NCBI GenBank assembly: GCA_029778615.1
Contig: JAKOPZ010000289.1
Span: 1-64,000, forward strand
DNA length: 64,000 bases
Reading direction: 5' to 3'
Source of the DNA: Chloroflexota bacterium
Lineage (GTDB): Bacteria > Chloroflexota > Anaerolineae > UBA4142 > SHND01
A program made the translations under genes and the position numbers. Within the stretch, counting starts at the first letter, position 1, and each line of letters opens with the position of its first letter. The notes under the pieces were generated by a model, which saw only the letters and a list, made by a program, of their open reading frames with translations, was not told the origin of the DNA and did no database searches. Shown here piece by piece: positions 1 to 64,000 of this stretch.

Positions 1-267
1 ATTTCGTTGGCGAGCGATTGTCCGGTGATTCTCACGAGTGTTCGCAAGAACTTGGACAATGCCGTATTCTTTGCCATCAAGAGTTTGGTGGACGGGACGT
101 TCAAAGGCGGAACGTATAGTGGAACGCTGGAAAACGATGGCGTCTCGCTCGCACCGTATCACGACAATGCCGACAAAGTCTCTGCCGATTTGCAAAAAGA
201 ACTCGACCAAGCGAAACAGGACATCATTGACGGCAAGATTGACATTAAAGCGTTGTCGGAGAAATAA
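1..267 (+). CDS. BMP-family ABC transporter substrate-binding protein, C-terminal part (5' truncated by window edge)
   Basis: The reading frame is open from base 1 and ends with TAA at 265-267, so only the last 88 codons are present. The visible part (SVRKNLDNAVFFAIKSLVDG, then GTYSGTLENDGVSLAPYHD) matches the end of basic-membrane-protein (BMP/Med) lipoproteins, which bind nucleosides or related ligands outside the cell. It lies directly before a double-ATPase gene and two permease genes, the usual order for nucleoside importers of the YufN/BmpA type. The second BMP protein of this window (40674-41978) has a different C-terminus, so the two are distant paralogues. The ligand cannot be told from this fragment. 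Confidence 0.8.
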   Translation: MSLASDCPVILTSVRKNLDNAVFFAIKSLVDGTFKGGTYSGTLENDGVSLAPYHDNADKVSADLQKELDQAKQDIIDGKIDIKALSEK

Positions 268-276
268 CCGAATATC

Positions 277-318
277 GTAGGGGCGTTCAATTGAACGCCC
301 CTACTTGAACGCCCCTAC
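277..318. repeat. GTAGGGGCGTTC palindromic intergenic repeat, copy 1
   Basis: Positions 277-304 are a perfect 28-base palindrome with arms GTAGGGGCGTTCAA and TTGAACGCCCCTAC. The right arm is repeated once more at 305-318. It fills the gap between the BMP gene and the ATPase gene. A second copy lies at 41986-42028, at the same place in the paralogous BMP-ATPase pair. It may act as an mRNA-stabilising hairpin or attenuator between a strongly expressed binding protein and the ATPase, but no T-run follows, so it is not a standard terminator. Confidence 0.85.
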
Positions 319-328
319 ATTACAAAAC

Positions 329-1903
329 ATGCCTCCAATCCTCGAACTACGCGGCATTACCAAACGTTTCCCCGGTGTGCTGGCGAACGACCACATTGAC
401 CTCACGCTGAATCAAGGTGAAATCCACGCGCTGCTCGGCGAAAATGGCGCGGGCAAGTCCACGTTAATGAACGTGTTGTACGGACTGTACCATCCTGACG
501 AAGGCGAAATTCTCATTCGTGACAAACCCGCGCACATTACGGGACCGCGCGATGCCATTGCTCAGGGGATTGGCATGGTGCATCAACATTTCATGTTAAT
601 TCCCGTGTTCACTGTGACCGAAAATGTGATGCTCGGCGATGAAAGCATTACGAACGGTGTTGTGTTGGACCGGAAAAAAGTGGCGCAAGAAATCCGCGAC
701 CTGTCGGTCAGGTACGGTTTGGAGGTCAACCCCGACCTCTATATCAAGGATTTGTCGGTCGGCATTCAACAGCGCGTCGAAATCATCAAGCTGCTGTATC
801 GCAAGGCAGACATTCTCATTCTCGATGAACCGACGGCAGTGCTCACACCGCAAGAAGCCGATGACCTGTTTCAAGTATTGCGAAATCTAAAGGCACAAGG
901 CAACTCTATTATTTTCATCACGCACAAATTGCGCGAAGTGTTGGAACTCGCGGACCGCATTACCGTTTTGCGTTTGGGCAAAGTGGTCGGCAGCGCGGAC
1001 CCCAAAAGTACCAACAGCGCCGAACTTGCGCGCATGATGGTGGGACGCAGTGTCATTCTTTCGGTAGACAAAGCCCCCGCGCAGCCGAAAGAAGTTGTGT
1101 TGAAAGTAGAGCATCTCACGGTGCGCGATCCGCGCGCAGGGGATGCGGTGAACGATATTTCGTTCGAGGTGCGCGCGGGAGAAGTGTTGGGCATCGCGGG
1201 CGTACAGGGCAACGGACAAACGGAACTCGCGCAGGCGTTAACCGGTTTGCGCGCGGTCGAGAGCGGACGCGTCACCATTCTCGGACATGACACCACACAC
1301 GCCACGCCGCGCCAATTATTTGAACTGGATGTCGCGCACGTTCCCGAAGACCGCCAGCAAGATGGACTGGTGTTGAGTTTTCCCGTCGAAGACAATCTGG
1401 TGTTGAATGAATATTATCGCCCGCCGTTTGCTCAAGGCATCTCGCTAAATTTCAAGGAGATTGAACGAGCCGCCGCAGAACGCTTAAAAGAATATGACAT
1501 CCGCACGCCGAGCATTTTTGTCAAGACCGCGAATCTTTCTGGCGGCAATCAACAAAAGGTCATCGTCGCGCGCGAATTTACGGGACCCATCAAGCTCTTG
1601 ATTGCTTCTCAACCGACGCGCGGTTTGGATGTCGGCAGCATCGAATACATTCACAATCGCATTATTGAAAAACGAGATGCGGGCACAGCCGTGTTACTCA
1701 TCTCGAATGAACTTGATGAAATCATGTCGCTCTCGGACCGCATCGCCGTCATGTACAAAGGCAGAATCATTGATACGGTGAACGCGGCGGAGGCGACCAA
1801 AGAAGCGCTCGGTCTCCTCATGGCGGGCGTACAGCAAGACGCAGCGCACGCGCCGGAAATATCGCCAGAGTTGAAAACAGAAATGCAGGATGAAATCGCG
1901 TAA
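329..1903 (+). CDS. Nucleoside/simple-sugar-type ABC transporter, double ATP-binding subunit
   Basis: This 524-residue protein contains two ABC ATPase domains. Domain 1 has a full Walker A (GENGAGKST, residues 37-45), a signature LSVGIQQR near 141 and a Walker B (ILILDEPTAV) near 161. Domain 2 has a degenerate Walker A (GVQGNGQTE near 290) but an intact signature LSGGNQQK near 402, which is normal for the RbsA/YufO/BmpB family. It should energise uptake through the two permeases that follow. An in-frame TTG at 305 lies in the palindromic repeat; ATG 329 is preferred because MPPILELRGITKRF is the typical N-terminus. Confidence 0.9.
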   Translation: MPPILELRGITKRFPGVLANDHIDLTLNQGEIHALLGENGAGKSTLMNVLYGLYHPDEGEILIRDKPAHITGPRDAIAQGIGMVHQHFMLIPVFTVTENVMLGDESITNGVVLDRKKVAQEIRDLSVRYGLEVNPDLYIKDLSVGIQQRVEIIKLLYRKADILILDEPTAVLTPQEADDLFQVLRNLKAQGNSIIFITHKLREVLELADRITVLRLGKVVGSADPKSTNSAELARMMVGRSVILSVDKAPAQPKEVVLKVEHLTVRDPRAGDAVNDISFEVRAGEVLGIAGVQGNGQTELAQALTGLRAVESGRVTILGHDTTHATPRQLFELDVAHVPEDRQQDGLVLSFPVEDNLVLNEYYRPPFAQGISLNFKEIERAAAERLKEYDIRTPSIFVKTANLSGGNQQKVIVAREFTGPIKLLIASQPTRGLDVGSIEYIHNRIIEKRDAGTAVLLISNELDEIMSLSDRIAVMYKGRIIDTVNAAEATKEALGLLMAGVQQDAAHAPEISPELKTEMQDEIA

Positions 1904-1905
1904 TT

Positions 1906-1971
1906 GACGAAGGACGAACGACGGATGACGAAGGCAGAATTCAATTCGTCCTTCGTCTTTGGTCTTTCGTC
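1906..1971. repeat. Heptamer array (ACGAAGG type) with inverted arms
   Basis: Consecutive 7-base units ACGAAGG, ACGAACG, ACGGATG, ACGAAGG follow the ATPase stop codon. After a short AGAATTCAATTC turn, the complementary arm (CGTCCTTCGTC, then TTTGGTCTTTCGTC) returns. The gap between ATPase and permease is thus almost entirely repeat and could form a long imperfect hairpin. A TTG at 1959 inside it is in frame with the permease but is not a likely start. Confidence 0.75.
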
Positions 1972-1979
1972 GAAAAGCC

Positions 1980-3257
1980 ATGACTCAAGCAACTGCAACA
2001 AGTATCCCACCGGCAACTTTGGCGCCAGCCCCGCGCGCAAATGTGTGGCGCAGTATTTTGGATACATTGACCATCCCCGTTCTCGCGATTTTTACCGCGC
2101 TCGTCGCGAGCGGCTTGATTATCGCGTTCACCGCGCCCACCGTGTTGGAACTGCTGCCGACTTTTTTTCAACAACCGGGCGTCGTGTTGGGGACAATGTG
2201 GAATACGGTTATTACCGCATACCTTGCGCTCTTTCAAGGCGCGTTCGGTGACTGGGGCGCCATTCTCCAAGCCGTTCAAACATGGTCGAGCACCGGCGAT
2301 GCTACCGAACTGTGGCGCGCACTGCGAGACCCGTTTGAAAGTTTGGTTGCGGCGACTCCATACATTTTCACCGGGCTCGCGGTCGCGGTCGGTTTCAAGG
2401 GCGGCTTGTTCAACATCGGCGTCGAAGGACAATTGTTCGCGGGCGCGATTGCCTCGGCATGGCTCGGGTTTGCGATTGACGGCTTGCCGTGGTTCATTCA
2501 TTTGCCGCTCGCGTTGTTTGGCGGCATTGCGGCGGGCGCGGTGTGGGCAGGTATTGCGGGTCTCTTGAAAGCGACGCGCGGCGTGAATGAAGTCATCAAC
2601 ACCATCATGCTCAATTACATTATGTTTTTGTTGACCGATTGGTTGTTGAGCGACGGCGGACCCTTGCGCGGGAGCGCAGGCGCGCCGCGCACGCCCGAAA
2701 TTTATCCGACCGCGTATTTGCCGCGCCTGCTGCCCGACCCCGTGCGTTTCCACTGGGGCTTTTTTCTTGCCATTGGCGCGGTGTTCTTTGTCTATTGGTT
2801 TTTGTGGAAGACGACGATTGGCTTTGAAGTGCGAACGGTGGGCGCAAGTCCGACGGCGGCAAAGTACGCGGGGATCGCCGTGGGCAGAGTGATTGTGTTG
2901 ACGATGGCACTGTCAGGCAGTCTCGCGGGACTGGGGGGCGCGAACGAATTGCTGGGCTTGAATCATTACATGGTCGCCGCATTTTCGCCCGGCTATGGCT
3001 TTGATGCCATTGCGCTCGCACTGCTCGGTAAATCGAATCCGTTCGGTGTTCTCGCCTCGGCATTGTTGTTTGGCGCGTTACGCAACGGCGCGACGCGGAT
3101 GCAGTCGGTGGCAAGTGTGCCGGTGGATATTATTTCGGTGATGCAGGCAATGATTATTGCGTTTATCGCCGCGCCCGAAATTGTGCGTTGGATTTATCGC
3201 CTGCGCGCGCCCGCGCAACAAGAACGCGAAGTGTTTGCGCGCGGATGGGGAGGGTAG
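1980..3257 (+). CDS. ABC transporter permease (BPD_transp_2 type), first of two
   Basis: This is a 425-residue polytopic membrane protein. Its central hydrophobic helices carry signatures of nucleoside/sugar permeases of the YufP/BmpC family: KGGLFNIGVEGQLFAGAI around residue 140 and a TRGVNEVINTIMLNYI stretch around 200. The N-terminus (MTQATATSIPP) is polar, followed by a hydrophobic helix, as expected. ATG 1980 is chosen over TTG 1959, which lies in the repeat. It pairs with the second permease at 3343-4614 to form the membrane channel of the importer. Confidence 0.88.
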   Translation: MTQATATSIPPATLAPAPRANVWRSILDTLTIPVLAIFTALVASGLIIAFTAPTVLELLPTFFQQPGVVLGTMWNTVITAYLALFQGAFGDWGAILQAVQTWSSTGDATELWRALRDPFESLVAATPYIFTGLAVAVGFKGGLFNIGVEGQLFAGAIASAWLGFAIDGLPWFIHLPLALFGGIAAGAVWAGIAGLLKATRGVNEVINTIMLNYIMFLLTDWLLSDGGPLRGSAGAPRTPEIYPTAYLPRLLPDPVRFHWGFFLAIGAVFFVYWFLWKTTIGFEVRTVGASPTAAKYAGIAVGRVIVLTMALSGSLAGLGGANELLGLNHYMVAAFSPGYGFDAIALALLGKSNPFGVLASALLFGALRNGATRMQSVASVPVDIISVMQAMIIAFIAAPEIVRWIYRLRAPAQQEREVFARGWGG

Positions 3258-3258
3258 G

Positions 3259-3345
3259 AATTTATGATTTATGATTTTGGATTGTCCGAGCGACAGAGTT
3301 TGCCGCACAAATCATAAATCATAAATCTGAAAATCATAAATCATG
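3259..3345. repeat. Heptamer array (TTATGAT type) that supplies a start codon
   Basis: The units TTATGAT-TTATGAT-TTTGGAT follow the stop of the first permease. The inverse arm (AATCATAAATCATAAATC, then AATCATAAATCATG) ends exactly in the ATG of the next permease. The start codon at 3343 is therefore part of the repeat, and no Shine-Dalgarno sequence is visible between the repeat and the gene. The whole 85-base gap is repeat-derived. Confidence 0.75.
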
Positions 3346-4614
3346 TTGGGAATGGTTGCCACTTCAGTAATGCGCCGTACGACGGATGTGGCGCAGCAGC
3401 GGCGTTGGATTTCCGGCGCGGTGATTGTTGCGTTGGGTCTGTTGTGCCTGTGGTTCTTTGCGCTGCAGGTGCCGGCGGATATGGTTTCCAAATATCGCTT
3501 TAGCGGCGGCGGCGACGCGATTCAGTTGCCTGTGGTTGAACTGCCTACTTCTACAACGAATCTCATTCTTGCGGTTCTGCTTGTGGCTGTCGGCATCTTG
3601 CACGCGGCGCGCGGCATCAAAAACAGCGGCGTCCTTTTTGGAGCGGTCGCATTTTTTCTGCTCGCCATCTTTTTAACCTGGAGCATTCGCGGGCAATCGT
3701 TGAACCTCACGGGGCTTTTGGAAAGCACACTGATTCGTTCCATTCCGTTTTTGTTGGGCGCGTTGAGCGGCATCATGTGCGAACGTTCGGGCATTATCAA
3801 TATTGCAATTGAAGGAATGATGTTGACCGCCGCGTTCGTTTCCGTCATCGTCGCGTCGTACTTTGATAATTTGTGGCTCGGACTCGCGGCGGGCGTTGCG
3901 AGCGGCGCACTCATCTCGGGCGTGCACGCGGTCTTTTCGATTCGCTTCAAAGTGGACCAAATCATCAGTGGTACGGTGATTAACATCTTTGCGGTGGGGC
4001 TCACCAATTTTTTGAATTTGCGCTGGCTCACGCCGGTCCAAGAATTGAACGACAGTGGAACGTTCTCCAAAGTTCCGCTTCCGGGACTCGCGCAAATTCC
4101 CGTGCTCGGCACCGTCCTGTTTAATCAAAACATTCTCGTCTATGCCGCGATTGTTCTGATGTTCGTCGTGAACTTTTTGTTGTTCTCGACGCGGTGGGGC
4201 TTGCGCACGCGCGCAGTGGGCGAACACCCCAAAGCGGCGGACACGCTCGGCGTGAATGTGTTCCGCATTCGCTACACCAACGTCATCTTTGCGGGAATGC
4301 TCGCCGCGCTCGGCGGCTGTTTTCTCACGCTCGCGTCGGTGGGGCGATTTGATAAATTGATGACGAACGGACGCGGCTTTATTGCGCTCGCCGCGATGAT
4401 TTTTGGAAATTGGAATCCATTCGGCGCGTTCGGCGCGTCGCTCTTGTTCGGCTTTATGGATTCCCTCCAACTCAAATTGCAGATTCTCACGAGCGTCATC
4501 CCATCCGAATTTTTATTGATGGCGCCGTATCTCGCGACGATGATTGTGCTCGCGGGCGTGGTCGGCAGAGTACGTCCCCCGGCGGCGGAAGGCGTGCCGT
4601 ACGAAAAGCAATGA
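3343..4614 (+). CDS. ABC transporter permease (BPD_transp_2 type), second of two
   Basis: This 423-residue integral membrane protein is the second permease of the nucleoside-type importer (YufQ/BmpD-like). The family core is visible at ALSGIMCERSGIINIAIEGM (near residue 140) and FKVDQIISGTVINIF (near 205). An N-terminal extension of about 120 residues holds further helices. ATG 3343 lies in a repeat; an in-frame ATG at 3352 is an alternative. The operon ends with the terminator just after the stop codon. Confidence 0.87.
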   Translation: MLGMVATSVMRRTTDVAQQRRWISGAVIVALGLLCLWFFALQVPADMVSKYRFSGGGDAIQLPVVELPTSTTNLILAVLLVAVGILHAARGIKNSGVLFGAVAFFLLAIFLTWSIRGQSLNLTGLLESTLIRSIPFLLGALSGIMCERSGIINIAIEGMMLTAAFVSVIVASYFDNLWLGLAAGVASGALISGVHAVFSIRFKVDQIISGTVINIFAVGLTNFLNLRWLTPVQELNDSGTFSKVPLPGLAQIPVLGTVLFNQNILVYAAIVLMFVVNFLLFSTRWGLRTRAVGEHPKAADTLGVNVFRIRYTNVIFAGMLAALGGCFLTLASVGRFDKLMTNGRGFIALAAMIFGNWNPFGAFGASLLFGFMDSLQLKLQILTSVIPSEFLLMAPYLATMIVLAGVVGRVRPPAAEGVPYEKQ

Positions 4615-4620
4615 GGATAA

Positions 4621-4652
4621 AAAAATCGTTCCGCTGTCGGAACGATTTTTTG
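4621..4652 (+). terminator. Rho-independent terminator of the transporter operon
   Basis: The stem ATCGTTCCG / CGGAACGAT closes on a CTGT tetraloop (4625-4646) and is followed by six T. It begins about 10 bases after the permease stop codon at 4612-4614. An upstream A-run makes it partly symmetric. Confidence 0.9.
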
Positions 4653-4688
4653 TTTTCAGCGGATGGAGTGACCATGTACATTTTGCGC

Positions 4689-4717
4689 TTGTCATTTTCA
4701 CGCATTGCGCGTACTAT
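4689..4717 (+). promoter_or_regulatory. Sigma70-type promoter before the acyl-CoA ligase gene
   Basis: TTGTCA (4689-4694, 5/6 match) and TACTAT (4712-4717, 4/6 match) are separated by 17 bases. The predicted start near 4724 gives a leader of about 48 bases holding a strong GGAGG. It lies just after the previous operon's terminator, which supports a new transcription unit here. Confidence 0.5.
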
Positions 4718-4771
4718 GGACGGTACGGCAGGGCGAGACTGCCAACGCTGCATTTCCAACGGAGGAAGATG

Positions 4772-6397
4772 ATGCAAGGTCTGATGATGGATTATCCGCT
4801 CACGCTCACGCCGATTCTGGAGCGCGCGCCAAAACTTTTTGGCAATAAAGAAATCGTCACCAAAGCGGGGACAACGCTCGAACGCGAAACATTTGCGGAA
4901 TGGGCGCCACGCGTCGCGCGTCTCGCGAACGTGTTAGAAAAATTGGGCGTGCGGCGCGGGGACCGCGTCGCCACGTTTGCGTGGAACAACGCGCGTCATT
5001 TGGAATTGTATTTTGCCGTGCCGTGCATGGGCGCGGTTTTGCATCCGCTCAACTTGCGTCTCCCCGCCGACCAACTCGCGTACATTATCAATCACGCGCA
5101 AGATTCCGTACTCTTTGTGGACCCGACGCTTTTGCCTGCCATCGAAAAACTCGCGTCCCAGTTAAAAGGCGTGAAACATTTTGTGGTGATGGGGGACACC
5201 GTTCCCGAAACGACGCTGGCGCCCGTACACGCGTACGAAGAGTTACTGCGCGGTGCAAGTGATGCGTACCCCTTTCCGCAACTCGACGAAAACGACGCGG
5301 CAGGGATGTGTTACACGAGCGGCACCACCGGCAATCCGAAAGGCGTTGTCTATTCGCATCGTTCCATCGTTTTGCATTCGATGGGCTTGGCGATGACGAG
5401 TTCGTTCGGCATTCGCGAAAGTGATACGGTGATGCCGGTTGTCCCCATGTTTCACGTGATGGCGTGGGGTTTGCCCTTCGTTTGCGTTATGGTCGGCGCA
5501 AATCTGGTTTTTCCCGGTCCGCACATGCAGCCGCGCGACCTTGCCGAATTGATTCAAGCGGAACGCGTTACCCTCACGGCGGGCGTGCCGACCTTGTGGC
5601 TCGGGTTGATGAATTTACTCGAACACGAGCGCTATGATTTATCGAGTTTGCATACGATGATTGTGGGCGGTTCTGCCGCGCCGCAGTTCCTCATCGAGAA
5701 AATGCAAAAACAGTACGGCTTGCAAATCATTCACGCGTGGGGCATGACGGAAATGTCGCCGCTCGGCACCGTGAGTCGTTTGAAAAAAGCGCAGCTGCAG
5801 CTGCCCGAAACGGAACAGTTTGCGCTGCGCGCGAAACAAGGTTTACCCGTGCCCGGCGTCGAAATTCGCGCGATGGACGATATGGGCAACGAGGTGCCGT
5901 GGGATGGCAAAACGTTCGGCGAGCTTCAGGTGCGCGGTCCGTGGATTGCGCGCGAATATTATCGAGATGAACGCAGCGCGGATTCATTCCGCGACGGCTG
6001 GTTTCGCACCGGCGATGTGGTGACGATTGACGCGGAAGGGTTTGTCCAAATCGTGGACCGCACCAAAGATTTGGTCAAAAGCGGCGGCGAATGGATTTCC
6101 AGTGTAGATTTGGAAAACGCAATCATGTCACACCCGCAAGTGCTTGAAGCCGCCGTTATCGCCGTCGCGCATCCGAAATGGCAGGAACGTCCGCTCGCGT
6201 GTGTCGTGCCCAAACCCGATTTCAAAGACACGCTCACCAAAAAAGATATTCTCGAACATTTGCGCGCGCGTTTCGCGTCATGGGAATTGCCCGACGACGT
6301 GATATTTATTGACGCGGTGCCGAAAACGAGCGTCGGCAAATTCGACAAAAAAGTTTTGCGCGCACAGTACCGCGATTACATTCTCCCCGAACGCTAA
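4772..6397 (+). CDS. Medium/long-chain fatty-acid--CoA ligase (AlkK-like, AMP-forming)
   Basis: This 541-residue member of the acyl-adenylate-forming family activates a fatty acid with ATP and CoA. Motif YTSGTTGNPKG near residues 179-189 is the P-loop-like AMP-binding signature, HAWGMTEMSPLG lies near 325, the hinge motif DRTKDLVKSGGEWIS follows, and the C-terminal catalytic lysine sits in PKTSVGKFDKK near 516-526. The frame is open far upstream (to 4544), but that stretch crosses the previous operon's terminator. GGAGG at 4761-4765 places the start at ATG 4772, with ATG 4769 as a close alternative. Substrate length is inferred from family resemblance only. Confidence 0.9.
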   Translation: MQGLMMDYPLTLTPILERAPKLFGNKEIVTKAGTTLERETFAEWAPRVARLANVLEKLGVRRGDRVATFAWNNARHLELYFAVPCMGAVLHPLNLRLPADQLAYIINHAQDSVLFVDPTLLPAIEKLASQLKGVKHFVVMGDTVPETTLAPVHAYEELLRGASDAYPFPQLDENDAAGMCYTSGTTGNPKGVVYSHRSIVLHSMGLAMTSSFGIRESDTVMPVVPMFHVMAWGLPFVCVMVGANLVFPGPHMQPRDLAELIQAERVTLTAGVPTLWLGLMNLLEHERYDLSSLHTMIVGGSAAPQFLIEKMQKQYGLQIIHAWGMTEMSPLGTVSRLKKAQLQLPETEQFALRAKQGLPVPGVEIRAMDDMGNEVPWDGKTFGELQVRGPWIAREYYRDERSADSFRDGWFRTGDVVTIDAEGFVQIVDRTKDLVKSGGEWISSVDLENAIMSHPQVLEAAVIAVAHPKWQERPLACVVPKPDFKDTLTKKDILEHLRARFASWELPDDVIFIDAVPKTSVGKFDKKVLRAQYRDYILPER

Positions 6398-6416
6398 AGT
6401 TGAATTCTGAGGCATC

Positions 6417-7100
6417 ATGTATACCGCAGACGATTTAATTCACGCGATCCAGCAAAACGATTTGGCAGCGGTCGAAAAAATTCTGGATGCGGAGCCCGCG
6501 CTCGTGGACGCGCGCACCGCCGACGGCGTTTCGATGGTCACCCTCGCGCAGTATCACGGCGCGAACGAAATTGTGCAAACGCTCCTCGCGCGCAACGCGC
6601 AAATTGATTTGTACGACGCGTGCGCCATCGGCGCAGCCGAACGCGCGATGGGCTGGCTTGCGATGCAGCCCAATTTGGCAAACACGTTTTCACCCGACGG
6701 CTATACACCGCTCGGACTCGCGTCGTTCTTTGGGCATCTCGACATTGTGAACGCGCTGTGGATGTATCACGCCGACCCGAACACGGCGTCGAACAATGCG
6801 CTGCGCGTTACGCCGCTGCATTCCGCCGTGGCAGGCAATCATTATGAAATCGCCGCAAAATTGATTGAAGCGGGCGCAGAGGTGAATGTGGCGCAAGCGG
6901 ACGGCTTTACGCCGCTCATGGGCGCGGCGCAAAACAATAATTTGCAAATGGCGCAGCTGCTGCTCGACCACGACGCGGATGTGAATGCGCGCGTGGACAA
7001 ACATGCGGCACAGTTCGCGGACATGACCGCGCTCGATTTCGCGCAAGCCGCGCAGGCGCCCGAAATGGTTGCCTTGTTGCAAGCGCACGGCGCAAAATAA
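6417..7100 (+). CDS. Ankyrin-repeat protein
   Basis: This 227-residue soluble protein is built of ankyrin repeats. The most regular are DGYTPLGLASFFGHLDIV, then RVTPLHSAVAGNHYEIAAKL with EAGAEVNVAQ, and DGFTPLMGAAQNNNLQMAQL with DHDADVNAR, each with the TPL(H/M) helix start and a beta-turn at the end. No signal peptide or catalytic domain is seen, so the role is probably protein binding. It starts 19 bases after the acyl-CoA ligase stop and is probably co-transcribed. Its partner is unknown. Confidence 0.85.
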   Translation: MYTADDLIHAIQQNDLAAVEKILDAEPALVDARTADGVSMVTLAQYHGANEIVQTLLARNAQIDLYDACAIGAAERAMGWLAMQPNLANTFSPDGYTPLGLASFFGHLDIVNALWMYHADPNTASNNALRVTPLHSAVAGNHYEIAAKLIEAGAEVNVAQADGFTPLMGAAQNNNLQMAQLLLDHDADVNARVDKHAAQFADMTALDFAQAAQAPEMVALLQAHGAK

Positions 7101-7143
7101 TTCACTGATGTTACGCACTATGCCGCAAAATTCGTTTGCAAAC

Positions 7144-7170
7144 GCAAGACAAATTTCAAATTTGTCTTGC
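7144..7170. repeat. Perfect palindrome GCAAGACAAATTT (13-bp arms)
   Basis: The arms GCAAGACAAATTT and AAATTTGTCTTGC are separated by a single C. A shorter relative (GCAAATTT-G-AAATTTGC) lies at 27849-27865. It sits between the ankyrin gene and the phosphatase gene. No T-run follows on either side, so it is a dispersed palindrome rather than a clear terminator. Confidence 0.75.
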
Positions 7171-7216
7171 CTGTGCATAACGTGAGCAATTCAATCAAAT
7201 TTTTTTTCAAACACGT

Positions 7217-7858
7217 ATGCGGATTCTGTTCATTCGGCATGGCGAAAGTCAAGCCAATATTACGCGCGAATTTTCCAATCACGACAACACCAAGCATCCG
7301 CTCACCGAAAAGGGAGTGGAGCAGGCGCGCGCGCTGGCGGAAAAATTACGCGACGTAAACTTGACCGCGATTTACTCCAGCCCGCTGCTGCGGGCGCGGC
7401 AAACCGCTGACATTCTCAACGCAGGACGCGGTTTGGAAATTCAAATCACGCCCGCACTGCGCGAGCACGACGCCGGCGCTTTGGAAGGACGCGCCGACCC
7501 CGACGCATGGCGTGAATATCAGACCATGTTCGAGGCATGGGTTCTCAAACGCGAGTTCGACGCGCGTGTGCCCAACGGAGAAAACTTTAACGAACTCTAT
7601 GCGCGGTTCGCGCCGTTCCTGCAAACGCTCACGCAGACATATGGCGCTACCGACGCCAACATAGCCCTTGTTGGACATGGCGGAATTTTTCACGCGCTGC
7701 TGCCCGCGTTCTTGTCCAATTTGGCATACGAATTTTGTTATCAACATCTTTTGGGAAATGCGGCGTTGGTGATTGCCGGACAGCGTGATGGCGCGCTGTA
7801 CTGTCTGGAATGGGACGGCGTGTCGCCGGAGCAACACGCTGCAACGCGGGACGCGTGA
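7217..7858 (+). CDS. Histidine phosphatase (phosphoglycerate-mutase-like) family protein
   Basis: This 213-residue protein has the catalytic RHGES motif at residues 7-11, the conserved SSPLLRARQTADIL segment near 54-67, and the second catalytic histidine in LVGHGG near 153. Enzymes of this branch remove phosphate through a phosphohistidine intermediate; substrates range from sugar phosphates to cobalamin precursors and cannot be assigned here. A tract of T precedes ATG 7217 and no clear Shine-Dalgarno is present. Confidence 0.88.
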   Translation: MRILFIRHGESQANITREFSNHDNTKHPLTEKGVEQARALAEKLRDVNLTAIYSSPLLRARQTADILNAGRGLEIQITPALREHDAGALEGRADPDAWREYQTMFEAWVLKREFDARVPNGENFNELYARFAPFLQTLTQTYGATDANIALVGHGGIFHALLPAFLSNLAYEFCYQHLLGNAALVIAGQRDGALYCLEWDGVSPEQHAATRDA

Positions 7859-7928
7859 GTCTACCCTTGTCCCGGTCCTGCCCCGTCACGCGCGTTGAAT
7901 TGAATCTTCAGCGTAAAGAAACAGCGCA

Positions 7929-8465
7929 ATGAAATTTGACCCGACCAAACTGACGCGTCTCAAGCGCCCAAACTTTTCCAGCGGCAAATTGCTCACTGCC
8001 GACGATTTGCGCGCGGAACAAGAATATCAGCGCGAAAAAATGTGGCAGCACAATCGTCTCTTGCACGGCTATGGCATCGTCGTCGGTCTCGAAGTGGGAC
8101 TGCAAGAAAACGGCGACGGCAGCACCCAAGTGATTGTTTCGCCCGGTTACGCGCTGGATGGGTGGGGACGCGAAATCGTTGTTGACGAACCGATTGCTTT
8201 ATATCTGCCGGGCGACCGCCACGACCTCACCGTCTTTGTGAAATACATCGAACAAACGGATGACGATGCGGTGAAACAAATCGCACCCCCGCAAAACAGC
8301 GCCTCTGTCGCCGAAACCGCGCAAGTGACGTTTGAACCGTCATCCGCCGAACGCGCGCTCGCGCCCACACAGCGCGCCGACTATGCCATTGCTCTCGCGC
8401 GCTTGCGGCGTCCTCATCAAAACTGGCAGCGCGACCGCAACTTTCGTCCCGCTCGCGCGCGCTGA
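7929..8465 (+). CDS. Conserved hypothetical protein, possibly related to phage-tail/contractile-system-associated proteins
   Basis: The protein has 178 residues. The N-terminal part reads NFSSGKLLTADDLRAEQEYQ, then HNRLLHGYGIVVGLEV and VSPGYALDGWGREIVV. To my recollection this layout (LLTADDL, HNRLLHG, GLEV, GxAxDxxGREIVV) is frequent in uncharacterised proteins near phage-tail-like or contractile injection gene clusters, but no such genes are beside it here. No signal peptide or membrane segment is seen. The C-terminus is arginine-rich (RDRNFRPARAR) and may be shortened, since the next gene starts 6 bases later. The function is unknown. Confidence 0.65.
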   Translation: MKFDPTKLTRLKRPNFSSGKLLTADDLRAEQEYQREKMWQHNRLLHGYGIVVGLEVGLQENGDGSTQVIVSPGYALDGWGREIVVDEPIALYLPGDRHDLTVFVKYIEQTDDDAVKQIAPPQNSASVAETAQVTFEPSSAERALAPTQRADYAIALARLRRPHQNWQRDRNFRPARAR

Positions 8466-8470
8466 GACGC

Positions 8471-9532
8471 ATGAGCGCCAACCCGCTTTTTCCTCCCGAA
8501 TTGCATACGCTTGCCCAAGAATTTTTGTGGAACGCCGACCATGCCTTTCACGATTCGTCGCCGTTCTATGAAAAGCTCGCGCGCCGCGTGGCGCACGACA
8601 CGCACATTCTCGCCCTCGCCGCGCACGCGCAAAAACATCAACCCGCTGTCAATCTCTTGTTTGCCGCCGCGCATTATTTGCTGCTGCGGGGCAGTGACGA
8701 CGCGCTGAAACTTTTTTACGCCGACCTCGTACCCCAGCCCAACACACAGGACGACCCGTATCCGATTTTTCGCGCGTTCTGTTTGGAACACGCGGAGGAA
8801 ATTATTAAACTGGTCAGCACCCGCAGAGTGCAAACGAACGAGGTCGCGCGCTGTGCATTATTTTTTCCCGCCTTTGCCTTGATTCAACAACGCATCGGCG
8901 CGCAGCCCTTGGCGCTGATTGAAGTGGGCAGCAGCGCGGGCTTGAATCTGAATTGGGACAAGTACGCGTATGTGTATGGCGCAAGAAAAGTGTATGGCGA
9001 TGTGCGCTCACCGGTGCGTTTGCAGTGTGAACTGCGCGGCGCAAAACGACCCGTGCTGCCGCGTGAATTGCCCCGCGTCTCGTCGCGTCTCGGCATTGAT
9101 TTGAATCCGAACGACGTGTTTAACGACGACGCGATGTTGTGGCTGCGCGCGCTCGTGTGGACGGAACAATCGGAACGCGCCGAACGTTTGCAAAACGCGA
9201 TTGCGTTGGCGCGCGCGTTCCCGCCGCGTTTGGCGCAGGGCGACGCGTTAGAGCTCGCCCCGCGCGCGATTCAAGAAACGCCGCGCGAAATTCCCGTTGT
9301 CCTGTTTCACAGTTTTGTTTTGAACCAAGTGCCCGAAGCGATTCGCGCGCGTTATTATGCGCGGCTCGCGGCAAGCAGTGCGGAACGTCTCGTGTTTGAT
9401 ATAGCGATTGAGCCGAGCGCGTGGCCCGCGCCGATGCTATTGCGAACGTTTCGAGATGGCGCCGAGACACAAGAAACTTTGGCGACATGCGACCATCACG
9501 GACGCTGGTTGGAATGGGCGCTGTCGAATTGA
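8471..9532 (+). CDS. DUF2332 family protein
   Basis: This 353-residue protein matches the DUF2332 family: FYEKLARRVAHD near the N-terminus, the conserved EVGSSAGLNLNWDKYAY segment near 156-172, and SSRLGIDLNPNDV with LRALVWTEQSERAERL in the middle. EVGSSAGLNL resembles a SAM-binding glycine-rich loop, so a methyltransferase-like fold is possible, but that is an inference. It follows the preceding gene by 6 bases, so the two are likely in one transcript. Confidence 0.8.
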   Translation: MSANPLFPPELHTLAQEFLWNADHAFHDSSPFYEKLARRVAHDTHILALAAHAQKHQPAVNLLFAAAHYLLLRGSDDALKLFYADLVPQPNTQDDPYPIFRAFCLEHAEEIIKLVSTRRVQTNEVARCALFFPAFALIQQRIGAQPLALIEVGSSAGLNLNWDKYAYVYGARKVYGDVRSPVRLQCELRGAKRPVLPRELPRVSSRLGIDLNPNDVFNDDAMLWLRALVWTEQSERAERLQNAIALARAFPPRLAQGDALELAPRAIQETPREIPVVLFHSFVLNQVPEAIRARYYARLAASSAERLVFDIAIEPSAWPAPMLLRTFRDGAETQETLATCDHHGRWLEWALSN

Positions 9533-9574
9533 AAGTTGTTTGCAAGAAAAAATTTTCTGCGAGGATAAAATCCA

Positions 9575-10339
9575 ATGACAGTTCCGTACGAGTTGGCATG
9601 GTGGGGCTGGGGGATTGCGGCGCTCGGCGCGTTGTGGATTGGCATTTCCAAAACGGGGCTCGCCGGTCTGGGCGTTTTGGCGGTGGCAATGTTCACGTTC
9701 ATTTTTCCTGCGAAACAATCTACGGGCATTGTCCTGCCGATTTTAATTGTCGGCGATATTGTGGCGGTGATTACGTACCGCCGCAACGCGGTGTGGTCGC
9801 ATTTGATTCGGCTCGCGCCGTGGACGGTAGTCGGCGTCGTTCTCGGTTATTTCGCGCTGGGCATTCTCGACGCGCAAGCGGTGGGGCGTTTGATTGGCGC
9901 GATTCTCCTCGTCATCACCGCGCTGCAATTTTGGCGCATGCGTTCCGCGCGCGGCGTGGAACAGGCAGGCGAAGTGGTGGCGCACAATCTCTGGCTTACT
10001 GCGCTCGTCGGCGTGTTGGCAGGATTCTTTACAATGGTGTCCAACGCGTCCGGTCCCATCATGATTATTTATCTGCTCGCGATGGGTCTGCCGAAAATTG
10101 AATTTATGGGCACGAGCGCGTGGTTTTATTTTTTGCTGAACGTTAGCAAAATTCCGTTCAGTTTTAATTTGGGGTTGATAACGCCGGAATCGCTGACCTT
10201 TGATTTGCTCATGGCGCCGTTCGCCATTGTCGGCGGCTTGCTCGGCTATCAAATTTTGAAACGCATCAATCAACGCGTCTTTGAAGATGTCGCGCTCCTT
10301 TTCACCGCACTGGCGGCAGTGCGGTTGGTGATAGGATAA
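9575..10339 (+). CDS. TauE/SafE-family membrane transporter (putative sulfite/anion exporter)
   Basis: This 254-residue, very hydrophobic protein has about eight membrane segments. The N-terminal GISKTGLAGLGVLAVAM and the second-half SNASGPIMIIYLLAMGLPK are the two inverted-repeat signature regions of TauE/SafE proteins, which move sulfite, sulfoacetate or other small anions out of the cell. GAGGATAA precedes ATG 9575 at good distance. No sulfur-metabolism gene is adjacent, so the substrate is open. Confidence 0.87.
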   Translation: MTVPYELAWWGWGIAALGALWIGISKTGLAGLGVLAVAMFTFIFPAKQSTGIVLPILIVGDIVAVITYRRNAVWSHLIRLAPWTVVGVVLGYFALGILDAQAVGRLIGAILLVITALQFWRMRSARGVEQAGEVVAHNLWLTALVGVLAGFFTMVSNASGPIMIIYLLAMGLPKIEFMGTSAWFYFLLNVSKIPFSFNLGLITPESLTFDLLMAPFAIVGGLLGYQILKRINQRVFEDVALLFTALAAVRLVIG

Positions 10340-10344
10340 AAAAG

Positions 10345-10372
10345 TTGCGCGATACTTTGAATCGGTTACAAT
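10345..10372 (+). promoter_or_regulatory. Possible promoter before the metallophosphatase gene
   Basis: TTGCGC (10345-10350) and TACAAT (10367-10372, 5/6 match) are 16 bases apart. The predicted start near 10379 lies only about 5 bases before ATG 10384, so the transcript would be leaderless or nearly so. The -35 box is poor, which lowers confidence. Confidence 0.35.
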
Positions 10373-10383
10373 AATCCGCTGTT

Positions 10384-11238
10384 ATGGGCAGTGAAACTCC
10401 TCTTTTTGTTTTTGGCGATGTGCATGGACATCTCGACAATTTAATTCGCCACATGCGTTATGCGGGTCTGGGAACGTCGAACGCGCAGTGGAAGGGCGGC
10501 GACGCGCAATTGTGGTTTATGGGCGATTTCACCGACCGGGGACCGGATGGCGTCGGCGTCATTGATTATGTGATGCGTTTGCAAAAGGACGCGGCAGCAA
10601 AAGGTGGACGCGTTGGCGCGCTGTTTGGCAATCACGATGTGGGCATTCTTACGGCGCGCCTTTTTCCGACGGCGCGGACGGGCGGTCCGGAAGGAACGTT
10701 TTACAGTGACTGGTTCGCCTATGGCGGCGTCTCGAGTGATTTGGAAAAATTGCAATCGCACCACATCGAGTGGCTGCAAAATTTGCCCGCGCTTGCCCTC
10801 GTCAACAACCGGCTGCTGATGCACGCCGACGCCATGTTTTACCTCAACTATGGTGACACGCTTGACCAGGTGAACGCGACGATGCGCGAATTGCTGCACA
10901 GCCGCGAGACCAAACATTGGGATGTGTTGCTGGCGCAGGCGGGCGAACGGCTCCGCTTTGATGAACGCAAGGCGGGCGGCGTTATGCGCGCCTCGCAAGT
11001 GCTCGCGTATTTTGGCGGCAGACAAATCATTCACGGACACACGCCGATTCACAAATTGAATGGTGAGCCGCTCCAGCGTATTACACGGGCGTACACGTAT
11101 TGCGAAGGACGCGCGGTGGACGTGGACGGCGGCATTTACGAAGGCGGCGCGGGCTTTGTGTACGAAGCGCCGGAACTCGCGCCCGAGCCCGTAATGGACA
11201 ATTCCGCCAAAATAGTCCAACAAAATCCGCGCGGGTAA
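10384..11238 (+). CDS. Calcineurin-like metallophosphoesterase
   Basis: This 284-residue protein has the canonical dimetal motifs of the family: GDVHGH (residues 11-16), GDFTDRGPDG (near 47-56), GNHD (82-85), and GHTPIH near 218. It resembles serine/threonine-phosphatase-like or diadenosine-tetraphosphatase-like enzymes that hydrolyse phosphomonoesters or diesters. No signal peptide is seen, so it should act in the cytoplasm. A strong terminator follows 34 bases after its stop. Confidence 0.88.
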   Translation: MGSETPLFVFGDVHGHLDNLIRHMRYAGLGTSNAQWKGGDAQLWFMGDFTDRGPDGVGVIDYVMRLQKDAAAKGGRVGALFGNHDVGILTARLFPTARTGGPEGTFYSDWFAYGGVSSDLEKLQSHHIEWLQNLPALALVNNRLLMHADAMFYLNYGDTLDQVNATMRELLHSRETKHWDVLLAQAGERLRFDERKAGGVMRASQVLAYFGGRQIIHGHTPIHKLNGEPLQRITRAYTYCEGRAVDVDGGIYEGGAGFVYEAPELAPEPVMDNSAKIVQQNPRG

Positions 11239-11272
11239 AATTTTTTTCAACCGCGCCCACTCACGAAATGAA

Positions 11273-11306
11273 AAACGGTTTTCTGGTGCAAGAAAACCGT
11301 TTCTTT
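11273..11306 (+). terminator. Rho-independent terminator after the metallophosphatase gene
   Basis: A 12-bp perfect stem AAACGGTTTTCT / AGAAAACCGTTT (11273-11302) with a six-base loop is followed by CTTTG. The tail is short in T, but the inner stem is AT-rich, so it may work in both directions. Confidence 0.75.
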
Positions 11307-11443
11307 GTTGTACCTGAATCACGCGCATAATTTCCGCGTGCATCCGCGTGGGTTTGGGTTTCAATTCGAGCAATGGTATCATCGTCGCGCTTGATTTCAT
11401 TCGCGCAATGAAATAGTTCACACCGCCGACAATCCAAACTCCC

Positions 11444-12493
11444 ATGTCTACGCAAGGCGTTCTCGCCCACTATCCACAATTTCTTCCGCTCACGGATAAA
11501 ACTCCGCACCTCTCGCTCGGCGAAGGAGAAACGCCGCTGGTGCGTTCCGGCGCGCTCGCGCAAGAAACCGGATGCGAAATTTATTTCAAACTGGAGGGCT
11601 GCAATCCGACGGGTTCCTTCAAAGACCGCGGCATGGTCGTCGCAATGGCTAAAGCCAAAGAATGCGGCGCGCGCGTGGTCGTGTGCGCGTCCACCGGCAA
11701 CACCTCTGCGAGCGCGGCAGCATACGCGACGCGCGCGGGGTTGACGTGCGCGGTGTTGATTCCGTCAGGACAGATTGCGCGCGGCAAACTCGCGCAGGCG
11801 TTCGTGTATGGCGCAAAAATTTTGGCGATTGATGGAAATTTTGACCGCGCGTTGGAACTGACGCGCGAACTCGCGGAACAATACAATTTCGCCATTGTCA
11901 ATTCCATTAACCCGCATCGGCTGGAAGGACAAAAAACTGCCGCGTTTGAAATTGTGGACGACCTCGGACGCGCACCGGACATTCTCGCGCTCCCCGTCGG
12001 TAACGCCGGCAACATCACCGCGTATTGGAAAGGATTTGGCGAATACGCGAATCTCAAGCAGAGCGCGCGTCCAAAAATGTGGGGCTTTCAGGCGGAAGGC
12101 GCGGCGCCGCTGGTTCTGGGAAAACCCGTTGCGGACCCGCACACGCTTGCGACGGCGATTAAAATTGGGAATCCCGCGAGTTGGCAAGGCGCAATTCGCG
12201 CGCGGGATGAATCGGGCGGCGAAATCAGCGCGGTGAGCGATGACGAAATTCGCGCGGCGCATTCGTTTTTGGCGGCGCGCGAAGGAATTTTTGTGGAACC
12301 CGCGTCGGCAGCGAGCGTGGCGGGAATTTTGAAAAAGGCGCGCGCGGGAAAATTGGAACGCGGGCAAACGATTGTGTGCGTGTTGACGGGGAACGGATTA
12401 AAAGACGTGGACTTTGCGCTGCAAGCGGAATTCAAAATCGAAACATTGCCCGCACGCGCGCAAGACCTACGCAACGCGTTGAATTTCACCTAA
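11444..12493 (+). CDS. thrC: Threonine synthase
   Basis: This 349-residue PLP enzyme converts O-phosphohomoserine to threonine. The cofactor lysine is K60 in NPTGSFKDRG. Substrate-loop residues VCASTGNTSASAAAYA follow near 86-101, and the glycine-rich phosphate-binding loop is LPVGNAGNIT near 186. Length fits the short (B. subtilis-type) class. Homoserine kinase lies 315 bases downstream on the same strand, separated by a mobile element, so an ancestral thrCB pair was probably split by the insertion. Confidence 0.93.
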   Translation: MSTQGVLAHYPQFLPLTDKTPHLSLGEGETPLVRSGALAQETGCEIYFKLEGCNPTGSFKDRGMVVAMAKAKECGARVVVCASTGNTSASAAAYATRAGLTCAVLIPSGQIARGKLAQAFVYGAKILAIDGNFDRALELTRELAEQYNFAIVNSINPHRLEGQKTAAFEIVDDLGRAPDILALPVGNAGNITAYWKGFGEYANLKQSARPKMWGFQAEGAAPLVLGKPVADPHTLATAIKIGNPASWQGAIRARDESGGEISAVSDDEIRAAHSFLAAREGIFVEPASAASVAGILKKARAGKLERGQTIVCVLTGNGLKDVDFALQAEFKIETLPARAQDLRNALNFT

Positions 12494-12667
12494 TACTACT
12501 TTGTCAGTTCAATTCTTGGCGCTGAGAAATCGCCGCAACGCATAGCCAAGTCTGCCTACGCAGACTTGAAACGGCTCAAAATTCTGCAAAATCTCAATCG
12601 GCGGAGGCCGATTTCGCTCTGGGTTGCCGCGATTTGAATCGCCCGACCGTAAAATGACAAAGTAGTA
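12494..12667. mobile_element. MITE-like element, 174 bp, with 13-bp terminal inverted repeats TACTACTTTGTCA
   Basis: The ends TACTACTTTGTCA (12494-12506) and TGACAAAGTAGTA (12655-12667) are perfect inverted repeats. Inside are several stable hairpins: AAGTCTGC-CTAC-GCAGACTT (12548-12567), AATCGGC-GGAG-GCCGATT (12596-12613) and GCGATT-TG-AATCGC (12629-12642). No reading frame of useful length is present, so it is non-autonomous and would depend on a transposase elsewhere. It starts at the base after the thrC stop codon. Confidence 0.8.
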
Positions 12668-12698
12668 CGAGCGCGGATTCCGAATTGATTAGTTCGAG

Positions 12699-12806
12699 TC
12701 AAGACCCGACACCGTACAACACAATTTCATCCTTCAATGCCTCGCGTGCCAACGCGTTTTGAAAATCCAAACTCTCAATCGCAAGTCTCCGGTCTTTATT
12801 CTCTCA
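12699..12806 (-). pseudogene. Possible C-terminal remnant of a nucleotidyltransferase-like gene
   Basis: Read on the minus strand from 12806 to the TGA at 12699-12701, the translation is ENKDRRLAIESLDFQNALAR followed by EALKDEIVLYGVGS. The ending (A)xREALKxxIVLY is reminiscent of small MNT-type nucleotidyltransferases. No start codon or catalytic GS..D.D motif is present, because thrB begins where the rest would be. It may be a gene scrap left beside the MITE-like element. The assignment is tentative. Confidence 0.3.
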
Positions 12807-12807
12807 C

Positions 12808-13713
12808 ATGTCACGCCTAACCATCCACGTTCCCGCTACGTCTGCCAATCTCGGTCCCGGCTTTGATTGTTTTGGACTCGCGCTCGATTGGTGGAATACA
12901 ATCAGCGTGCAGCCCGCGCGCACATTTCAAGTGAAACTTCGCGGCGATTCGGCAGGACTGCCTGCGGATGAAACCAACATGGTCATCGAGCACATCCGCA
13001 TTTTGTTTCAACACATCGGCGCACCCATGCCCACCTTGCGCGTCACCATGACGAATCGCATTCCGATTGGCAAAGGGTTTGGTTCCAGCGCGGCGGCATT
13101 GGTCGGCGGACTGTTGGCGGGGAACGCGCTTGCGGGCACGCCATTGACCGCGCAAGAAATTTTGGAATTGGCGAACGAACTCGAAGGACATCCCGATAAT
13201 GTAAGTGCGGCGCTTTTTGGCGGATTCACCATTTCGGCGTTCGATGGCGAGCGCGTCGTGTGCGCGAGCGTCGAGCCGTCCGAACATTGGCGCGCCGTCG
13301 TTTATATTCCCGACCACGCCCTCTCGACGAAAACCGCGCGCGCAGTCCTGCCGTCAAACGTTTCGCGCCGTGACGCGATTTTCAATATCGGCCGCGCCGC
13401 GCTGGTCGCCTATGCGTTCACGACCCGGCGCGCCGACTTTATGAAAATTGGCACGCAAGACCGTTTGCATCAACCGTATCGCGTCCCTTTGGTACAAGGC
13501 ATGTCAGAAATGTTGGACGCGGCGTGCCGCGCGGGCGCGCACGGTGCCGCATTGAGCGGCGCAGGTCCAAGTCTCATCGCGTTTGCGACATCAACCACGA
13601 ACGCGCAAGCCCTTTGCAATGCGTTTGCCGAAACCGCGCGTAAAATGAAATTAAAAGGCGGAACGAAAATTTTGAAATTGAGTGCGCGCGGCGCGTATGT
13701 GACGCAAGCTTGA
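12808..13713 (+). CDS. thrB: Homoserine kinase (GHMP kinase family)
   Basis: This 301-residue enzyme phosphorylates homoserine with ATP to give O-phosphohomoserine, the substrate of the upstream thrC product. GHMP hallmarks are VPATSANLGPGFDCFGLAL at residues 8-26, the ATP-binding loop PIGKGFGSSA at 86-95, and the C-terminal GAALSGAGPSLIAF near 245. A weak or absent Shine-Dalgarno precedes ATG 12808. It is cytoplasmic and part of threonine biosynthesis. Confidence 0.93.
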   Translation: MSRLTIHVPATSANLGPGFDCFGLALDWWNTISVQPARTFQVKLRGDSAGLPADETNMVIEHIRILFQHIGAPMPTLRVTMTNRIPIGKGFGSSAAALVGGLLAGNALAGTPLTAQEILELANELEGHPDNVSAALFGGFTISAFDGERVVCASVEPSEHWRAVVYIPDHALSTKTARAVLPSNVSRRDAIFNIGRAALVAYAFTTRRADFMKIGTQDRLHQPYRVPLVQGMSEMLDAACRAGAHGAALSGAGPSLIAFATSTTNAQALCNAFAETARKMKLKGGTKILKLSARGAYVTQA

Positions 13714-13758
13714 TTGGAACGTCAAGCGCAGTGGCTACGTCCTCTCTATGAGGGAAAA

Positions 13759-14232
13759 ATGAAACACGCGATTTTTTTGATGTTTGCTTTGTTGAGTTTG
13801 AGCGCGGCATGCGGCGGCGCGCAGCAGAGCGGCACCTTTCCGACCCTTGTTTCGCCGACGGTGACACCCATCATCGTCGCACCGGACTTGCCGACGCAAG
13901 TGCCATCACCGCCCCCATCCCCGTCCAACGCGGGCAATCCGCTGCTGCCGCCGACACCGACAGGAGGAGCTGTGATTCGCGACCCGGCGCTGTTGAAATT
14001 GATTGACCAAGCAAAAGCGGACCTCACCACACGCGCGAATGTTTCACTCGACGCCATCACACTGTCAAGTGTAGAATCCGTCGAATGGCGCGACGCATCG
14101 CTCGGCTGTCCAATGCCGGGAGTGATGTACGCGCAAGTGATTACGCCGGGGTATTTGATTGTGTTGGAAGCGGGAGGCAAAGAATACAAGTACCACGCGA
14201 GTATGAAGCGCGTGCTCTGGTGCGATAAATAA
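13759..14232 (+). CDS. Hypothetical lipoprotein
   Basis: The 157-residue product starts with a signal peptide and lipobox LSAAC (cysteine 18), followed by a proline- and threonine-rich linker of about 50 residues. The C-terminal half (DQAKADLTTRANVSLDAITL, then VEWRDASLGCPMPGVMYAQV and GYLIVLEAGGKEYKYHAS) resembles small extracytoplasmic domains common in Chloroflexota lipoproteins, but I do not recognise a named family. The frame is open from 13714; ATG 13759 is preferred because GAGGG precedes it and the lipobox then has normal spacing. It should be anchored on the outer face of the membrane. Confidence 0.75.
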   Translation: MKHAIFLMFALLSLSAACGGAQQSGTFPTLVSPTVTPIIVAPDLPTQVPSPPPSPSNAGNPLLPPTPTGGAVIRDPALLKLIDQAKADLTTRANVSLDAITLSSVESVEWRDASLGCPMPGVMYAQVITPGYLIVLEAGGKEYKYHASMKRVLWCDK

Positions 14233-14268
14233 CGGAGGGGCAGGTTTCATACCTGCCCCTCCGTTTTT
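14232..14268. terminator. Bidirectional terminator between convergent genes
   Basis: A 13-bp stem ACGGAGGGGCAGG / CCTGCCCCTCCGT around a TTTCATA loop is followed by five T on the plus strand. It starts on the last base of the lipoprotein stop codon. The minus-strand amidase stop codon (14247-14249) lies inside the loop, so both convergent genes end in this hairpin. Confidence 0.85.
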
Positions 14269-15647
14269 AATTCGGGACTTTGTTTGTGCCAATCGGTCGC
14301 GCGTTGATATTGATGCGCGACTTGCAAGACACGTGCTTCGTGCCACGCGCGCCCGATAATTTGCAAACCAATCGGTAAGCCATTCTGCGTGAATCCGCAC
14401 GGAACCGAAATCGCGGGCACGCCGGTCACGTCGAACGGCGCGGTGAACGCGGTAAGGTCGTGTGCGAGTCCCACCGCGTCGCCGCCAATGCGCGGCGCGA
14501 CAATGCGCGTGGTCGGCGTAATGAAAAAATCAACATCGTCGAAAAATGAATCGAGTTCGCGCGTCAATTCTGCCTGCCGTCGGCGTGCGCGCGCATAGTC
14601 ATCCGCGCGAATCGTCTGAAAACTTTTCAGCCGCGTGTACACATCCGCGCCATAGTCCGCTTGCCGCGTTTCCAACCCTTCGCGATGAATTGTCGCTGCC
14701 TCCACGCGCAGGGTGACGCGATTGGTGTCGAACATTTCCTTTGCATTCGGCAAATCTTTTTCCACGCGCGCCGCGCCCAATCCTTCCAACACGCGTTCGG
14801 CAGCGCGCACCGCGCGCAAAATTTCCTCATCTACCTCTTGTTCAAAATAGCCGCGCGGCGCGGCGAAACGCAGTCCGCGTAGTGAATCATTTAGCGACGC
14901 GGAAAAATCTGTGACGGGCGCATTCACCGAAACGGGGTCTTGTTCGTCATAGCCCGCGATGCTTTGCAAGAGCAGCGCGCAGTCCTCTGCCGTTTGCGCG
15001 AGCGGACCCGCGTGGTCGTTGCTCCAGCTGAGTGGAAAGACGCCGCGCAAACTCACGCGCCCGTACGTGGGTTTCAAGCCGGTGATGCCGCACAACGCGG
15101 CGGGAATGCGAATCGAGCCGCCGGTGTCCGAGCCGAGCGCGCCGAGACACAAACGCGCGGCAACCGCCGCCGCCCCCCCCCCCGAAGATCCGCCGGGCAC
15201 GTGTGCCAAATTCCACGGATTGTGCGCCGCGCCGAAATGCGGATTCTCATTCGTCACGCCGAACGCGATTTCGTGCATGTTGTTTTTGCCGAGCAGCACC
15301 GCGCCATTAACGAATAAATTCGTTACTACGAATGCGTTTTCTGTTGCAACGTGGTTGCGCAAAATTTTAGAGCCAGCCGTCGTGGGCAAGCCGCGCACGT
15401 CAAACAAATCTTTGAGCGCGAGCGGAATGCCGTGCAGCGCGCCGTGAACAATTCCGCGCGCGCGGTCCGCGTCGGCGTGCTGCGCCTGTTCACGTGCAAG
15501 GTCGGCGGTGACGGTGATGAACGCATTGAGCTGCGAATCGTACTGCGCGATGCGTTCCAGAAAAAAATTGGTGAGTTCGAGCGATGAAATTTCGCGCGCT
15601 TGGAGCGCGTCGCGCGCGGCGGCGAGAGTGAGCAAAGAGAGATTCAT
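14247..15647 (-). CDS. Amidase signature family enzyme
   Basis: This 466-residue hydrolase has the Ser-cisSer-Lys triad of the amidase signature family: K79 in GIPLALKD, cis-Ser154 in PGGSSGGG, nucleophile S178 in GSDTGGSIRIPA. It could be a general amidase, an allophanate hydrolase or GatA-like; no gatB/gatC lies nearby, so a role in Glu-tRNA amidation is unlikely. The frame is open upstream to 15689; ATG 15647 (MNLSLLTLAAARDAL) is the natural start. A run of 11 C (15173-15183) encodes the glycines after the cis-Ser and is a potential slippage or assembly-error site. Confidence 0.87.
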   Translation of the reverse strand: MNLSLLTLAAARDALQAREISSLELTNFFLERIAQYDSQLNAFITVTADLAREQAQHADADRARGIVHGALHGIPLALKDLFDVRGLPTTAGSKILRNHVATENAFVVTNLFVNGAVLLGKNNMHEIAFGVTNENPHFGAAHNPWNLAHVPGGSSGGGAAAVAARLCLGALGSDTGGSIRIPAALCGITGLKPTYGRVSLRGVFPLSWSNDHAGPLAQTAEDCALLLQSIAGYDEQDPVSVNAPVTDFSASLNDSLRGLRFAAPRGYFEQEVDEEILRAVRAAERVLEGLGAARVEKDLPNAKEMFDTNRVTLRVEAATIHREGLETRQADYGADVYTRLKSFQTIRADDYARARRRQAELTRELDSFFDDVDFFITPTTRIVAPRIGGDAVGLAHDLTAFTAPFDVTGVPAISVPCGFTQNGLPIGLQIIGRAWHEARVLQVAHQYQRATDWHKQSPELKTEGQV

Positions 15648-15676
15648 GGAGCCGATTTTAGCATATTGAACCCCCC

Positions 15677-15705
15677 TTGTCGCGCGCACAATTTTTTTCT
15701 ATAAT
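15677..15705 (+). promoter_or_regulatory. Promoter of the cbb3-type oxidase operon
   Basis: TTGTCG (15677-15682, 4/6 match) and a perfect TATAAT (15700-15705) are 17 bases apart. Transcription should begin near 15712, giving a leader of about 95 bases before ATG 15807. The promoter is divergent from the amidase gene, whose start is at 15647. Confidence 0.65.
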
Positions 15706-15806
15706 TCGCCCCATTGAATTGCGCTAATGTTTCCCTCGCGCAAATTGGTTTGTCGAACTGAGCACCCCACAGTATTTTTGCACCAACATCAAAAACGGAG
15801 ATGCAC

Positions 15807-17333
15807 ATGGCGGTTGGCAATCAGACATGGACTCGGCTCGTCGCACGTTTTGGTTCCCCCGAAGACCGCGTGACCACCGTCGGTTTGTCCCAGCGCGAAT
15901 ACAGCGACCGCGCGGCGATGATTTGGCTCTACAGTTCCGTCTTTTGGCTCACGGTGGTGGACTTGTTCGGGCTGATTCTCGCGCTCGAATTTATTTCCCC
16001 CAATCTGTTTGCGGGAATCCCATGGCTGTTGTTTTCGCGCGTGCGTCCCCTGCATGTGAACGGCGTCATTTTCGCGTGGCTCTCGATGATGTATTGGGGC
16101 TTTGCGTTTTACGCGCTGCCGCGTCTTGCAGGGACGCGAGGCATGTGGAGCGAACGGCTTGCGTACTGGACCGCGTGGGCGTGGAATATCTTTTTTGTGC
16201 TCGGCATCGTCACCATCGCGAACGGTCTCACGCAAGGACGCGAGTACGCGGAATTTATTTGGCCCCTCGATTTGCTCTTGGTGTTGTGTTGGACGAGTAA
16301 CGTCGTCAATGTGATTATGACGGTGTTGAATCGGCGCGTGAAACCGTTATACGTCGTGACGTGGTGGATTATCGCGTCGCCGCTGTGGCTCGGCATCACG
16401 TACATCATCGGCAATGTGATGTGGAACCCCGGCGCGTATCTTGGAATTTATGGCGTGCTCGAAGGTTCGACCGGCAATCTCGCGTCGGGCATGGCGGACG
16501 GCATGTTGAACTGGTGGTACGCGCACAATCTTTTCGGCTTGTGGTTGACGCCGATGCTGCTTGCGGGCTTGTACTATCTCGTGCCGCGCATTACGCAAAC
16601 GCCGTTGTATTCGCACACGTTGAGTTTGGTTTCGTTTTGGGGCATGGCGTTTTTGTACACGGGTGTCGGACATCATCATCTTTTGCAAACGCCGAGTCCC
16701 GGCTGGCTCAAAACGATTGCGATTCTTTCAAGCATCGCGTTGCTGATTCCCGTCTTTGCGTTTATGGTCAATATTTTGATGACGATGCGCGGGAACTGGG
16801 ACAAATTTTTTACCAACATTCCACTGCGTTTCGGCTTGACGGGATTTGTCTTTTACATTCTCGTCAACGTGCAGGGTTCCTTTGAAGCGACGCAAGCGTT
16901 CAATCAAATGACGCACTTTACCAATTTCGTCGTCGCGCACGCGCATCTTGCGCTGCTCGGCGCGTTCACCTTTTTGGGCATGGGCATCATTGATTACATT
17001 GTGCCGCAAGTTTTGAAAAAACCCCTGTATTCGCGCAAAGCAGAAGAGTGGCAGTACTGGCTCATCCTCATCGGCTTTTCGGGATTCTTTTGGGCGTTGA
17101 CGATTGCGGGCATCATTCAAGGTCAATCGTGGCAGCGCGGCATTCCCGAAGAAAATGTTTTGCCGTCACTCCAAATCTGGTTCATCCTGCGCGCGATTTC
17201 GGGCTCGTTGATTGTGCTGTCCGGTTTCGTGCAAATGTTTAATCTCATCATGACCCTGCGCACCAACACGCGCCGCGAACTCGCCGCAACGACGGCGGAA
17301 TGGGCGGCTCCGCAAAAAGGAGCCGCGGCATGA
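15807..17333 (+). CDS. ccoN: cbb3-type cytochrome c oxidase subunit I
   Basis: This 508-residue, 12-helix heme-copper oxidase subunit reduces O2 to water. Metal ligands are all visible: low-spin heme ligand H83 (RPLHVNG, helix II) with H380, high-spin heme ligand H378 (AHAHLALLG, helix X), and Cu-B ligands H240 (WWYAHNLFGLW, helix VI) plus the pair in GVGHHH (289-291, helix VII). This is the C-family (CcoN) pattern. GGAG directly abuts ATG 15801, so ATG 15807 with 6-base spacing is preferred. It heads an operon; the next gene overlaps by ATGA. Confidence 0.92.
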   Translation: MAVGNQTWTRLVARFGSPEDRVTTVGLSQREYSDRAAMIWLYSSVFWLTVVDLFGLILALEFISPNLFAGIPWLLFSRVRPLHVNGVIFAWLSMMYWGFAFYALPRLAGTRGMWSERLAYWTAWAWNIFFVLGIVTIANGLTQGREYAEFIWPLDLLLVLCWTSNVVNVIMTVLNRRVKPLYVVTWWIIASPLWLGITYIIGNVMWNPGAYLGIYGVLEGSTGNLASGMADGMLNWWYAHNLFGLWLTPMLLAGLYYLVPRITQTPLYSHTLSLVSFWGMAFLYTGVGHHHLLQTPSPGWLKTIAILSSIALLIPVFAFMVNILMTMRGNWDKFFTNIPLRFGLTGFVFYILVNVQGSFEATQAFNQMTHFTNFVVAHAHLALLGAFTFLGMGIIDYIVPQVLKKPLYSRKAEEWQYWLILIGFSGFFWALTIAGIIQGQSWQRGIPEENVLPSLQIWFILRAISGSLIVLSGFVQMFNLIMTLRTNTRRELAATTAEWAAPQKGAAA

Positions 17334-18799
17334 AAGATACTCAACGTCCGCCGCACATTGATTACATTCCCGCTGAACCGCGCCACCCCGATTCATGGGG
17401 ACCGCACCCGCGCAAAAAAATGTTGATGACGCCGCTCGTCGTCGCGCTCGGCGGACTCTTGGCGTACTTTACCGTCGTCGCGATGGTGGTCGTCTTGCCG
17501 ACGACGACGTTTGACCCCCCCCCCTCGCCCAACAATTTGGCATTGACCGAAATTCAAGAATACGGACGCCGCTTGTACTTGTCGAACGGCTGCATTTATT
17601 GTCACAGCGGTTTTGTCCGTCCGCAAGATGTCGCGGCGGGACAATATTATTTGTATCCGCGCATCGCCGAGCCGGGCGATTACGTCGCGTCCGACCAATC
17701 GCCCAATATGTTTGGTTCCGAACGGACAGGTCCCGACCTTTCCGAAAGCGGCGGCTTTCATCCCGACGATTGGCACATCGCGCATTACAAAAATCCGCGC
17801 AGTGTGACGCCCATTTCGCTGATGCCTTCGTTTGAATTTTTGTCCACCGACCAGGCGGCGTCGCTCATTGCGTTCACCCAATCGCGTCAGGGAAAACTGG
17901 GCGCGATTCGCACGCAGCATCAACTCAACATGAAGCAGTTGATTCTTGCCGAACAGAATCTGAGCCAAACGCTTCAAGCCGATTACAAAATCGGTTATCC
18001 CGGTTCGGACAATCTCGCGAATCTGATGATGATGGAGCGCGGCTATTGGTTTGAATCGAACCCGCTGCCCGTGACGCAAGAAAATCTTTTGCGCGGGCGC
18101 GAAATTTTTCAACAGCGCTGCATCGGTTGTCACGGCACGCGCGGCGACGGCGAAGGCGTTGCGCTGAACTTTTTGAATCCGCCGCCCGCCGCGTTCAGCG
18201 AGCCCGACGATGCCGCGCACGGTTCCGACACATCGCCCGGCACGTACTATTGGCGCATTTTGCGCGGCGTGCCCGGCACCGCGATGGAAAATTTTGGCAC
18301 GCGCCTTTCGGTGGAAGATATTTGGCGCGTGGTGCTGTTTTTGAAAACCATTCCGAACGGCGGCTTGACCAAAACGCCAACGCCCGACATGTACGTCGCA
18401 TGGGTGGGCTATCCGCAGCTCTTTACGTGGGCGAATTGTTTTTATCCCGAATCGCTCGCGACCACGAACCCCGAAGTGACCTATTCCGACAATTCGCCGC
18501 CCGGTGTGGGCGACGTTGCCGCGATGGTGGAACAAGGCAGCGTGAATCCCGAATACGCAGTGATTTTGTACATGGTCGAAAATGGAAAAATCCCGTGCGG
18601 CGCGGATGACCCGAACACGAGCGCGTTGGACATTGTGAACGCGGCGGCGCAGCGTCCCACCGAAGGATACGCGCGCATGGGCGTATCGCAGCTGCAATTT
18701 ATTCCCGCCGAATTAATTCCCGCCGACCAGTACGGGCAGGGCTGGCTCGAAAAGGTCTGGACCAAACCGATGCCCACGCAAGACCCGCCGCCGAATTGA
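17330..18799 (+). CDS. CcoO-like cytochrome c fused to a second cytochrome c domain (cbb3 oxidase electron-entry subunit)
   Basis: The 489-residue protein has one N-terminal membrane anchor (about 33-56). A CcoO/FixO-type domain follows with heme site CIYCH (88-92) and FGSERTGPDLSESGGF, then DDWHIAHYKNPR. A second cytochrome c domain has heme site CIGCH (264-268), resembling a CcoP C-terminal domain. No separate ccoP is present, so this fusion may replace both CcoO and CcoP. The start overlaps the ccoN stop (ATGA at 17330), implying translational coupling. A ten-C tract lies at 17515-17524. The extracytoplasmic domain should pass electrons from soluble donors to subunit I. Confidence 0.85.
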   Translation: MKDTQRPPHIDYIPAEPRHPDSWGPHPRKKMLMTPLVVALGGLLAYFTVVAMVVVLPTTTFDPPPSPNNLALTEIQEYGRRLYLSNGCIYCHSGFVRPQDVAAGQYYLYPRIAEPGDYVASDQSPNMFGSERTGPDLSESGGFHPDDWHIAHYKNPRSVTPISLMPSFEFLSTDQAASLIAFTQSRQGKLGAIRTQHQLNMKQLILAEQNLSQTLQADYKIGYPGSDNLANLMMMERGYWFESNPLPVTQENLLRGREIFQQRCIGCHGTRGDGEGVALNFLNPPPAAFSEPDDAAHGSDTSPGTYYWRILRGVPGTAMENFGTRLSVEDIWRVVLFLKTIPNGGLTKTPTPDMYVAWVGYPQLFTWANCFYPESLATTNPEVTYSDNSPPGVGDVAAMVEQGSVNPEYAVILYMVENGKIPCGADDPNTSALDIVNAAAQRPTEGYARMGVSQLQFIPAELIPADQYGQGWLEKVWTKPMPTQDPPPN

Positions 18800-18800
18800 T

Positions 18801-20033
18801 ATGGAAAATTTTGAATCCCGTCTCGACCATTACGCCGAGCTCGTCGTGCGCGTGGGGATGAACGTCCAACGCGGACAGCGCGTGTTTCTGCGCGCAACGC
18901 GCGCGGAAGCGGAATTTGTTTTTCGTGTGGCGCGCGCCGCGTATCGCGCGGGCGCGGCGTACGTACACGCGTTGTGGGAAGAAGATGAATTGGATTTACT
19001 GCGCGCGCAGCTCGCCCCGCGCGACACGCTGGACTGGATGCCCGATTGGTACGCCCAGGCGTTTAACGGCGCGGCAGAACGCGGCGACGCGTTCTTGCTG
19101 CTTCATTCGCCTGACCCCGAATTGTTCGCCGCGGTGGATGGCGAACGCGCGGCGGCGGTACGCAACGCGCGTTTGAACGCAGTGCGTCCGATGTTGGAAG
19201 CGCAAGCGCGCAATGATTTTCAATGGACGGTGTGCCGCGTGCCCAATGACAAATGGGCGACGCGCGTTTTTCCCGGTGACGCGGACGCGCGCGAAAAATT
19301 ATGGGACGCGATTTTTTATACGGCGCGCGTGGATGTACCCGACCCGCTTGCCGAATGGAAAACGCACATTGCCCACTTGACCAAACGCCGCGAAGCGTTG
19401 ACCGCGAAACAATATCGCGCCCTGCATTATCGCGCGCCCAACACCGACCTCACACTGGGCTTGCCGCGCGGACACATTTGGTTCGGCGGCGATTCGCGCA
19501 GCAGTACCAACATCGCGTTCGCGCCCAACATTCCCACCGAAGAAGTTTTCACTCTGCCGCATCGCGCGCAAGCGGACGGACATGTTGCGATGACGCGCCC
19601 GTTCAGCGTGAACGGCGTGCTGATTGACCACTATACGCTCGCGTTTGAAAACGGACGCGTGACGCGCGTGGAGGCGTCGAACGCGCAAGACGCGTTGGAA
19701 AAATTGATTGCGACGGATGAAGGCGCGGCGCGTTTGGGCGAAGTCGCGCTCGTGCCCGCGTCGAATCCGATTGCGCGCATGAATCTCGTTTTCTATGACG
19801 GTTTGTTTGACGAAAACGCGGTGAGTCACATTGCGCTCGGACGCGCGTACCGCTTTACACTGCAAGGCGGTACGCACATGAGCAACGCGGAATTTTTGGC
19901 GGCGGGCGGCAACTTGAGCATCATTCACGAAGACACGATGCTCGGTTCGAGCGAAATGGATATTGACGGCGTTCGCGAGGACGGAACGCACGAGCCCGTC
20001 ATGCGCGCGGGAGAATGGGCGTTTGACGTGTGA
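18801..20033 (+). CDS. M29 family aminopeptidase (thermophilic aminopeptidase type)
   Basis: This 410-residue cytoplasmic metalloexopeptidase removes N-terminal residues. Expected M29 ligands can be matched: glutamates in NIPTEEVF and in DEGAARLGEVALV, a histidine in HIALGRAY, and the HED segment of LSIIHEDTMLG near the C-terminus. It begins one base after the cytochrome gene stop, so it is co-transcribed with oxidase genes although no functional link is obvious. The N-terminal substrate-sensing half is intact. Confidence 0.88.
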   Translation: MENFESRLDHYAELVVRVGMNVQRGQRVFLRATRAEAEFVFRVARAAYRAGAAYVHALWEEDELDLLRAQLAPRDTLDWMPDWYAQAFNGAAERGDAFLLLHSPDPELFAAVDGERAAAVRNARLNAVRPMLEAQARNDFQWTVCRVPNDKWATRVFPGDADAREKLWDAIFYTARVDVPDPLAEWKTHIAHLTKRREALTAKQYRALHYRAPNTDLTLGLPRGHIWFGGDSRSSTNIAFAPNIPTEEVFTLPHRAQADGHVAMTRPFSVNGVLIDHYTLAFENGRVTRVEASNAQDALEKLIATDEGAARLGEVALVPASNPIARMNLVFYDGLFDENAVSHIALGRAYRFTLQGGTHMSNAEFLAAGGNLSIIHEDTMLGSSEMDIDGVREDGTHEPVMRAGEWAFDV

Positions 20034-20034
20034 C

Positions 20035-20107
20035 GTAGGAGCGAAGCATTGACGGACGTGTTCGCAAATCGAGTTTCATCCATGAATGTTAATGCTTCGC
20101 CCTCTAC
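20035..20107. repeat. Inverted repeat element GTAGGAGCGAAGCATT / AATGCTTCGCCCTCTAC
   Basis: The two arms (20035-20050 and 20091-20107) are complementary apart from one extra base and enclose 40 bases. The element starts directly after the aminopeptidase stop codon and ends 5 bases before the likely start of the CcoS-like gene. In-frame TTG 20049 and ATG 20082 lie within it and are unlikely starts for that reason. Confidence 0.7.
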
Positions 20108-20111
20108 ACCA

Positions 20112-20387
20112 ATGACCATGAAACATCTGAAATTATTTTCATTCGCATTGTGCAGCGCGTTGCTTTTGAGCGTGTTCGCCATTACACCTGCGTTCGCGCA
20201 CGATGGACCCGAAGGCGCCGAATGGGTGATGGCGGATTGGATGTTTATTACGTTCGCGCTGTTTGCGGGCGGCGCGCTCGTCGCGTTCGTCGTCGCGCTC
20301 AAAATGGGCTTGCTGTCGAATCTCGAAGACGCGAAATATCAAATCTTGACGATTGACGAACCGGATTATTACAGTGCTGAGGGATGA
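20112..20387 (+). CDS. CcoS-like small membrane protein (cbb3 oxidase assembly)
   Basis: The product has about 91 residues: a possible cleaved signal peptide (KLFSFALCSALLLSVFAI, then TPAFAHDGPEG) followed by one membrane helix (MFITFALFAGGALVAFVVAL) and the tail KMGLLSNLEDAKYQILTIDE. CcoS proteins have one helix and a tail of the form SGQFDDLxxPAxRILxDD, which this tail resembles. CcoS is needed for cofactor insertion into cbb3 oxidases. ATG 20112 or 20118 is the likely start because upstream starts lie inside a repeat. The family call rests on the short tail motif. Confidence 0.6.
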   Translation: MTMKHLKLFSFALCSALLLSVFAITPAFAHDGPEGAEWVMADWMFITFALFAGGALVAFVVALKMGLLSNLEDAKYQILTIDEPDYYSAEG

Positions 20388-20404
20388 GCAATGCGTAGAG
20401 TTTT

Positions 20405-20439
20405 CATTGTGCATTGTGCATTATCCATTGTGTATTGAA
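20405..20439. repeat. Heptamer array (CATTGTG type)
   Basis: Five consecutive 7-base units are seen: CATTGTG, CATTGTG, CATTATC, CATTGTG, TATTGAA. The array fills the gap between the CcoS-like gene and the next small membrane protein and extends a little upstream (GCGTAGAGTTTT). It belongs to the same class of 7-base-period arrays found throughout the window. Confidence 0.75.
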
Positions 20440-20449
20440 GCGAGGCGCT

Positions 20450-20788
20450 ATGGTTCCATCAGGCAACACTCCCGAAGCGGTGCAGGCGTACTATCAATAT
20501 CTGCTCGCGCACTATATCAGTCCCGTTTCGCAAAACATCGCGACAAATTACGCTATCATCGGCGTAACGCTCGGTTGGGTTGCGATTATTACGGGACTGT
20601 TTTTTATTTATTTCCGTCGCGTGCGCAACGAGAAACCGAGCGAGTTGTATCCCGTCGAAACCTACAACGGTTACATCAGTGAAAGCAACGGCGGCGTGGG
20701 TGTCTTTTTGTACATCTTTTTCGCGTTGGTCGTGCTGTGGCTGTTGTATGTGACCGTTTCCAATTTAACGCAAGGGCAACTGTACTGA
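20450..20788 (+). CDS. Small membrane protein of the oxidase cluster, function unknown
   Basis: This 112-residue protein has two strong hydrophobic helices: NYAIIGVTLGWVAIITGLFF near 33-52 and VGVFLYIFFALVVLWLLYV near 82-100. The loop between them is charged (RRVRNEKPSELYPVETYNGY). GAGGCGCT precedes ATG 20450. Its place between the CcoS-like gene and other oxidase-cluster genes suggests an accessory subunit, but I cannot assign it to a named family. Confidence 0.65.
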   Translation: MVPSGNTPEAVQAYYQYLLAHYISPVSQNIATNYAIIGVTLGWVAIITGLFFIYFRRVRNEKPSELYPVETYNGYISESNGGVGVFLYIFFALVVLWLLYVTVSNLTQGQLY

Positions 20789-20815
20789 CCGCGCACCATT
20801 TCAAAAGGGCTTGGC

Positions 20816-21124
20816 ATGATTGCGTATATTCAATTCACACAGCACGTGTCCGCGCGGCTCGCGCCCGCGTCGTGGGACGAAGCATATTTTTCTCTGCTGT
20901 CGCTCAAGCACGCGCTCGCCGGAGTGCCCGGTTGGAAGCGGCTGGATATTATGGCAAACAATCAGGATGACGGCACAATTGAACTGCGCGTCGTCAGCAA
21001 TTGGGGCACGCTCGAGCAAATGGAGGCGTGGCTCGACAGCGATTTGACGGTGGAAGGTGTGCTGAAAGGTTTGACGCCGCCGCCACTCGAACTGGATGTT
21101 TCGTTTTACGAAAAAATTTCATAG
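20816..21124 (+). CDS. Putative dimeric alpha-beta-barrel (ABM-like) protein
   Basis: The 102-residue soluble protein has an alternating beta-alpha pattern: MIAYIQFTQHVS strand, helix SWDEAYFSLLSLKHALAGVP, strand WKRLDIMANNQDDGTIELRV, helix LEQMEAWLDSD. This resembles antibiotic-biosynthesis-monooxygenase or stress-responsive ferredoxin-like folds that bind heme or small aromatics. The position in a cytochrome oxidase cluster makes a heme-related role possible, but nothing in the sequence proves it. Confidence 0.5.
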   Translation: MIAYIQFTQHVSARLAPASWDEAYFSLLSLKHALAGVPGWKRLDIMANNQDDGTIELRVVSNWGTLEQMEAWLDSDLTVEGVLKGLTPPPLELDVSFYEKIS

Positions 21125-21126
21125 CA

Positions 21127-21167
21127 ACGCGGGTAGGCACGGAACCCGGCCCCGTTCCTACCCGCGT
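21127..21167. repeat. Inverted repeat ACGCGGGTAGG / CCTACCCGCGT with ACCCGGCC centre, copy 1
   Basis: The outer 11-bp arms (21127-21137 and 21157-21167) are perfect. The interior contains CACGGAACCCGGCCCCGTT. A degenerate half copy (GAACCCGGTTCCGTTCCTACCC) lies at 21386-21424. The element sits just after the stop codon of the preceding gene. Confidence 0.65.
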
Positions 21168-21193
21168 TTGTCATTCATTCTCGGAGGAATCTC

Positions 21194-21382
21194 ATGTCCG
21201 CACAATTACCGAATCTCGCGCCGAAACCGGATACTGACGATGTGCATACAACGTACGAACGCGCCGACAATCGGTGGGAATCGGGCAACGCGCGCCGCGA
21301 TTGGATTGTGATTGCGACGCTGGTGGTCATTTATTTGATATGGGCGGGAATCATTTTTTTATTTGAGCCGGGCATAAGATGA
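21194..21382 (+). CDS. Small single-span membrane protein of the oxidase cluster
   Basis: The 62-residue protein has a polar N-terminus (MSAQLPNLAPKPDTDDVHTT, then a short linker RADNRWESGNARRD) and a single helix WIVIATLVVIYLIWAGIIFL. A strong GGAGG lies 8 bases before ATG 21194. It resembles the tiny extra subunits found with heme-copper oxidases but has no recognisable family motif. It ends by ATGA overlap with an in-frame upstream start of the next gene. Confidence 0.6.
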   Translation: MSAQLPNLAPKPDTDDVHTTYERADNRWESGNARRDWIVIATLVVIYLIWAGIIFLFEPGIR

Positions 21383-21385
21383 GTT

Positions 21386-21424
21386 TGGGGAGAACAACCG
21401 AACCCGGTTCCGTTCCTACCCAAC
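21386..21424. repeat. Degenerate copy of the ACCCGG / CCTACCC intergenic repeat, copy 2
   Basis: The segment ACCGAACCCGGTTCCGTTCC followed by TACCC matches the right half of the repeat at 21127-21167. It starts within a few bases of the small-protein stop codon and precedes the Shine-Dalgarno of the next gene. If translation of that gene began at ATG 21379, the first 22 residues would be repeat-encoded. Confidence 0.55.
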
Positions 21425-21444
21425 CATCCAACAAGGAATCTCTG

Positions 21445-23475
21445 ATGTTTCTTGTACAGTGGGGGACATTTGACCTCCTGTTTATCGCGTTCAGCATCCT
21501 CCTCAGCGCGGTGATTGTTTTCAAAATTACGCCCGGCGCGGCAATTCATCGCCAAGCAGAATTTACGCGGGCAGAAATCACCGCGTACGACCGCGATGTG
21601 CCGCGTTATTTTTTGTTTGCCGCGCTCGCGCTCGTCATCGGCGGCGCGCACACTGTCGTCAAGAGTGTGCCCGCGTTTTACAATTGGTTGTGGGAAGCGG
21701 GGTATGGCGGACATTTGTTTCGCGATTTGTCGAATTCGCACATTATCATTGTCGGCGGCGGAACGGTTTTGCTCACCGGCATTACGTGGTACGCGCTCCC
21801 GCGCTGGGTGAATCGCCCGCTGTACAGCAATACGCTCGCGTCGCTTTCGCTGTGGTTCACTGTCGTCGGTGTGTACGGTTTTTATGTGGCATGGCTTGTA
21901 TTGGGCTTGGTGGAAGGCGAGATGGTGCGGCAAGGTTGGCAGTACGCGGCGGCAAAAGAATATGTCGGCGCCTGGCATCGCGTTCCAACGGGCATCACGT
22001 CGGGCCTCATGGGCATCGGCTATTGGACGTATGTGTTGAACGTGATGCTCACAATCTATGTCGCGCGTTTTGTAAAATCAAAACCGGAGGGGTATCTTGT
22101 CAAATTCGCGGCAGTGTCCGCGCTGGCGTTGTTCGTCGGCACGGTACAAGGAGTGCTTCAAGTGCTGCCCGACAACGCGGCGTGGCTTTTGAACGCGCAC
22201 AAGTTTGGCGAATACATTGACCCCATCAGTCACGCGCACATCAATCTCGTGACAGGCATGATGGTTTCGCTCGCGGCGTTTTTGATTTATTTCGCCCCGC
22301 GCATGGACGGTCAAGGGCTTGGCGCGCAAACTGCCGGACGCGTGTTTTGGATTCTCGTCCCGGGTTCGCTCCTTTTTTATTTCGCGTTTTTGTTGAGCGG
22401 ATTGATTCTCGGCTCTGCGGCGGTCGGTTACGGCGGATTGGAAATGCCGCAGCTCGTGCCGTTCGTTGCCGCGTCAAGCCGGTTTTGGCTTGCGCTCGGC
22501 GGCACGCTGATGCTGCTCGGTTTTTGGTTTTATTTTTATCTCGTCGCCAAACATTTGCGCGCGCGCGATTTTCTTGATGTTTTGCGCGACGCGTCGCCGC
22601 GCGCGTTTTGGTTTGTTTCTGCCCTCGCCTTGTTTGTGGGCACACTGCAAGGAATGCTGCAAGTGATTCCCGCCACCGCGCAATTTTTGACGCTCTCTGA
22701 GGAAGTGCCCAACATTCACGCACAGTTGAACATGATTGGCGGAATTTTGCTCGCGCTGATGGGCGTTGCGCATGTCCTCTTGCCCGAACTCGTCGGCGCG
22801 CGCGTTTCGCAAACTCTGCGCCGCACAAATTTGTACGGCGTCGCGTTCGGCATCGCGAGTTATTATGTCGTCGTCTTGGGCAGTGGGCTCGCGCGCGCGA
22901 ATTATTTAAGGTCGGGCATGAATGACGCGGACGCTGCCGCGCAGTTGGGCTGGGTCGCGCCGACGTTGATGCTGGTGACGGCACTGCCGATGCTCGTCGG
23001 GTATAGCGCGTTTGGCGCGGGCTTGTGGCAAGCGACGCGCGCATATCGCGCACAATGGTTTGCGCGGGGGCGCGAGTCCATCGCCGCGTATTCGGGACCG
23101 CTGCCGCCGCGTGTGCGAAAAATTCCGCTGCCGTTTCTTTTCGCGATGGAATTTTTCGGCGCGCTGTTTGGTTTTCCCGGACTCGGTTGGTTGTACGCGG
23201 GACAGGCATTACTTGGCGTGTTCTTGATGTGCGCGGGTCCGGCGACGGCATGGGCGTTGATACCGCTTTTGATTTCCCCGTTTGCAGACACGGTGTTTCA
23301 ACCGTACGGCATTGCCGTGTTGTTTGTGTGGCTGGGCGGCACGGCGGGCTTGAGCGTGCTGCTTCTCGCGGCGTTTGTGCAATTCAAACGCGCGTTGGAA
23401 ACAGCGCGCGTGGAAAAAGCGCATGTCGAACCCGCGCGCCGGGCTGCGTCCGCGCCCGCGCCTCCGAGTGAATAA
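21445..23475 (+). CDS. Heme-copper-oxidase-like subunit I paralogue without a visible Cu-B site, with C-terminal membrane extension
   Basis: This is a 676-residue polytopic protein. Helix II-like SNSHIIIVGGGTVLL with WYALPRWVNRPLYS (H99), a helix VI-like ISHAHINLVTG (H263, H265) and a helix X-like VPNIHAQLNM (H425, Q427) align with ccoN landmarks. Where ccoN has the Cu-B pair HHH, this protein has ILGSAAVGYGG, and the helix X H-x-H is H-A-Q. VSALALFVGT occurs twice (224-233 and 391-400). The last 140 residues add helices around FFGALFGFPGLGWLYAGQAL, reminiscent of TM2 domains. AAGGA 7 bases upstream supports ATG 21445 rather than ATG 21379. It may be a structural or electron-relay paralogue. 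Confidence 0.7.
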   Translation: MFLVQWGTFDLLFIAFSILLSAVIVFKITPGAAIHRQAEFTRAEITAYDRDVPRYFLFAALALVIGGAHTVVKSVPAFYNWLWEAGYGGHLFRDLSNSHIIIVGGGTVLLTGITWYALPRWVNRPLYSNTLASLSLWFTVVGVYGFYVAWLVLGLVEGEMVRQGWQYAAAKEYVGAWHRVPTGITSGLMGIGYWTYVLNVMLTIYVARFVKSKPEGYLVKFAAVSALALFVGTVQGVLQVLPDNAAWLLNAHKFGEYIDPISHAHINLVTGMMVSLAAFLIYFAPRMDGQGLGAQTAGRVFWILVPGSLLFYFAFLLSGLILGSAAVGYGGLEMPQLVPFVAASSRFWLALGGTLMLLGFWFYFYLVAKHLRARDFLDVLRDASPRAFWFVSALALFVGTLQGMLQVIPATAQFLTLSEEVPNIHAQLNMIGGILLALMGVAHVLLPELVGARVSQTLRRTNLYGVAFGIASYYVVVLGSGLARANYLRSGMNDADAAAQLGWVAPTLMLVTALPMLVGYSAFGAGLWQATRAYRAQWFARGRESIAAYSGPLPPRVRKIPLPFLFAMEFFGALFGFPGLGWLYAGQALLGVFLMCAGPATAWALIPLLISPFADTVFQPYGIAVLFVWLGGTAGLSVLLLAAFVQFKRALETARVEKAHVEPARRAASAPAPPSE

Positions 23476-23607
23476 TTCACCTTGCGCATGTCATTTCGAA
23501 CCCCTCAATCCTTCGGGGTAAACTCTGTGAGAAATCTCAGTTTTTTCCACCGAGATTTCTCGCCAGACCGCTCGAAATGACAATTCTGCGTAACATGAGT
23601 GAATAAT
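23466..23607. mobile_element. TCATTTCGA MITE-like element, copy 1, with 11-bp flanking direct repeats
   Basis: The core 23490-23581 starts GTCATTTCGA and ends TCGAAATGAC and contains GAGAAATCTC and GAGATTTCTC. The element is bounded by the direct repeat GAGTGAATAAT at 23466-23476 and 23597-23607, so the inserted part is 23477-23596 (120 bp). The left direct repeat includes the stop codon of the oxidase-like gene, which therefore stayed intact after insertion. Related copies lie at 32393-32569 and 50251-50388. Confidence 0.75.
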
Positions 23608-24124
23608 GAACGAGCCGACGCGCATTTCCCGCCGGATGCTTTTGGGCTTGGGCATCATCGGCGCGCTGTTGTTGAGTTTGCCGCTCATCGCTATTGCGAC
23701 CGGCGCATTGAATGACGTGCCGCAGTATACGTTGATGCAGAATGTGCCCGAACGCGGAGACGGCGCCTATTTGCAAGTGAATGACGGCACGCGGCGCGGC
23801 GTCGTAAAACTCTATGCGTGGAATTTTTCGCTCAACGAATTTCCGCTTGACGCTCCCGTGTTCAACCCCGCACACATCACCGCGTTAATCATCAGCCAGC
23901 GCGGCATTGACGACGCGACGCGCTATCATTTGTTTCGCCTTGACGACGACACGGAAATTGCGTTTGACGCGGCAACGCGCCCGACCCAAATTATTTTTAC
24001 ACCGCGCGCGCCGCTTCCGGGCGGCAAGTATATGGTGGATATGCCGAAAAGCGGCATGTCGTCCGACCGGCAGTACTTGTATTTTCGGATTGACCCGCAC
24101 GCCTTGTCTTTGCCGGTGCGTTGA
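23606..24124 (+). CDS. Membrane-anchored hypothetical protein
   Basis: The 172-residue product has positively charged N-terminal residues (MNEPTRISRRM) and one helix LLGLGIIGALLLSLPLIAIA, followed by an extracytoplasmic domain of about 135 residues. That domain has alternating hydrophobic beta segments (YTLMQNVPERGDGAYLQV, ITALIISQRG, TRYHLFRLDD, QIIFTPRAPLPGGKYMVDMP) and no cysteine or heme motif. I do not recognise the family. Position after the oxidase genes suggests, but does not show, a respiratory role. Confidence 0.65.
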   Translation: MNEPTRISRRMLLGLGIIGALLLSLPLIAIATGALNDVPQYTLMQNVPERGDGAYLQVNDGTRRGVVKLYAWNFSLNEFPLDAPVFNPAHITALIISQRGIDDATRYHLFRLDDDTEIAFDAATRPTQIIFTPRAPLPGGKYMVDMPKSGMSSDRQYLYFRIDPHALSLPVR

Positions 24125-24155
24125 AAAATGGTTGTCCGCGCAAGAGCAAAACCGC

Positions 24156-24184
24156 TTGACCTGTGGGATGTTTTCAAGTAAAGT
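24156..24184 (+). promoter_or_regulatory. Promoter of the RNA-binding protein gene, with a long leader
   Basis: TTGACC (24156-24161, 5/6) and TAAAGT (24179-24184, 4/6) are 17 bases apart. The start near 24191 leaves a leader of about 125 bases before the RNA-binding protein gene. Long structured leaders are common for bacterial glycine-rich RNA-binding and cold-shock genes, so post-transcriptional control by temperature is plausible but not shown. Confidence 0.5.
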
Positions 24185-24316
24185 GCGACTGTCAAGTTCA
24201 GTTGACGTGGGAATGCACGATGCATCAGGCGTCGGTTTCCGCGTCCTGCGCCAATAGATTACGGCGCCTCGCGCTCCAGTTCGCGCGCAGCAGGTTCCGT
24301 TAGGAGGATAGTGCAA

Positions 24317-24724
24317 GTGGCAGATAAAAAGTTGTACGTCGGAAATTTGTCGTATAGTATGACGGAACAAGACCTGCGCGACCTGTTCAGTCAGGCGGGG
24401 GAAATTCAAGACGTCATGCTGATTGTGGACCGCGATACGCGTCGTTCCAAAGGATTCGGCTTTGTCGAATTTGTGACGCCGGAAGACGCGCAAAAGGCGA
24501 TAGAGATGTTCCACGACCAAGAATACGACGGACGCCGTTTGACGGTCAACATCGCGCGTCCGCGTGAAGAACGCGGCGGCGGTGGTGGCGGCGGTTATCG
24601 CGGCGGCGGTGGCGGCGGTGGCGGCTACGGCGGTGGTGGTGGTGGACGCGGTGGCGGTGGACGCGGTGGCGGGCGCGGCGGTAGTCGCGGCGGACGCGAT
24701 CGCGACCGCGGCAGTCGCTATTAA
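24317..24724 (+). CDS. Glycine-rich RNA-binding protein with one RRM domain
   Basis: The 135-residue protein has an RRM at residues 4-82 with RNP2 LYVGNL (6-11) and RNP1 KGFGFVEF (45-52), then a low-complexity tail rich in glycine and arginine (RGG/YGG type) to the end. Such Rbp proteins bind single-stranded RNA and are known in cyanobacteria and other bacteria as cold-responsive RNA chaperones. AGGAGG at 24302-24307 suits GTG 24317 (9-base spacing); GTG 24311 is an alternative only 3 bases away. It is monocistronic, with its own promoter and terminator. Confidence 0.9.
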   Translation: MADKKLYVGNLSYSMTEQDLRDLFSQAGEIQDVMLIVDRDTRRSKGFGFVEFVTPEDAQKAIEMFHDQEYDGRRLTVNIARPREERGGGGGGGYRGGGGGGGGYGGGGGGRGGGGRGGGRGGSRGGRDRDRGSRY

Positions 24725-24735
24725 TTCCGACAAAC

Positions 24736-24780
24736 AAAAAAAACCTTCAAGGTCTCGACGACCTTGAAGGTTTTTTTTGT
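24736..24780. terminator. Bidirectional terminator between the RRM gene and purA
   Basis: A 13-bp perfect stem AACCTTCAAGGTC / GACCTTGAAGGTT with a five-base loop is flanked by an A-run upstream and eight T downstream. It serves the RRM gene on the plus strand and, by symmetry, purA on the minus strand, whose stop codon is at 24781-24783. Confidence 0.92.
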
Positions 24781-26097
24781 TCACCGTTTTATCACTGCCT
24801 CGCGTTCGGGTCCCGTCCCAATAAATCGCACCGGCACACCAGAAATTTTTTCAATCGCTTCAATATATTTCTGCGCGTTCTTTGGTAAATCCGCGAATTT
24901 GCGAATCCCGCGCACGTCCTCTTGCCATCCGCGAAACGAACGATACACAGGTTCGACGCGCGCCATGCCCGCGCCTTCCACTTCGGAAAATTGAACGGGC
25001 TTGCCGTCGAGTTTGTAACCGACGCAAATTTTCAACTCGTCAATGCCGCTCAGCGTATCGAGTTTCGTCACAAACAACGCGTCGGTGCCGTTGATTTGCG
25101 CGGTAAATTTTACAGGCACGAGGTCGAGCCAACCCGCGCGGCGTTTGCGTCCCGTCGTCGCGGCAGTTTCCGCAAATTGTTCGCGCGCGGGATGGTCGTC
25201 GGGCAATTCCGTTGGCATCGGACCCGCGCCGACGCGCGTGCTGTATGCTTTGGTGACGCCGATGATGCGCGAAATTTTGCGCGGCGGAATGCCGAGTCCC
25301 GTTGTTGCGGCGGACGCGAGCGTGGTGGATGCGGTGACGAAGGGATACACGCCCCAATCCGTATCGAGGAGCGAACCCATCGCTTGTTCGAGCAAAAACT
25401 TTTTGTTCTGTTCCAAACCTTTGTGAACGATGGGTGCGAGTTCTTTGATGTACGGTTTCAATTGTTCGTAATAGTTCCAGTACTCTTCGCGCACATCCTC
25501 GTAATCCAGTGCGTCGCCGCTCGCAAGTCGTCGCGCTCCTTGTACATCGAGCGTTGAGCGCGACGACTTGCGACCGAGCGCGGTGATAATTTTATTTTTC
25601 AAACCGATTTGCACCGCAAGACGTTCGTCGAAAGTCTTGCCGATAAAATCCGCCCAACGCAAACCGTTGTACGAAATTTTATCGGCGAACGCGGGACCGA
25701 TGCCGCGCCGTGTTGTGCCTGTTGCACCCGCGCCTTTGGCTTGTTCGTACAAACCATCGAGCATCTTGTGATACGGCATGATGAGATGCGCGCGCTGGGC
25801 GATGAACAAGCGTTTTTCAAAATCAATTCCCGCGCGGCGAATTTCCTTCATCTCATCCAACAACACTTGCGGGTCAATGACCATCCCATTGCCCATCAAA
25901 CATTTCGTGTGCGGATAAAAAATTCCCGAAGGGACGAGATGAATTTTGAATGTGCCGTGTTCGTTGATGACGGTGTGTCCTGCATTGTTGCCGCCGTTGT
26001 AACGCGCGACAAAATCGGCGTTCCGCGCGAAATAATCAATGGCTTTGCCTTTTCCTTCGTCGCCCCATTGCGAACCGACGATGACTGTGACTGACAT
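24781..26097 (-). CDS. purA: Adenylosuccinate synthetase
   Basis: The 438-residue enzyme joins IMP and aspartate using GTP to form adenylosuccinate in AMP synthesis. GSQWGDEGKGK (8-18) is the GTP-binding loop, and NNAGHTV follows. TGTTRRGIGPA (near 130) and VGAGPMPTE (near 297) are further signatures. Between ITALG and ALDYEDV (about 175-193) it carries an extra stretch RKSSRSTLDVQGARRLASG encoded by a 16-bp-arm palindrome (25523-25571). The frame runs upstream to 26223 through heptamer repeats; ATG 26097 (MSVTVIVGSQWGDEGKG) with AGGAG is the true start. purB lies directly upstream on the same strand. Confidence 0.95.
   Translation of the reverse strand: MSVTVIVGSQWGDEGKGKAIDYFARNADFVARYNGGNNAGHTVINEHGTFKIHLVPSGIFYPHTKCLMGNGMVIDPQVLLDEMKEIRRAGIDFEKRLFIAQRAHLIMPYHKMLDGLYEQAKGAGATGTTRRGIGPAFADKISYNGLRWADFIGKTFDERLAVQIGLKNKIITALGRKSSRSTLDVQGARRLASGDALDYEDVREEYWNYYEQLKPYIKELAPIVHKGLEQNKKFLLEQAMGSLLDTDWGVYPFVTASTTLASAATTGLGIPPRKISRIIGVTKAYSTRVGAGPMPTELPDDHPAREQFAETAATTGRKRRAGWLDLVPVKFTAQINGTDALFVTKLDTLSGIDELKICVGYKLDGKPVQFSEVEGAGMARVEPVYRSFRGWQEDVRGIRKFADLPKNAQKYIEAIEKISGVPVRFIGTGPEREAVIKR
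25523..25571. repeat. In-frame palindromic insertion inside purA
   Basis: Perfect 16-bp arms GCAAGTCGTCGCGCTC (25523-25538) and GAGCGCGACGACTTGC (25556-25571) enclose a 17-base loop. The element adds about 17 residues to PurA without shifting the frame. Its behaviour resembles Rickettsia palindromic elements, which also sit in-frame in housekeeping genes. Confidence 0.8.
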
Positions 26098-26110
26098 GGA
26101 TGCTCCTGTT

Positions 26111-26184
26111 GGAGATTGGAGATTAGAGATTGGAGATTGGATAATTGGGTGATTGGGTGATTCGGTGATTGTCCATTGTTCATT
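26111..26184. repeat. Heptamer array (GGAGATT type) between purA and purB
   Basis: The units GGAGATT, GGAGATT, AGAGATT, GGAGATT, GGATAAT are followed by eight-base units TGGGTGAT, TGGGTGAT, TCGGTGAT and a CATTGTTCATT end. The purB stop codon (26180-26182) lies inside the last part. The array occupies nearly the whole gap between the two purine genes. Confidence 0.75.
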
Positions 26185-27547
26185 CTCCCAACGCATTGCG
26201 CGTGAGTTGTTCAGCCAAACCAATATATTTTTGCGGTGAGAGTTCCAGTAATTTTGTTTTGAGCTGCGTGTTGCCGTTCAAACTGTACACCCATTGTTCA
26301 TATCCTTCGCGCGTTAATGCTTTGCCGCGCGTGAGCGTTTTCAATTGTTCGTACGCGTCGCTGACACCTGCCGCGCGTAAAATGGTCTGTGCACCTTCGG
26401 ACACAATCTCCCAATGCGCTTCGAGTTCTTGATTGATGTGTTCGAGATTCGGTTCGATTTTGTCGAGACCGCGTAATAAATTTTGCCACGCGACGAGCGT
26501 GTGTCCGAGCGCAACGCCGAATGTGCGGCGAACCGTCGAATCCGAAAGGTCGCGCTGCAAACGCGAGACGGGCAATTTGCGCGCGTAAAATTCCAACAGT
26601 GCGTTGGCGATGCCAATGTTGCCTTCGGCGTTTTCAAAATCAATCGGATTCACTTTTTGCGGCATCGTCGAGGAACCGACTTCGGACGCGTTGGTTTTTT
26701 GTTTCAACACATCATCGCTGATGTAACGCCAAATGTCTTGCGCGAAATCCAAGAGAATCGAATTCGTCAAACGTAACGCGTCAAAGTATTCGATCCAATT
26801 GTCGTAAGGCATCAGCTGCGTATTGTAGAGTGCAGGTTCGAGTCCGAGCGATTGCAAAAAGCGCGTGCTGAACTGAATCCAATCTACGTTCGCGTTTGCC
26901 GCCGCGAGCGCGTTGAAATTTCCCACTGCGCCCGTGAGTTTCGCGGAAAATTTATGTTGGGCGAGGCGCGCGCGTTGTTCAAGCAAACGCACATAAAAAT
27001 TTGCAAATTCTTTGCCGAGTGTTGTCGGCACGGCGGGTTGTCCGTGCGTTTTCGCCAACATTGGCAATGCCGCGTATTGTTTGGCAAAATTTTTGATGCG
27101 CCCCAACACTTCATCCAATTTCGGCAACAATACTTCATCGCGCGATTCGAGTAACGAAAACGCAATCGCGGTTTGATTTATATCTTCACTTGTCAAACCA
27201 AAATGCAAAAACGGAATTACGTCTTGCAAAGAATTTCCCTGCAACTTTTCGCGCAGATAATATTCCACCGCTTTGACATCGTGCCGAGTTTCCATTTCCA
27301 ATTCTTGCACGCGTTTTGCATCGTTCGTCGCGAACAGTTCGAGAATCGTCAAGAGAAATTGGTCTTCAGCTTCGGTGAAACGGCGAACGATAGATGTGTT
27401 TTGCGACAGCGCGCGCAAGTACGCAATTTCGACGCCGATGCGGTCACGAAAGAGCGCGTACTCGGACATGAACTCTCGGAGTGAATCTACGGCTTGCGCG
27501 TAGCGTCCGTCGAGGGGGGAAATGGCAAAGAGTGGGTCGGAGAACAT
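26180..27547 (-). CDS. purB: Adenylosuccinate lyase
   Basis: This 455-residue fumarase/aspartase-superfamily enzyme releases fumarate from adenylosuccinate and from SAICAR in purine synthesis. The superfamily signature GSSTMPQKVNPIDFENAEGN lies near 296-315. The catalytic histidines lie in ETRHDVKAVEYYL and KTHGQPAVPTTLGKE. Length and N-terminus (SPLDGRYAQAVDSLREFMSE) match the E. coli-type long form. purA follows 83 bases downstream, so the pair is probably an operon. Confidence 0.95.
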   Translation of the reverse strand: MFSDPLFAISPLDGRYAQAVDSLREFMSEYALFRDRIGVEIAYLRALSQNTSIVRRFTEAEDQFLLTILELFATNDAKRVQELEMETRHDVKAVEYYLREKLQGNSLQDVIPFLHFGLTSEDINQTAIAFSLLESRDEVLLPKLDEVLGRIKNFAKQYAALPMLAKTHGQPAVPTTLGKEFANFYVRLLEQRARLAQHKFSAKLTGAVGNFNALAAANANVDWIQFSTRFLQSLGLEPALYNTQLMPYDNWIEYFDALRLTNSILLDFAQDIWRYISDDVLKQKTNASEVGSSTMPQKVNPIDFENAEGNIGIANALLEFYARKLPVSRLQRDLSDSTVRRTFGVALGHTLVAWQNLLRGLDKIEPNLEHINQELEAHWEIVSEGAQTILRAAGVSDAYEQLKTLTRGKALTREGYEQWVYSLNGNTQLKTKLLELSPQKYIGLAEQLTRNALGE

Positions 27548-27591
27548 TGTCGAAAGGAAAGGAAGGAAATAAGGGAAATGAGGGAAACGAA

Positions 27592-27789
27592 TTACGGTTC
27601 TACTGCATCATTCAAAACTTGACCTATCATGTCGTTTTCAGGACAATGCCACAAATCTTCAAAGCGATGTCCGCGTCGGATTTCGTGCATGTACGCAGCA
27701 CCATCGCTTGGAATGTCTGTTCGGTCTTGCCACATTCCAAAAGTCTCTTGCAAAATTTCTTGAACCGCTTGTTTGCGTTCGTCTATCAT
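27592..27789 (-). CDS. Small hypothetical protein, antitoxin-like
   Basis: The 65-residue product begins MIDERKQAVQEILQETFGMW and ends with RRGHRFEDLWHCPENDMIGQ and a short acidic tail. The FGMWQDRTDI, then YMHEIRRG, layout resembles C-terminal parts of small antitoxins of VapB type common in Chloroflexota and cyanobacteria. No toxin gene lies beside it, so it would be an orphan. An upstream in-frame ATG at 27825 is less likely because TATAAT (minus strand 27814-27819) lies between the two. Function is uncertain. Confidence 0.5.
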   Translation of the reverse strand: MIDERKQAVQEILQETFGMWQDRTDIPSDGAAYMHEIRRGHRFEDLWHCPENDMIGQVLNDAVEP

Positions 27790-27848
27790 CGAGTTCGTCC
27801 TTTCCAAACAAAAATTATACAACACGATTCACGAATTGCATTGGTAGC

Positions 27849-27865
27849 GCAAATTTGAAATTTGC
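27849..27865. repeat. Short palindrome GCAAATTT-G-AAATTTGC
   Basis: This 17-base palindrome with one central base lies between the divergent small gene and carA. It shares its AAATTT-centred core with the larger palindrome at 7144-7170. It could also serve as a regulator site for carAB, but no regulator is identifiable here. Confidence 0.45.
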
Positions 27866-27916
27866 AGTGTAAGCGACAGGAAAATCTATTGTGCCTCTCC
27901 AAGAGGAGTGGAAAAT

Positions 27917-29059
27917 ATGCAGCCAGCATTGTTAGTCTTGGAAGACGGCACGCAATGGCGCGGAGTCGCATTGGGCGCGCAAGGAACGCGCGCCGCAGAA
28001 GTTGTTTTCAATACCTCGCTGACGGGTTATCAAGAAGTCCTCACCGACCCGTCATACTACGGACAAATCGTCGTCATGACGGCGGCGCATATCGGCAATA
28101 CGGGCATCAACCGCGCGGATATGGAAAGCGCGCGCGTATGGTTGTCGGGTTTTGCCATCCGTGAAGCATCTCCCCTTTACAGCAATTGGCGCGCAGAACA
28201 ATCGCTCGACGAATTTTTGCGCGCGCAAAATGTTGTCGCAATTTCGGAACTCGATACGCGCGGGCTTGTGCGGCATTTGCGTACGCGCGGCGTCATGCGC
28301 GGCGTCCTCTCTTCGGAAATACGCGACGCGGAAAAATTACATCAACTCGCATTGAACGCGCCCGACATGAACGGCGCGGACTTGGTGCAGTACGTCACGT
28401 GCGCGGAACCGTATCATTGGGAGGAACGCGCGGAGGAAATGTGGTACGAATACGCACAGTCTCCAATCTCCAGTTCCCAATCTCCAGTCTCCAATTCATT
28501 CCACGTCGTCGCCTACGATTACGGCATCAAGCACAACATTTTGCGATTGCTCACTTCGCGCGGATGTCGTGTGACGATTGTGCCTGCAAATTATTCTGCG
28601 GATGATGTACTCGCGCTGAATCCCGACGGCATTTTTTTGTCGAATGGTCCGGGCGACCCGGCGGCAGTGACATACGCGATAGAAAACGTGCGCGCGCTGC
28701 TGGGACGCAAACCGATTTTTGGAATTTGTCTTGGACATCAGATTTTGGGACTCGCGTTGGGCGGCGAAACATATAAATTGAAATTCGGGCATCGCGGCGC
28801 GAATCAACCTGTAAAAAATTTCATCACGAATCAAGTCGAAATTTCTACACACAATCACGGTTTCGCCGTGCGCGCATCATCACTACCGTCAAACGTCGAA
28901 ATCACGCACATCAATCTCAACGACGATTGCGTGGAAGGATTACGCGCGCCATCGTTGAATGTTATCGCCGCGCAATTTCACCCCGAAAGCGCGGGCGGGA
29001 CGCATGACGCGATTCACCTCTTTGATGAATTTGTCCGAATAATGGAGACTGGAGACTAG
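27917..29059 (+). CDS. carA: Carbamoyl-phosphate synthase small (glutaminase) subunit
   Basis: This 380-residue subunit hydrolyses glutamine and channels ammonia to CarB for pyrimidine and arginine synthesis. An N-terminal CPSase domain (FNTSLTGYQEVLTDPSYYGQ) precedes a class I glutaminase domain with Cys near 271 in GICLGHQ and the His-Glu pair in FHPES. The linker (about 182-194) is SPISSSQSPVSNS, encoded by five heptamer repeats at 28460-28494. The last residues METGD and the stop are also repeat-encoded. GTG 27908 is possible, but GAGGAG 8 bases before ATG 27917 favours the latter. Confidence 0.95.
   Translation: MQPALLVLEDGTQWRGVALGAQGTRAAEVVFNTSLTGYQEVLTDPSYYGQIVVMTAAHIGNTGINRADMESARVWLSGFAIREASPLYSNWRAEQSLDEFLRAQNVVAISELDTRGLVRHLRTRGVMRGVLSSEIRDAEKLHQLALNAPDMNGADLVQYVTCAEPYHWEERAEEMWYEYAQSPISSSQSPVSNSFHVVAYDYGIKHNILRLLTSRGCRVTIVPANYSADDVLALNPDGIFLSNGPGDPAAVTYAIENVRALLGRKPIFGICLGHQILGLALGGETYKLKFGHRGANQPVKNFITNQVEISTHNHGFAVRASSLPSNVEITHINLNDDCVEGLRAPSLNVIAAQFHPESAGGTHDAIHLFDEFVRIMETGD
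28460..28494. repeat. Heptamer array (TCTCCAA/TCTCCAG) in-frame inside carA
   Basis: Five consecutive units are TCTCCAA, TCTCCAG, TTCCCAA, TCTCCAG, TCTCCAA. They encode most of the linker between the two CarA domains. The same units occur in intergenic regions at 34092-34126 and 62565-62592. Confidence 0.85.
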
Positions 29060-29100
29060 GGACTGGAGACTGAATCTCTAGTCTCTAGTCTCTAATCTCG
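29044..29100. repeat. Heptamer array (GGAGACT type) overlapping the carA stop codon
   Basis: The units GGAGACT, GGAGACT, AGGGACT, GGAGACT run from 29044, followed by an inverse arm (TCTCTAG, TCTCTAG, TCTCTAA). The carA stop TAG (29057-29059) is formed across the second and third units. The array fills the carA-carB gap, and carB starts 9 bases after it. Confidence 0.85.
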
Positions 29101-29108
29101 TTTTTCTT

Positions 29109-32100
29109 GTGCCAAAACGAAACGACATTCATTCCATCCTCATCATCGGTTCGGGCGCGATTGTGATTGGGCAAGCGTGCGAATTTGATTACGCGGGCGC
29201 GCAGGCGTGCAAAGTGTTGCGGCGCGAAGGGTATCGCGTGATTCTCGTCAACAGCAATCCCGCGACGATAATGACCGACCCCGAATTTGCGGACGCGACG
29301 TACATCGAACCATTGACCGTCGAAATTTTGGGAAAAATTATCGCGCGCGAAAAACCCGATGCCATTTTGCCCACCGTCGGCGCGCAAACGGCATTGAACC
29401 TCGCGGTGGAATTATCGAAACTCGGCATTTTAGAAAAATACAATGTGCAATTGCTCGGCGCGCAAGTTCATTCGATTGAACTCGCCGAAGACCGCCAATT
29501 GTTCAAAGCCGCGATGCGCGAGGTGGGACTCGACGTTCCCGAAAGCGATACGGTGACGAGCGTTGACGACGCGCAACAACTCGCAGAAAAAATCGGTTAT
29601 CCCGTTTTGATTCGTCCATCGTTCACGCTCGGCGGCGCGGGCGCGGGGATTGCATACAACGCGGACGAGCTGCGCGAACGCGCGGGACGCGGTTTGCGCG
29701 CGTCGCCGACGCATCAGGTTTTGATTGAACAATCTGTCTTGGGGTGGAAAGAGTACGAACTCGAAGTGATGCGCGATGCGGCAGACCAATTCGTCGTGAT
29801 TTGTTCGATTGAAAATCTCGACGCGATGGGCGTCCACACGGGCGACAGCATCACCGTCGCGCCCGCGATGACCTTGACGGACCGCGAATATCAACGCTTG
29901 CGCGACGCGGCGAAAAAAGTTTTGTCGGCAGTCGGCGTCGCAACGGGCGGCAGCAATGTGCAATTCGCCGTGAATCCGCGCGATGGAAAATTAGTCGTGA
30001 TTGAAATGAATCCGCGCGTGTCGCGTTCCTCCGCGCTCGCGTCCAAAGCGACGGGATTCCCGATTGCGAAAATTGCCGCGCTCCTCGCCGTCGGTTACAC
30101 GCTCGACGAAATCAAAAATGATATTACGCGTGTGACGCCCGCGAGTTTCGAGCCGAGCATTGATTACGTCGTCGTGAAAATTCCGCGTTGGGCATTTGAG
30201 AAATTTCCGAATGCGGATGCGCTGTTGGGTCCACAAATGAAATCGGTGGGCGAAGTGATGGCGTTGGGCGGAACGTTTCGCGAGGCATTGCAAAAGGCGG
30301 TAAGGGGACTGGAGACTGGAGACTTTGCAATAAAGCGGAGACTGGAGACTGGAGACTTGAGACTGGCGACGGCGGATAGATTGTTTCGCGTTGTCGAGGC
30401 GCTGCGCCAAAATTGGAACATTGCGCATGTGGCGAATGAATCGGGCTATGATGTTTGGTTTGTGGAACAGTTGCGCGCCATTGTGGAAACCGAACGCGCG
30501 TTAGCGCACGAGTCGCTTGGTTCGTTGAACGCGGAATTGCTGCGCCGCGCGAAACGCGATGGATTCGGCGACCGCGCGATTGGGGATTTGGTTGGCGCGA
30601 GCGAATTGCAAGTGCGCGCGAAACGCGATGCGTTGCGTGTGAAATCGGTCTATCAGCGCGTAGATACATGCGCGGCAGAGTTTGAAGCGTTCACGCCGTA
30701 TTTGTATTCAACGTATGCAGGAACGTTTGATGAAGCGGAACCGACGACGAACAAAAAAGTTTTGATTCTCGGCGGCGGACCGAATCGCATCGGGCAGGGC
30801 ATCGAGTTTGATTATTGCTGCGTACACGCGTGTTACGCGCTCAAAGATTTGGGCATCGAAACGATTATGCTCAACTGCAATCCCGAAACGGTCAGCACCG
30901 ATTACGATACCGCCGACCGCTTGTATTTTGAACCTGTCACATTTGAAAATGTGATGGATGTGATTGAACATGAAAGACCCGACGGCGTGTTGATTCAGTT
31001 CGGCGGACAAACGCCGTTGAATCTTGCGCGCGCGTTGGAAGGCGCGGGCGTGAGAATTTTTGGCACGTCGCCCGATGCGATTGATGCCGCCGAAGACCGC
31101 GGACGCTTTGGCGCGTTATTGCGCGAGTTGGACATTCCCGCACCCGAACACGGCACCGCGCGTTCGTTGATGGAAGCGCGACGCGTGGCAACGCGCATCG
31201 GTTATCCCGTGATGGTGCGCCCTTCGTTCGTGTTGGGCGGACGCGCAATGGCGATTGTGTACGACGATGCCGACCTCGCGCATTTTATCGAACAAGCCGC
31301 AAGCGTCATGTCCGACCATCCCGTTTTGATTGACCGCTATTTGGAAGATGCGTTCGAAGTAGATGTGGATTGTGTGTGCGATGGAACCGATGTTGTCATC
31401 GGCGGCATCATGCAGCACATTGAAGAAGCGGGCATTCATTCGGGCGACAGCGCGTGCGTTTTGCCGCCGTTCAAAATTTCGCAATATCATCTCGACATCA
31501 TGCGCGACTATACCACGCGCATTGCGTTGAAACTCGGCGTGCGTGGATTGATGAACGCGCAGTTCGCCATCAAAGATGAAGTGGTGTATGTGTTGGAAGT
31601 GAATCCGCGCGCGAGTCGCACCGTTCCCTTTGTCGCCAAAGCGACTGGTGTTCCCCTCGCGCGCATCGCCGCGCAAATCGCGGTCGGAAAAAATTTGCGC
31701 GAAATTGGATTCACGCAAGAGCCGCACATTGACGGATTTTTTGTCAAAGAAGTGGTGTTACCGTTCGATAAATTCGACGGCACGCCTGTGCGTCTCGGTC
31801 CCGAAATGCGTTCGACAGGCGAAGTGATGGGACACGCCTCAAGTTTCGGTCACGCGTTTGCCAAAGCAGAAATGGCAGCGGGCATGACGTTACCTGCGCG
31901 CGGGCGCGCATTGCTGACGGTGAACGATTTCGACAAGGGCGCGATTGTAAAACTCGCGCGCGATTTATCCAGATTGGGTTGGGAAATTTCCGCAACGCGC
32001 GGCACGGCGGAATGGCTGCGGCGCGTCGGTTTGCAGGTTGAAACGCTCAACAAAGTTTCGGAAGGTTCGCCGCATTTGCTCGATGCGATTGCGCGCGGGG

Positions 32101-32306
32101 AAATATCGCTCATCGTCAACACACCGCTCGGACGCCAAGCGCACAGCGACGGAGAAGAAATTCGCCGCGCGGCAGTACGGTATCGCGTTCCGTTATTGAC
32201 GACGTTATCCGCGACGGCGGCAGCGGTGGGCGCGATACGCGCGTTGCAGATGAAAGAGCTGAAGGTGCGGAGTTTGCAGGAGCATCATTCCGTCAACGGA
32301 TATTGA
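29109..32306 (+). CDS. carB: Carbamoyl-phosphate synthase large subunit
   Basis: The 1065-residue enzyme makes carbamoyl phosphate from ammonia, bicarbonate and two ATP. The two homologous synthetase halves are visible: [20 protein letters not shown] at 11-30 and [20 protein letters not shown] near 550. ATP-grasp motifs ([20 protein letters not shown] and [20 protein letters not shown]) and a C-terminal MGS-like allosteric domain follow. Around 399-421 the sequence [20 protein letters not shown] is encoded by heptamer repeats (30304-30371). The start codon is GTG 29109; no Shine-Dalgarno is clear. A diverged duplicate of the 3' end lies at 33969-34043. Confidence 0.95.
30304..30371. repeat. 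Heptamer array (GGAGACT type) in-frame inside carB
   Basis: The units GGGGACT, GGAGACT, GGAGACT, then TTGCAATAAAGC, then GGAGACT three times (one with a T start: TGAGACT follows) lie in the carB frame. The encoded RGLETG motif also exists in ordinary CarB proteins (RSLETG or RGLEVG), so part of the first unit may be ancestral and the array may have grown from it. Confidence 0.75.
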
Positions 32307-32338
32307 AAGCGGATAGTCCGCGCGCACATCCGCTTTTC
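32306..32338 (+). terminator. Probable terminator after carB
   Basis: The stem AAGCGGAT / ATCCGCTT (32307-32314 and 32328-32335) encloses 13 bases and is followed by TTCCG. It begins at the last base of the carB stop codon. The T-run is short, so efficiency is uncertain. Confidence 0.5.
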
Positions 32339-32392
32339 CGTTATCCATCCGTTGACAAACTTCTCCTCTCAAAAATAGATTTATGATTCTTT

Positions 32393-32569
32393 ACAGATTT
32401 GTTAAGGCGACTGCAAAGTCCCTTGACAAGGATATATCATTTCGAACCCCTCAATCCTTCGGGGTAAACTCTGTGAGAAATCTCGTTTGTCACGAAAGGT
32501 TGAGATTTCTCGCATCCGCTCGAAATGACAATTGGCGCGACTTTGCAGTTGCCTTGACAGATTTGTTAA
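32393..32569. mobile_element. TCATTTCGA MITE-like element, copy 2, composite, with 13-bp flanking direct repeats
   Basis: The perfect direct repeat ACAGATTTGTTAA occurs at 32393-32405 and 32557-32569. Between them, outer arms AAGGCGACTGCAAAGTC (32404-32420) and GACTTTGCAGTTGCCTT (32539-32555) pair at 16 of 17 positions. Nested inside is the 92-bp core TCATTTCGA...TCGAAATGA (32437-32528), nearly identical to copy 1. The element appears to have landed in the promoter region of the AbiE-like genes. Confidence 0.75.
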
Positions 32570-32624
32570 TAATCATTGACAAGTCTGTTTTTTTTTCATA
32601 AAATAGATTTTAGATTATTAACAA
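32563..32624 (+). promoter_or_regulatory. Promoter of the AbiE-like genes flanked by an 11-bp inverted repeat (possible operator)
   Basis: A perfect TTGACA (32576-32581) and TAAAAT (32599-32604, 5/6) are 17 bases apart. TTGTTAATAAT (32563-32573) and ATTATTAACAA (32614-32624) form a perfect inverted repeat around the promoter. This is the arrangement expected for autoregulation by a DNA-binding antitoxin, and the downstream module encodes one with a predicted winged-helix domain. Confidence 0.7.
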
Positions 32625-32645
32625 GATTGTTAGGGTATAACGATT

Positions 32646-33341
32646 ATGGATGCAACCGTTGCAAAAACGTTGGCTGCTCAGCAACAAATTAGCATTGATT
32701 CGATTGTGCGCGAGGAATACGAATTACTCCTGCTCAAAGAATTGTACGAGAGCGAGTTTGGCGCGCAATTGGTTTTCAAGGGAGGCACGGCGCTGCGCCT
32801 CGCGTATGGCTCGCCGCGCTTTTCCGAAGATTTGGATTTTAGCGCGATGGGTGAAATAGAAGCGGAGAAATTTGCGGTATTTCTCCAAAAAGTGGCGAAC
32901 CGCTACCCCGCAATTGCGAACGTCGAGACGCACGCGAAATTTTATACTTTGTTTGGCAGCGCGAAAATCAAAGAGAGTTTTTTACCGCGCGCGTTTCAAA
33001 TCAAAATCGAAATTTCCAAACGCAAAAGCAAGCTTGTGGCAGGTCAAGATTTTTCGGAACGCGTCATTGCGAGCCAGCACGCGCCGTTGACGGTTCTCGC
33101 GCGTGTCGCCACATTGGAATTGATTCTGCGCGAGAAAAAGGACGCGCTGAAAAATCGGCGTGCGGCGCGCGATGTGTTTGATTATTGGTTCATTCATCAA
33201 CTGCTCAAGCAAGACGCGCAAGTGGATTTGAAAGGATTCGATACCGAATTGGCAAAAGCAGAATTGCATCGCTTGCTGCCGCGTTCGTACTGGAGAGTTG
33301 TTGACGCATGGCTCGCATCCGCCCAAAAGATTCGGCGCTGA
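32646..33341 (+). CDS. AbiEii-like nucleotidyltransferase (putative toxin)
   Basis: The 231-residue protein belongs to the AbiEii/AbiGii nucleotidyltransferase family: VFKGGTALRLAYGSPRFSED with LDF covers residues 43-65, with the catalytic GGT and DLD parts. In type IV toxin-antitoxin systems this protein is the growth-inhibiting toxin and can give phage resistance by abortive infection. Its gene has a strong promoter and overlaps the next gene by 34 bases. Base composition is slightly AT-richer upstream than the surroundings, consistent with an acquired island. Confidence 0.85.
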   Translation: MDATVAKTLAAQQQISIDSIVREEYELLLLKELYESEFGAQLVFKGGTALRLAYGSPRFSEDLDFSAMGEIEAEKFAVFLQKVANRYPAIANVETHAKFYTLFGSAKIKESFLPRAFQIKIEISKRKSKLVAGQDFSERVIASQHAPLTVLARVATLELILREKKDALKNRRAARDVFDYWFIHQLLKQDAQVDLKGFDTELAKAELHRLLPRSYWRVVDAWLASAQKIRR

Positions 33342-33946
33342 TTTCCAAATTGCTCGTGCTGCCCAAACCGTATTTCACCGCGACAGACCTCGAAAAAATT
33401 TTGGGACTGCCGCGCGCGTCGCTCTATGTGACGTTGACGCGGCTTGTGCAAGCGGGCGTTCTCGCGCGCCTTCGCAAGAATGTGTACAAACTCGCGATTG
33501 CGCCGGCGGAAAGTGAAAAGGCGGCGAGCGAGCTGTACTTTCCATCATATCTTTCTTTCGAGAGCGCGCTTGCCAAATACGGCATCCTCTCACAGATTCC
33601 CTACACGCTGACCTTTGCCACGACACGCGCGTCAAAAAAAATCGCGTTAGCCGACACCCAAATCGAATATCGTCATCTGAAACGCGATTTGTTTTTTGGC
33701 TATGTGCTGGAAAATGGAATCTACATCGCGGCACCCGAAAAGGCGCTGTTGGATGAGTTGTATTTGGTGAGTCGCGGCAAAGCGACGCTTACCATTGAAG
33801 AATTGGATTTGCGCGAAATCAATGTGGCGCGGTTGGAAGAGTATGCGGAAAAATTTCCGCGTTACGTCGCGCCATTGGTCGCGCGGGTGAAAGAATTTGA
33901 TGGAATGATGGGAGTGACGTTGGAGACAAAGGAGAGAATTGGGTAG
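33308..33946 (+). CDS. AbiEi-like antitoxin/transcriptional regulator
   Basis: The 212-residue protein has an N-terminal winged-helix region (PYFTATDLEKILGLPRASLY, then TLTRLVQAGVLARLRKNVYK) and an AbiEi-type C-terminal domain (YFPSYLSFESALAKYGILSQ, then APEKALLDELYLVSRG). AbiEi antitoxins repress their own promoter and neutralise AbiEii. Here the toxin gene comes first and the frames overlap by 34 bases, the reverse of the classical abiEi-abiEii order. This supports tight translational coupling. Confidence 0.8.
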   Translation: MARIRPKDSALISKLLVLPKPYFTATDLEKILGLPRASLYVTLTRLVQAGVLARLRKNVYKLAIAPAESEKAASELYFPSYLSFESALAKYGILSQIPYTLTFATTRASKKIALADTQIEYRHLKRDLFFGYVLENGIYIAAPEKALLDELYLVSRGKATLTIEELDLREINVARLEEYAEKFPRYVAPLVARVKEFDGMMGVTLETKERIG

Positions 33947-33968
33947 GAAATGTGCGGCACGCCAAGGA

Positions 33969-34043
33969 GCAGTCGGCGCAATCCGCGCCTTGCAGATGAA
34001 GGAGTTGAAGGTGAGGAGTTTGCAGGAGCATTACCGCAGTTGA
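33969..34043 (+). pseudogene. Displaced second copy of the carB 3' end (25 codons)
   Basis: The translation [20 protein letters not shown] followed by HYRS and stop matches the end of carB ([20 protein letters not shown] then HHSVNGY). Most nucleotide differences from 32223-32306 are synonymous, so both copies evolved under protein-level selection before one was displaced. Seventeen identical bases (GGAGTTTGCAGGAGCAT) occur at 32269-32285 and 34015-34031 and could mark the recombination site. The AbiE-like genes lie between the two copies. Confidence 0.8.
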
Positions 34044-34091
34044 TTTTAGTTTCCCCTCCCTTCAATCCTAAGCGATAATCACTCTGCAAAA

Positions 34092-34126
34092 TCTCCAGTC
34101 TCCGGTCTCCAATCTCCAGTCTCCCA
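34092..34126. repeat. Heptamer array (TCTCCAG type)
   Basis: Five consecutive units are TCTCCAG, TCTCCGG, TCTCCAA, TCTCCAG, TCTCCCA. The array lies between the carB remnant and the terminator of the minus-strand DJ-1/PfpI gene. The rest of the 33947-34194 gap holds only the carB remnant and that terminator. Confidence 0.75.
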
Positions 34127-34133
34127 CTCGCGC

Positions 34134-34164
34134 AAAAAAAAATGCCCGCGTTCTCCGCGAGCAT
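34134..34164 (-). terminator. Rho-independent terminator of the DJ-1/PfpI gene
   Basis: On the minus strand the stem ATGCTCGCG / CGCGGGCAT (one G-U pair) is followed by a nine-base T-run. It lies about 30 bases after the stop codon at 34195-34197. Confidence 0.85.
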
Positions 34165-34194
34165 CCTTTACATTTACAGCATTGACCCGCAAAA

Positions 34195-34830
34195 TCACGC
34201 AGGAACTTTTTCCTCCATTTCGACCAGCGCGTTGGTCACCTCGCGAATGAACGGTGGCAAATCGTCGGGGATGCGTCCCGTCACCACATTGTCCACGCGG
34301 AAACATGGCACATCTTCCCACAAACCACCCGCGTTGCTTAAATCATCCGCGCACGCGTCCACTGCCGCAACCTTGCGCCCGCGCACAATATCGGTGCCCA
34401 TCACCCGGTCCACCGAAATCAACACAATCGGTCCGTGACAAATCGCGGCGACCACTTTGCCCTGCCGATACATCTCGGCGATGAAACTCAATGTGCGGCG
34501 GTCCGTCCGCAAAAAGTCCGGTGAGTAACCGCCGGGAATCACCAGCCCATCGAAATCGTTCACATGCAAATCGTAGATGCTCGCCGTCTGATAACGTACG
34601 CCTTCGGCAAGTACCACCATCGGCACGGGATGACCGAAACGTCCGGTCACCGGTTTTTCAGGAAACGACGGGCGCGTGTGAAAATGTCCTTTGGCATTCA
34701 GCGGCAGCGTTGCCACCGTGACTTTGGCGCCCGCTTCGCTCAACTCCAGAACCGAATAGAGCAATTCGATATCTTCGTACTCGTGCGCGACCAGAATCGC
34801 AACGCGTTTTCCTGCGAGCACTTTATCCAT
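34195..34830 (-). CDS. DJ-1/PfpI family protein
   Basis: The 211-residue protein has the class I glutamine-amidotransferase-like fold of DJ-1/PfpI. Nucleophile C131 with H132 lies in VAAICHGP, the oxyanion region in GLVIPGGYSPDFLR (96-109), and the N-terminal AILVAHEYEDIELLYSVL carries the conserved acidic residue. Members act as intracellular peptidases, glyoxalase/deglycase-like enzymes or chaperones. AGGAGG precedes ATG 34830. The gene has its own terminator. Confidence 0.88.
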   Translation of the reverse strand: MDKVLAGKRVAILVAHEYEDIELLYSVLELSEAGAKVTVATLPLNAKGHFHTRPSFPEKPVTGRFGHPVPMVVLAEGVRYQTASIYDLHVNDFDGLVIPGGYSPDFLRTDRRTLSFIAEMYRQGKVVAAICHGPIVLISVDRVMGTDIVRGRKVAAVDACADDLSNAGGLWEDVPCFRVDNVVTGRIPDDLPPFIREVTNALVEMEEKVPA

Positions 34831-35040
34831 GTGGTTTAACCTCCTTGTCGGTGATGCGGCTATTTTACTTTATCCAATTGCGATGTCAATGGGTTTGCTC
34901 GTTTGGCGCTGTCAATGATGTCGCGAGAAACTGCGGCGATGTTCTCGAAAGCACCAATCTCCGGTTCTGTAGACAACTATTTCCCGTCAACAACTTTTCC
35001 CCTCGCAATCCCGCGTCTGGTCCGCATCCGCGAAAATATC

Positions 35041-35084
35041 ACGGCACACACTCTCGCGCTTTGAGAGGTGTGCCGTAGTTTTTT
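35041..35084. terminator. Strong hairpin with plus-strand T-run, no plus-strand gene upstream
   Basis: The stem ACGGCACAC-a-CTCTC / GAGAG-GTGTGCCGT (14 bp with one bulge) is followed by AGTTTTTTAG on the plus strand. On the minus strand the tail is GATATTTTC, so it could end the hydrolase gene (stop at 35124) 40 bases earlier. The T-run orientation fits plus-strand transcription better. The rest of the 34831-35123 gap shows no gene I can support. Confidence 0.6.
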
Positions 35085-35123
35085 AGATAATTCCGGAAAC
35101 GCGCGTCGCGGTGAAATTTGTCC

Positions 35124-35918
35124 CTAGCCCATCTCGCGCAAAAACTCCGCGACGGCGTGATTGAACGCTTCGGGCTGTTCCATCGGCGAAAGGTGTCCCG
35201 CGTCGGGGAGAGTGACGAGCGTGCTGTTGCGCGCGGCTTGTTTCATGTTTTGTTGGTCTGCCGCGCTCATCAATGCGTCGTCCGCGCCCGCAATAATCAA
35301 AACGGGTTGGCTGAATTCCAAAAGCGTGGACGTGGAATCGGGACGGTCGCGCATCGCTTCCAACGCGCCGATGATGCCCGGCACCGTTGCGCTCTCCATG
35401 ATGCGTTTGCCTTGTTCCACCAGTTCAGTGTTCGACGCGTATGTTTTCGGCGCAAACAATTTTGGCAGCATCGCTTCGGCAATGGCGGGCGCGCCTTTTT
35501 CTTTGGCAGTTGCGATGGCTTTGTCGCGTCCCGCTTTGCCTTCCACTGTGTCCGCCGTCGCTTTGGTGTTGGCAAGAATCAAAGCGGCAACGTGCGCGGG
35601 ATAGCGGCGCAGGTACGCCAGCGCCACATAGCCGCCCATCGAAAGTCCCGCAATGATGGCGGGTTGATTGACGCCGAGCGCGTCCAAAAATTCGCGCACA
35701 TCATCCGCGTAGGTCGAAACCTCCGTCGTTCCGGCAACCATTTCCGATTCGCCAAAGCCCCGCAAATCCGGTGCAATCACGCGCACGCGGTCCGCAAGCC
35801 CTTCCCACTGTGCCTCCCAAATCATCCGATTCAAGGGATAACCGTGAATCAACACTAACGGCGTGCCATTGCCGCGTTCGTCGTAGCCGACTGAACGTCC
35901 GTGCAGTTGAATTTTCAT
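35124..35918 (-). CDS. Alpha/beta-fold hydrolase
   Basis: The 264-residue enzyme has the classical triad and oxyanion elements: HGYPLN (25-30), nucleophile elbow GLSMGG with S93, acid in IIAGADDALMS near 209-216, and histidine in DAGHLSPMEQP near 240. It resembles 3-oxoadipate enol-lactonase or haloperoxidase-like esterases, but the substrate cannot be fixed. GGAGG lies before the start ATG 35918. On the minus strand TGCTACACT (35960-35968) could be an extended -10 promoter element. Confidence 0.87.
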   Translation of the reverse strand: MKIQLHGRSVGYDERGNGTPLVLIHGYPLNRMIWEAQWEGLADRVRVIAPDLRGFGESEMVAGTTEVSTYADDVREFLDALGVNQPAIIAGLSMGGYVALAYLRRYPAHVAALILANTKATADTVEGKAGRDKAIATAKEKGAPAIAEAMLPKLFAPKTYASNTELVEQGKRIMESATVPGIIGALEAMRDRPDSTSTLLEFSQPVLIIAGADDALMSAADQQNMKQAARNSTLVTLPDAGHLSPMEQPEAFNHAVAEFLREMG

Positions 35919-36028
35919 GTTTCCTCCACAAAAAAAAGTTTCGTCGCGAAATTTCCACTAGTGTAGCACAGTTTTTGATGGCGCGTACCGCGCGCGCCTT
36001 GCAAAAATCAAAACTGTTGTAGAGAGTA

Positions 36029-36037
36029 TGCTATAAT
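36029..36037 (+). promoter_or_regulatory. Extended -10 promoter before the guanine-type deaminase gene
   Basis: TGCTATAAT (36029-36037) is a perfect extended -10 element. No good -35 is present, which fits this promoter class. Transcription would begin near 36044, about 38 bases before ATG 36082. Confidence 0.6.
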
Positions 36038-36081
36038 CTTTGCGAGTCGCTGCGCGCACTTGTGCGCCGGAGAATTTCCAC

Positions 36082-37428
36082 ATGGCAACCCTCCTCGTTC
36101 AGCACGCGCTCGTCCTCGCCACGTTCGATTCGCAACGCCGCGAAATTGCCGATGGCGGAATCTTTGTGCGTGACAACGTAATTGCCCAAGTCGGCGCGAC
36201 AGAAACCCTTCCCCAAACTGCTGACCAAATCATCAACGCGCGCGATATGGTGATTTTACCCGGTCTTGTCAACACGCATCACCATTTGTATCAAACGCTC
36301 ACGCGCGCCGTGCCCAAAGCGCAGAACGCGGTGCTGTTCGATTGGCTCAAAACGCTCTATCCCATTTGGGCGAATCTCACGTCCGACGCCGTGTACACGA
36401 GCGCGTTGGTGGGACTCGCGGAATTGATGCTTTCGGGCTGCACAACTGCCGCCGACCATTTGTATCTCGTGCCAAATGGTGCGTCGCATGACAACGAAAT
36501 TCGCGCGGCGGCAGAACTCGGCATTCGGTTTCACCCGACGCGCGGCTCGATGAGTTTGGGCGAATCGCAAGGCGGCTTGCCGCCCGACCGCGTAGTGCAA
36601 GACAAAGAAACCATTTTGCGCGATTCGCGCCGCGTCATCGAAACGTTCCACGACGCGAAACCGTACTCGATGTGCCGCGTGGGACTTGCGCCCTGTTCGC
36701 CATTTTCGGTGACGGAAGATTTGATGCTCGAATCGGCGCGGCTTGCGCGGGCGTACAACGTGCGTTTGCATACGCATCTCGCCGAAACAATGGACGAGGA
36801 AAATTTTTGCATTGAACGATTTGGTAAACGTCCGGTTGAATACGCGGAAAGTTTGGAATGGCTCGGCGGCGATGTGTGGTTCGCGCACAGCGTTTGGGTG
36901 AACGATGCCGAAATCGCGCACTACGCGCGCACCGGTACGGGCGTCGCGCATTGTCCCTCGTCCAATATGCTGCTTGGCTCCGGCATTGCGCCCATTCGCA
37001 AGATGATAAATGCGGGCGTGCAAGTCGGTTTGGGTGTGGACGGCAGTGCATCGAACGATGCCTCACACATGCTTCACGAACCGCGCCAAGCGATGCTGCT
37101 CGCGCGCGTGAATGGTGACGTAAAAGCAATGAGCGCGCGCGACGCGTTGGAACTCGCAACACTCGGCGGAGCAAAAGTCTTGGGACGCGATGACATTGGT
37201 TCGCTTGAAGTTGGCAAAGCGGCAGATTTCATCGGCATCCATTTGAATCGTTTGAATTACGCGGGCAGTCACGACCCCGTCGCCGCAATTCTATTTTGCG
37301 ATACACCGCGCGTTGATATTTCTGTCATCAATGGGCGCGTCGTAATTCAAGATGGAAATTTATTGACCCTCGATTTGCCGCCGGTGGTGGAACGGCATAA
37401 TAAAATTGCGCGGGAAATGGTGGGATAG
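36082..37428 (+). CDS. 8-oxoguanine deaminase-like amidohydrolase
   Basis: The 448-residue metal-dependent deaminase belongs to the AtzA/TrzN/guanine-deaminase-like branch. Zinc ligands are visible: the H-x-H equivalent in GLVNTHHHLYQ (61-71), H in RLHTHLAET, H in WFAHSVW, and D in GLGVDGSASND. The segment AQNAVLFDWLKTLYPIWANL is typical of 8-oxoguanine deaminases, which make urate from 8-oxoguanine. Other family members act on S-adenosylhomocysteine or triazines. GGAGA precedes ATG 36082. The stop codon at 37426-37428 overlaps a heptamer array. Adenine deaminase lies downstream on the same strand. Confidence 0.82.
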   Translation: MATLLVQHALVLATFDSQRREIADGGIFVRDNVIAQVGATETLPQTADQIINARDMVILPGLVNTHHHLYQTLTRAVPKAQNAVLFDWLKTLYPIWANLTSDAVYTSALVGLAELMLSGCTTAADHLYLVPNGASHDNEIRAAAELGIRFHPTRGSMSLGESQGGLPPDRVVQDKETILRDSRRVIETFHDAKPYSMCRVGLAPCSPFSVTEDLMLESARLARAYNVRLHTHLAETMDEENFCIERFGKRPVEYAESLEWLGGDVWFAHSVWVNDAEIAHYARTGTGVAHCPSSNMLLGSGIAPIRKMINAGVQVGLGVDGSASNDASHMLHEPRQAMLLARVNGDVKAMSARDALELATLGGAKVLGRDDIGSLEVGKAADFIGIHLNRLNYAGSHDPVAAILFCDTPRVDISVINGRVVIQDGNLLTLDLPPVVERHNKIAREMVG

Positions 37429-37475
37429 GTAGCAGGTAGCAAGGCGAACCTGCTACCTGCTACCTGCGACATGCA
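37427..37475. repeat. Heptamer array (AGGTAGC / ACCTGCT) linking a stop and a start codon
   Basis: Seven consecutive 7-base units are AGGTAGC, AGGTAGC, AAGGCGA, ACCTGCT, ACCTGCT, ACCTGCG, ACATGCA. The first overlaps the TAG of the deaminase gene, and the last contains the ATG (37471) of the GNAT gene. The entire intergenic gap is this 49-base array. Confidence 0.85.
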
Positions 37476-38031
37476 AAAGTTGGCTTTGGAAACAAAACGA
37501 TTACTGCTCCGCCAATTCAACGCATACGACCTCGACGCGTACACGGCGCGCATTTTCGGCGATGCGGAGGTGTTGCGCTATTTACCGAAACGCGATGCGC
37601 CTGCGCGGGAACGCGCGGAACGGACGATGAATTTTTTCAATGAACATTGGACGCAGTATTCGTACGGACCCTGGGCAGTTGTCGAAAAAGCGAGCGGGGA
37701 ACTCATCGGACATTGCGGCTTGCGCTTTATTCCCGAAGTTCAAGAAACCGAAGTGTTGTACGCGTTGGGGCAAGATTTTTGGAATAAAGGGTACGCAACC
37801 GAAGCCGCGCGGGCGAGTGTGGATTTTGGATTCCATCGCGTCGGACTCGAACGCATCATTGCGCTCGCCGTTCCCGAGAATATCGCATCGCGCAAGGTGA
37901 TGGAACATTGCGGATTGAAATACGAAAAAGATGTGCAGTTGTTTGGACTCGATTGTGTCTATTACGCGCGGAACTGCGCGGACTCTCAAGAAACCGCGAA
38001 TCTACACGAATCTCCGCGAATAAAAAATTAG
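37471..38031 (+). CDS. GNAT acetyltransferase, RimJ/RimL type
   Basis: The 186-residue protein has the GNAT fold: LALETKRLLLRQFNAYDLDA at the start, GELIGHCGLRFI near 82, acetyl-CoA-binding FWNKGYATEAARASVDFGF near 107-125, and ENIASRKVMEHCGLKYEKD near 145. Such enzymes acetylate ribosomal protein N-termini or small amines. The last 15 residues (SQETANLHESPRIKN) come from a separate inverted repeat (38008-38056), so the native C-terminus has probably been extended. The start ATG belongs to a heptamer array. Confidence 0.85.
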   Translation: MQKLALETKRLLLRQFNAYDLDAYTARIFGDAEVLRYLPKRDAPARERAERTMNFFNEHWTQYSYGPWAVVEKASGELIGHCGLRFIPEVQETEVLYALGQDFWNKGYATEAARASVDFGFHRVGLERIIALAVPENIASRKVMEHCGLKYEKDVQLFGLDCVYYARNCADSQETANLHESPRIKN

Positions 38032-38056
38032 ATTCGCGTAGATTCGCGGTTACAAA
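38008..38056. repeat. Inverted repeat CCGCGAATCTACACGAATC / GATTCGCGTAGATTCGCGG
   Basis: The two arms carry near-identical GATTCGCG units in opposite orientation around AATAAAAAATTA. The GNAT stop codon (38029-38031) lies in the centre. A related array (GATTCGCATGAATTCGCGTG then GATTCGCGG) lies at 61133-61170. It fills the gap to the next gene. Confidence 0.75.
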
Positions 38057-38059
38057 ACT

Positions 38060-38842
38060 ATGATACTCGGAATTGACCACATTCTCATTGCCGTTCAAGA
38101 CCTCGAACTCGCAACCGAAGTGTACCAACAACTCGGTTTCCAAGTGCTGCGCGGCGGCAAACATCCCAAAGCGGGTACGCACAACGCGCTCGTGCCGCTC
38201 GCCGATGGAACGTATCTCGAACTCATCGGCGTTTGGGATGAATCGCTCGCGGAGCAATTTTCGCCGTTCGTCGTGAATGCGCTGCATCACGAAAACCGTC
38301 TCGCCGCGTTTGCGCTTGCTTCGGATGACCTTGACGCTGACGTTGCCGCGATGCGCGCGCGGGGTTTTGAAATCGGCGACCCGCGCGAAGGCGAGCGTAC
38401 ACGTCCCGATGGCGTGCGCGTGGCATGGCGCAGCGCGCATCCCACCGATTCGCGCTTTCCGTTCATTCTGCAAGATGTCACACCGCGCGACGTTCGCATT
38501 CCCGCGCCCACATCGGGCATCGGGCAAACGCTGCGTTTTGGCGATGTGAACGTTGGCGTCACAGACCTCGCCTCGGCGAGCGAGGGATACCAAAAGCTGT
38601 TGGGCATGGATGGTGACGAAGGTTGGTTTGAATTGGCGCGCGGCGCGATCATCTTGAAAGATGTAGACACCGAGCGCATCCTTCAACTCGTTCTCGAAGC
38701 GGACAACCCGCTCGAAATTGTGAGAGAGTGGCAGCAAGGGAACGTCGCGTTTGAACAAGAAATTATCGGCGGGATGGGGATTACGCTAGAGCCGGTGAAT
38801 ACGTTGGGTGTGCCATTGCAGATTACGGGACGCGTAAGTTAA
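38060..38842 (+). CDS. VOC/glyoxalase-like domain protein
   Basis: The 260-residue protein starts GIDHILIAVQDLELATEVYQ, the standard metal-binding first strand of vicinal-oxygen-chelate proteins, with H at position 7, and continues GTHNALVPLADGTYLELIGV with a glutamate ligand candidate. A second, less conserved half starts near 165 (GDVNVGVTDLASASEGYQKL). This layout fits the Glyoxalase_3 group; substrates are mostly unknown. It ends 2 bases before the adenine deaminase gene. Confidence 0.78.
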   Translation: MILGIDHILIAVQDLELATEVYQQLGFQVLRGGKHPKAGTHNALVPLADGTYLELIGVWDESLAEQFSPFVVNALHHENRLAAFALASDDLDADVAAMRARGFEIGDPREGERTRPDGVRVAWRSAHPTDSRFPFILQDVTPRDVRIPAPTSGIGQTLRFGDVNVGVTDLASASEGYQKLLGMDGDEGWFELARGAIILKDVDTERILQLVLEADNPLEIVREWQQGNVAFEQEIIGGMGITLEPVNTLGVPLQITGRVS

Positions 38843-38844
38843 AT

Positions 38845-40557
38845 ATGGAACTCTCCACTCTCATCCAATCCGCACGCGGCAATTTGCCCGCCGACCTGTT
38901 GTTGAAAAACGGGCGCGTGGTGAATGTGTTTACTGGCGAAATTGAAGAAACGTCCGTTGCCATTTCCGGCTCGCGCATCGTCGGTCTCGGCGACTATGAC
39001 GCGAAAAAAGTGACGGATGTCGAAGGCGCGTACATTTGTCCGGGATTCATTGACGCGCATGTGCATATCGAAAGCGCGCTCGTGCCGCCGTACGAATTTG
39101 CGCGCGCCGTTGTGCCGCATGGCGTGACGACTGTCGTCATTGACCCGCACGAAATCGCGAATGTGTTGGGCAATGAAGGCATTCAATACATGCTCGACGC
39201 GTCCAAGTACACTCCGTTCAGCGTGTTTGTGATGGCGTCGTCGTGCGTGCCTGCAACGCATTTGGAAACGAGCGGCGCGAAATTGCGCTGGAGTGATTTA
39301 ACCGAATTCAAAAAAGACCCGTGGGTGTTGGGACTTGCTGAAGTGATGAATTATCCCGGCGTCATCAACGGCGATTTGGAAGTGTTGGACAAATTGCGCG
39401 CGTTTTCGGACAAACGCATGGACGGACACGCGCCGGGGCTCACGGGGCGCGACCTGGAAGCGTATGTGGCATCGGGTATCGCAAGCGACCACGAATGTAC
39501 GACGGTTGAAGAGGCGAATGAAAAACTGCGGCGCGGGATGTATGTCATCATTCGTGAAGCGTCGAACGCGCACAATCTTTTGACGCTGCTCCCCATCATC
39601 AACGAACGTACGTCGCGCCGTGTTCTGTTTTGCACCGACGACCGTTTGCCCGATGATTTGATTGACAAGGGCAGCATTGATTACATCGTTCGCACGGCGA
39701 TTCAACACGGACTCGACCCGATTACGGCGATTACGATTGCGACATTGAACGCGTCGGAATATTTTGGGCTCACCGATCGCGGCGCGCTCGCGCCCGGCAA
39801 ACGCGCAGACATTGTGGTCTTTAACAATTTTGATGAATTGAAAATCGAACGCGTCTATTACGGCGGCAAACGCGTGGTCTATCGCGGCAAACTCGAACCT
39901 GACGACCACGAACGTTCGCGTCCGCCGATTCGCAATACGATGAATGTGGATTGGTCGAAAGTGGATTTGCGCGTGCGCGCGCAACCGAACGCAAGCACCT
40001 TGCGCGTCATCGGTTTAATTCCCGGGCAACTCACCACGCGCGAAGAATTTGACCGCGCGCTGATTCAAAACGACCTGGTGGTCGCCGACCCCGCGCGCGA
40101 TATTTTGAAAATGGCGGTCATCGAGCGGCATCACGCGACGGGCAACGTCGGTTTGGGTTTCGTACGCGGCTTTAAATTAAAAAGCGGCGCGATTGGTTCT
40201 TCCGTCGGGCACGATTCGCACAACATTCTCGTCGTCGGCACGAATGACGATGATATGCTGAGCGCGGCGCGCGCGATTGCTTCGATGCAAGGCGGATTCG
40301 TCGCGGTGGACAAAGGGCAAGTGTTGGGACGCGTGCCGTTGCCGATTGGCGGCTTGATGAGCGACCAACCGATTGAGCGCGTGCGCGCGGAATTGGACCA
40401 TCTCAACGCAGCAACGCGAAAACTCGGCTGCGATTTGGAAACGCCGTTTATGGCATTGTCCTTTCTCGCGCTGCCCGTAATTCCTGACCTGAAATTGACC
40501 GATAAAGGACTGGTTGATGTACGCAAGTTTGATTTTGTGGACGTATTCGCCGATTGA
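38845..40557 (+). CDS. ade: Adenine deaminase
   Basis: The 570-residue metal-dependent enzyme converts adenine to hypoxanthine and ammonia in purine salvage. Family features are GFIDAHVHIESALVPPYEFA near 67-86, the metal-binding DHECTT, the CTDDRLPDDLIDKG segment and ITAITIATLNASEYFGL. The C-terminal AdeC domain is present (IGSSVGHDSHNILVVGTND). It starts 2 bases after the VOC gene, so both are probably in one transcript with the upstream deaminase and GNAT genes and the downstream BMP importer parts. Confidence 0.93.
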   Translation: MELSTLIQSARGNLPADLLLKNGRVVNVFTGEIEETSVAISGSRIVGLGDYDAKKVTDVEGAYICPGFIDAHVHIESALVPPYEFARAVVPHGVTTVVIDPHEIANVLGNEGIQYMLDASKYTPFSVFVMASSCVPATHLETSGAKLRWSDLTEFKKDPWVLGLAEVMNYPGVINGDLEVLDKLRAFSDKRMDGHAPGLTGRDLEAYVASGIASDHECTTVEEANEKLRRGMYVIIREASNAHNLLTLLPIINERTSRRVLFCTDDRLPDDLIDKGSIDYIVRTAIQHGLDPITAITIATLNASEYFGLTDRGALAPGKRADIVVFNNFDELKIERVYYGGKRVVYRGKLEPDDHERSRPPIRNTMNVDWSKVDLRVRAQPNASTLRVIGLIPGQLTTREEFDRALIQNDLVVADPARDILKMAVIERHHATGNVGLGFVRGFKLKSGAIGSSVGHDSHNILVVGTNDDDMLSAARAIASMQGGFVAVDKGQVLGRVPLPIGGLMSDQPIERVRAELDHLNAATRKLGCDLETPFMALSFLALPVIPDLKLTDKGLVDVRKFDFVDVFAD

Positions 40558-40673
40558 GCGATGTCGCTACCGCATTCTGACGCCGCAGCCGGAAAGGAGG
40601 TGACGCGTCAAAACCGACAGTTTCAAAAGCAAACTAGCGACAACCTTTACAGTATGAGGAGGAGAAGAAAAAA

Positions 40674-41978
40674 ATGATTCGCAACAAAACGATTTTCACT
40701 CTCACCGCGCTCGCGGTGATTGCGCTGTTGGCGCTCGCCGCGTGTGGGACGCCCGCAGCACAACCCACTGCGGCACCGCCCACCGCCGCACCGGCACAGT
40801 CTACAATGCCGCCCGCACAACCAACGCAAGCGCCCGCGCCGACCGAAGCGCCTGCCCCTTCGGGCGGCACTTTCCAAATTCCGGAAATCGAACAAGGCAA
40901 GTACAACGTCGCGTTCATCTACATTGGACCGCATGATGATGGCGGTTGGACGCAGGCACACGACATCGGGCGGCAGTATGTCGAAAAGCAAATGCCCGAT
41001 GTGCACACCGCGTATGTTGAACTCGTGCCCGAAGGCACGGAAGCCGAGCAAGTGATTCGCTCGCTCGCGCGCAAAGGATTCAATGCGATTATCGCCACCT
41101 CGTTCGGTTACATGGACCCGATGTTGGCAGTCGCCGAAGAATTCCCCGACACTAAATTTTTGCACGTCTCGGGTTACAAATCGAACGGCAAAAATTTTGG
41201 CAACATGTTCGGCGGGATGGAAACGATTAAATACATGGCGGGCATGATTGCGGGCGCGCGTGCCAAAGCCGACAACAATCCAAAACTCGGTTACATGGCA
41301 ACGTTCCCCATTCCCGAAGAATTCCGCCTCGGCAACGCGTTCGCGCTGGGCGTGCAAAAGACGTGCCCCGAATGCAAAATTGACGTGCGCTGGATTAACA
41401 CGTGGCACGACCCCGTCAAAGAAAAAGACGCGGCAGCTTCGTTGTTCGACGGCGGCGCGCAAGTGGTGATGACGGGCGCGGATACGCCTGCCAACGCCGA
41501 AGCCGCCAAAGAACGCGGCAAGTATGCCATCACGTACGATTACGAAGGCAACTGCAAACTCGAATCGTGCTTGACGACCATGTATTGGAACTGGGGTCCG
41601 ATTTACGTCAACGACATCAAGCAGATGAAAGATGGAACATGGAAAGCGGGTTCCGAATACTTTGATGTCAAAGATGGGGGTCTCGGCTTGTACGGTTTCA
41701 TGGAAGGACAAACGCCGCAGCCCGGCGTGCCCGCCGAAGTGATTCCCCAAGTCAAAGCCGTATTAGCCGACGCGCTCGCGGGCAAGTTCGACCGCTTTTC
41801 CGTCTTTAGCGGTCCTATCAAAGACAACAAAGGCAATGAAGTGATTGCGGCAGGACAAAAATTCGAGCAATCCGACATTGACCAATTCAAACCCGGCGCG
41901 CCCGGTTTTGAAGCCAAGTACGGCATGTACTGGTGGAACGAAAACTTTGTCGCCGAACTGCCGAAACTATCACAATAA
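40674..41978 (+). CDS. BMP-family ABC transporter substrate-binding lipoprotein
   Basis: The 434-residue protein has a lipobox LALAAC (cysteine 24), a proline/threonine/alanine-rich linker to about residue 62, and a periplasmic-binding BMP domain (YNVAFIYIGPHDDGGWTQAH; VIRSLARKGFNAIIATSFGY; GADTPANAEAAKERGKYAIT). BMP proteins bind nucleosides or, in some cases, purine bases and simple sugars. Adenine and oxidised-guanine deaminase genes upstream support a purine ligand. GAGGAGGAG precedes ATG 40674. The 116-base gap upstream (40558-40673) holds a second GGAGGTGAC but no reading frame that I can support. Confidence 0.9.
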   Translation: MIRNKTIFTLTALAVIALLALAACGTPAAQPTAAPPTAAPAQSTMPPAQPTQAPAPTEAPAPSGGTFQIPEIEQGKYNVAFIYIGPHDDGGWTQAHDIGRQYVEKQMPDVHTAYVELVPEGTEAEQVIRSLARKGFNAIIATSFGYMDPMLAVAEEFPDTKFLHVSGYKSNGKNFGNMFGGMETIKYMAGMIAGARAKADNNPKLGYMATFPIPEEFRLGNAFALGVQKTCPECKIDVRWINTWHDPVKEKDAAASLFDGGAQVVMTGADTPANAEAAKERGKYAITYDYEGNCKLESCLTTMYWNWGPIYVNDIKQMKDGTWKAGSEYFDVKDGGLGLYGFMEGQTPQPGVPAEVIPQVKAVLADALAGKFDRFSVFSGPIKDNKGNEVIAAGQKFEQSDIDQFKPGAPGFEAKYGMYWWNENFVAELPKLSQ

Positions 41979-41985
41979 AAAATTC

Positions 41986-42028
41986 GTAGGGGCGTTCTCG
42001 AATCCAAGATTCGCTTGAACGCCCCTAC
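41986..42028. repeat. GTAGGGGCGTTC palindromic intergenic repeat, copy 2
   Basis: The arms GTAGGGGCGTTC (41986-41997) and GAACGCCCCTAC (42017-42028) are perfect and enclose a 19-base loop that itself folds (CGAATC / GATTCG). It lies between the BMP gene and the ATPase gene, as does copy 1 at 277-318 in the paralogous operon. Confidence 0.85.
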
Positions 42029-42037
42029 ACAACCAAC

Positions 42038-43564
42038 ATGCCCCCGCCCACCAACGTTGTTGAAATGAAACAAATCGTCAAACGCTTTCCCGGCGTTTTG
42101 GCGAATGACCATGTGGATTTGGATTTGCGCCAAGGCGAAATTCACGCGCTGCTCGGCGAAAACGGCGCGGGCAAATCTACGTTGACCAATATCCTCGCGG
42201 GACTGTATCGCGCCGACGAAGGCGAAATTTTCGTGAATGGACAACGCGCGGACATCGGTTCGCCGCGCGACGCGATTCGTTGCGGCATCGGCATGATTTA
42301 TCAACATTTCATGCTCGTGCCTTCGCAAACGGTTACGGAAAATATTATTCTGGGTCTGGATGAGCCGCGTTTCTTTTTAAATTTGCCCAAGGCGGAAAAA
42401 CGCGTCGCAGAGTTGTCAAACCAATTTGGCTTGAAGGTTGACCCGCGCGCGCATATTTGGCAGTTGTCTGTCGGCGAACAACAGCGCGTGGAAATTTTGA
42501 AAATGTTGTATCGCGGCGCCAACATCTTAATTTTGGATGAGCCGACGGCGGTGTTGACCCCGCAAGAAGCGCACGAGCTGTTCGAGACCCTGCGGAGCAT
42601 GACCGCGCAAGGACGCTCGGTCATTTTCATCAGTCATCATCTCGACGAAATTTTGGAAATTGCCGACCGCGTGACCGTGATGCAAAAAGGGCGCGTCACC
42701 GCCGCAGGGGTTTCGCCGAAAGGGATGACCAAAAATGATTTGGCGCGCTTGATGGTTGGGCGCGATGTGGTCTTTGCCCTCGCCAAAAAGAAAATAGAGC
42801 CGGGCGATGTGGTTTTGGAAATAGAGAATGTGCGCGCGTTGAATGATCGCGGTTTGCCCGCGCTCCAAAATCTTTCGCTCCAGGTGCGCGCGAATGAAAT
42901 TCTCGGCGTCGCGGGTGTGGCGGGAAATGGGCAGCGCGAACTTTCGCAAGTGATTACGGGCTTGCGGCCCATCGTGAGCGGACGGATTCATTTGGGCGCG
43001 TACGATTTGACCGACCATAGTCCGGGCGAAATTTTCAATCTCGGCGTCGGTCATATTCCCGAAGACCGCTTGGGTTCGGGTCTCGCGTCGGGTCTGGATG
43101 TGATGCACAATTTGATTTTGCGTCGTTACAAAGAACCACCGATTGCACGCGGCATTTCAATCAACTGGGGTGTTGCGGACAAGGTGAGCCAAAATTTGGT
43201 GGCGACGTTCGATATTTCGACTCCCGGCGTACACACACGCGTCGGCACGCTCTCCGGCGGCAACACGCAAAAAGTGATTCTCGCGCGCGAAATTTCCACG
43301 CGTCCCGATTTGCTCGTTGCCGTGCATCCGACGCGCGGACTCGATGTGGGCGCGACGGAAGCGGTGCACAAGTTATTGTTGCAGCAGCGCGAACAAGGCG
43401 CGGCGATTCTTTTGATTTCTGAAGATTTGGATGAGCTGCTCGCCATCTCGGACCGCATCGCCGTGATTTTCGACGGACAAATTGTTGGCGAGATGCCCGC
43501 GGAAAATGCGGACATTGAAAAAATTGGGTTGATGATGGCGGGGACAAGTGCAGAAACAAAATGA
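42038..43564 (+). CDS. Nucleoside/simple-sugar-type ABC transporter, double ATP-binding subunit (second paralogue)
   Basis: The 508-residue protein has two ABC domains: Walker A GENGAGKST at 40-48, signature LSVGEQQR near 144, Walker B ILILDEPTAV near 165; domain 2 has degenerate GVAGNGQREL and signature LSGGNTQKVILA. It is a clear paralogue of the ATPase at 329-1903. It follows the BMP gene, but no permease follows it; the next frame is an unrelated membrane protein that starts inside its stop codon (ATGA at 43561). It may use the permeases encoded at 1980-4614 or others elsewhere. Confidence 0.9.
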   Translation: MPPPTNVVEMKQIVKRFPGVLANDHVDLDLRQGEIHALLGENGAGKSTLTNILAGLYRADEGEIFVNGQRADIGSPRDAIRCGIGMIYQHFMLVPSQTVTENIILGLDEPRFFLNLPKAEKRVAELSNQFGLKVDPRAHIWQLSVGEQQRVEILKMLYRGANILILDEPTAVLTPQEAHELFETLRSMTAQGRSVIFISHHLDEILEIADRVTVMQKGRVTAAGVSPKGMTKNDLARLMVGRDVVFALAKKKIEPGDVVLEIENVRALNDRGLPALQNLSLQVRANEILGVAGVAGNGQRELSQVITGLRPIVSGRIHLGAYDLTDHSPGEIFNLGVGHIPEDRLGSGLASGLDVMHNLILRRYKEPPIARGISINWGVADKVSQNLVATFDISTPGVHTRVGTLSGGNTQKVILAREISTRPDLLVAVHPTRGLDVGATEAVHKLLLQQREQGAAILLISEDLDELLAISDRIAVIFDGQIVGEMPAENADIEKIGLMMAGTSAETK

Positions 43565-45279
43565 TTGTTGAGTCAACCGCGGAACACGCTTCGTCGCGTC
43601 GTACGAACTTGCTTGTTCTTGCGTTTCTCGCGCTGGTTATCTTTTTTGCCTTTTTCCTCTACTGGCGCGAGATGGGATTGTACGAAGATGACTATGCGTT
43701 CATCGTACCTGCCATCAATGGGGATTGGCAATCTATTGGCACAGACATTCAAAGAAATTTCGTCACGTGGCCCCAGGGACGTCCGATTGGTTTTAGTCTC
43801 TCGCTATTGATTACGGGCATCACATTTCCGTTGGGTGGATTGCCGCTGACATATCTCGCGGCGTGGGCGGTCGCCACTCTCAACGCCTTTTTGTGCTATT
43901 TGCTTTTCCGACGATTTGGCTCGACTTTGTTTGCCTTTGTCGGAGCTTGTGTGTTCGCGCTCTTTCCGGCTGACACCACGCATTCTTTTCTGACGCACGC
44001 GTTCGGACTGCATACAGCGTTAACGTTCTTGCTTTTTGCAGCGCTTGTTTATTTTTCAAAATGGCGTTTTTTTTCCTATTTTGTAATCTTGGGCGCGCTG
44101 TTGACCTATGAATCTGCCTTTTTGCCTTTTCTTGGAATGCCGTTGTTGGAAACGCCATGGAATAGGCAGTGGGCGCGCCACGCAAGCTTGCACTTTTTCA
44201 TACTCGCTGCCGTCCTCGCCGGTGATTTGATTCTCCGCCGCGCGCTCGGTGAGGGTCGTGTTCAAACGGAACTTGTGAATCCACTCTCCGTCGTTGGTCG
44301 GGTTCTCGCGAGTCTATTGCTTGGTCCGATTGTTGTGCTTGCGTCGTTTCCCTATCGCGCGCTTACACCGTGGCTGCAATTGCCTGATTGGACGCGTGGC
44401 TGGGTCGGATTTTTCCTGATTCTGTTTTTGGTTGGCTTGGCGCTCGTGGCAGCACATAGCGGGGTCCGTTTTTCATGGCGGTTGTTCTGGTCACGTTCAT
44501 TCCGCCGCGTTCGCGAGATTGGCTTGTCCGCTATTTCGTCTGCAATTCACTTGCGCTTTGGTTTGAGTGCGCTTGCCATAATGGCATTGGGTTATGGATT
44601 GTCGTTCACACACTATCCACCCTTCGCATTGGAAGGACGCGCGACTTCGGTCCATTTGGGAGCGACACTCGGCGGCAGTCTATTCGTCGGTTGGCTCATC
44701 ACGCTCTGTTTCCAACTTGCGGAGCGTATGCGGGCTGAAAGCATCGCCATCGCAGTCTGCGCTGTCTTTTTTGCATCGCTAGCGGCGTTTGGGCTGGTCG
44801 TCCAGCGCGATTTTGTATCGAGTTGGAAATATCAAAAAGAAATCTGGCGGGATGTTGTTGAGCTCGCTCCCGATTTGGAAGAGGGGATAGTGGTTCTCGT
44901 TACACCTCGGAATGTTCCGTTTATTCGCTTTATCTATGGAGATGATTGGGCAGAGGTCTTGATTCTTGAAAATCTGTTCATGTTTCCGAAAGCTTGGCAA
45001 CCGCATCTTCCCATGCGTTTGACTTGGCCCGAAAATTGGCAAGACTATGTTTCGTCAACTCCCGATGGAATTGTTTTTGATCCGCCGGGGAGACCTGTAG
45101 AAAATGTGCCGCTTGAATCGGGCAAAGTGATTTGGCTGGAATTGGAGCCGGGGAAATCCTCTCGCCGCAGTGGCTCGCTTGCCATTCAGGGACAGACTAT
45201 TTTGCTCAAACCGCTCGGCTCGGCTGTCCATCTCGCCAAGCAGCCATTGTATCCGTTGTTGATTAGCCAAGAACGCTGA
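43561..45279 (+). CDS. Polytopic membrane protein, possible GT-C-type glycosyltransferase
   Basis: The 572-residue protein has about 9-11 hydrophobic helices in the first 430 residues, an acidic motif MGLYEDDYAF early in the first extracytoplasmic loop (about residues 38-47), and a soluble C-terminal part. A DD or ED motif in that first loop is a hallmark of GT-C enzymes that use lipid-linked sugars, so such a role is possible, but overall similarity is not evident. Codon and base use look less gcg-rich than in flanking genes, suggesting different ancestry. It occupies the place where permease genes would be expected. Confidence 0.5.
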   Translation: MIVESTAEHASSRRTNLLVLAFLALVIFFAFFLYWREMGLYEDDYAFIVPAINGDWQSIGTDIQRNFVTWPQGRPIGFSLSLLITGITFPLGGLPLTYLAAWAVATLNAFLCYLLFRRFGSTLFAFVGACVFALFPADTTHSFLTHAFGLHTALTFLLFAALVYFSKWRFFSYFVILGALLTYESAFLPFLGMPLLETPWNRQWARHASLHFFILAAVLAGDLILRRALGEGRVQTELVNPLSVVGRVLASLLLGPIVVLASFPYRALTPWLQLPDWTRGWVGFFLILFLVGLALVAAHSGVRFSWRLFWSRSFRRVREIGLSAISSAIHLRFGLSALAIMALGYGLSFTHYPPFALEGRATSVHLGATLGGSLFVGWLITLCFQLAERMRAESIAIAVCAVFFASLAAFGLVVQRDFVSSWKYQKEIWRDVVELAPDLEEGIVVLVTPRNVPFIRFIYGDDWAEVLILENLFMFPKAWQPHLPMRLTWPENWQDYVSSTPDGIVFDPPGRPVENVPLESGKVIWLELEPGKSSRRSGSLAIQGQTILLKPLGSAVHLAKQPLYPLLISQER

Positions 45280-45310
45280 CAACAAAGCTGTGGCGAATTG
45301 CTGGAACGAA

Positions 45311-46057
45311 ATGAATTTCCGCGCGCGCCTTCTCAAGCACGAACGACTCATCGGCACGCTTATCACGTTGCCGCTGCCCTCCATTGCCGAAATGTGCGCG
45401 GACGCGGGATTCGATTGGCTCTTTTTGGATATGGAGCATGGCGCGCTCGATTTGCATGATGTGGAACGCATCGCGCAAACGGTCAATGACCGCTGTCCAT
45501 GCCTCGTGCGTGTTCCGACGAATGACCGCATGTGGATTGGTAAAATTTTGGATTTGGGCGTCGCGGGAATTATTATTCCGCAAGTGAATTCGGCGGATGA
45601 TGCAAAACGCGCGGTGTTCGCCGCGAAATATCCGCCGCAAGGCGGGCGCGGCGTTGGCGTCGGACGCGCGTCGCGCTACGGCGCGAATTTGCAAAATTAT
45701 TTGCAGAACGCGAATGACGAGACTGCGCTCGTCGCGCAAATCGAACATCGCGACGCGGTGGAAAATGTGCAAGCGATTGCGAACGTCGCGGGTGTGGACG
45801 CATTGATGCTCGGACCACTCGATTTATCGGGCAGTTTCGGAAAACCCGCGCAGATTGACGCGCCCGAAGTGCAGGCGGCAATTGCGCGCGTACGCGAATT
45901 TGGTATGGCGCGTAAAATTCCCATGAGTTTGTTTTGTCCCGATGCGGAACGCGCGCAGCGCGCGCTGCGTGAAGGATATACGCTCGTGCCGATTGCAACA
46001 GACAATTTGTTGTTTGTGCGCGCGGCGACCAATTTGATTCACATCGTCAAAGGATAG
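45311..46057 (+). CDS. HpcH/HpaI-family aldolase (2,4-dihydroxyhept-2-ene-1,7-dioate aldolase type)
   Basis: The 248-residue class II aldolase family member has the conserved FDWLFLDMEHGALDLHDVER (38-57), LVRVPTNDRMWIGKILDLGV (68-87) with IIIPQV, the metal-binding IEHRDAVENV, and LGPLDLSGSFGKP. Such enzymes cleave 4-hydroxy-2-keto acids to pyruvate or a semialdehyde. Frame is open from GTG 45290; ATG 45311 (MNFRARLLKHERLIGTLI) matches the family start. The next gene follows after 9 bases. Confidence 0.87.
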   Translation: MNFRARLLKHERLIGTLITLPLPSIAEMCADAGFDWLFLDMEHGALDLHDVERIAQTVNDRCPCLVRVPTNDRMWIGKILDLGVAGIIIPQVNSADDAKRAVFAAKYPPQGGRGVGVGRASRYGANLQNYLQNANDETALVAQIEHRDAVENVQAIANVAGVDALMLGPLDLSGSFGKPAQIDAPEVQAAIARVREFGMARKIPMSLFCPDAERAQRALREGYTLVPIATDNLLFVRAATNLIHIVKG

Positions 46058-46066
46058 AGGTATGTC

Positions 46067-46420
46067 ATGGCAGCCATTGATTCCATCAAACGCGAACGCA
46101 ATACCAAAACGTACCAAGCGGGGGAAAAAATTTTTGCTGAGGGCGACACGGCAAACAGTATGTACGCGGTTGTGGAAGGGCAAGTGGACATTTGCAAAAA
46201 CGAAAAGGTTCTCGAAACGGTTTCGCCGGAGGGTATCTTTGGCGAAATGGGTTTGGTGAACAACAAGCCGCGCATGGCATCCGCCGTCGCCAAAACGGCT
46301 TGCACCATCGTCGAAATCAATCAAGGCGATTTTTATTTTCTAATTCGGCACGCGCCGTTCTTTGTAATTCAGGTGATGCAAGTTTTATCCGAACGTGTGC
46401 GGCGCAACACAGAAGCGTGA
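46067..46420 (+). CDS. Single-domain cyclic-nucleotide-binding protein
   Basis: The 117-residue protein is one cNMP-binding (CAP-like) domain: YQAGEKIFAEGDTANSMYAV, VVEGQVDICK, and the phosphate-binding cassette GIFGEMGLVNNKPRMASAVA. There is no helix-turn-helix, so it is a stand-alone sensor or regulatory subunit. The cassette arginine is present in KPRMASA. It lies between the aldolase and 3-hydroxybutyrate dehydrogenase genes with short gaps, so it is probably co-transcribed and may modulate one of them. Confidence 0.85.
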   Translation: MAAIDSIKRERNTKTYQAGEKIFAEGDTANSMYAVVEGQVDICKNEKVLETVSPEGIFGEMGLVNNKPRMASAVAKTACTIVEINQGDFYFLIRHAPFFVIQVMQVLSERVRRNTEA

Positions 46421-46429
46421 GAGGAAAAC

Positions 46430-47212
46430 ATGTTGAAAGACAAGACAGCGCTCGTTACGGGCTCGACCAGCGGAATCGGTTTGGGAATCGCGCGCGCGTT
46501 GGCAGCGCAAGGCGCGAATGTGATGTTGAACGGCTTTGGCGACCGCGGCGAAATTGAACGCGCGCGCGCGGACATGGAACGCTCTTTTAACGTGCGCGTG
46601 ATGCACCACGCGGCGAATTTGATGCACGCCACCGAAATTTATGAAATGGTGGAATGGACGTGCGCGCAGTTGGGACCGGTGGACATCCTGGTCAACAATG
46701 CGGGCATTCAATTCACGTCACCGGTGGAGGAATTTCCGCGTGACAAATGGGATGCCATCATCGGCACCAATTTGTCCGCCGCGTTTCACACGATTCACGA
46801 CGCGCTCCCATTCATGCAGCGCAACAAGTGGGGACGCATTATTAATATCGCGTCGGTGCATGGGCTCGTCGCGTCGGTGAACAAAGCTGCGTACGTCGCC
46901 GCCAAGCACGGACTTGTCGGTTTGACCAAAGTGGTCGCGCTGGAAACGGCGGGCAGTGGCATTACGTGTAACGCCATTTGTCCGGGCTGGGTGCGTACAA
47001 CGCTGGTTGAAAAACAAATCGAGGCGCGCGCATTGCAAGCGGGCGTTGACATTGAAACTGCGGCGGAGCAGCTCTTGATGGAAAAACAACCGTCGCACCA
47101 ATTTGTGACCGTTGAACAGGTCGCGTCACTTGCCGCCTATTTGTGTTCGGATGCGGCGGCGCAAATCACCGGCGCGTCGCTGACGATTGATGGCGGGTGG
47201 ACGGCACAGTGA
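46430..47212 (+). CDS. 3-hydroxybutyrate dehydrogenase (short-chain dehydrogenase)
   Basis: The 260-residue SDR enzyme has the cofactor motif TGSTSGIG (10-17), NNAG near 88, catalytic serine in INIASVHG near 142, and Y155/K159 in AAYVAAKHG. The sequence DILVNNAGIQFTSPVEEFP and ICPGWVRTTLVEKQIEARA closely follow D-3-hydroxybutyrate dehydrogenases, which interconvert 3-hydroxybutyrate and acetoacetate with NAD. GAGAGGAAA precedes ATG 46430. It fits with the acyl-CoA ligase gene as part of fatty acid/ketone metabolism, though the two genes are far apart. Confidence 0.87.
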   Translation: MLKDKTALVTGSTSGIGLGIARALAAQGANVMLNGFGDRGEIERARADMERSFNVRVMHHAANLMHATEIYEMVEWTCAQLGPVDILVNNAGIQFTSPVEEFPRDKWDAIIGTNLSAAFHTIHDALPFMQRNKWGRIINIASVHGLVASVNKAAYVAAKHGLVGLTKVVALETAGSGITCNAICPGWVRTTLVEKQIEARALQAGVDIETAAEQLLMEKQPSHQFVTVEQVASLAAYLCSDAAAQITGASLTIDGGWTAQ

Positions 47213-47217
47213 TTCAG

Positions 47218-47291
47218 TGTGATAGGGCGATGGTGCGATAGGGCTCGGTTATCAGTGTTGCGATTTGCGATACGTCACCTGCCATCTGCCA
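47218..47291. repeat. Heptamer arrays (TGATAGG / GCGATGG and GTTGCGA / CCTGCCA types)
   Basis: Units with 7-base spacing are visible: TGATAGG, GCGATGG, TGCGATA, then from 47257 GTTGCGA, TTTGCGA, TACGTCA, CCTGCCA, TCTGCCA. They start right after the dehydrogenase stop and end 12 bases before the cupredoxin gene start. Confidence 0.6.
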
Positions 47292-47303
47292 AAGGATTTT
47301 GCT

Positions 47304-47690
47304 ATGTTTTCGCGAACAACATGTATTGGAATAATTCTGTTGACGCTCTGCGCGCTCGCCGCGTGTGGCAGCGCGAATACAACACCGTTGCCGCCGCTTC
47401 AAACGAAAATTGTCGTGCGCGATGACAAGTTCGAGCCGAATTTGTTGACCGGCAAAGTCAATCAACCGATTGAATTGACCATCGAAAATCAGGGTACGAA
47501 ACCGCATTCGTTTGTGATTGACGAACTGCAGCTCCAAAGCGCGCCCATCGAACCGGGCAAGACGGCAGTTGTTACCATTCTCGCCAAGCAGATTCGTACT
47601 TATACCAACGGCGGCGCGTACATTTTTTATTCGGATGTGGCAGGCGACAAAGACGCGGGACTTGCGGGCAATCTTTCCATCAATCCGTGA
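47304..47690 (+). CDS. Cupredoxin-like lipoprotein with a degenerate copper site
   Basis: The 128-residue product has a lipobox CALAAC (cysteine 21) and a cupredoxin beta-sandwich: FEPNLLTGKVNQPIELTIEN, then KPHSFVID with H68. The C-terminal copper loop of such proteins normally reads FYC..PGH..AGM. Here it is FYSDVAGDKDAGLAG, so Cys, His and Met are replaced by S110, D115 and L120. Only the first His ligand remains, so copper binding is probably lost. The frame is open from 47265; ATG 47304 gives the correct signal peptide. Confidence 0.75.
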   Translation: MFSRTTCIGIILLTLCALAACGSANTTPLPPLQTKIVVRDDKFEPNLLTGKVNQPIELTIENQGTKPHSFVIDELQLQSAPIEPGKTAVVTILAKQIRTYTNGGAYIFYSDVAGDKDAGLAGNLSINP

Positions 47691-47740
47691 TTTTTTTCGC
47701 CCTCCCGCTTTTTTCCTTCGCCACGACGCGGAACGAGAAT

Positions 47741-48730
47741 ATGACCAGACCTCTTACATTGGACGCCGAAGACATTCGCATTTTTAGCGGCAGTTCCAAC
47801 GCCGCGCTCGCGGCCGAAATCGCGCATTGTCTTGGTGTGCCCTTGAGCGAAACCAAGATTCAGCGTTTTCATAACGACAACCTCGAAATCCAACTCGCTA
47901 CGAGTGTGCGTTCGCGTAATGTCTATATCATTCAATCGCTCACGCCGCCGGTCAACGAGCATTTGATGGAAATGTTGATGATGCTCGACATTGCGCGTTC
48001 CGCATCGGCAAAAGAAGTGCACGCGGTCATTCCCTATTATTCGTTCGCGCGCTCCGACAAAAAAAACAAGCCGCGCATTTCCATCACCGCGCGTTTGGTG
48101 GCGGACTTGCTCACTGCGGCGGGCGCAACGCATGTGTTGACGATGATGCTGCATTCACCGCAGGTGCATGGTTTCTTTAGCGTGCCGACGGACCCGCTCA
48201 CCAGTCGCCCCGTGTTTCAAGAATTTTTCGCGCGTCAAAACTTGTCCGACACCATTGTCATCGCGCCGGACATTGGCAGCGCCAAATCGGCGGCGCGTTT
48301 CGCCAAAGATTTGGGCGGCTTGCCCGTCGCGGCGGGCAACAAGGAACGCCTCTCGGATACGCAAGTGGTGATTAGCGGCATCATTGGCAATCAATTGCAC
48401 GGCTGTACCCGCGCGCTGATTTACGATGATGAAATTGCTACGGGCGGCACCATGTTGGAACTCGCCCAGCTGTTGGTGCGCGAAGGCATTCGCGAAATCC
48501 AACTCGTGTGCACGCACGGACTCTTTGCCAACAACGCGCTGGAGCGTTTGGGCGCCTTGCCCCAAGTCACCGGCATCGTCACCACCGACACCATTTACCA
48601 TCCGCCCACGATGCTTCATCCCAAATTGCATATCGTCTCGGTGGCGCACGTGTTCGCCGACGCCATGCGTAAAAATTTCTTGGGCGAATCCATCGGCGAC
48701 TTGTTTGTCTTTGGACACGGAGACGGCTAG
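47741..48730 (+). CDS. prs: Ribose-phosphate pyrophosphokinase (PRPP synthetase)
   Basis: The 329-residue enzyme makes PRPP from ribose 5-phosphate and ATP for purine, pyrimidine, NAD, His and Trp synthesis. FSGSSNAALAAEIAHCLGVP (14-33), the ATP-binding flexible loop region ARSDKKNKPRISITARLVAD, and the PRPP signature IYDDEIATGGTM near 230 are present. The frame is open from 47687; ATG 47741 (MTRPLTLDAEDIRIFSG) is the conserved start with a GAACGAGA upstream. Sequence is somewhat divergent from classical Prs around the flexible loop. Confidence 0.9.
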   Translation: MTRPLTLDAEDIRIFSGSSNAALAAEIAHCLGVPLSETKIQRFHNDNLEIQLATSVRSRNVYIIQSLTPPVNEHLMEMLMMLDIARSASAKEVHAVIPYYSFARSDKKNKPRISITARLVADLLTAAGATHVLTMMLHSPQVHGFFSVPTDPLTSRPVFQEFFARQNLSDTIVIAPDIGSAKSAARFAKDLGGLPVAAGNKERLSDTQVVISGIIGNQLHGCTRALIYDDEIATGGTMLELAQLLVREGIREIQLVCTHGLFANNALERLGALPQVTGIVTTDTIYHPPTMLHPKLHIVSVAHVFADAMRKNFLGESIGDLFVFGHGDG

Positions 48731-48768
48731 CGTGTTGATGGCAAAAAAGCGCACAAAGAAAGATAGGC

Positions 48769-50154
48769 ATGAGAATGAATCCCGCGCTCGCTGAAACATA
48801 TCACGCGACCGAAAAACTTGACGCGTTGCGCGCAACAGAATACGCGCGCCTCGACGCGCAAAAGCACGTGTACCTCGATTACACGGGCGGCGGACTGTAC
48901 GCGGAATCGCAACTGCGCGCGCACATGGACCTTTTGCGCGCACACGTTTTCGGCAATCCGCATTCGTCCAATCCTTCGTCTCAGGCGATGACCAATTTGG
49001 TCGAAGGCACGCGTAAATTCATTCTCGAATTTTTCAATGCCGACCCGCGCGAGTACGCGGCGATTTTTACATTGAACGCGAGCGGCGCCTTGAAACTCGT
49101 CGGCGAAGCGTACCCGTTCGCGCCGAACGACCGCTACGTTTTGACCTTTGACAATCACAATTCCGTGAACGGCATTCGCGAATTTGCGCGGCACAAAGGC
49201 GCACACGTCACGTACATTCCCGTGATTCTTCCTGATATGCGCGTAGATGCCGATGCGCTCATGGAAGAATTGGAGCGTCCGACTCCAAACGGGAATAATT
49301 TATTTGCATTTCCCGCGCAATCGAATTTTTCCGGCGTGCAGCATCCGCTCGAATTTATCGAACACGCGCACGCGCGCGGCTGGGATGTTTTGCTCGACGC
49401 CGCCGCGTTCACGCCGACGAATCGTTTGGATTTGTCCAAACACAAACCCGATTTTGTTTCGCAATCGTTCTATAAAATTTTCGGTTATCCGACGGGCGTT
49501 GGCGCGTTGATTGCGAAACGTGAGGTGTTACGCAAGTTGCATCGTCCGTGGTTCGCGGGCGGAACGATTACGGTCGCGTCCGTACAAGGCGACAAATATT
49601 ATTTGAGCGAAGGCGAAGCGGCGTTTGAAGACGGCACGCTCAATTACTTGACGATTCCGGCGGTCGAAATTGGATTAAAGCACATTCAAAACATCGGCTA
49701 TGACACGATTCACGAACGCGTCATGTTGCTCGCGGAATATCTGCTCGACGAATTGGGCGCCATGAAACATGCGAACGGCGCCACACTCGCGCGCGTGTAC
49801 GGACCTATGGATACGCACATGCGCGGCGCGACGATTACGCTGAATTTTTATGACGCGCACGGACGCGCGATGGACCACCGCGAAATTGAACGGCGCGCGA
49901 ACGCGCAAAACATTTCGTTACGCACCGGCTGCTTTTGCAATCCCGGCGGCGGAGAAATCGCGCTTGGCATTACGGGGACGGAACTCTCGCAATGTTTTCG
50001 CCAGCCCGGTCACGAATCGCGTTTTACGATTGACGATTTTCGCATGTGCGTTGACGGCAAGAGTTCGGGCGCAGTGCGCGTGTCATTGGGAATCGTGAGC
50101 AATGAAAAAGATGTAGAGACGTTCTTGGAGTTTGCAAAACAACTGTTGAGTTGA
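48769..50154 (+). CDS. Class V aminotransferase-like protein, molybdenum-cofactor sulfurase (MOCOS N-terminal domain) type
   Basis: The 461-residue PLP protein resembles the NifS-like domain of MoCo sulfurases: YLDYTGGGLYAESQLRAHM (35-53), FGNPHSSNPSSQAM, FAFPAQSNFSGVQHPLEFI, cofactor lysine in SQSFYKIFGYPTGVGALIAK, and the active-site cysteine region SLRTGCFCNPGGGE. MOCOS enzymes place a terminal sulfur on the molybdenum cofactor of xanthine dehydrogenase-type enzymes. The MOSC domain of eukaryotic MOCOS is absent. A xanthine-dehydrogenase-type gene lies at the window's right end. Confidence 0.8.
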   Translation: MRMNPALAETYHATEKLDALRATEYARLDAQKHVYLDYTGGGLYAESQLRAHMDLLRAHVFGNPHSSNPSSQAMTNLVEGTRKFILEFFNADPREYAAIFTLNASGALKLVGEAYPFAPNDRYVLTFDNHNSVNGIREFARHKGAHVTYIPVILPDMRVDADALMEELERPTPNGNNLFAFPAQSNFSGVQHPLEFIEHAHARGWDVLLDAAAFTPTNRLDLSKHKPDFVSQSFYKIFGYPTGVGALIAKREVLRKLHRPWFAGGTITVASVQGDKYYLSEGEAAFEDGTLNYLTIPAVEIGLKHIQNIGYDTIHERVMLLAEYLLDELGAMKHANGATLARVYGPMDTHMRGATITLNFYDAHGRAMDHREIERRANAQNISLRTGCFCNPGGGEIALGITGTELSQCFRQPGHESRFTIDDFRMCVDGKSSGAVRVSLGIVSNEKDVETFLEFAKQLLS

Positions 50155-50157
50155 CTT

Positions 50158-50525
50158 ATGCCCCAAGTCAAGAATATTCCGGGTCCCTATAAATTTTTCT
50201 TTTATAGTTTTGATTGCAACGAACCCACACACGTTCACGCGCGTCGTGAAAGACTGTTGTACTCAATGTGCAACTCTTTCGCGGGACAAATGTCATTTCG
50301 AGCCGTCTTTGCGAGAAATCTCATTCGCACCTTGCGAGATTTCTCGCTCCGCTCGAAATGACAAAAGTGTTGCACATTAGGTTGTTGTGTAAATTTTGGC
50401 TTGAACCAGTTTCGCTTGCATCAAACGACGGATTCTCGCCGCGCGAAATCAATCGCATTCGGGCGTTGATTGTGGAACATTATGTACAGATATTGGAGGC
50501 ATGGGATGAACATTGTGGAAATTGA
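50158..50525 (+). pseudogene. DUF4160 gene interrupted by a MITE-like element
   Basis: The N-terminal part MPQVKNIPGPYKFFFYSFDC with NEPTHVHARRERLL and the C-terminal part LLCKFWLEPVSLASNDGFSP with REINRIRALIVEHYVQILEA match the two halves of a DUF4160 protein but are in different frames. Removing 50261-50388 joins CGTGAAAGACTGTTGT to GTAAATTTTGG in one frame (RERLLCKFW). The 128-base net insertion is not a multiple of three, so the gene is broken. It overlaps the start of the DUF2442 gene, its usual partner. Confidence 0.85.
50251..50388. mobile_element. TCATTTCGA MITE-like element, copy 3, inserted in a DUF4160 gene
   Basis: The inner core GTCATTTCGA...TCGAAATGAC (50292-50362) contains GAGAAATCTC and GAGATTTCTC. 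Outer arms AATGTGCAACTCTTT (50265-50279) and AAAGTGTTGCACATT (50364-50378) pair at 14 of 15 positions. Flanking near-repeats AGACTGTTGT (50251-50260) and AGGTTGTTGT (50379-50388) look like a 10-bp target duplication with two later changes. Confidence 0.8.
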
Positions 50526-50787
50526 CCAACCGCGCATTATCGAATTAATGGTTACGGATGAAACGATTACGGCACAACTCGCCGACGGACGTACGATCAG
50601 TGTTCCTCTTGCGTGGTCATGGCGATTGTCGAATGCAACGCCCGAGCAACGCAACAACTTTGAAATCATTGGAAGTGGACAGGGTGTTCACTGGGAAGAA
50701 ATTGACGAAGACATTAGCGCCATCGGAATGTTGACCGGAGTGCCCGCGCGTCCTCCAAAGGAAAAAACATTCGCACATACCAATTAG
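50506..50787 (+). CDS. DUF2442 family protein
   Basis: The 93-residue protein has the DUF2442 layout: VTDETITAQLADGRTISVPL, AWSWRLSNATPEQRNNFEII, and GSGQGVHWEEIDEDISAIGM with a short basic tail. DUF4160-DUF2442 gene pairs are widespread and behave like small toxin-antitoxin-type or regulatory pairs; the function is not settled. Its partner is disrupted here. The start ATG 50506 has GGAGG 7 bases upstream and overlaps the end of the broken DUF4160 frame by 20 bases. Confidence 0.85.
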   Translation: MNIVEIDQPRIIELMVTDETITAQLADGRTISVPLAWSWRLSNATPEQRNNFEIIGSGQGVHWEEIDEDISAIGMLTGVPARPPKEKTFAHTN

Positions 50788-50843
50788 AATGACAACGGTC
50801 AGTTCCAAGCACCCAATCGAGGGGATACAAGCGGTGATTTGCG

Positions 50844-50877
50844 CGAGCAGCATTTATTTTTTTGCTGCTCGTTTTTG
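50844..50877 (+). terminator. Rho-independent terminator after the DUF2442 gene
   Basis: The stem CGAGCAGCA / TGCTGCTCG with a T-rich loop of 10 bases is followed by five T and G. It lies 57 bases after the DUF2442 stop. The rest of the 50788-51110 gap holds only the promoter candidate below and a short GCGCGTT / AACGCGC hairpin near 51031-51051. Confidence 0.75.
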
Positions 50878-51000
50878 TCGTGCTGTTTATCACAGGTCTT
50901 GCGGCGCAGTATAAATTTTTGGATTGGGCGCGAGCTTTTTATTTTCGATTCAACGCTATCTTGGCTATGATATGGATTAGACCGGGCGGAAACGCGATTT

Positions 51001-51029
51001 TTGACAGGATTAACACGATTTTCTAAACT
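51001..51029 (+). promoter_or_regulatory. Promoter candidate before the FixH-like gene
   Basis: A perfect TTGACA (51001-51006) and TAAACT (51024-51029, 4/6) are 17 bases apart. The interval GACAGGATTAACACGATTTT also looks like a widespread intergenic repeat sequence, so the match may be coincidental. The start would be near 51036, 75 bases before the gene. Confidence 0.4.
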
Positions 51030-51110
51030 TGCGCGCGTTGCTCGAACGCGCCGCGCAAAATGCGGCACAAGCCATTGCGCAAGACCGCGAAAAAAACAAG
51101 GAGAACAAGT

Positions 51111-51602
51111 TTGAGTACTGTACAAGAGGCACAATTTACAAAGAATTCCAAATCACCGCGCGAGCGGTGGATTCGACTGGGTATTGTAGGCGTTTTGATT
51201 GTGCTCGCCGTTGCTGCCGTCGCATGTTCGATGATGCAGATGGGCGACGTACCAGCCGATCTGGATTACTCGACCACGCGCAGTTCCGAGCAAAATATGT
51301 ATCGTGTCACCATCAAGCCCGACGCGAATCCGATTCCCATCAATCAAATCCACACGTGGATTCTGCATGTCGAAACGCCGGATGGCAAGCCGGTGGAAAA
51401 CGCGCAGATTACGGTGAACGGCGACATGCCGCAGCACGGACACGGACTGCCGACGAAACCGCAAGTGACCGAATATCTCGGCAACGGCGATTACCGCGTC
51501 GAAGGCATGAAATTTCAAATGGGCGGTTGGTGGGTGATGGATTTCACCGTCAATCACAACGGCGCGAGCGATAAAGTCAGTTTCAATTTGAATTTGAAAT
51601 AA
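51111..51602 (+). CDS. FixH/YtkA-like membrane-anchored protein
   Basis: The 163-residue product has one N-terminal helix ([20 protein letters not shown]) and an extracytoplasmic beta-sandwich with [20 protein letters not shown] and [20 protein letters not shown], then [12 protein letters not shown]. The HGHGLPTxP and GxY..EGMxFxMxGxW signatures are those of FixH/YtkA-like domains, linked to copper handling and cytochrome oxidase assembly. The frame is open from ATG 51060, but AAGGAGA 6 bases before TTG 51111 decides that start. The peroxidase gene starts just 1 base after its stop. Confidence 0.8.
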
Positions 51603-51603
51603 G

Positions 51604-52863
51604 ATGCGTGTACCTTTTATTACCCTCGTTCTTGGCGCGATTGTTCTGCTCATCTGCGGCTGCGGTGCAAGTGAGCAATGGACGCAAGCGGACAAGGAAA
51701 AATTGCGCGCGTTGTCTCTGATGAGTTTGCCGCCGCTGCGTCCCGACCCGACTAACCAATATGCGGACGATGAACGCGCCGCGCGGTTGGGACATGAATT
51801 ATTTTTCGACACGCGCTTTAGTTCCAACGGTCAAGTCGCGTGCGGCACCTGTCATCTGCCCGAACAAGAATTTCAAGACGGCAAACCGTTGGCGCACGGA
51901 GTCGGCACGACGACGCGGCGCACCATGACGATTGTGGGCACCGCGTACAGCCCGTGGTTGTTTTGGGACGGACGCAAAGATAGTCAATGGTCACAAGCGT
52001 TGGGTCCGATGGAAAGTCCTGTCGAACACGGCGGCAACCGCACACAATACGCGCACTTGATTGAGCAGCACTATCGCGCCGAGTACGAAGCATTGTTTGG
52101 AAGAATGCCTGACCTTTCGCAATTCCCTGCGAACGCCGGACCCGTTCCCGACGCGCAAACGCGAAACGCGTGGTATGCGATGACGCCGCAACAACGCGAC
52201 ACGGTGAATCGAATTTACGCGAACATGGGCAAAGCGATTGCCGCATACGAACGCAAAATCATGCCCGGCGTCTCGCGCTTTGATAAATATGTCGAAGCAA
52301 TCTTGAAGGATGATGCCGCCACCGCGCAGACGTTACTCACACCCGACGAAATCGCGGGGCTGCGCTTGTTCATCGGAAAAGCGAACTGCACAAATTGTCA
52401 CAACGGCGCGCTGTTCACCAACAACGATTTTCACAACACGGGCGTCCCTGCCGTTTCCACACTGCCGGAAGACAAAGGACGCGCGGTGGGCGCCGCGCAA
52501 GTGATTCAAGATGAATTCAATTGTCTCGGTCGCTACAGCGATGCGAAACCGGAACAATGCGCGGAACTGCGCTATATCAAAGTGGACGCCCACGAAATGG
52601 AACGGCAATTCAAACCGCCGTCACTGCGCGGAGTCGCCGAACGCGCGCCGTACATGCACGCGGGACAATTCCAGAATTTGCAAGAGGTGTTGAATCATTA
52701 CAACACCGCGCCGCAAGCTCCTGCCGGTCACAGCGAACTCAAGCCGCTCAATTTGAGCGCAACCGAAATGGCACAAATCATCGCGTTTCTCAAAACGTTG
52801 AGCGCGCCGCTCGCTACCGCGCCCGAATGGTTGGAGCATCCTGCACTGTCCACCACTCCATAG
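51604..52863 (+). CDS. Di-heme cytochrome c peroxidase / MauG family lipoprotein
   Basis: The 419-residue protein has a signal peptide with a lipobox-like ICGC (cysteine 20) and two heme sites, CGTCH (80-84) and CTNCH (262-266). LGHELFFDTRFSSNGQVACG and SLRGVAERAPYMHAGQFQNL are typical of bacterial di-heme peroxidases, which reduce H2O2 or oxidise protein side chains (MauG). It should be on the outer face of the membrane, fed by cytochrome c. It is translationally linked to the FixH-like gene. Confidence 0.9.
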   Translation: MRVPFITLVLGAIVLLICGCGASEQWTQADKEKLRALSLMSLPPLRPDPTNQYADDERAARLGHELFFDTRFSSNGQVACGTCHLPEQEFQDGKPLAHGVGTTTRRTMTIVGTAYSPWLFWDGRKDSQWSQALGPMESPVEHGGNRTQYAHLIEQHYRAEYEALFGRMPDLSQFPANAGPVPDAQTRNAWYAMTPQQRDTVNRIYANMGKAIAAYERKIMPGVSRFDKYVEAILKDDAATAQTLLTPDEIAGLRLFIGKANCTNCHNGALFTNNDFHNTGVPAVSTLPEDKGRAVGAAQVIQDEFNCLGRYSDAKPEQCAELRYIKVDAHEMERQFKPPSLRGVAERAPYMHAGQFQNLQEVLNHYNTAPQAPAGHSELKPLNLSATEMAQIIAFLKTLSAPLATAPEWLEHPALSTTP

Positions 52864-52880
52864 ATTCGTCAACAACCGAT

Positions 52881-53408
52881 ATGACACAAATTCAAATCCG
52901 CCGCGCGTCGCCGAATGACGCGCAAGCATTCGTCGAAATTTTTTCTTCGCCGCAAGTGATTTGGGGAACGCTTCAGGTGTTGTATCCGAGCGTGGAAGAG
53001 TGGCGCAAAAAGTTGGAGCCGCAGCCCGACATCATTTCACTGGTCGCGTGTGTTCCGGACGCGTCCGGCAATGAACAGGTCGTCGGCTGCATCTCGCTGC
53101 ATCTCAATCCGAATCGCGCGCGCCGCAAACATGCCGCCGGTTTGGGAATGGCAGTCCGCGAAGATTGGCAGGGCAAAGGCGTCGGCACGGCGATGATGCA
53201 AGCCGCCGTCGACCTTGCGGAAAAGTGGCTGAACATTTCGCGGCTCGAATTGCAAGTGTACGTGGATAACGAACCCGCGATTGCTTTGTACAAAAAGTTT
53301 GGTTTTGAAATTGAAGGCAGAATGAAACAGGACTCGTTCCGCGATGGCGAATTTGTGGATGTGTATTCTATGGCGCGCTTGAAGCGACCAAACGGTCGCG
53401 CGGAATAA
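52881..53408 (+). CDS. GNAT family N-acetyltransferase
   Basis: The 175-residue protein has acetyl-CoA-binding motif A (GMAVREDWQGKGVGTAMMQA, about 91-110) and the C-terminal ELQVYVDNEPAIALYKKFGF with EIEGRMKQDSFRDGEFVDV. Related enzymes (PhnO/YhhY-like) acetylate amines or amino acids. The frame is open far upstream inside the peroxidase gene; ATG 52881 (MTQIQIRRASPNDAQAF) is the conserved start. It lies 17 bases after the peroxidase stop. Confidence 0.88.
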   Translation: MTQIQIRRASPNDAQAFVEIFSSPQVIWGTLQVLYPSVEEWRKKLEPQPDIISLVACVPDASGNEQVVGCISLHLNPNRARRKHAAGLGMAVREDWQGKGVGTAMMQAAVDLAEKWLNISRLELQVYVDNEPAIALYKKFGFEIEGRMKQDSFRDGEFVDVYSMARLKRPNGRAE

Positions 53409-53458
53409 AGGACGGCGCCATGTCCCTTCATTGAAGCGTATTTGATTTGCCGCTCACC

Positions 53459-54766
53459 TTATGGTTGCGCAGCTCCTCCGCGCAGCGTCTCGCGCACCTT
53501 CATCACGATATCCATCAGCTTGACCTCGTCCAGAAAATTTTCGTCGAGCTGTGCTTTGGGCGATGCCGAGTGATAGGTTGGAAACTCTTTGATGTCGCGC
53601 AAGTACAACGCACGCGCGCGTTCCGCCGCGTTGAGCGCAAAGGTTTTCAGCGCGTCGGGCGGTGTTTTGCCTGCCGCCACGTCGGGATATGCGAGCGCCG
53701 CGCCGAGCGCCAATGCTTCGGTTTGCGCGACGAGCAGCGTGAGATTGCGATGATAACAGCTCAGTTTGTGATTGCCGCGCCCCGGCGGTTTGATGAACCA
53801 ATGCGGAAACCATACGACGCGCCCGCGCGGACTGTGATAAATGATTTTGGTCGAACCTTTATCGCTGTACGCCAAATTCAGGGCAGCAATGGGAGGCAAC
53901 GCGGCGCGCTTGGCATCGTCCCACAGGGGGTCCCACGTACTCATGCCGTGCAGCACGCGATGCGGAAATGAATTGTCCTCAATCGGCAGCTGCGGATTCA
54001 CGTTGAGCGTGTGAATGAATGTCGCAACAGAGAGCGGGTCTTGGAGCGCAATTGTCTGGGGCGCCGCATCCGCGAACACGCGCGTCAGTAAATCTTTCAT
54101 AATGCGATTCGCCAGGCGGTCGAGTTTGAGCGCGCTCGTTGTGCCGTCGGGCAGCGTCACGTCAAAATTTTCATTCTCGCGCAGTTTGAACAGTTGCTCC
54201 ATCAACTGCGGATAACGCAGTCCGTCTTTTTTTTCGGTGAGGTTCACCATGAACGCGAGCCCCACCGCGTGTGGGTACAACAAACCGTCCACAATAATTC
54301 CGCCGTTCAACCACGGCGCGCGAATTTTGTACGGCAGAACGATGCGCAGCGGCACCAACGCCTTCCACGCGTCCGCGCCCCTTACGGCGGCAAGCGGTTC
54401 TTCATCCCGATTCAAATAATAGTCCCAAAATTTGTGCAGATAATTTTCCTGCATCCAGTCCCACGGCGGCGTCAGATGCAGCGGGTCGCTCGTGTAGGCG
54501 CGATAGGCGGCAGCGCGCGCACTGAGGAGTTTGCCGCGTATGCTCGGGTCCGCTTTCGCTTGCTCGATGAGCGCGCTGTTGTCGGCATTCCATTTTTTTA
54601 CGTACGCGGCGAGGTCGTCTTGCGCGGCGTCCCAATGCGCGGCGAAATCATTCTGGTTTCCCAAAAATGCCATCGGCGCGTTCGGCGCGCTGCCGTTGAT
54701 TAAATCGGGAAATGCGCGCAGCCAAACAAACGATACGCGAAATTGTTTGGTGAGTGGGTCAGCCAT
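53459..54766 (-). CDS. Hypothetical protein of unknown function
   Basis: The 435-residue soluble protein lacks signal peptide and membrane helices. It is rich in tryptophan and aromatic segments (WDWMQENYLHKFWDYYLNRD; RVVWFPHWFIKPPGRGNHKL). I do not recognise any family. Its start ATG 54766 is preceded on the minus strand by AAGAGGCG. GTG 54772 is a weaker alternative. It is divergent from the candidate small RNA whose -35 box abuts this start codon. Confidence 0.7.
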   Translation of the reverse strand: MADPLTKQFRVSFVWLRAFPDLINGSAPNAPMAFLGNQNDFAAHWDAAQDDLAAYVKKWNADNSALIEQAKADPSIRGKLLSARAAAYRAYTSDPLHLTPPWDWMQENYLHKFWDYYLNRDEEPLAAVRGADAWKALVPLRIVLPYKIRAPWLNGGIIVDGLLYPHAVGLAFMVNLTEKKDGLRYPQLMEQLFKLRENENFDVTLPDGTTSALKLDRLANRIMKDLLTRVFADAAPQTIALQDPLSVATFIHTLNVNPQLPIEDNSFPHRVLHGMSTWDPLWDDAKRAALPPIAALNLAYSDKGSTKIIYHSPRGRVVWFPHWFIKPPGRGNHKLSCYHRNLTLLVAQTEALALGAALAYPDVAAGKTPPDALKTFALNAAERARALYLRDIKEFPTYHSASPKAQLDENFLDEVKLMDIVMKVRETLRGGAAQP

Positions 54767-54794
54767 TGACACGCCTCTTTCTTTTTGCTATCCT
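54766..54794 (+). promoter_or_regulatory. Promoter of the candidate small RNA
   Basis: A perfect TTGACA (54766-54771) and TATCCT (54789-54794, 4/6) are 17 bases apart on the plus strand. No plus-strand protein gene follows, but a structured region ending in a terminator does. The -35 box abuts the start codon of the divergent minus-strand gene. Confidence 0.55.
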
Positions 54795-54800
54795 ATCGGT

Positions 54801-54917
54801 GACTTTGTCTTTTTGTCCCTTTGAAGTGCAATTCGCATAGAGGGACTAGGCAGGTGAGCTCGATGGAGCTCACCAACTGAAATGGCGGTGTGAAACATCA
54901 CCGCCATTTACTTTTTT
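54801..54917 (+). ncRNA. Candidate small RNA with three stem-loops and an intrinsic terminator
   Basis: Downstream of a promoter-like sequence lie three hairpins in order: GTCCCT / AGGGAC (54815-54820 and 54841-54846), GGTGAGCT / AGCTCACC (54853-54860 and 54867-54874), and an 11-bp AAATGGCGGTG / CACCGCCATTT (54880-54909) followed by ACTTTTTT. The T-run faces the plus strand, where no protein gene lies upstream. This fits a free-standing RNA of about 117 bases. No match to tRNA, 6S or SRP RNA motifs was seen. Confidence 0.55.
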
Positions 54918-54929
54918 GTGCGCCGCGCG

Positions 54930-56513
54930 TTATTGGTCGTTGACCAACGGGTCGGGCTGCGCGTGGTGCGGCTGCAACTCTGTTTTGTCCACGAGCGCGG
55001 GATTGCGCAACTCTTGGGTTTGGTCCCAATCCACCGTCGCCGCGTCCGCGTTGCCGATTTTTTCCAATACGTTTGCCAACGCGCGCGGATTCTTTTTTTG
55101 CCGCAGCGCGCTCGAGAGTTCATTCTTGAATTCGTCCGTTGGCATTTGCCAAAAGACGCGAATCTGCGGCATCACCCAAGTTTTCGTTGCATCACTGCTT
55201 GTGACGGGCAAGCGAAACACTTGCTGAATTTGCGCGGGCTGCCCTTGCGCCTGCTTGACATATTTGACCGGCTGCAAATTCAAACTCGCGTTGTAATTCC
55301 CCAACACGCGCAGCACATCGGCGGGCGTATCCACTTGGCTGATTTGCAAACCTTTGAGGCGTTCCGCTTCGCGCCGTTCTTGCCAACGCTTGATGCTTCC
55401 CCATATTGCCCACACCAGCAAGCCGAACAGCATCGCGCCGAGCCACAGCGCAATCAAATCGCGCAGTCCGTACGCTTGCAAATAATTGCGCGGCACAATC
55501 ACGCCGGGCAGCAGCTGCGCTAACCACGTCGTCAGCGGCGTGTACACCAACAGCGCCAACATGGAAACGAGCACCGCCGCCAACCAAAATTCCGGTTTCG
55601 TCAAATCAAAACCGGGGTCGGTCTTGGGATACGCGCGGCGATACAACACAATAAACATCGCCACCGCAATAATGCCGGGCAGCAACAGCAGCGAAGGAAT
55701 TTGAGCAAAACTCACAAATTCCTGCCCAATGACCTCGAAACTGAGACTGCGCGTGACGACGAGCGAGCCCTGCACTTGATTTGCATTGCGCGTCCATTCC
55801 GCTTGCACTTGATACACCAACAAATGTTTGCCGGGAACCACCGCGTCTTGCGCGCGGAATTGATATTCGAGCGCGCGCGTTTGACGCGCTTGCAAGGTGA
55901 TGGGCAGGGCGGGCGTCACCGTCGGCGACAAGAACGACGGCACCGACAATTCAATATCGGTAATCGTAATCGGCACATCGGTGAGATTGCTGATACGCAA
56001 GTATGCCTGTCCCGTTTGTTGGTCTTTGAGAGTTTCCAGCGTTGTATCAATCTGCGCGTCCAGGATACTGCTCAACGGGTCGAGTTGACGTGCTTGAACA
56101 GTCACTTGCGCGAACGCGATGCCGGGAACGAGCGCGCTGTCCACTTGATACATATAGTCCGCGCGAAAATACAGTGTGCCCGCGCGCGGACCGCTGCCGA
56201 CCGCTTGGACATCCACAAGCCAGGTCACCGCGCCGCGCGGTGACGCAGGCGGCGCGTCCGCGTGAATGATGGTCGCGATGCCCACATCCGTGAACGCGGT
56301 CAACGAAATCGCGCGCACTGTTGTTACAGGAATCGTCGCGACGACGACCAATTGAATTTTTTGATTTTGTGCGAGCTCGACGGAGGAAGGTGTGACGCTG
56401 AGGGAAACCGGAGGTGGGGGCGTTTGCGCGCGCACCGGCGAAACGTTGGCGAGCAGAGACCAACCCAAAACCAGCCACGCCGCAGTGGAGACCAGCAAGA
56501 AGATTTTTCGCAT
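54930..56513 (-). CDS. Exported multi-domain membrane protein of unknown function
   Basis: The 527-residue protein has a signal peptide (MRKIFLLVSTAAWLVLGWSL, cleaved near PVRAQ), two Ig/NEW3-like beta-sandwich regions (about 35-255; VTPSSVELAQNQKIQLVVVA and LRISNLTDVPITITDIELSV), three hydrophobic helices (near 275, 315 and 365), and a charged cytoplasmic C-terminal part of about 145 residues. The layout (extracytoplasmic adhesion-like domains plus a cytoplasmic tail) is frequent in Chloroflexota but I know no assigned function. Its gene has a likely extended -10 promoter upstream. Confidence 0.65.
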   Translation of the reverse strand: MRKIFLLVSTAAWLVLGWSLLANVSPVRAQTPPPPVSLSVTPSSVELAQNQKIQLVVVATIPVTTVRAISLTAFTDVGIATIIHADAPPASPRGAVTWLVDVQAVGSGPRAGTLYFRADYMYQVDSALVPGIAFAQVTVQARQLDPLSSILDAQIDTTLETLKDQQTGQAYLRISNLTDVPITITDIELSVPSFLSPTVTPALPITLQARQTRALEYQFRAQDAVVPGKHLLVYQVQAEWTRNANQVQGSLVVTRSLSFEVIGQEFVSFAQIPSLLLLPGIIAVAMFIVLYRRAYPKTDPGFDLTKPEFWLAAVLVSMLALLVYTPLTTWLAQLLPGVIVPRNYLQAYGLRDLIALWLGAMLFGLLVWAIWGSIKRWQERREAERLKGLQISQVDTPADVLRVLGNYNASLNLQPVKYVKQAQGQPAQIQQVFRLPVTSSDATKTWVMPQIRVFWQMPTDEFKNELSSALRQKKNPRALANVLEKIGNADAATVDWDQTQELRNPALVDKTELQPHHAQPDPLVNDQ

Positions 56514-56585
56514 GGCTGCCTCGATTCAAGCGAGCGCTCAATATTGGCGCTCAAGTTGAAAGAACGTTTTCGGATGCGTTCTACT

Positions 56586-56594
56586 ATTGTAGCA
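56586..56594 (-). promoter_or_regulatory. Extended -10 promoter of the exported membrane protein gene
   Basis: On the minus strand TGCTACAAT is an extended -10 element (5/6 for the hexamer). The gene start at 56513 lies about 65 bases downstream. No convincing -35 was found. Confidence 0.45.
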
Positions 56595-56670
56595 AATAAA
56601 AACCCGCGCGACACACTCGATTTTTTTTTGCGTTCCAATGTAGCACAAACACAAATTGGCGATGAATCGG

Positions 56671-57987
56671 CTACGTGGCAGGCGCCTGCCCAATCTGCCG
56701 CGCATTTCGTACGTGTGCGTTAAACGTGGTCAGGACTGCCAAGCCAATCAGCCACAGGGAAAAAAACGCGATGGCAACGTACACGCCAAAATGTTCAATC
56801 AGCAAACCCGAAATCGCCGCGCCGAGCGGCTGAAACCCAAACGCGGTCAAACGAAAGACACTGTTGACGCGTCCTTGCAGCGCGTCGGGAATGAGCGCGA
56901 CGCGGTAACTGAACTGCACCACGTTGTAAACGGGTCCTGCCATCCACGATACGCCCATAATGAGACCCAAAAGGTAAAAGTGCGGCGCGAACGCGAGCAG
57001 CGGAAAGGTCAGCGCCATAATCCAAACCGTGACGATAATCACTTGCCCAAAGCGAAACCGTTTTTGAATTTGTCCGCCGATGACCGAGCCCGCAATCGCG
57101 CCGATGGCGCTCAAGGAGAAAATCAGCCCGACTTCTGCATCGCTCGCACCCAAATTTTTTGCGAGGACGATGATGATGAGCGTCGTCGGCACATTCGTAA
57201 AATTTAGTCCGCCCGTGCATAACGCCATGTAACGAATCAATGGTTGATGCCACAGCCAAGTCAAGCCCTCGCGAATCTCTTGAACGATATGCGTTTCTGT
57301 TCTTTTGCGCTCGGTCTGAAATTGTTTGCGAATCAAAAACAGCGAAACAACGGATGCCATATACGTAACGGAATCAAAGACGAACGGAAACGCGCGGCTG
57401 ATTTGAAACAAGATGGTGCCGATGGAAGGCGCGAGAATATTGGCAATCGAAAACGCGACATCGTTTTGCGCGACGGCTTGCGGCAGTTGTTGTTTTTCCA
57501 CCACGCGCGATAACGCCGCAACTTCGGCAATGTTAAAGAAAACAAACAACGAACCTTCGACGAGCGCGGCGATGTAAATTTGCCAAATCGTCAACGCATT
57601 GAACGCGAGCGCGATGGGAATGCTTGCGAGCGTGAGCGCGCGTCCGATGTCGCAATAAATCATTACGCGCTTGCGGTCCCAGCGGTCTACCAACGCGCCC
57701 GCCGGCAAACTGAAAATGATGTAGGGGATGGAGCCAAGCGCGCCCGCGACGCCCGCCGCTGCCGGGGAATTGGTCAGCGCGAGAATCAACAGCGGATAAA
57801 CGATTTGTGTCGCGCCCGTGCCGATGATGGAAACGACGTTGCCGCTCCACAACAGCATGTAATCGCGATTGCGCCACAGCGGCGGCAAATTTTTGCGCGG
57901 TGCGAGATCCGATGGGTCAGGCGCGTGTACGACCTCAAATTCGCCAAGTACGGGTGAGGGTTCGAGTTCGGTTGTATCTCTATCCAT
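56671..57987 (-). CDS. MFS transporter (EntS/MFS_3-like efflux family)
   Basis: The 438-residue protein has 12 predicted helices after a polar N-terminus of about 35 residues. NRDYMLLWSGNVVSIIGTGA and the loop 2-3 motif PAGALVDRWDRKRVMIYCDI are characteristic of MFS_3/EntS-like exporters of siderophores, macrolides and other small molecules. The start overlaps the end of the M14 peptidase gene by 8 bases, so they are co-translated. The substrate is unknown. Confidence 0.87.
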   Translation of the reverse strand: MDRDTTELEPSPVLGEFEVVHAPDPSDLAPRKNLPPLWRNRDYMLLWSGNVVSIIGTGATQIVYPLLILALTNSPAAAGVAGALGSIPYIIFSLPAGALVDRWDRKRVMIYCDIGRALTLASIPIALAFNALTIWQIYIAALVEGSLFVFFNIAEVAALSRVVEKQQLPQAVAQNDVAFSIANILAPSIGTILFQISRAFPFVFDSVTYMASVVSLFLIRKQFQTERKRTETHIVQEIREGLTWLWHQPLIRYMALCTGGLNFTNVPTTLIIIVLAKNLGASDAEVGLIFSLSAIGAIAGSVIGGQIQKRFRFGQVIIVTVWIMALTFPLLAFAPHFYLLGLIMGVSWMAGPVYNVVQFSYRVALIPDALQGRVNSVFRLTAFGFQPLGAAISGLLIEHFGVYVAIAFFSLWLIGLAVLTTFNAHVRNARQIGQAPAT

Positions 57988-59683
57988 TCAAGTGGTCTGC
58001 AACCTCATCCAACGTAATTGCCTTTTTCACCATACCCGCGCGTTCGTGCTTTGCCACAATTTTTAGTACGCCGCCTTTGGGCGCGCGTATCGTCCATTCG
58101 CATTTCGCGCGGTCTTCCGTGGGGTCCGCGTTCCATACGCTCACTACAATATCTTTGTACGCGCGTCCTTCGAGCTGTCCGATTTCTTCGCGCATTCTTC
58201 CCGTTTCGAGCGTCGCGCCTTCAGGCAGTTCAAGTTCGACAATCACGCCGCGCGTTACTTTTTTCTCTAACGCTTTTTTGGAAATGTACGTGGGCAGCCA
58301 ACCCGCGTTTTGTACGACGACGCGCACGCGGTAGGTGTCGTTGCCAAGTGATTTGACACTCACATCATGCAGTTCCAAAACAGGTGAAATCAACGCGTGC
58401 CACAACAGCCATTTCGGAAACAGCGCGAGTTCCTTTTCCAAAAACTCGGGCGGCGGATTCCGCCAGCAGTACCCCACATCCCAACCGCCAATTTCGATTT
58501 CGCCCAACTGCGGATGATTAAACTTGTGCCATTCCACATAGCCCTTGCCGCCCAACACCTCGTCATTCCATTTCATCATTTTCTTGTCGTCTTCAATCGG
58601 ATGCTCGCGGTCCCACTCGATGAATTTGTATTTCTCGATGCCCGCTTGCTTTTGCGGACTCCAAATTTCAACCGTCCAGCCGTACACGCCCATATGTTCG
58701 TACAGCCACGTGTCGAACGAACCCGTAATCACTTGCTTGGGATGATATTTGAAATCGTGAAACACCGAGACGTTTGGATACCCGGTGATTGCCGTACCTT
58801 TATCGCCAATTTTTTTGAACGTCCATAAATCTTCGGCGGGCATTTCGTCGTCGGAACGGTCATCGTACGGGCGCAAGAGAACGCCGCTCCACGTGTGAAA
58901 CGCGATGCCGCCCGTAATGTTCGGATGCGTCGAAATAAATTGCGTGAGATTCCGCACTTCGGGTTCGCTCGTGGGAAACGGACCCGCGCCCTTTTGTTCG
59001 CCCTCTTGCCGCCAATTCATTGGAAAATTGCGGTTGAGGTCGAGCCCTTCTTTAATCGGCGCAAGTCCGAACGTCACACCGTCGTAATTTTCCAAACGTC
59101 CTTCAGGCATCACGCGATAGTACGTGCCGCCGACCTCGGTGGGTTCGCGTTGAACCAAAATGCGCGGGTCATCGGGATGCGCTTTCCACGGGCCGTTCGG
59201 GTCAACGATACGCATGTTCAACAAACGTCCGTCGCCGTCAATATCCTCGCGAATCAATCCCTCAATCGGTTCTTCGTCAAACGGATACGGACGCGTGGAC
59301 GAACGAATAATTTTTGGTTTGTCCGCGAGCGCGAGTTCCGCGCCGTCAGGATTCACGCGCGGGCAAATGTAGAACGCGCGTGTGTCGAGCGCGCGCGTTA
59401 CTTCTGCATCCTTGCCATAATTCGTCAACAAATAGTTGATGAAATAAATGCACGCCGACGCGGGCGAGACTTCGGACGCGTGAATGTTGCCGTCAATCCA
59501 AAACGCAGGTTTCTCTTTGTCCGAACCCGTCGCGGAATTGGTCAGCGTCATCAACCAAACCTCGCGTCCTTCGTAACTCTTGCCGATGCTTTCGATGCGC
59601 GCAAGATTTGGAAATTCATTCGCGAATTCGTTCAGAATCCGCGTGAGTTCATCGTACTTGTAATAGTGGTCAAAGGTCGGCAT
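57980..59683 (-). CDS. M14 family zinc carboxypeptidase
   Basis: The 567-residue enzyme has the M14 catalytic set: zinc ligands H and E in WIDGNIHASEVSPAS near 62-76, the substrate-binding GLDLNRNFPMNW near 213, third ligand H in IAFHTWSGVLLRP near 260, and catalytic E in VYGWTVEIWSPQ near 334. A C-terminal beta-domain of about 150 residues follows. There is no signal peptide, so it is probably cytoplasmic. The neighbouring M20 dipeptidase gene suggests a peptide-degradation unit. Confidence 0.88.
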   Translation of the reverse strand: MPTFDHYYKYDELTRILNEFANEFPNLARIESIGKSYEGREVWLMTLTNSATGSDKEKPAFWIDGNIHASEVSPASACIYFINYLLTNYGKDAEVTRALDTRAFYICPRVNPDGAELALADKPKIIRSSTRPYPFDEEPIEGLIREDIDGDGRLLNMRIVDPNGPWKAHPDDPRILVQREPTEVGGTYYRVMPEGRLENYDGVTFGLAPIKEGLDLNRNFPMNWRQEGEQKGAGPFPTSEPEVRNLTQFISTHPNITGGIAFHTWSGVLLRPYDDRSDDEMPAEDLWTFKKIGDKGTAITGYPNVSVFHDFKYHPKQVITGSFDTWLYEHMGVYGWTVEIWSPQKQAGIEKYKFIEWDREHPIEDDKKMMKWNDEVLGGKGYVEWHKFNHPQLGEIEIGGWDVGYCWRNPPPEFLEKELALFPKWLLWHALISPVLELHDVSVKSLGNDTYRVRVVVQNAGWLPTYISKKALEKKVTRGVIVELELPEGATLETGRMREEIGQLEGRAYKDIVVSVWNADPTEDRAKCEWTIRAPKGGVLKIVAKHERAGMVKKAITLDEVADHLNG

Positions 59684-59693
59684 ATAGGTATCA

Positions 59694-59758
59694 GGGAGTA
59701 GGTAGCAGGTAGCACGGAGGTTGTTCCCTGCTACCTGCTACTTGCTACTTACTACTTG
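59694..59758. repeat. Heptamer array (GGTAGCA / TGCTACC) overlapping a stop codon
   Basis: Units TAGGTAG-CAGGTAG-CACGGAG and the inverse arm CTGCTAC-CTGCTAC-TTGCTAC-TTACTAC keep a 7-base spacing. The stop codon of the minus-strand M20 gene (59745-59747) and its last residues (ASSK) come from the array. It is the same family as the array at 37427-37475. Confidence 0.75.
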
Positions 59759-61115
59759 CGTTCTCAAAAAATCGAATATAACTCTCGATGCCGCGATAAA
59801 AATTCGGCAGATAAAAATGTTCGTTCGGTCCGTGCGTGCCGTCATCGGCGAGACCGAAACCCATCACGACAACATCAATCCCCAATTCATCATTGAGCGA
59901 GTTGGTGATGGGAACGCTCCAGCCCAAAAGTTGAAATACGGGCGCGACTCCGAATGTTTCTTGCAATGCCTCCGACGCCGCGCGCACAAAACGCGAATCG
60001 CGATTCAATAAAACAGGTTCGCCCGACGCGAGTTGTTTTACATTCCACGTTACGGTGTTCGGCGCGTGCGCGCGCAAATATGCTTCGAGTTGCTGTCTAA
60101 TTTTTTCGGGACGCTGATTCGGCACGAGGCGCATGGAAATTTTCGCCATCGCTTTCGCGGGCAGAACCGTTTTGGAACCTTCGCCGATGAATCCCGCGTA
60201 CAAGCCATTCACTTCTAACGTTGGGCGCGCGCCCGTGCGTTCGACCACCGAAAAATTCTTCTCGCCCCATAATTCCTTCACACCCGCCGCGTTCGCCCAC
60301 GATTCATCCGTAACAGGAAAGCGTTTCAATTCCGCGCGTTCGTCGTCGGACAATGCGCGCACGTCAGCATAAAAATTTGGCAGCGTCACGCGTCCATTCG
60401 CGTCGTGCATTCCCGAAATCAAATCGCACAACACTTGGGCGGGATTGTGAATCGAACCGCCAAACAAGCCCGAATGCAAATCTTGCGCGGGACCGTGAAC
60501 CCAAATTTCAAAATAGCACAAGCCGCGCAAACCGTACACGATACTTGGTATGTCGCGCCCTGCCATTTGCGAGTCCGTGTTGAGCGCGACATCGCATTTC
60601 AACAATTCTTTATGCTCGCGCAAGAACGACGCAAAGTTTGGGGAACCAACTTCTTCTTCCCCTTCGACAATCACTTTCACATTCACGCGCAGTGAATTTG
60701 TTTTCAACAGTGCTTCGAGCGCTTTCATCACCGCGAGCGTTTGCGCTTTCATGTCCGACGCGCCGCGCGCGTAAATTGTATCGTCAATAACTGTCGGCTC
60801 GAACGGCGGTGTGCGCCATTCGTTTAACGGGTCAACGGGCTGAACATCAAAATGTCCGTACACCAAAATCGTCGGCGCGTCGTCCGCGTGTAGCCAATCG
60901 GCATATACGAGAGGTTGTCCGCGTCCCTCTGCCGTCGGCATGATGGCGATGTTCTCCATTCCCATCGCGCGCAAATTTTCCGCCACCCATTCCGCGCCGC
61001 GCTGTACATCCGCGCGATGTTCGGAGAGAGTGGAGATGGTGGGGAGGGAAAGAAAGGTTACGAGTTCGGAGAGATTTTTTTCGCGCTGCTCACCGGCATA
61101 AAGAATTGGGTTCAT
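59745..61115 (-). CDS. M20 family dipeptidase
   Basis: The 456-residue zinc peptidase has the M20 metal and catalytic motifs: VYGHFDVQPVDPLNEW near 85-100 (His and Asp), ARGASDMKAQ near 115, and VEGEEEVGSPN near 150 with the catalytic Glu pair, and a final GHGPNEH-like segment GTHGPNEHFYLP near 435. This CNDP-like branch hydrolyses dipeptides. The lid/dimerisation domain sits between about 185 and 300. The C-terminal ASSK is repeat-encoded. Confidence 0.92.
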   Translation of the reverse strand: MNPILYAGEQREKNLSELVTFLSLPTISTLSEHRADVQRGAEWVAENLRAMGMENIAIMPTAEGRGQPLVYADWLHADDAPTILVYGHFDVQPVDPLNEWRTPPFEPTVIDDTIYARGASDMKAQTLAVMKALEALLKTNSLRVNVKVIVEGEEEVGSPNFASFLREHKELLKCDVALNTDSQMAGRDIPSIVYGLRGLCYFEIWVHGPAQDLHSGLFGGSIHNPAQVLCDLISGMHDANGRVTLPNFYADVRALSDDERAELKRFPVTDESWANAAGVKELWGEKNFSVVERTGARPTLEVNGLYAGFIGEGSKTVLPAKAMAKISMRLVPNQRPEKIRQQLEAYLRAHAPNTVTWNVKQLASGEPVLLNRDSRFVRAASEALQETFGVAPVFQLLGWSVPITNSLNDELGIDVVVMGFGLADDGTHGPNEHFYLPNFYRGIESYIRFFENASSK

Positions 61116-61132
61116 AAAATTGTCGCCTATTT

Positions 61133-61170
61133 TTAGATTCGCATGAATTCGCGTGGATTCGCGGTTTCTC
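61133..61170. repeat. GATTCGC-type short repeat array
   Basis: GATTCGCATGAATTCGCGTG followed by GATTCGCGG lies between the M20 and DinB genes. The unit GATTCGCG is shared with the inverted repeat at 38008-38056. Confidence 0.55.
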
Positions 61171-61175
61171 TTTTT

Positions 61176-61760
61176 TTACATCGTCACACGCGCCGCGCGC
61201 GCTTGCGCGACGATATTTTCAATTTGCTTCAAATGCGAATCGTCATGCACGAGTCCCGCGACAAAACGCGAAATGCAATTGTGTGTCAAGCCCGCGCGCG
61301 GCTCGTATGTATTTTCCAAATGCGGCGGTCGTGACCACATGTCGAGCGATGCCAAACGCATCCGCCGCGACTCTTGCAAGCGTTCACGGCATTGTTGAAT
61401 CGTCGTCACATTCTGCCAGGGGATTTCGTAGCGCGCGCGTCCGCCCCGCCATTTCACGCCGCGCGCCAGTTCCGCTGCGAGAAACGCGGACTCTTCCGCC
61501 GACGCGGTCGTGTGAACGATGACATGTCCCAGCGTCCATGCCAAATCTACTTCATCGGGATTTTCTGCGTACGTATCATGCGCTTCGGGGTCACTCGGCA
61601 CAAATGTCACATCCGCGTCATCACAATCCGCAATGAGTGACAACATGCGGTCAATCATTTCATTCGTCAGTTTTGGTAAATCAGCTGGCGAAACATTTTC
61701 GCGTTCGACCAATTGCTTGGTGGTGAGTTGTCCATTGTGGACAGGAGAAAAGTCAAGCAT
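61176..61760 (-). CDS. DinB-like superfamily protein
   Basis: The 194-residue protein has the four-helix DinB layout with three histidines expected to bind a metal: [20 protein letters not shown] (two His near 78 and 82) and [14 protein letters not shown] (His near 175 and 179). An extra acidic loop ([16 protein letters not shown]) lies before. Members act as thiol-dependent transferases or of unknown role. The DUF4058 gene lies 6 bases away on the same strand. Confidence 0.78.
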
Positions 61761-61766
61761 GTATTT

Positions 61767-62531
61767 TTACGTTGTCACCTTTTTCAAAAGTTCATTCGCC
61801 CATGCCGCGTCCGCTTCATTCAACGGCGGCACAGGCGGTTCCGCATAATTGAGAATCAAATCATACCCCGCGCGTTCGTACACGCCCGCGAGCAATTCAT
61901 TCAAATTCACAAGCGGTTCTTGGTCATCGGGCAAAAGCGGCAGAGGAAAAATCGGAATCGCTTGCTGCACACCGAATGGATAGAGCCGCGCGCGATTCAA
62001 GCGCGTACGATGGCGCGCCAAGATGCAATACGCGGAATCAATCTCATCCGCATAGGGCATCGGTGGATGCGCGCGCAGCAAATCTATCTCCACCAAATTC
62101 ACTTCCGTTTCTAAAAGTTCTTCGCGTTTTTGGATATAGGTCTCGCGGTCACGTCCGGGCTGTTTGTTCGCGTGCGACAAAATTTCAATCACCGTAACAA
62201 TTTCACCTGCCGGCACAAGCCGCACCACCAAATAGTTTTCAATTAGTGGGTCGTCGCGCAACACAACTTCTGTAAAAGGTGCAGGTGCAATTGCCGCAGA
62301 GGTTTGAACAGGCGCGCCGCCACGGTCAATGATGGTCACATCGGGATAACGCGATTTGCGTCTTTCATCAGGAATAGAAATGTACGTGTGCGTTTCAACT
62401 CCGACAAAATAGCGCGGACGCAAACGCGTTGCCAAATCTTCAGCGAGCGCGATGCTCAATCGTTGATGAACATCATGCCACAACAAAGGATTCTCCAACC
62501 ACGGATTCATTCCCGGAAATGGATATGTCAT
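61767..62531 (-). CDS. DUF4058 family protein
   Basis: The 254-residue protein begins MTYPFPGMNPWLENPLLWHD, continues VHQRLSIALAEDLATRLRPR, and has YPDVTIID and LSHANKQPGRDRETYIQKRE, the pattern of DUF4058 proteins. These carry a PD-(D/E)xK-like arrangement (D in YPDVTII; E-x-L...K in EILSHANK), so a nuclease fold is possible. The frame is open to 62609 through a heptamer array; ATG 62531 matches the family start. DUF4058 genes occur as multicopy families in Chloroflexota and cyanobacteria. Confidence 0.85.
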   Translation of the reverse strand: MTYPFPGMNPWLENPLLWHDVHQRLSIALAEDLATRLRPRYFVGVETHTYISIPDERRKSRYPDVTIIDRGGAPVQTSAAIAPAPFTEVVLRDDPLIENYLVVRLVPAGEIVTVIEILSHANKQPGRDRETYIQKREELLETEVNLVEIDLLRAHPPMPYADEIDSAYCILARHRTRLNRARLYPFGVQQAIPIFPLPLLPDDQEPLVNLNELLAGVYERAGYDLILNYAEPPVPPLNEADAAWANELLKKVTT

Positions 62532-62564
62532 ACTCCACCTGCTTTCATCCTCGTTAACGCGCCC

Positions 62565-62592
62565 AGTCTCTAATCTCCAGTCTCCAATCTCG
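62565..62592. repeat. Heptamer array (AGTCTCC / AATCTCC)
   Basis: Four consecutive units are AGTCTCT, AATCTCC, AGTCTCC, AATCTCG. The array lies upstream of the DUF4058 gene and after the end of the molybdenum subunit gene. It keeps the 7-base period of the arrays in carA and at 34092-34126. Confidence 0.75.
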
Positions 62593-62608
62593 AAACGCAT
62601 ACATGGCA

Positions 62609-64000
62609 CTACAAAACTACATCCCTCCCCGCGCGCATCGCCAACAACAACGCGTCTTGGTCAACGGGCAAACGTTTCACGCGCACGCCGCACGCATTAT
62701 AAATCGCGTTTGTAATTGCGGGCGTGGTGGGAATCGAAGAAATTTCGCCGACACCTTTCGCGCCGTACGGACCCGATGAAATTTCATCCTCGACGAGAAA
62801 TGAAACAATTTCGGGCGTGTGTTTGATGCTCGGCATTTTATACTTTGCCAAAAGGTCTGTCCACACCTTGCCGTGTTCGACAATGTATTCTTCCGTGAGC
62901 GCGTTGCCGAGACACATCATGATGCCGCCTTCCACTTGTCCTTGCAGCGCTAGCGGATTCAACGCGCGTCCAATGTCCGTTGCGGTCACAATTTTCAAAA
63001 CATGCACTTCGCCCGTGTCCGTATTCAATTCAACCAACGCCGCTTGCGCCGCGTACGAAAATCCAAAGTGCATGTCGCCTTCTGTGCCGAGCGGTTTCGT
63101 CGCGGGCGCGAGATATTCGTGCAGATAACGCGTGGGGCGATTTTCCGCGCGCGCTTTTTTCACCAATTCCGCAAATTCCATTTTGTGTCCGTTGCGGCTG
63201 ACGTAACCATCTTTGAACACCAATTGTTCGGGCGCCGCGTCCAGTTCTTCGCTCGCGGTTTCTGCCAAAATTTCGCGCATCCCTTTTGCGGCATACCGCG
63301 CGGCGTTTCCCGTAACGAATGTTTGACGCGATGCTGTCGTCGGTCCGCCATCGGGTGTCAAATCCGTATCGCTCAACAACACGCGCACGCGTTCGTACGG
63401 CAAACCCAATTCTTCCGCCGTAATCATCGCGAGAATTGTCGGAAGCCCTTGCCCAATTTCTGCCGCGCTCGTACGAACCTCTGCCGTGCCATCTTCAAAC
63501 ACTTCCACTTCTGCCGCGCTTTTATCGGGCGCGCCGCCGCCGAGTCCCGTGTTTTTGTACGCGCAGGCGAAACCCCAGGCGCGGAGATTGGAGACTGGAG
63601 ACTGGAGACTCGAGTCTCTAGTCTCCAGTCTCTCGCGCTTCACTGTCTCTTCCACCAACCGAATACACTCCAACAATCCCGCGCTCTCTTTCACCACTTG
63701 CCCCGTGCTCGTCGTGCTGCCGATGGTCAACGCATTTTTTCTTCGCAACTCGAATGAGTCCATGTTCAATTTATGCGCGAGTTCGTCCATGTTGGATTCG
63801 ACGGCGAACGTGGATTGGGTGACGCCGAAACCGCGAAACGCGCCCGCAGGCGGATTGTTCGTGTACATCGCGTAACAATCAATTTTCACATTTTCGATAT
63901 TGTACGGACCCGCCGCGTGTGTCGCCGCGCGCGTCATCACTTTGTCGCCGAGTGAAGCATACGCGCCGCTGTCACCATAAATTGTCGCGTGCGAGGCAAT
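62609..64000 (-). CDS. Xanthine-dehydrogenase-type molybdenum-binding subunit, C-terminal part (5' end beyond window)
   Basis: The frame is open to the window edge (IYGDSGAYASLGDKVMTRAA before residue 1 of the visible start), so at least 463 codons are present. Molybdopterin-contact segments include NPPAGAFRGFGVTQSTFAVE, GGGAPDKSAAEVEV and GQGLPTILAMITAEELGLPY, and the catalytic glutamate lies in GAKGVGEISSIP near the C-terminus. It oxidises purines or aldehydes at a sulfurated molybdenum cofactor. The stretch [17 protein letters not shown] is encoded by a heptamer array (63583-63631) in-frame. A MoCo-sulfurase-like gene is at 48769-50154. Confidence 0.9.
   Translation of the reverse strand: MASHATIYGDSGAYASLGDKVMTRAATHAAGPYNIENVKIDCYAMYTNNPPAGAFRGFGVTQSTFAVESNMDELAHKLNMDSFELRRKNALTIGSTTSTGQVVKESAGLLECIRLVEETVKRERLETRDSSLQSPVSNLRAWGFACAYKNTGLGGGAPDKSAAEVEVFEDGTAEVRTSAAEIGQGLPTILAMITAEELGLPYERVRVLLSDTDLTPDGGPTTASRQTFVTGNAARYAAKGMREILAETASEELDAAPEQLVFKDGYVSRNGHKMEFAELVKKARAENRPTRYLHEYLAPATKPLGTEGDMHFGFSYAAQAALVELNTDTGEVHVLKIVTATDIGRALNPLALQGQVEGGIMMCLGNALTEEYIVEHGKVWTDLLAKYKMPSIKHTPEIVSFLVEDEISSGPYGAKGVGEISSIPTTPAITNAIYNACGVRVKRLPVDQDALLLAMRAGRDVVL
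63583..63631. repeat. Heptamer array (GGAGACT type) in-frame inside the molybdenum subunit gene
   Basis: Seven consecutive units are GGAGATT, GGAGACT, GGAGACT, GGAGACT, CGAGTCT, CTAGTCT, CCAGTCT: four direct units followed by three inverse units, 49 bases in all. Translated on the minus strand they give about 16 extra residues between VKRE and AWGFACAYKNTG. Confidence 0.85.

What the first reader, a model, noticed from the sequence alone, without database searches (positions are those of the whole stretch)
54766..54917. Candidate small RNA gene with promoter, three hairpins and terminator
TTGACA-17-TATCCT, three stable stems and a plus-strand T-run lie in a gap where both neighbouring protein genes are on the minus strand. 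The terminator cannot belong to a plus-strand protein gene because none lies upstream. The RNA would be about 117 bases and matches no family I know.
Basis: partly seen in the sequence, partly recalled or inferred. Interest (0 to 1): 0.65.

Follow-up and report, generated by a model that had tools for sequence, protein, structure and literature searches.

The report
Conserved small RNA antisense to gene
The stretch is very probably a real gene for a folded, non-coding RNA of about 117 bases that is kept, always on the opposite strand, directly in front of an unstudied protein gene in bacteria of at least three phyla, sometimes inside type III CRISPR defence operons.

Summary
In detail: TTGACA-17-TATCCT, a 117-nt region of stable hairpins (z about -6 to -9) and a plus-strand terminator lie between two minus-strand genes. 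There is one copy in the genome, no Rfam match and no conserved ORF. The element goes beyond this window. The downstream minus-strand gene ('A', 53459-54766, an unclassified family with a CYHRNL motif) has relatives in Chloroflexota, Acidobacteriota, 'Aminicenantes' and Nitrosospira. In 13 of 15 such loci a -10 box followed 6-7 nt later by GACT lies antisense just upstream of A. Shuffles predict 0.25, and the sense strand gives none. Hairpins and, in nearly all, a terminator follow. The nearest copy (about 70% identical) keeps every compared pair through six double and four single changes. The RNA persists in two loci where the other neighbour ('B') is gone, so it tracks A. Some A genes adjoin type III CRISPR (Cas6/Cas10/Csm, Cmr) or CARF-nuclease genes; the window's copy is an orphan. 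I think the RNA is a structured partner or regulator of protein A in a defence-like module. That the RNA gene is real is well supported. Its mode of action (RNP partner versus cis-antisense control) is inferred. No transcription data exist.

The parts
54766..54794 (+). Promoter: -35 TTGACA (54766-54771), 17-nt spacer, extended -10 TG-C-TATCCT (54789-54794); the -35 shares its first base with the ATG of gene A on the other strand
   Evidence: same arrangement antisense to A in 13 of 15 related loci
54801..54917 (+). Predicted small RNA, about 117 nt, starting GACUUUG
   Evidence: fold z -6.2 / -8.7; the conserved GACT start 6-7 nt after the -10; no closed ORF over 19 codons, none conserved
54806..54852 (+). 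P1 (5 bp, UGUCU/AGGCA) enclosing the compound hairpin P2 (54815-54846)
   Evidence: three double and four one-sided compensations against the G003 copy, none broken
54853..54874 (+). P3 hairpin GGUGAGCUC-GAUG-GAGCUCACC
   Evidence: two double compensations
54880..54917 (+). Intrinsic terminator: 11-bp stem and T6 tail
   Evidence: one double compensation
53459..54766 (-). Gene A, partner gene: about 435 aa, no Pfam/NCBIfam/PADLOC match, CYHRNL motif, ferredoxin-like N-terminal domain and basic C-terminal part; ATG at 54766 (the ORF list starts at an upstream GTG, 54772)
54930..56513 (-). Gene B, 527 aa, predicted secreted/membrane protein (signal-like N-terminus and hydrophobic segments read from the sequence), usual neighbour of A on the far side of the RNA

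Best explanation
54766-54917 is a real small-RNA gene. Its promoter overlaps the start of gene A on the other strand, its transcript starts with GACU, folds into a closed-stem-plus-hairpins body and ends at its own terminator before gene B (strongly supported). The RNA is an inherited companion of gene A, found in front of A in bacteria of at least three phyla and kept even where B is lost (antisense promoter with GACT start shown for 13 of 15 loci). Proposed mechanism (inferred): the folded RNA, with its conserved 5' GACU and hairpins, is bound by protein A, which has a basic C-terminal part with a CYHRNL motif. Together they form a small RNA-protein element of a defence-like module that is sometimes recruited to type III CRISPR or CARF effector operons; the RNA either holds A in check or is the RNA that A senses or processes. 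My confidence by step: RNA gene real 0.93; A-linked RNA family 0.9; type III/cOA-linked defence context 0.6; RNA as direct partner of A 0.45.
For: Promoter, fold and terminator. A -10 box with GACT 6-7 nt on, antisense to A, in 13 of 15 loci, 0 on the sense strand, 0.25 expected; the full promoter plus GACT test gives 11 of 15 against 0.13 expected. Window versus G003: six double, four single, no broken pairs of 34; the window model finds the G003 copy at 44.7 bits, E 2e-8 in 214 kb. The plus-strand fold is more stable than its complement in 12 of 12 gaps and in G1080, as expected if G-U pairs belong to the plus-strand RNA. The RNA is present upstream of both A copies of G003, where no B exists, so it tracks A. 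A model: good confidence, ferredoxin-like N-terminal domain, basic C-terminal 40% in 10 of 11 homologues. Context: Cas6, a CRISPR array and Cas10/Csm2/Csm3 beside A in L079; Cmr1/Cas10/Cmr3/Cmr6/Cas6 beside A in L090; CARF-HEPN and CARF-PDDEXK beside A in L049 and L048.
Against: No transcript data. Between phyla the RNAs share position, promoter, GACU start, hairpins and terminator but no detectable sequence or model similarity: model R1 finds no other member convincingly, so descent from one RNA is inferred. Binding of RNA by A is not shown, and the fold search gave no confident relative. The window's own genome has only a 27-bit hit to the Cas10 model, and Cas10 is common in the phylum anyway (65 of 201 genomes at E <= 0.001), so the CRISPR link rests on four physical neighbourhoods, not on genome-wide enrichment.
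Confidence: 0.5

Rival explanations
1. Cis-antisense regulator: the RNA pairs with the intercistronic leader of the B-A mRNA, or its promoter collides with transcription into A, and so holds A expression down. Its hairpins are the kissing loops and stability elements of an antisense RNA.
For: The RNA is always antisense to A and nearly fills the B-A gap; the -35 overlaps A's start codon in most loci, so RNA polymerase at this promoter would cover A's ribosome-binding site. Stem-loop antisense RNAs with short 5' tails are well known (general knowledge).
Against: The RNA starts about 34 nt before the start codon and does not reach A's ribosome-binding site. Folded body and GACU start persist at 25-30% protein identity, which perfect antisense pairing alone does not require. 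The RNA is kept in G003 where the upstream gene is unrelated.
Confidence: 0.35
2. Trans-acting base-pairing small RNA that regulates unrelated mRNAs and only happens to lie next to A.
For: Size, own promoter and terminator fit the usual bacterial sRNA form.
Against: It stays with A across phyla, with no second copy found in its own genome or in relatives away from A.
Confidence: 0.1
3. Not an RNA gene: the hairpins are transcript-end or spacer structures of the minus-strand B-A operon.
For: They lie between two co-directional genes.
Against: The T-run is on the plus strand only; a plus-strand promoter with a fixed GACT start recurs in 13 of 15 loci and never on the sense strand; the plus strand folds better in all 12 gaps tested.
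Confidence: 0.05

Closest known systems
Bacterial stand-alone small RNA genes (sigma-70 promoter, structured body, intrinsic terminator)
   Same: Promoter, about 117 nt, hairpins, terminator, no ORF, intergenic
   Different: Matches no Rfam family; inherited with one uncharacterised protein gene and always antisense to it
Antisense control RNAs such as ColE1 RNA I or Sok
   Same: About 100 nt, several stem-loops and a short 5' tail, encoded opposite the leader of the gene next to it
   Different: Does not reach the ribosome-binding site of A; folded plan is kept across phyla; control of A not shown
RNA-protein defence pairs with an adjacent RNA gene (type III toxin-antitoxin ToxIN, retrons)
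   Same: Small structured RNA gene adjoining one protein gene, in a defence-like context
   Different: Opposite strand to the protein gene, no tandem repeats (ToxI) and no reverse transcriptase (retrons)
Ancillary genes of type III CRISPR loci (CARF effectors, membrane proteins)
   Same: A and B lie in or next to type III-A and III-B operons, or A beside CARF nuclease genes, in four loci
   Different: A has no CARF/SAVED or other known domain; carries its own RNA gene; mostly found without CRISPR neighbours, as in this window
6S RNA (RF00013)
   Same: Closed stem around further structure, housekeeping-type promoter
   Different: The genome has a separate 6S RNA on contig C156 (49.2 bits); this locus does not match

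Membership tests
Stand-alone bacterial small RNA gene | Own promoter upstream of the RNA | tested here: met
   TTGACA-17-TATCCT, conserved in related loci
Stand-alone bacterial small RNA gene | Stable fold beyond chance and intrinsic terminator | tested here: met
   z -6.2 to -8.7; 11-bp stem + T6
Stand-alone bacterial small RNA gene | Structure kept by compensatory change | tested here: met
   six double and four single changes, none broken, against one homologue; hand-aligned helices; two-sequence evidence only
Stand-alone bacterial small RNA gene | No conserved coding frame | tested here: met
   longest closed ORF 19 codons here, up to 24 elsewhere, unrelated
Stand-alone bacterial small RNA gene | Transcribed from the plus strand | not testable with these tools
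   no RNA-seq held
Any Rfam family | Match at gathering score | tested here: not met
   0 in the window; homologous loci match nothing but a tRNA-Sec elsewhere on one contig
6S RNA | Match to RF00013 at this locus | tested here: not met
   the genome's 6S match is on contig C156
Dispersed repeat | Further copies in the genome | tested here: not met
   one copy
Type III CRISPR ancillary module | Adjacent to cas10/cmr/csm genes | tested here: inconclusive
   met in two relatives, CARF nuclease neighbours in two more; no array repeats found in window 40-64 kb and no clear Cas10 in this genome
Antisense control RNA | Encoded opposite the leader of the controlled gene | tested here: met
   position in 13 of 15 loci
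Antisense control RNA | Changes expression of that gene | not testable with these tools
   needs a deletion/reporter test
ToxIN-type toxin-antitoxin | Tandem-repeat antitoxin RNA and ToxN-fold endoribonuclease | tested here: inconclusive
   no tandem repeats are visible in the 117 nt read; A has no family match and no confident fold match

The most novel reading that the evidence does not exclude
A previously undescribed RNA-protein defence module: a structured RNA, encoded antisense in front of its partner protein A, assembles with A (often with membrane protein B) and is used alone or as an accessory of type III CRISPR and cyclic-oligoadenylate signalling.
Probability: 0.3. Interest if true: 0.85.

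Novelty: new variant of a known kind. Interest (0 to 1): 0.62.

Why it matters
Type III CRISPR loci have many known protein accessories; I know of no dedicated small RNA gene among them, and the papers I could search did not describe one. If the RNA binds A, this is a new RNA-protein defence element found in at least three phyla and easily tested in a laboratory strain. If it only controls A, it still gives A, an unclassified protein family, a regulatory handle. It also shows that a hairpin cluster in one intergenic gap of an uncultured Chloroflexota genome is the visible part of a wider inherited unit.

Tried and rejected
6S RNA was rejected: separate 6S locus elsewhere. SprD and other sub-threshold Rfam hits were rejected as chance. 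Dispersed repeat was rejected. Other matches of the promoter-GACTTTG pattern in 396 class genomes (8 of 14 hits) do not fold like this RNA and most look like chance matches, so they were set aside (the reversed pattern gave 2 hits). A covariance model from the G1080 RNA alone found no convincing distant member, so cross-phylum homology rests on position, promoter and architecture. MAFFT could not align the cross-phylum RNAs well enough for a joint model. Foldseek and VIA-align for A gave no confident relative; the N-terminal domain gave only common ferredoxin-like matches (Z up to 5.7), so a CRISPR RAMP relation is a guess. Viral contigs and plasmids gave no A relative. Genome-level Cas10 enrichment is not clear. 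In the Chloroploca loci (L082/L088) A appears partial and no RNA could be called, so they are not counted among the 15. The Nitrosospira and G954 gaps lack the GACT start and count as negatives.

Full report
Observation. The window holds exactly what was described: TTGACA (54766-54771), 17 nt, TATCCT (54789-54794, with an extended TG), then hairpins and a terminator with six T on the plus strand, between two minus-strand genes. The 117-nt RNA from 54801 to 54917 folds at -54.6 kcal/mol, z about -8.7 (-6.2 for a slightly longer stretch). Nothing in the window reaches an Rfam gathering score. There is one copy in the genome by sequence and by a covariance model of the window RNA.

Neighbours. 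On the minus strand, 'B' (54930-56513) precedes and 'A' (53459-54766) follows the RNA gene. A has no Pfam, NCBIfam or PADLOC match. B has only sub-threshold hits. The -35 hexamer overlaps the first base of A's ATG, so A's ribosome-binding site lies in the promoter spacer.

Relatives of A. Searches in genome collections gave A in Chloroflexota, 'Aminicenantes', Terriglobia and other Acidobacteriota, and Nitrosospira, at 24-54% identity to the window protein. B is its neighbour in most of them.

The RNA in the relatives. In every A-upstream gap read I looked at the strand opposite to A. In 13 of 15 loci there is a -10 box (TAnnnT) followed 6-7 nt later by GACT, mostly about 35 nt from A's start; 0.25 are expected from shuffles and none occur on the sense strand. 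A stricter test with a -35 box gives 11 of 15 against 0.13. Hairpins and, in nearly all loci, an intrinsic terminator follow. The plus-strand fold is more stable than the complementary fold in all 12 gaps tested, as expected if G-U pairs belong to the plus-strand RNA. No ORF is conserved. In several loci (G1080, G450, G003b, G030) the body is a three-way junction: closing stem P1, a 4-5-bp hairpin P2 with a 4-nt loop (NGUA in three of these), and P3. In L079 P3 is missing, and the window and its nearest relative have a compound P2 instead.

Covariation. The nearest copy, G003 contig C186, is about 70% identical. On the helices aligned by hand, 24 pairs are unchanged, 4 changed on one side, 6 on both sides and none broken. 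The window model finds that copy at 44.7 bits (E 2e-8 in 214 kb). Column-shuffle controls on sequence-based alignments agree (z -5.0 for this pair, -8.9 for G008/G010/G012). This is solid for close relatives. Between phyla the likeness is of position and plan, not of detectable sequence.

The RNA follows A. G003 has two A genes and no B. Both have the RNA in front, although the upstream genes are an MFS transporter and a TPR protein.

Context. A lies directly beside Cas6, a CRISPR array and Cas10/Csm2/Csm3 in Chloroflexi 54-19; beside a DUF4062 protein and Cmr1/Cas10/Cmr3/Cmr6/Cas6 in G008; beside a CARF-HEPN protein in G003 C119 and a CARF-PDDEXK/Csx1 protein in G012. The window's module is an orphan among ordinary genes (transporter, peptidase, cytochrome), and its genome has no clear Cas10. 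Cas10 is frequent in the phylum, so the link to CRISPR rests on these four neighbourhoods.

Protein A. The model of the whole protein is good (pLDDT 86.7, pTM 0.90) but has no confident structural relative. Its N-terminal part is a ferredoxin-like domain by secondary-structure order and weak matches. The C-terminal 40%, with the invariant CYHRNL motif, is basic in 10 of 11 homologues, which would suit nucleic-acid binding (inference).

Mechanism. Shown or strongly supported: a promoter-driven, terminator-ended folded RNA gene antisense to and inherited with A. Inferred: that the RNA acts with A. I prefer direct partnership (0.45) over cis-antisense control (0.35), because the folded body and GACU start persist at low protein identity and the RNA stops short of A's ribosome-binding site. 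The data do not decide. Papers on type III accessories that I could search did not describe such an RNA.

Noticed in passing
L079:4567-12489 (Chloroflexi bacterium 54-19, MKTJ01000071.1): Type III-A CRISPR locus with B, RNA and A directly upstream of Cas6, a 40-copy array, Cas10, Csm2 and Csm3.
   Followed up: yes
L090:8353-9504 (G008): A DUF4062 protein sits between A and Cmr1 in a type III-B operon; its role is unknown.
   Followed up: no
L082:6600-15941 and L088 (Chloroploca asiatica): A partial A-like ORF lies near brxA and brxC (BREX), another defence neighbourhood.
   Followed up: partly
L078:7807-7951 (Candidatus Aminicenantes): The RNA there contains a stretch resembling a tRNA T-arm (GGTTCAATTCC); ARAGORN calls no tRNA.
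   Followed up: partly
L087:2558-2654 (G450): Selenocysteine tRNA gene about 6.6 kb from the module, match to RF01852.
   Followed up: no
G000 contig C156:5638-5819: The window's genome has a divergent 6S RNA just above the Rfam cut-off; most of its genus mates fall just below it.
   Followed up: no
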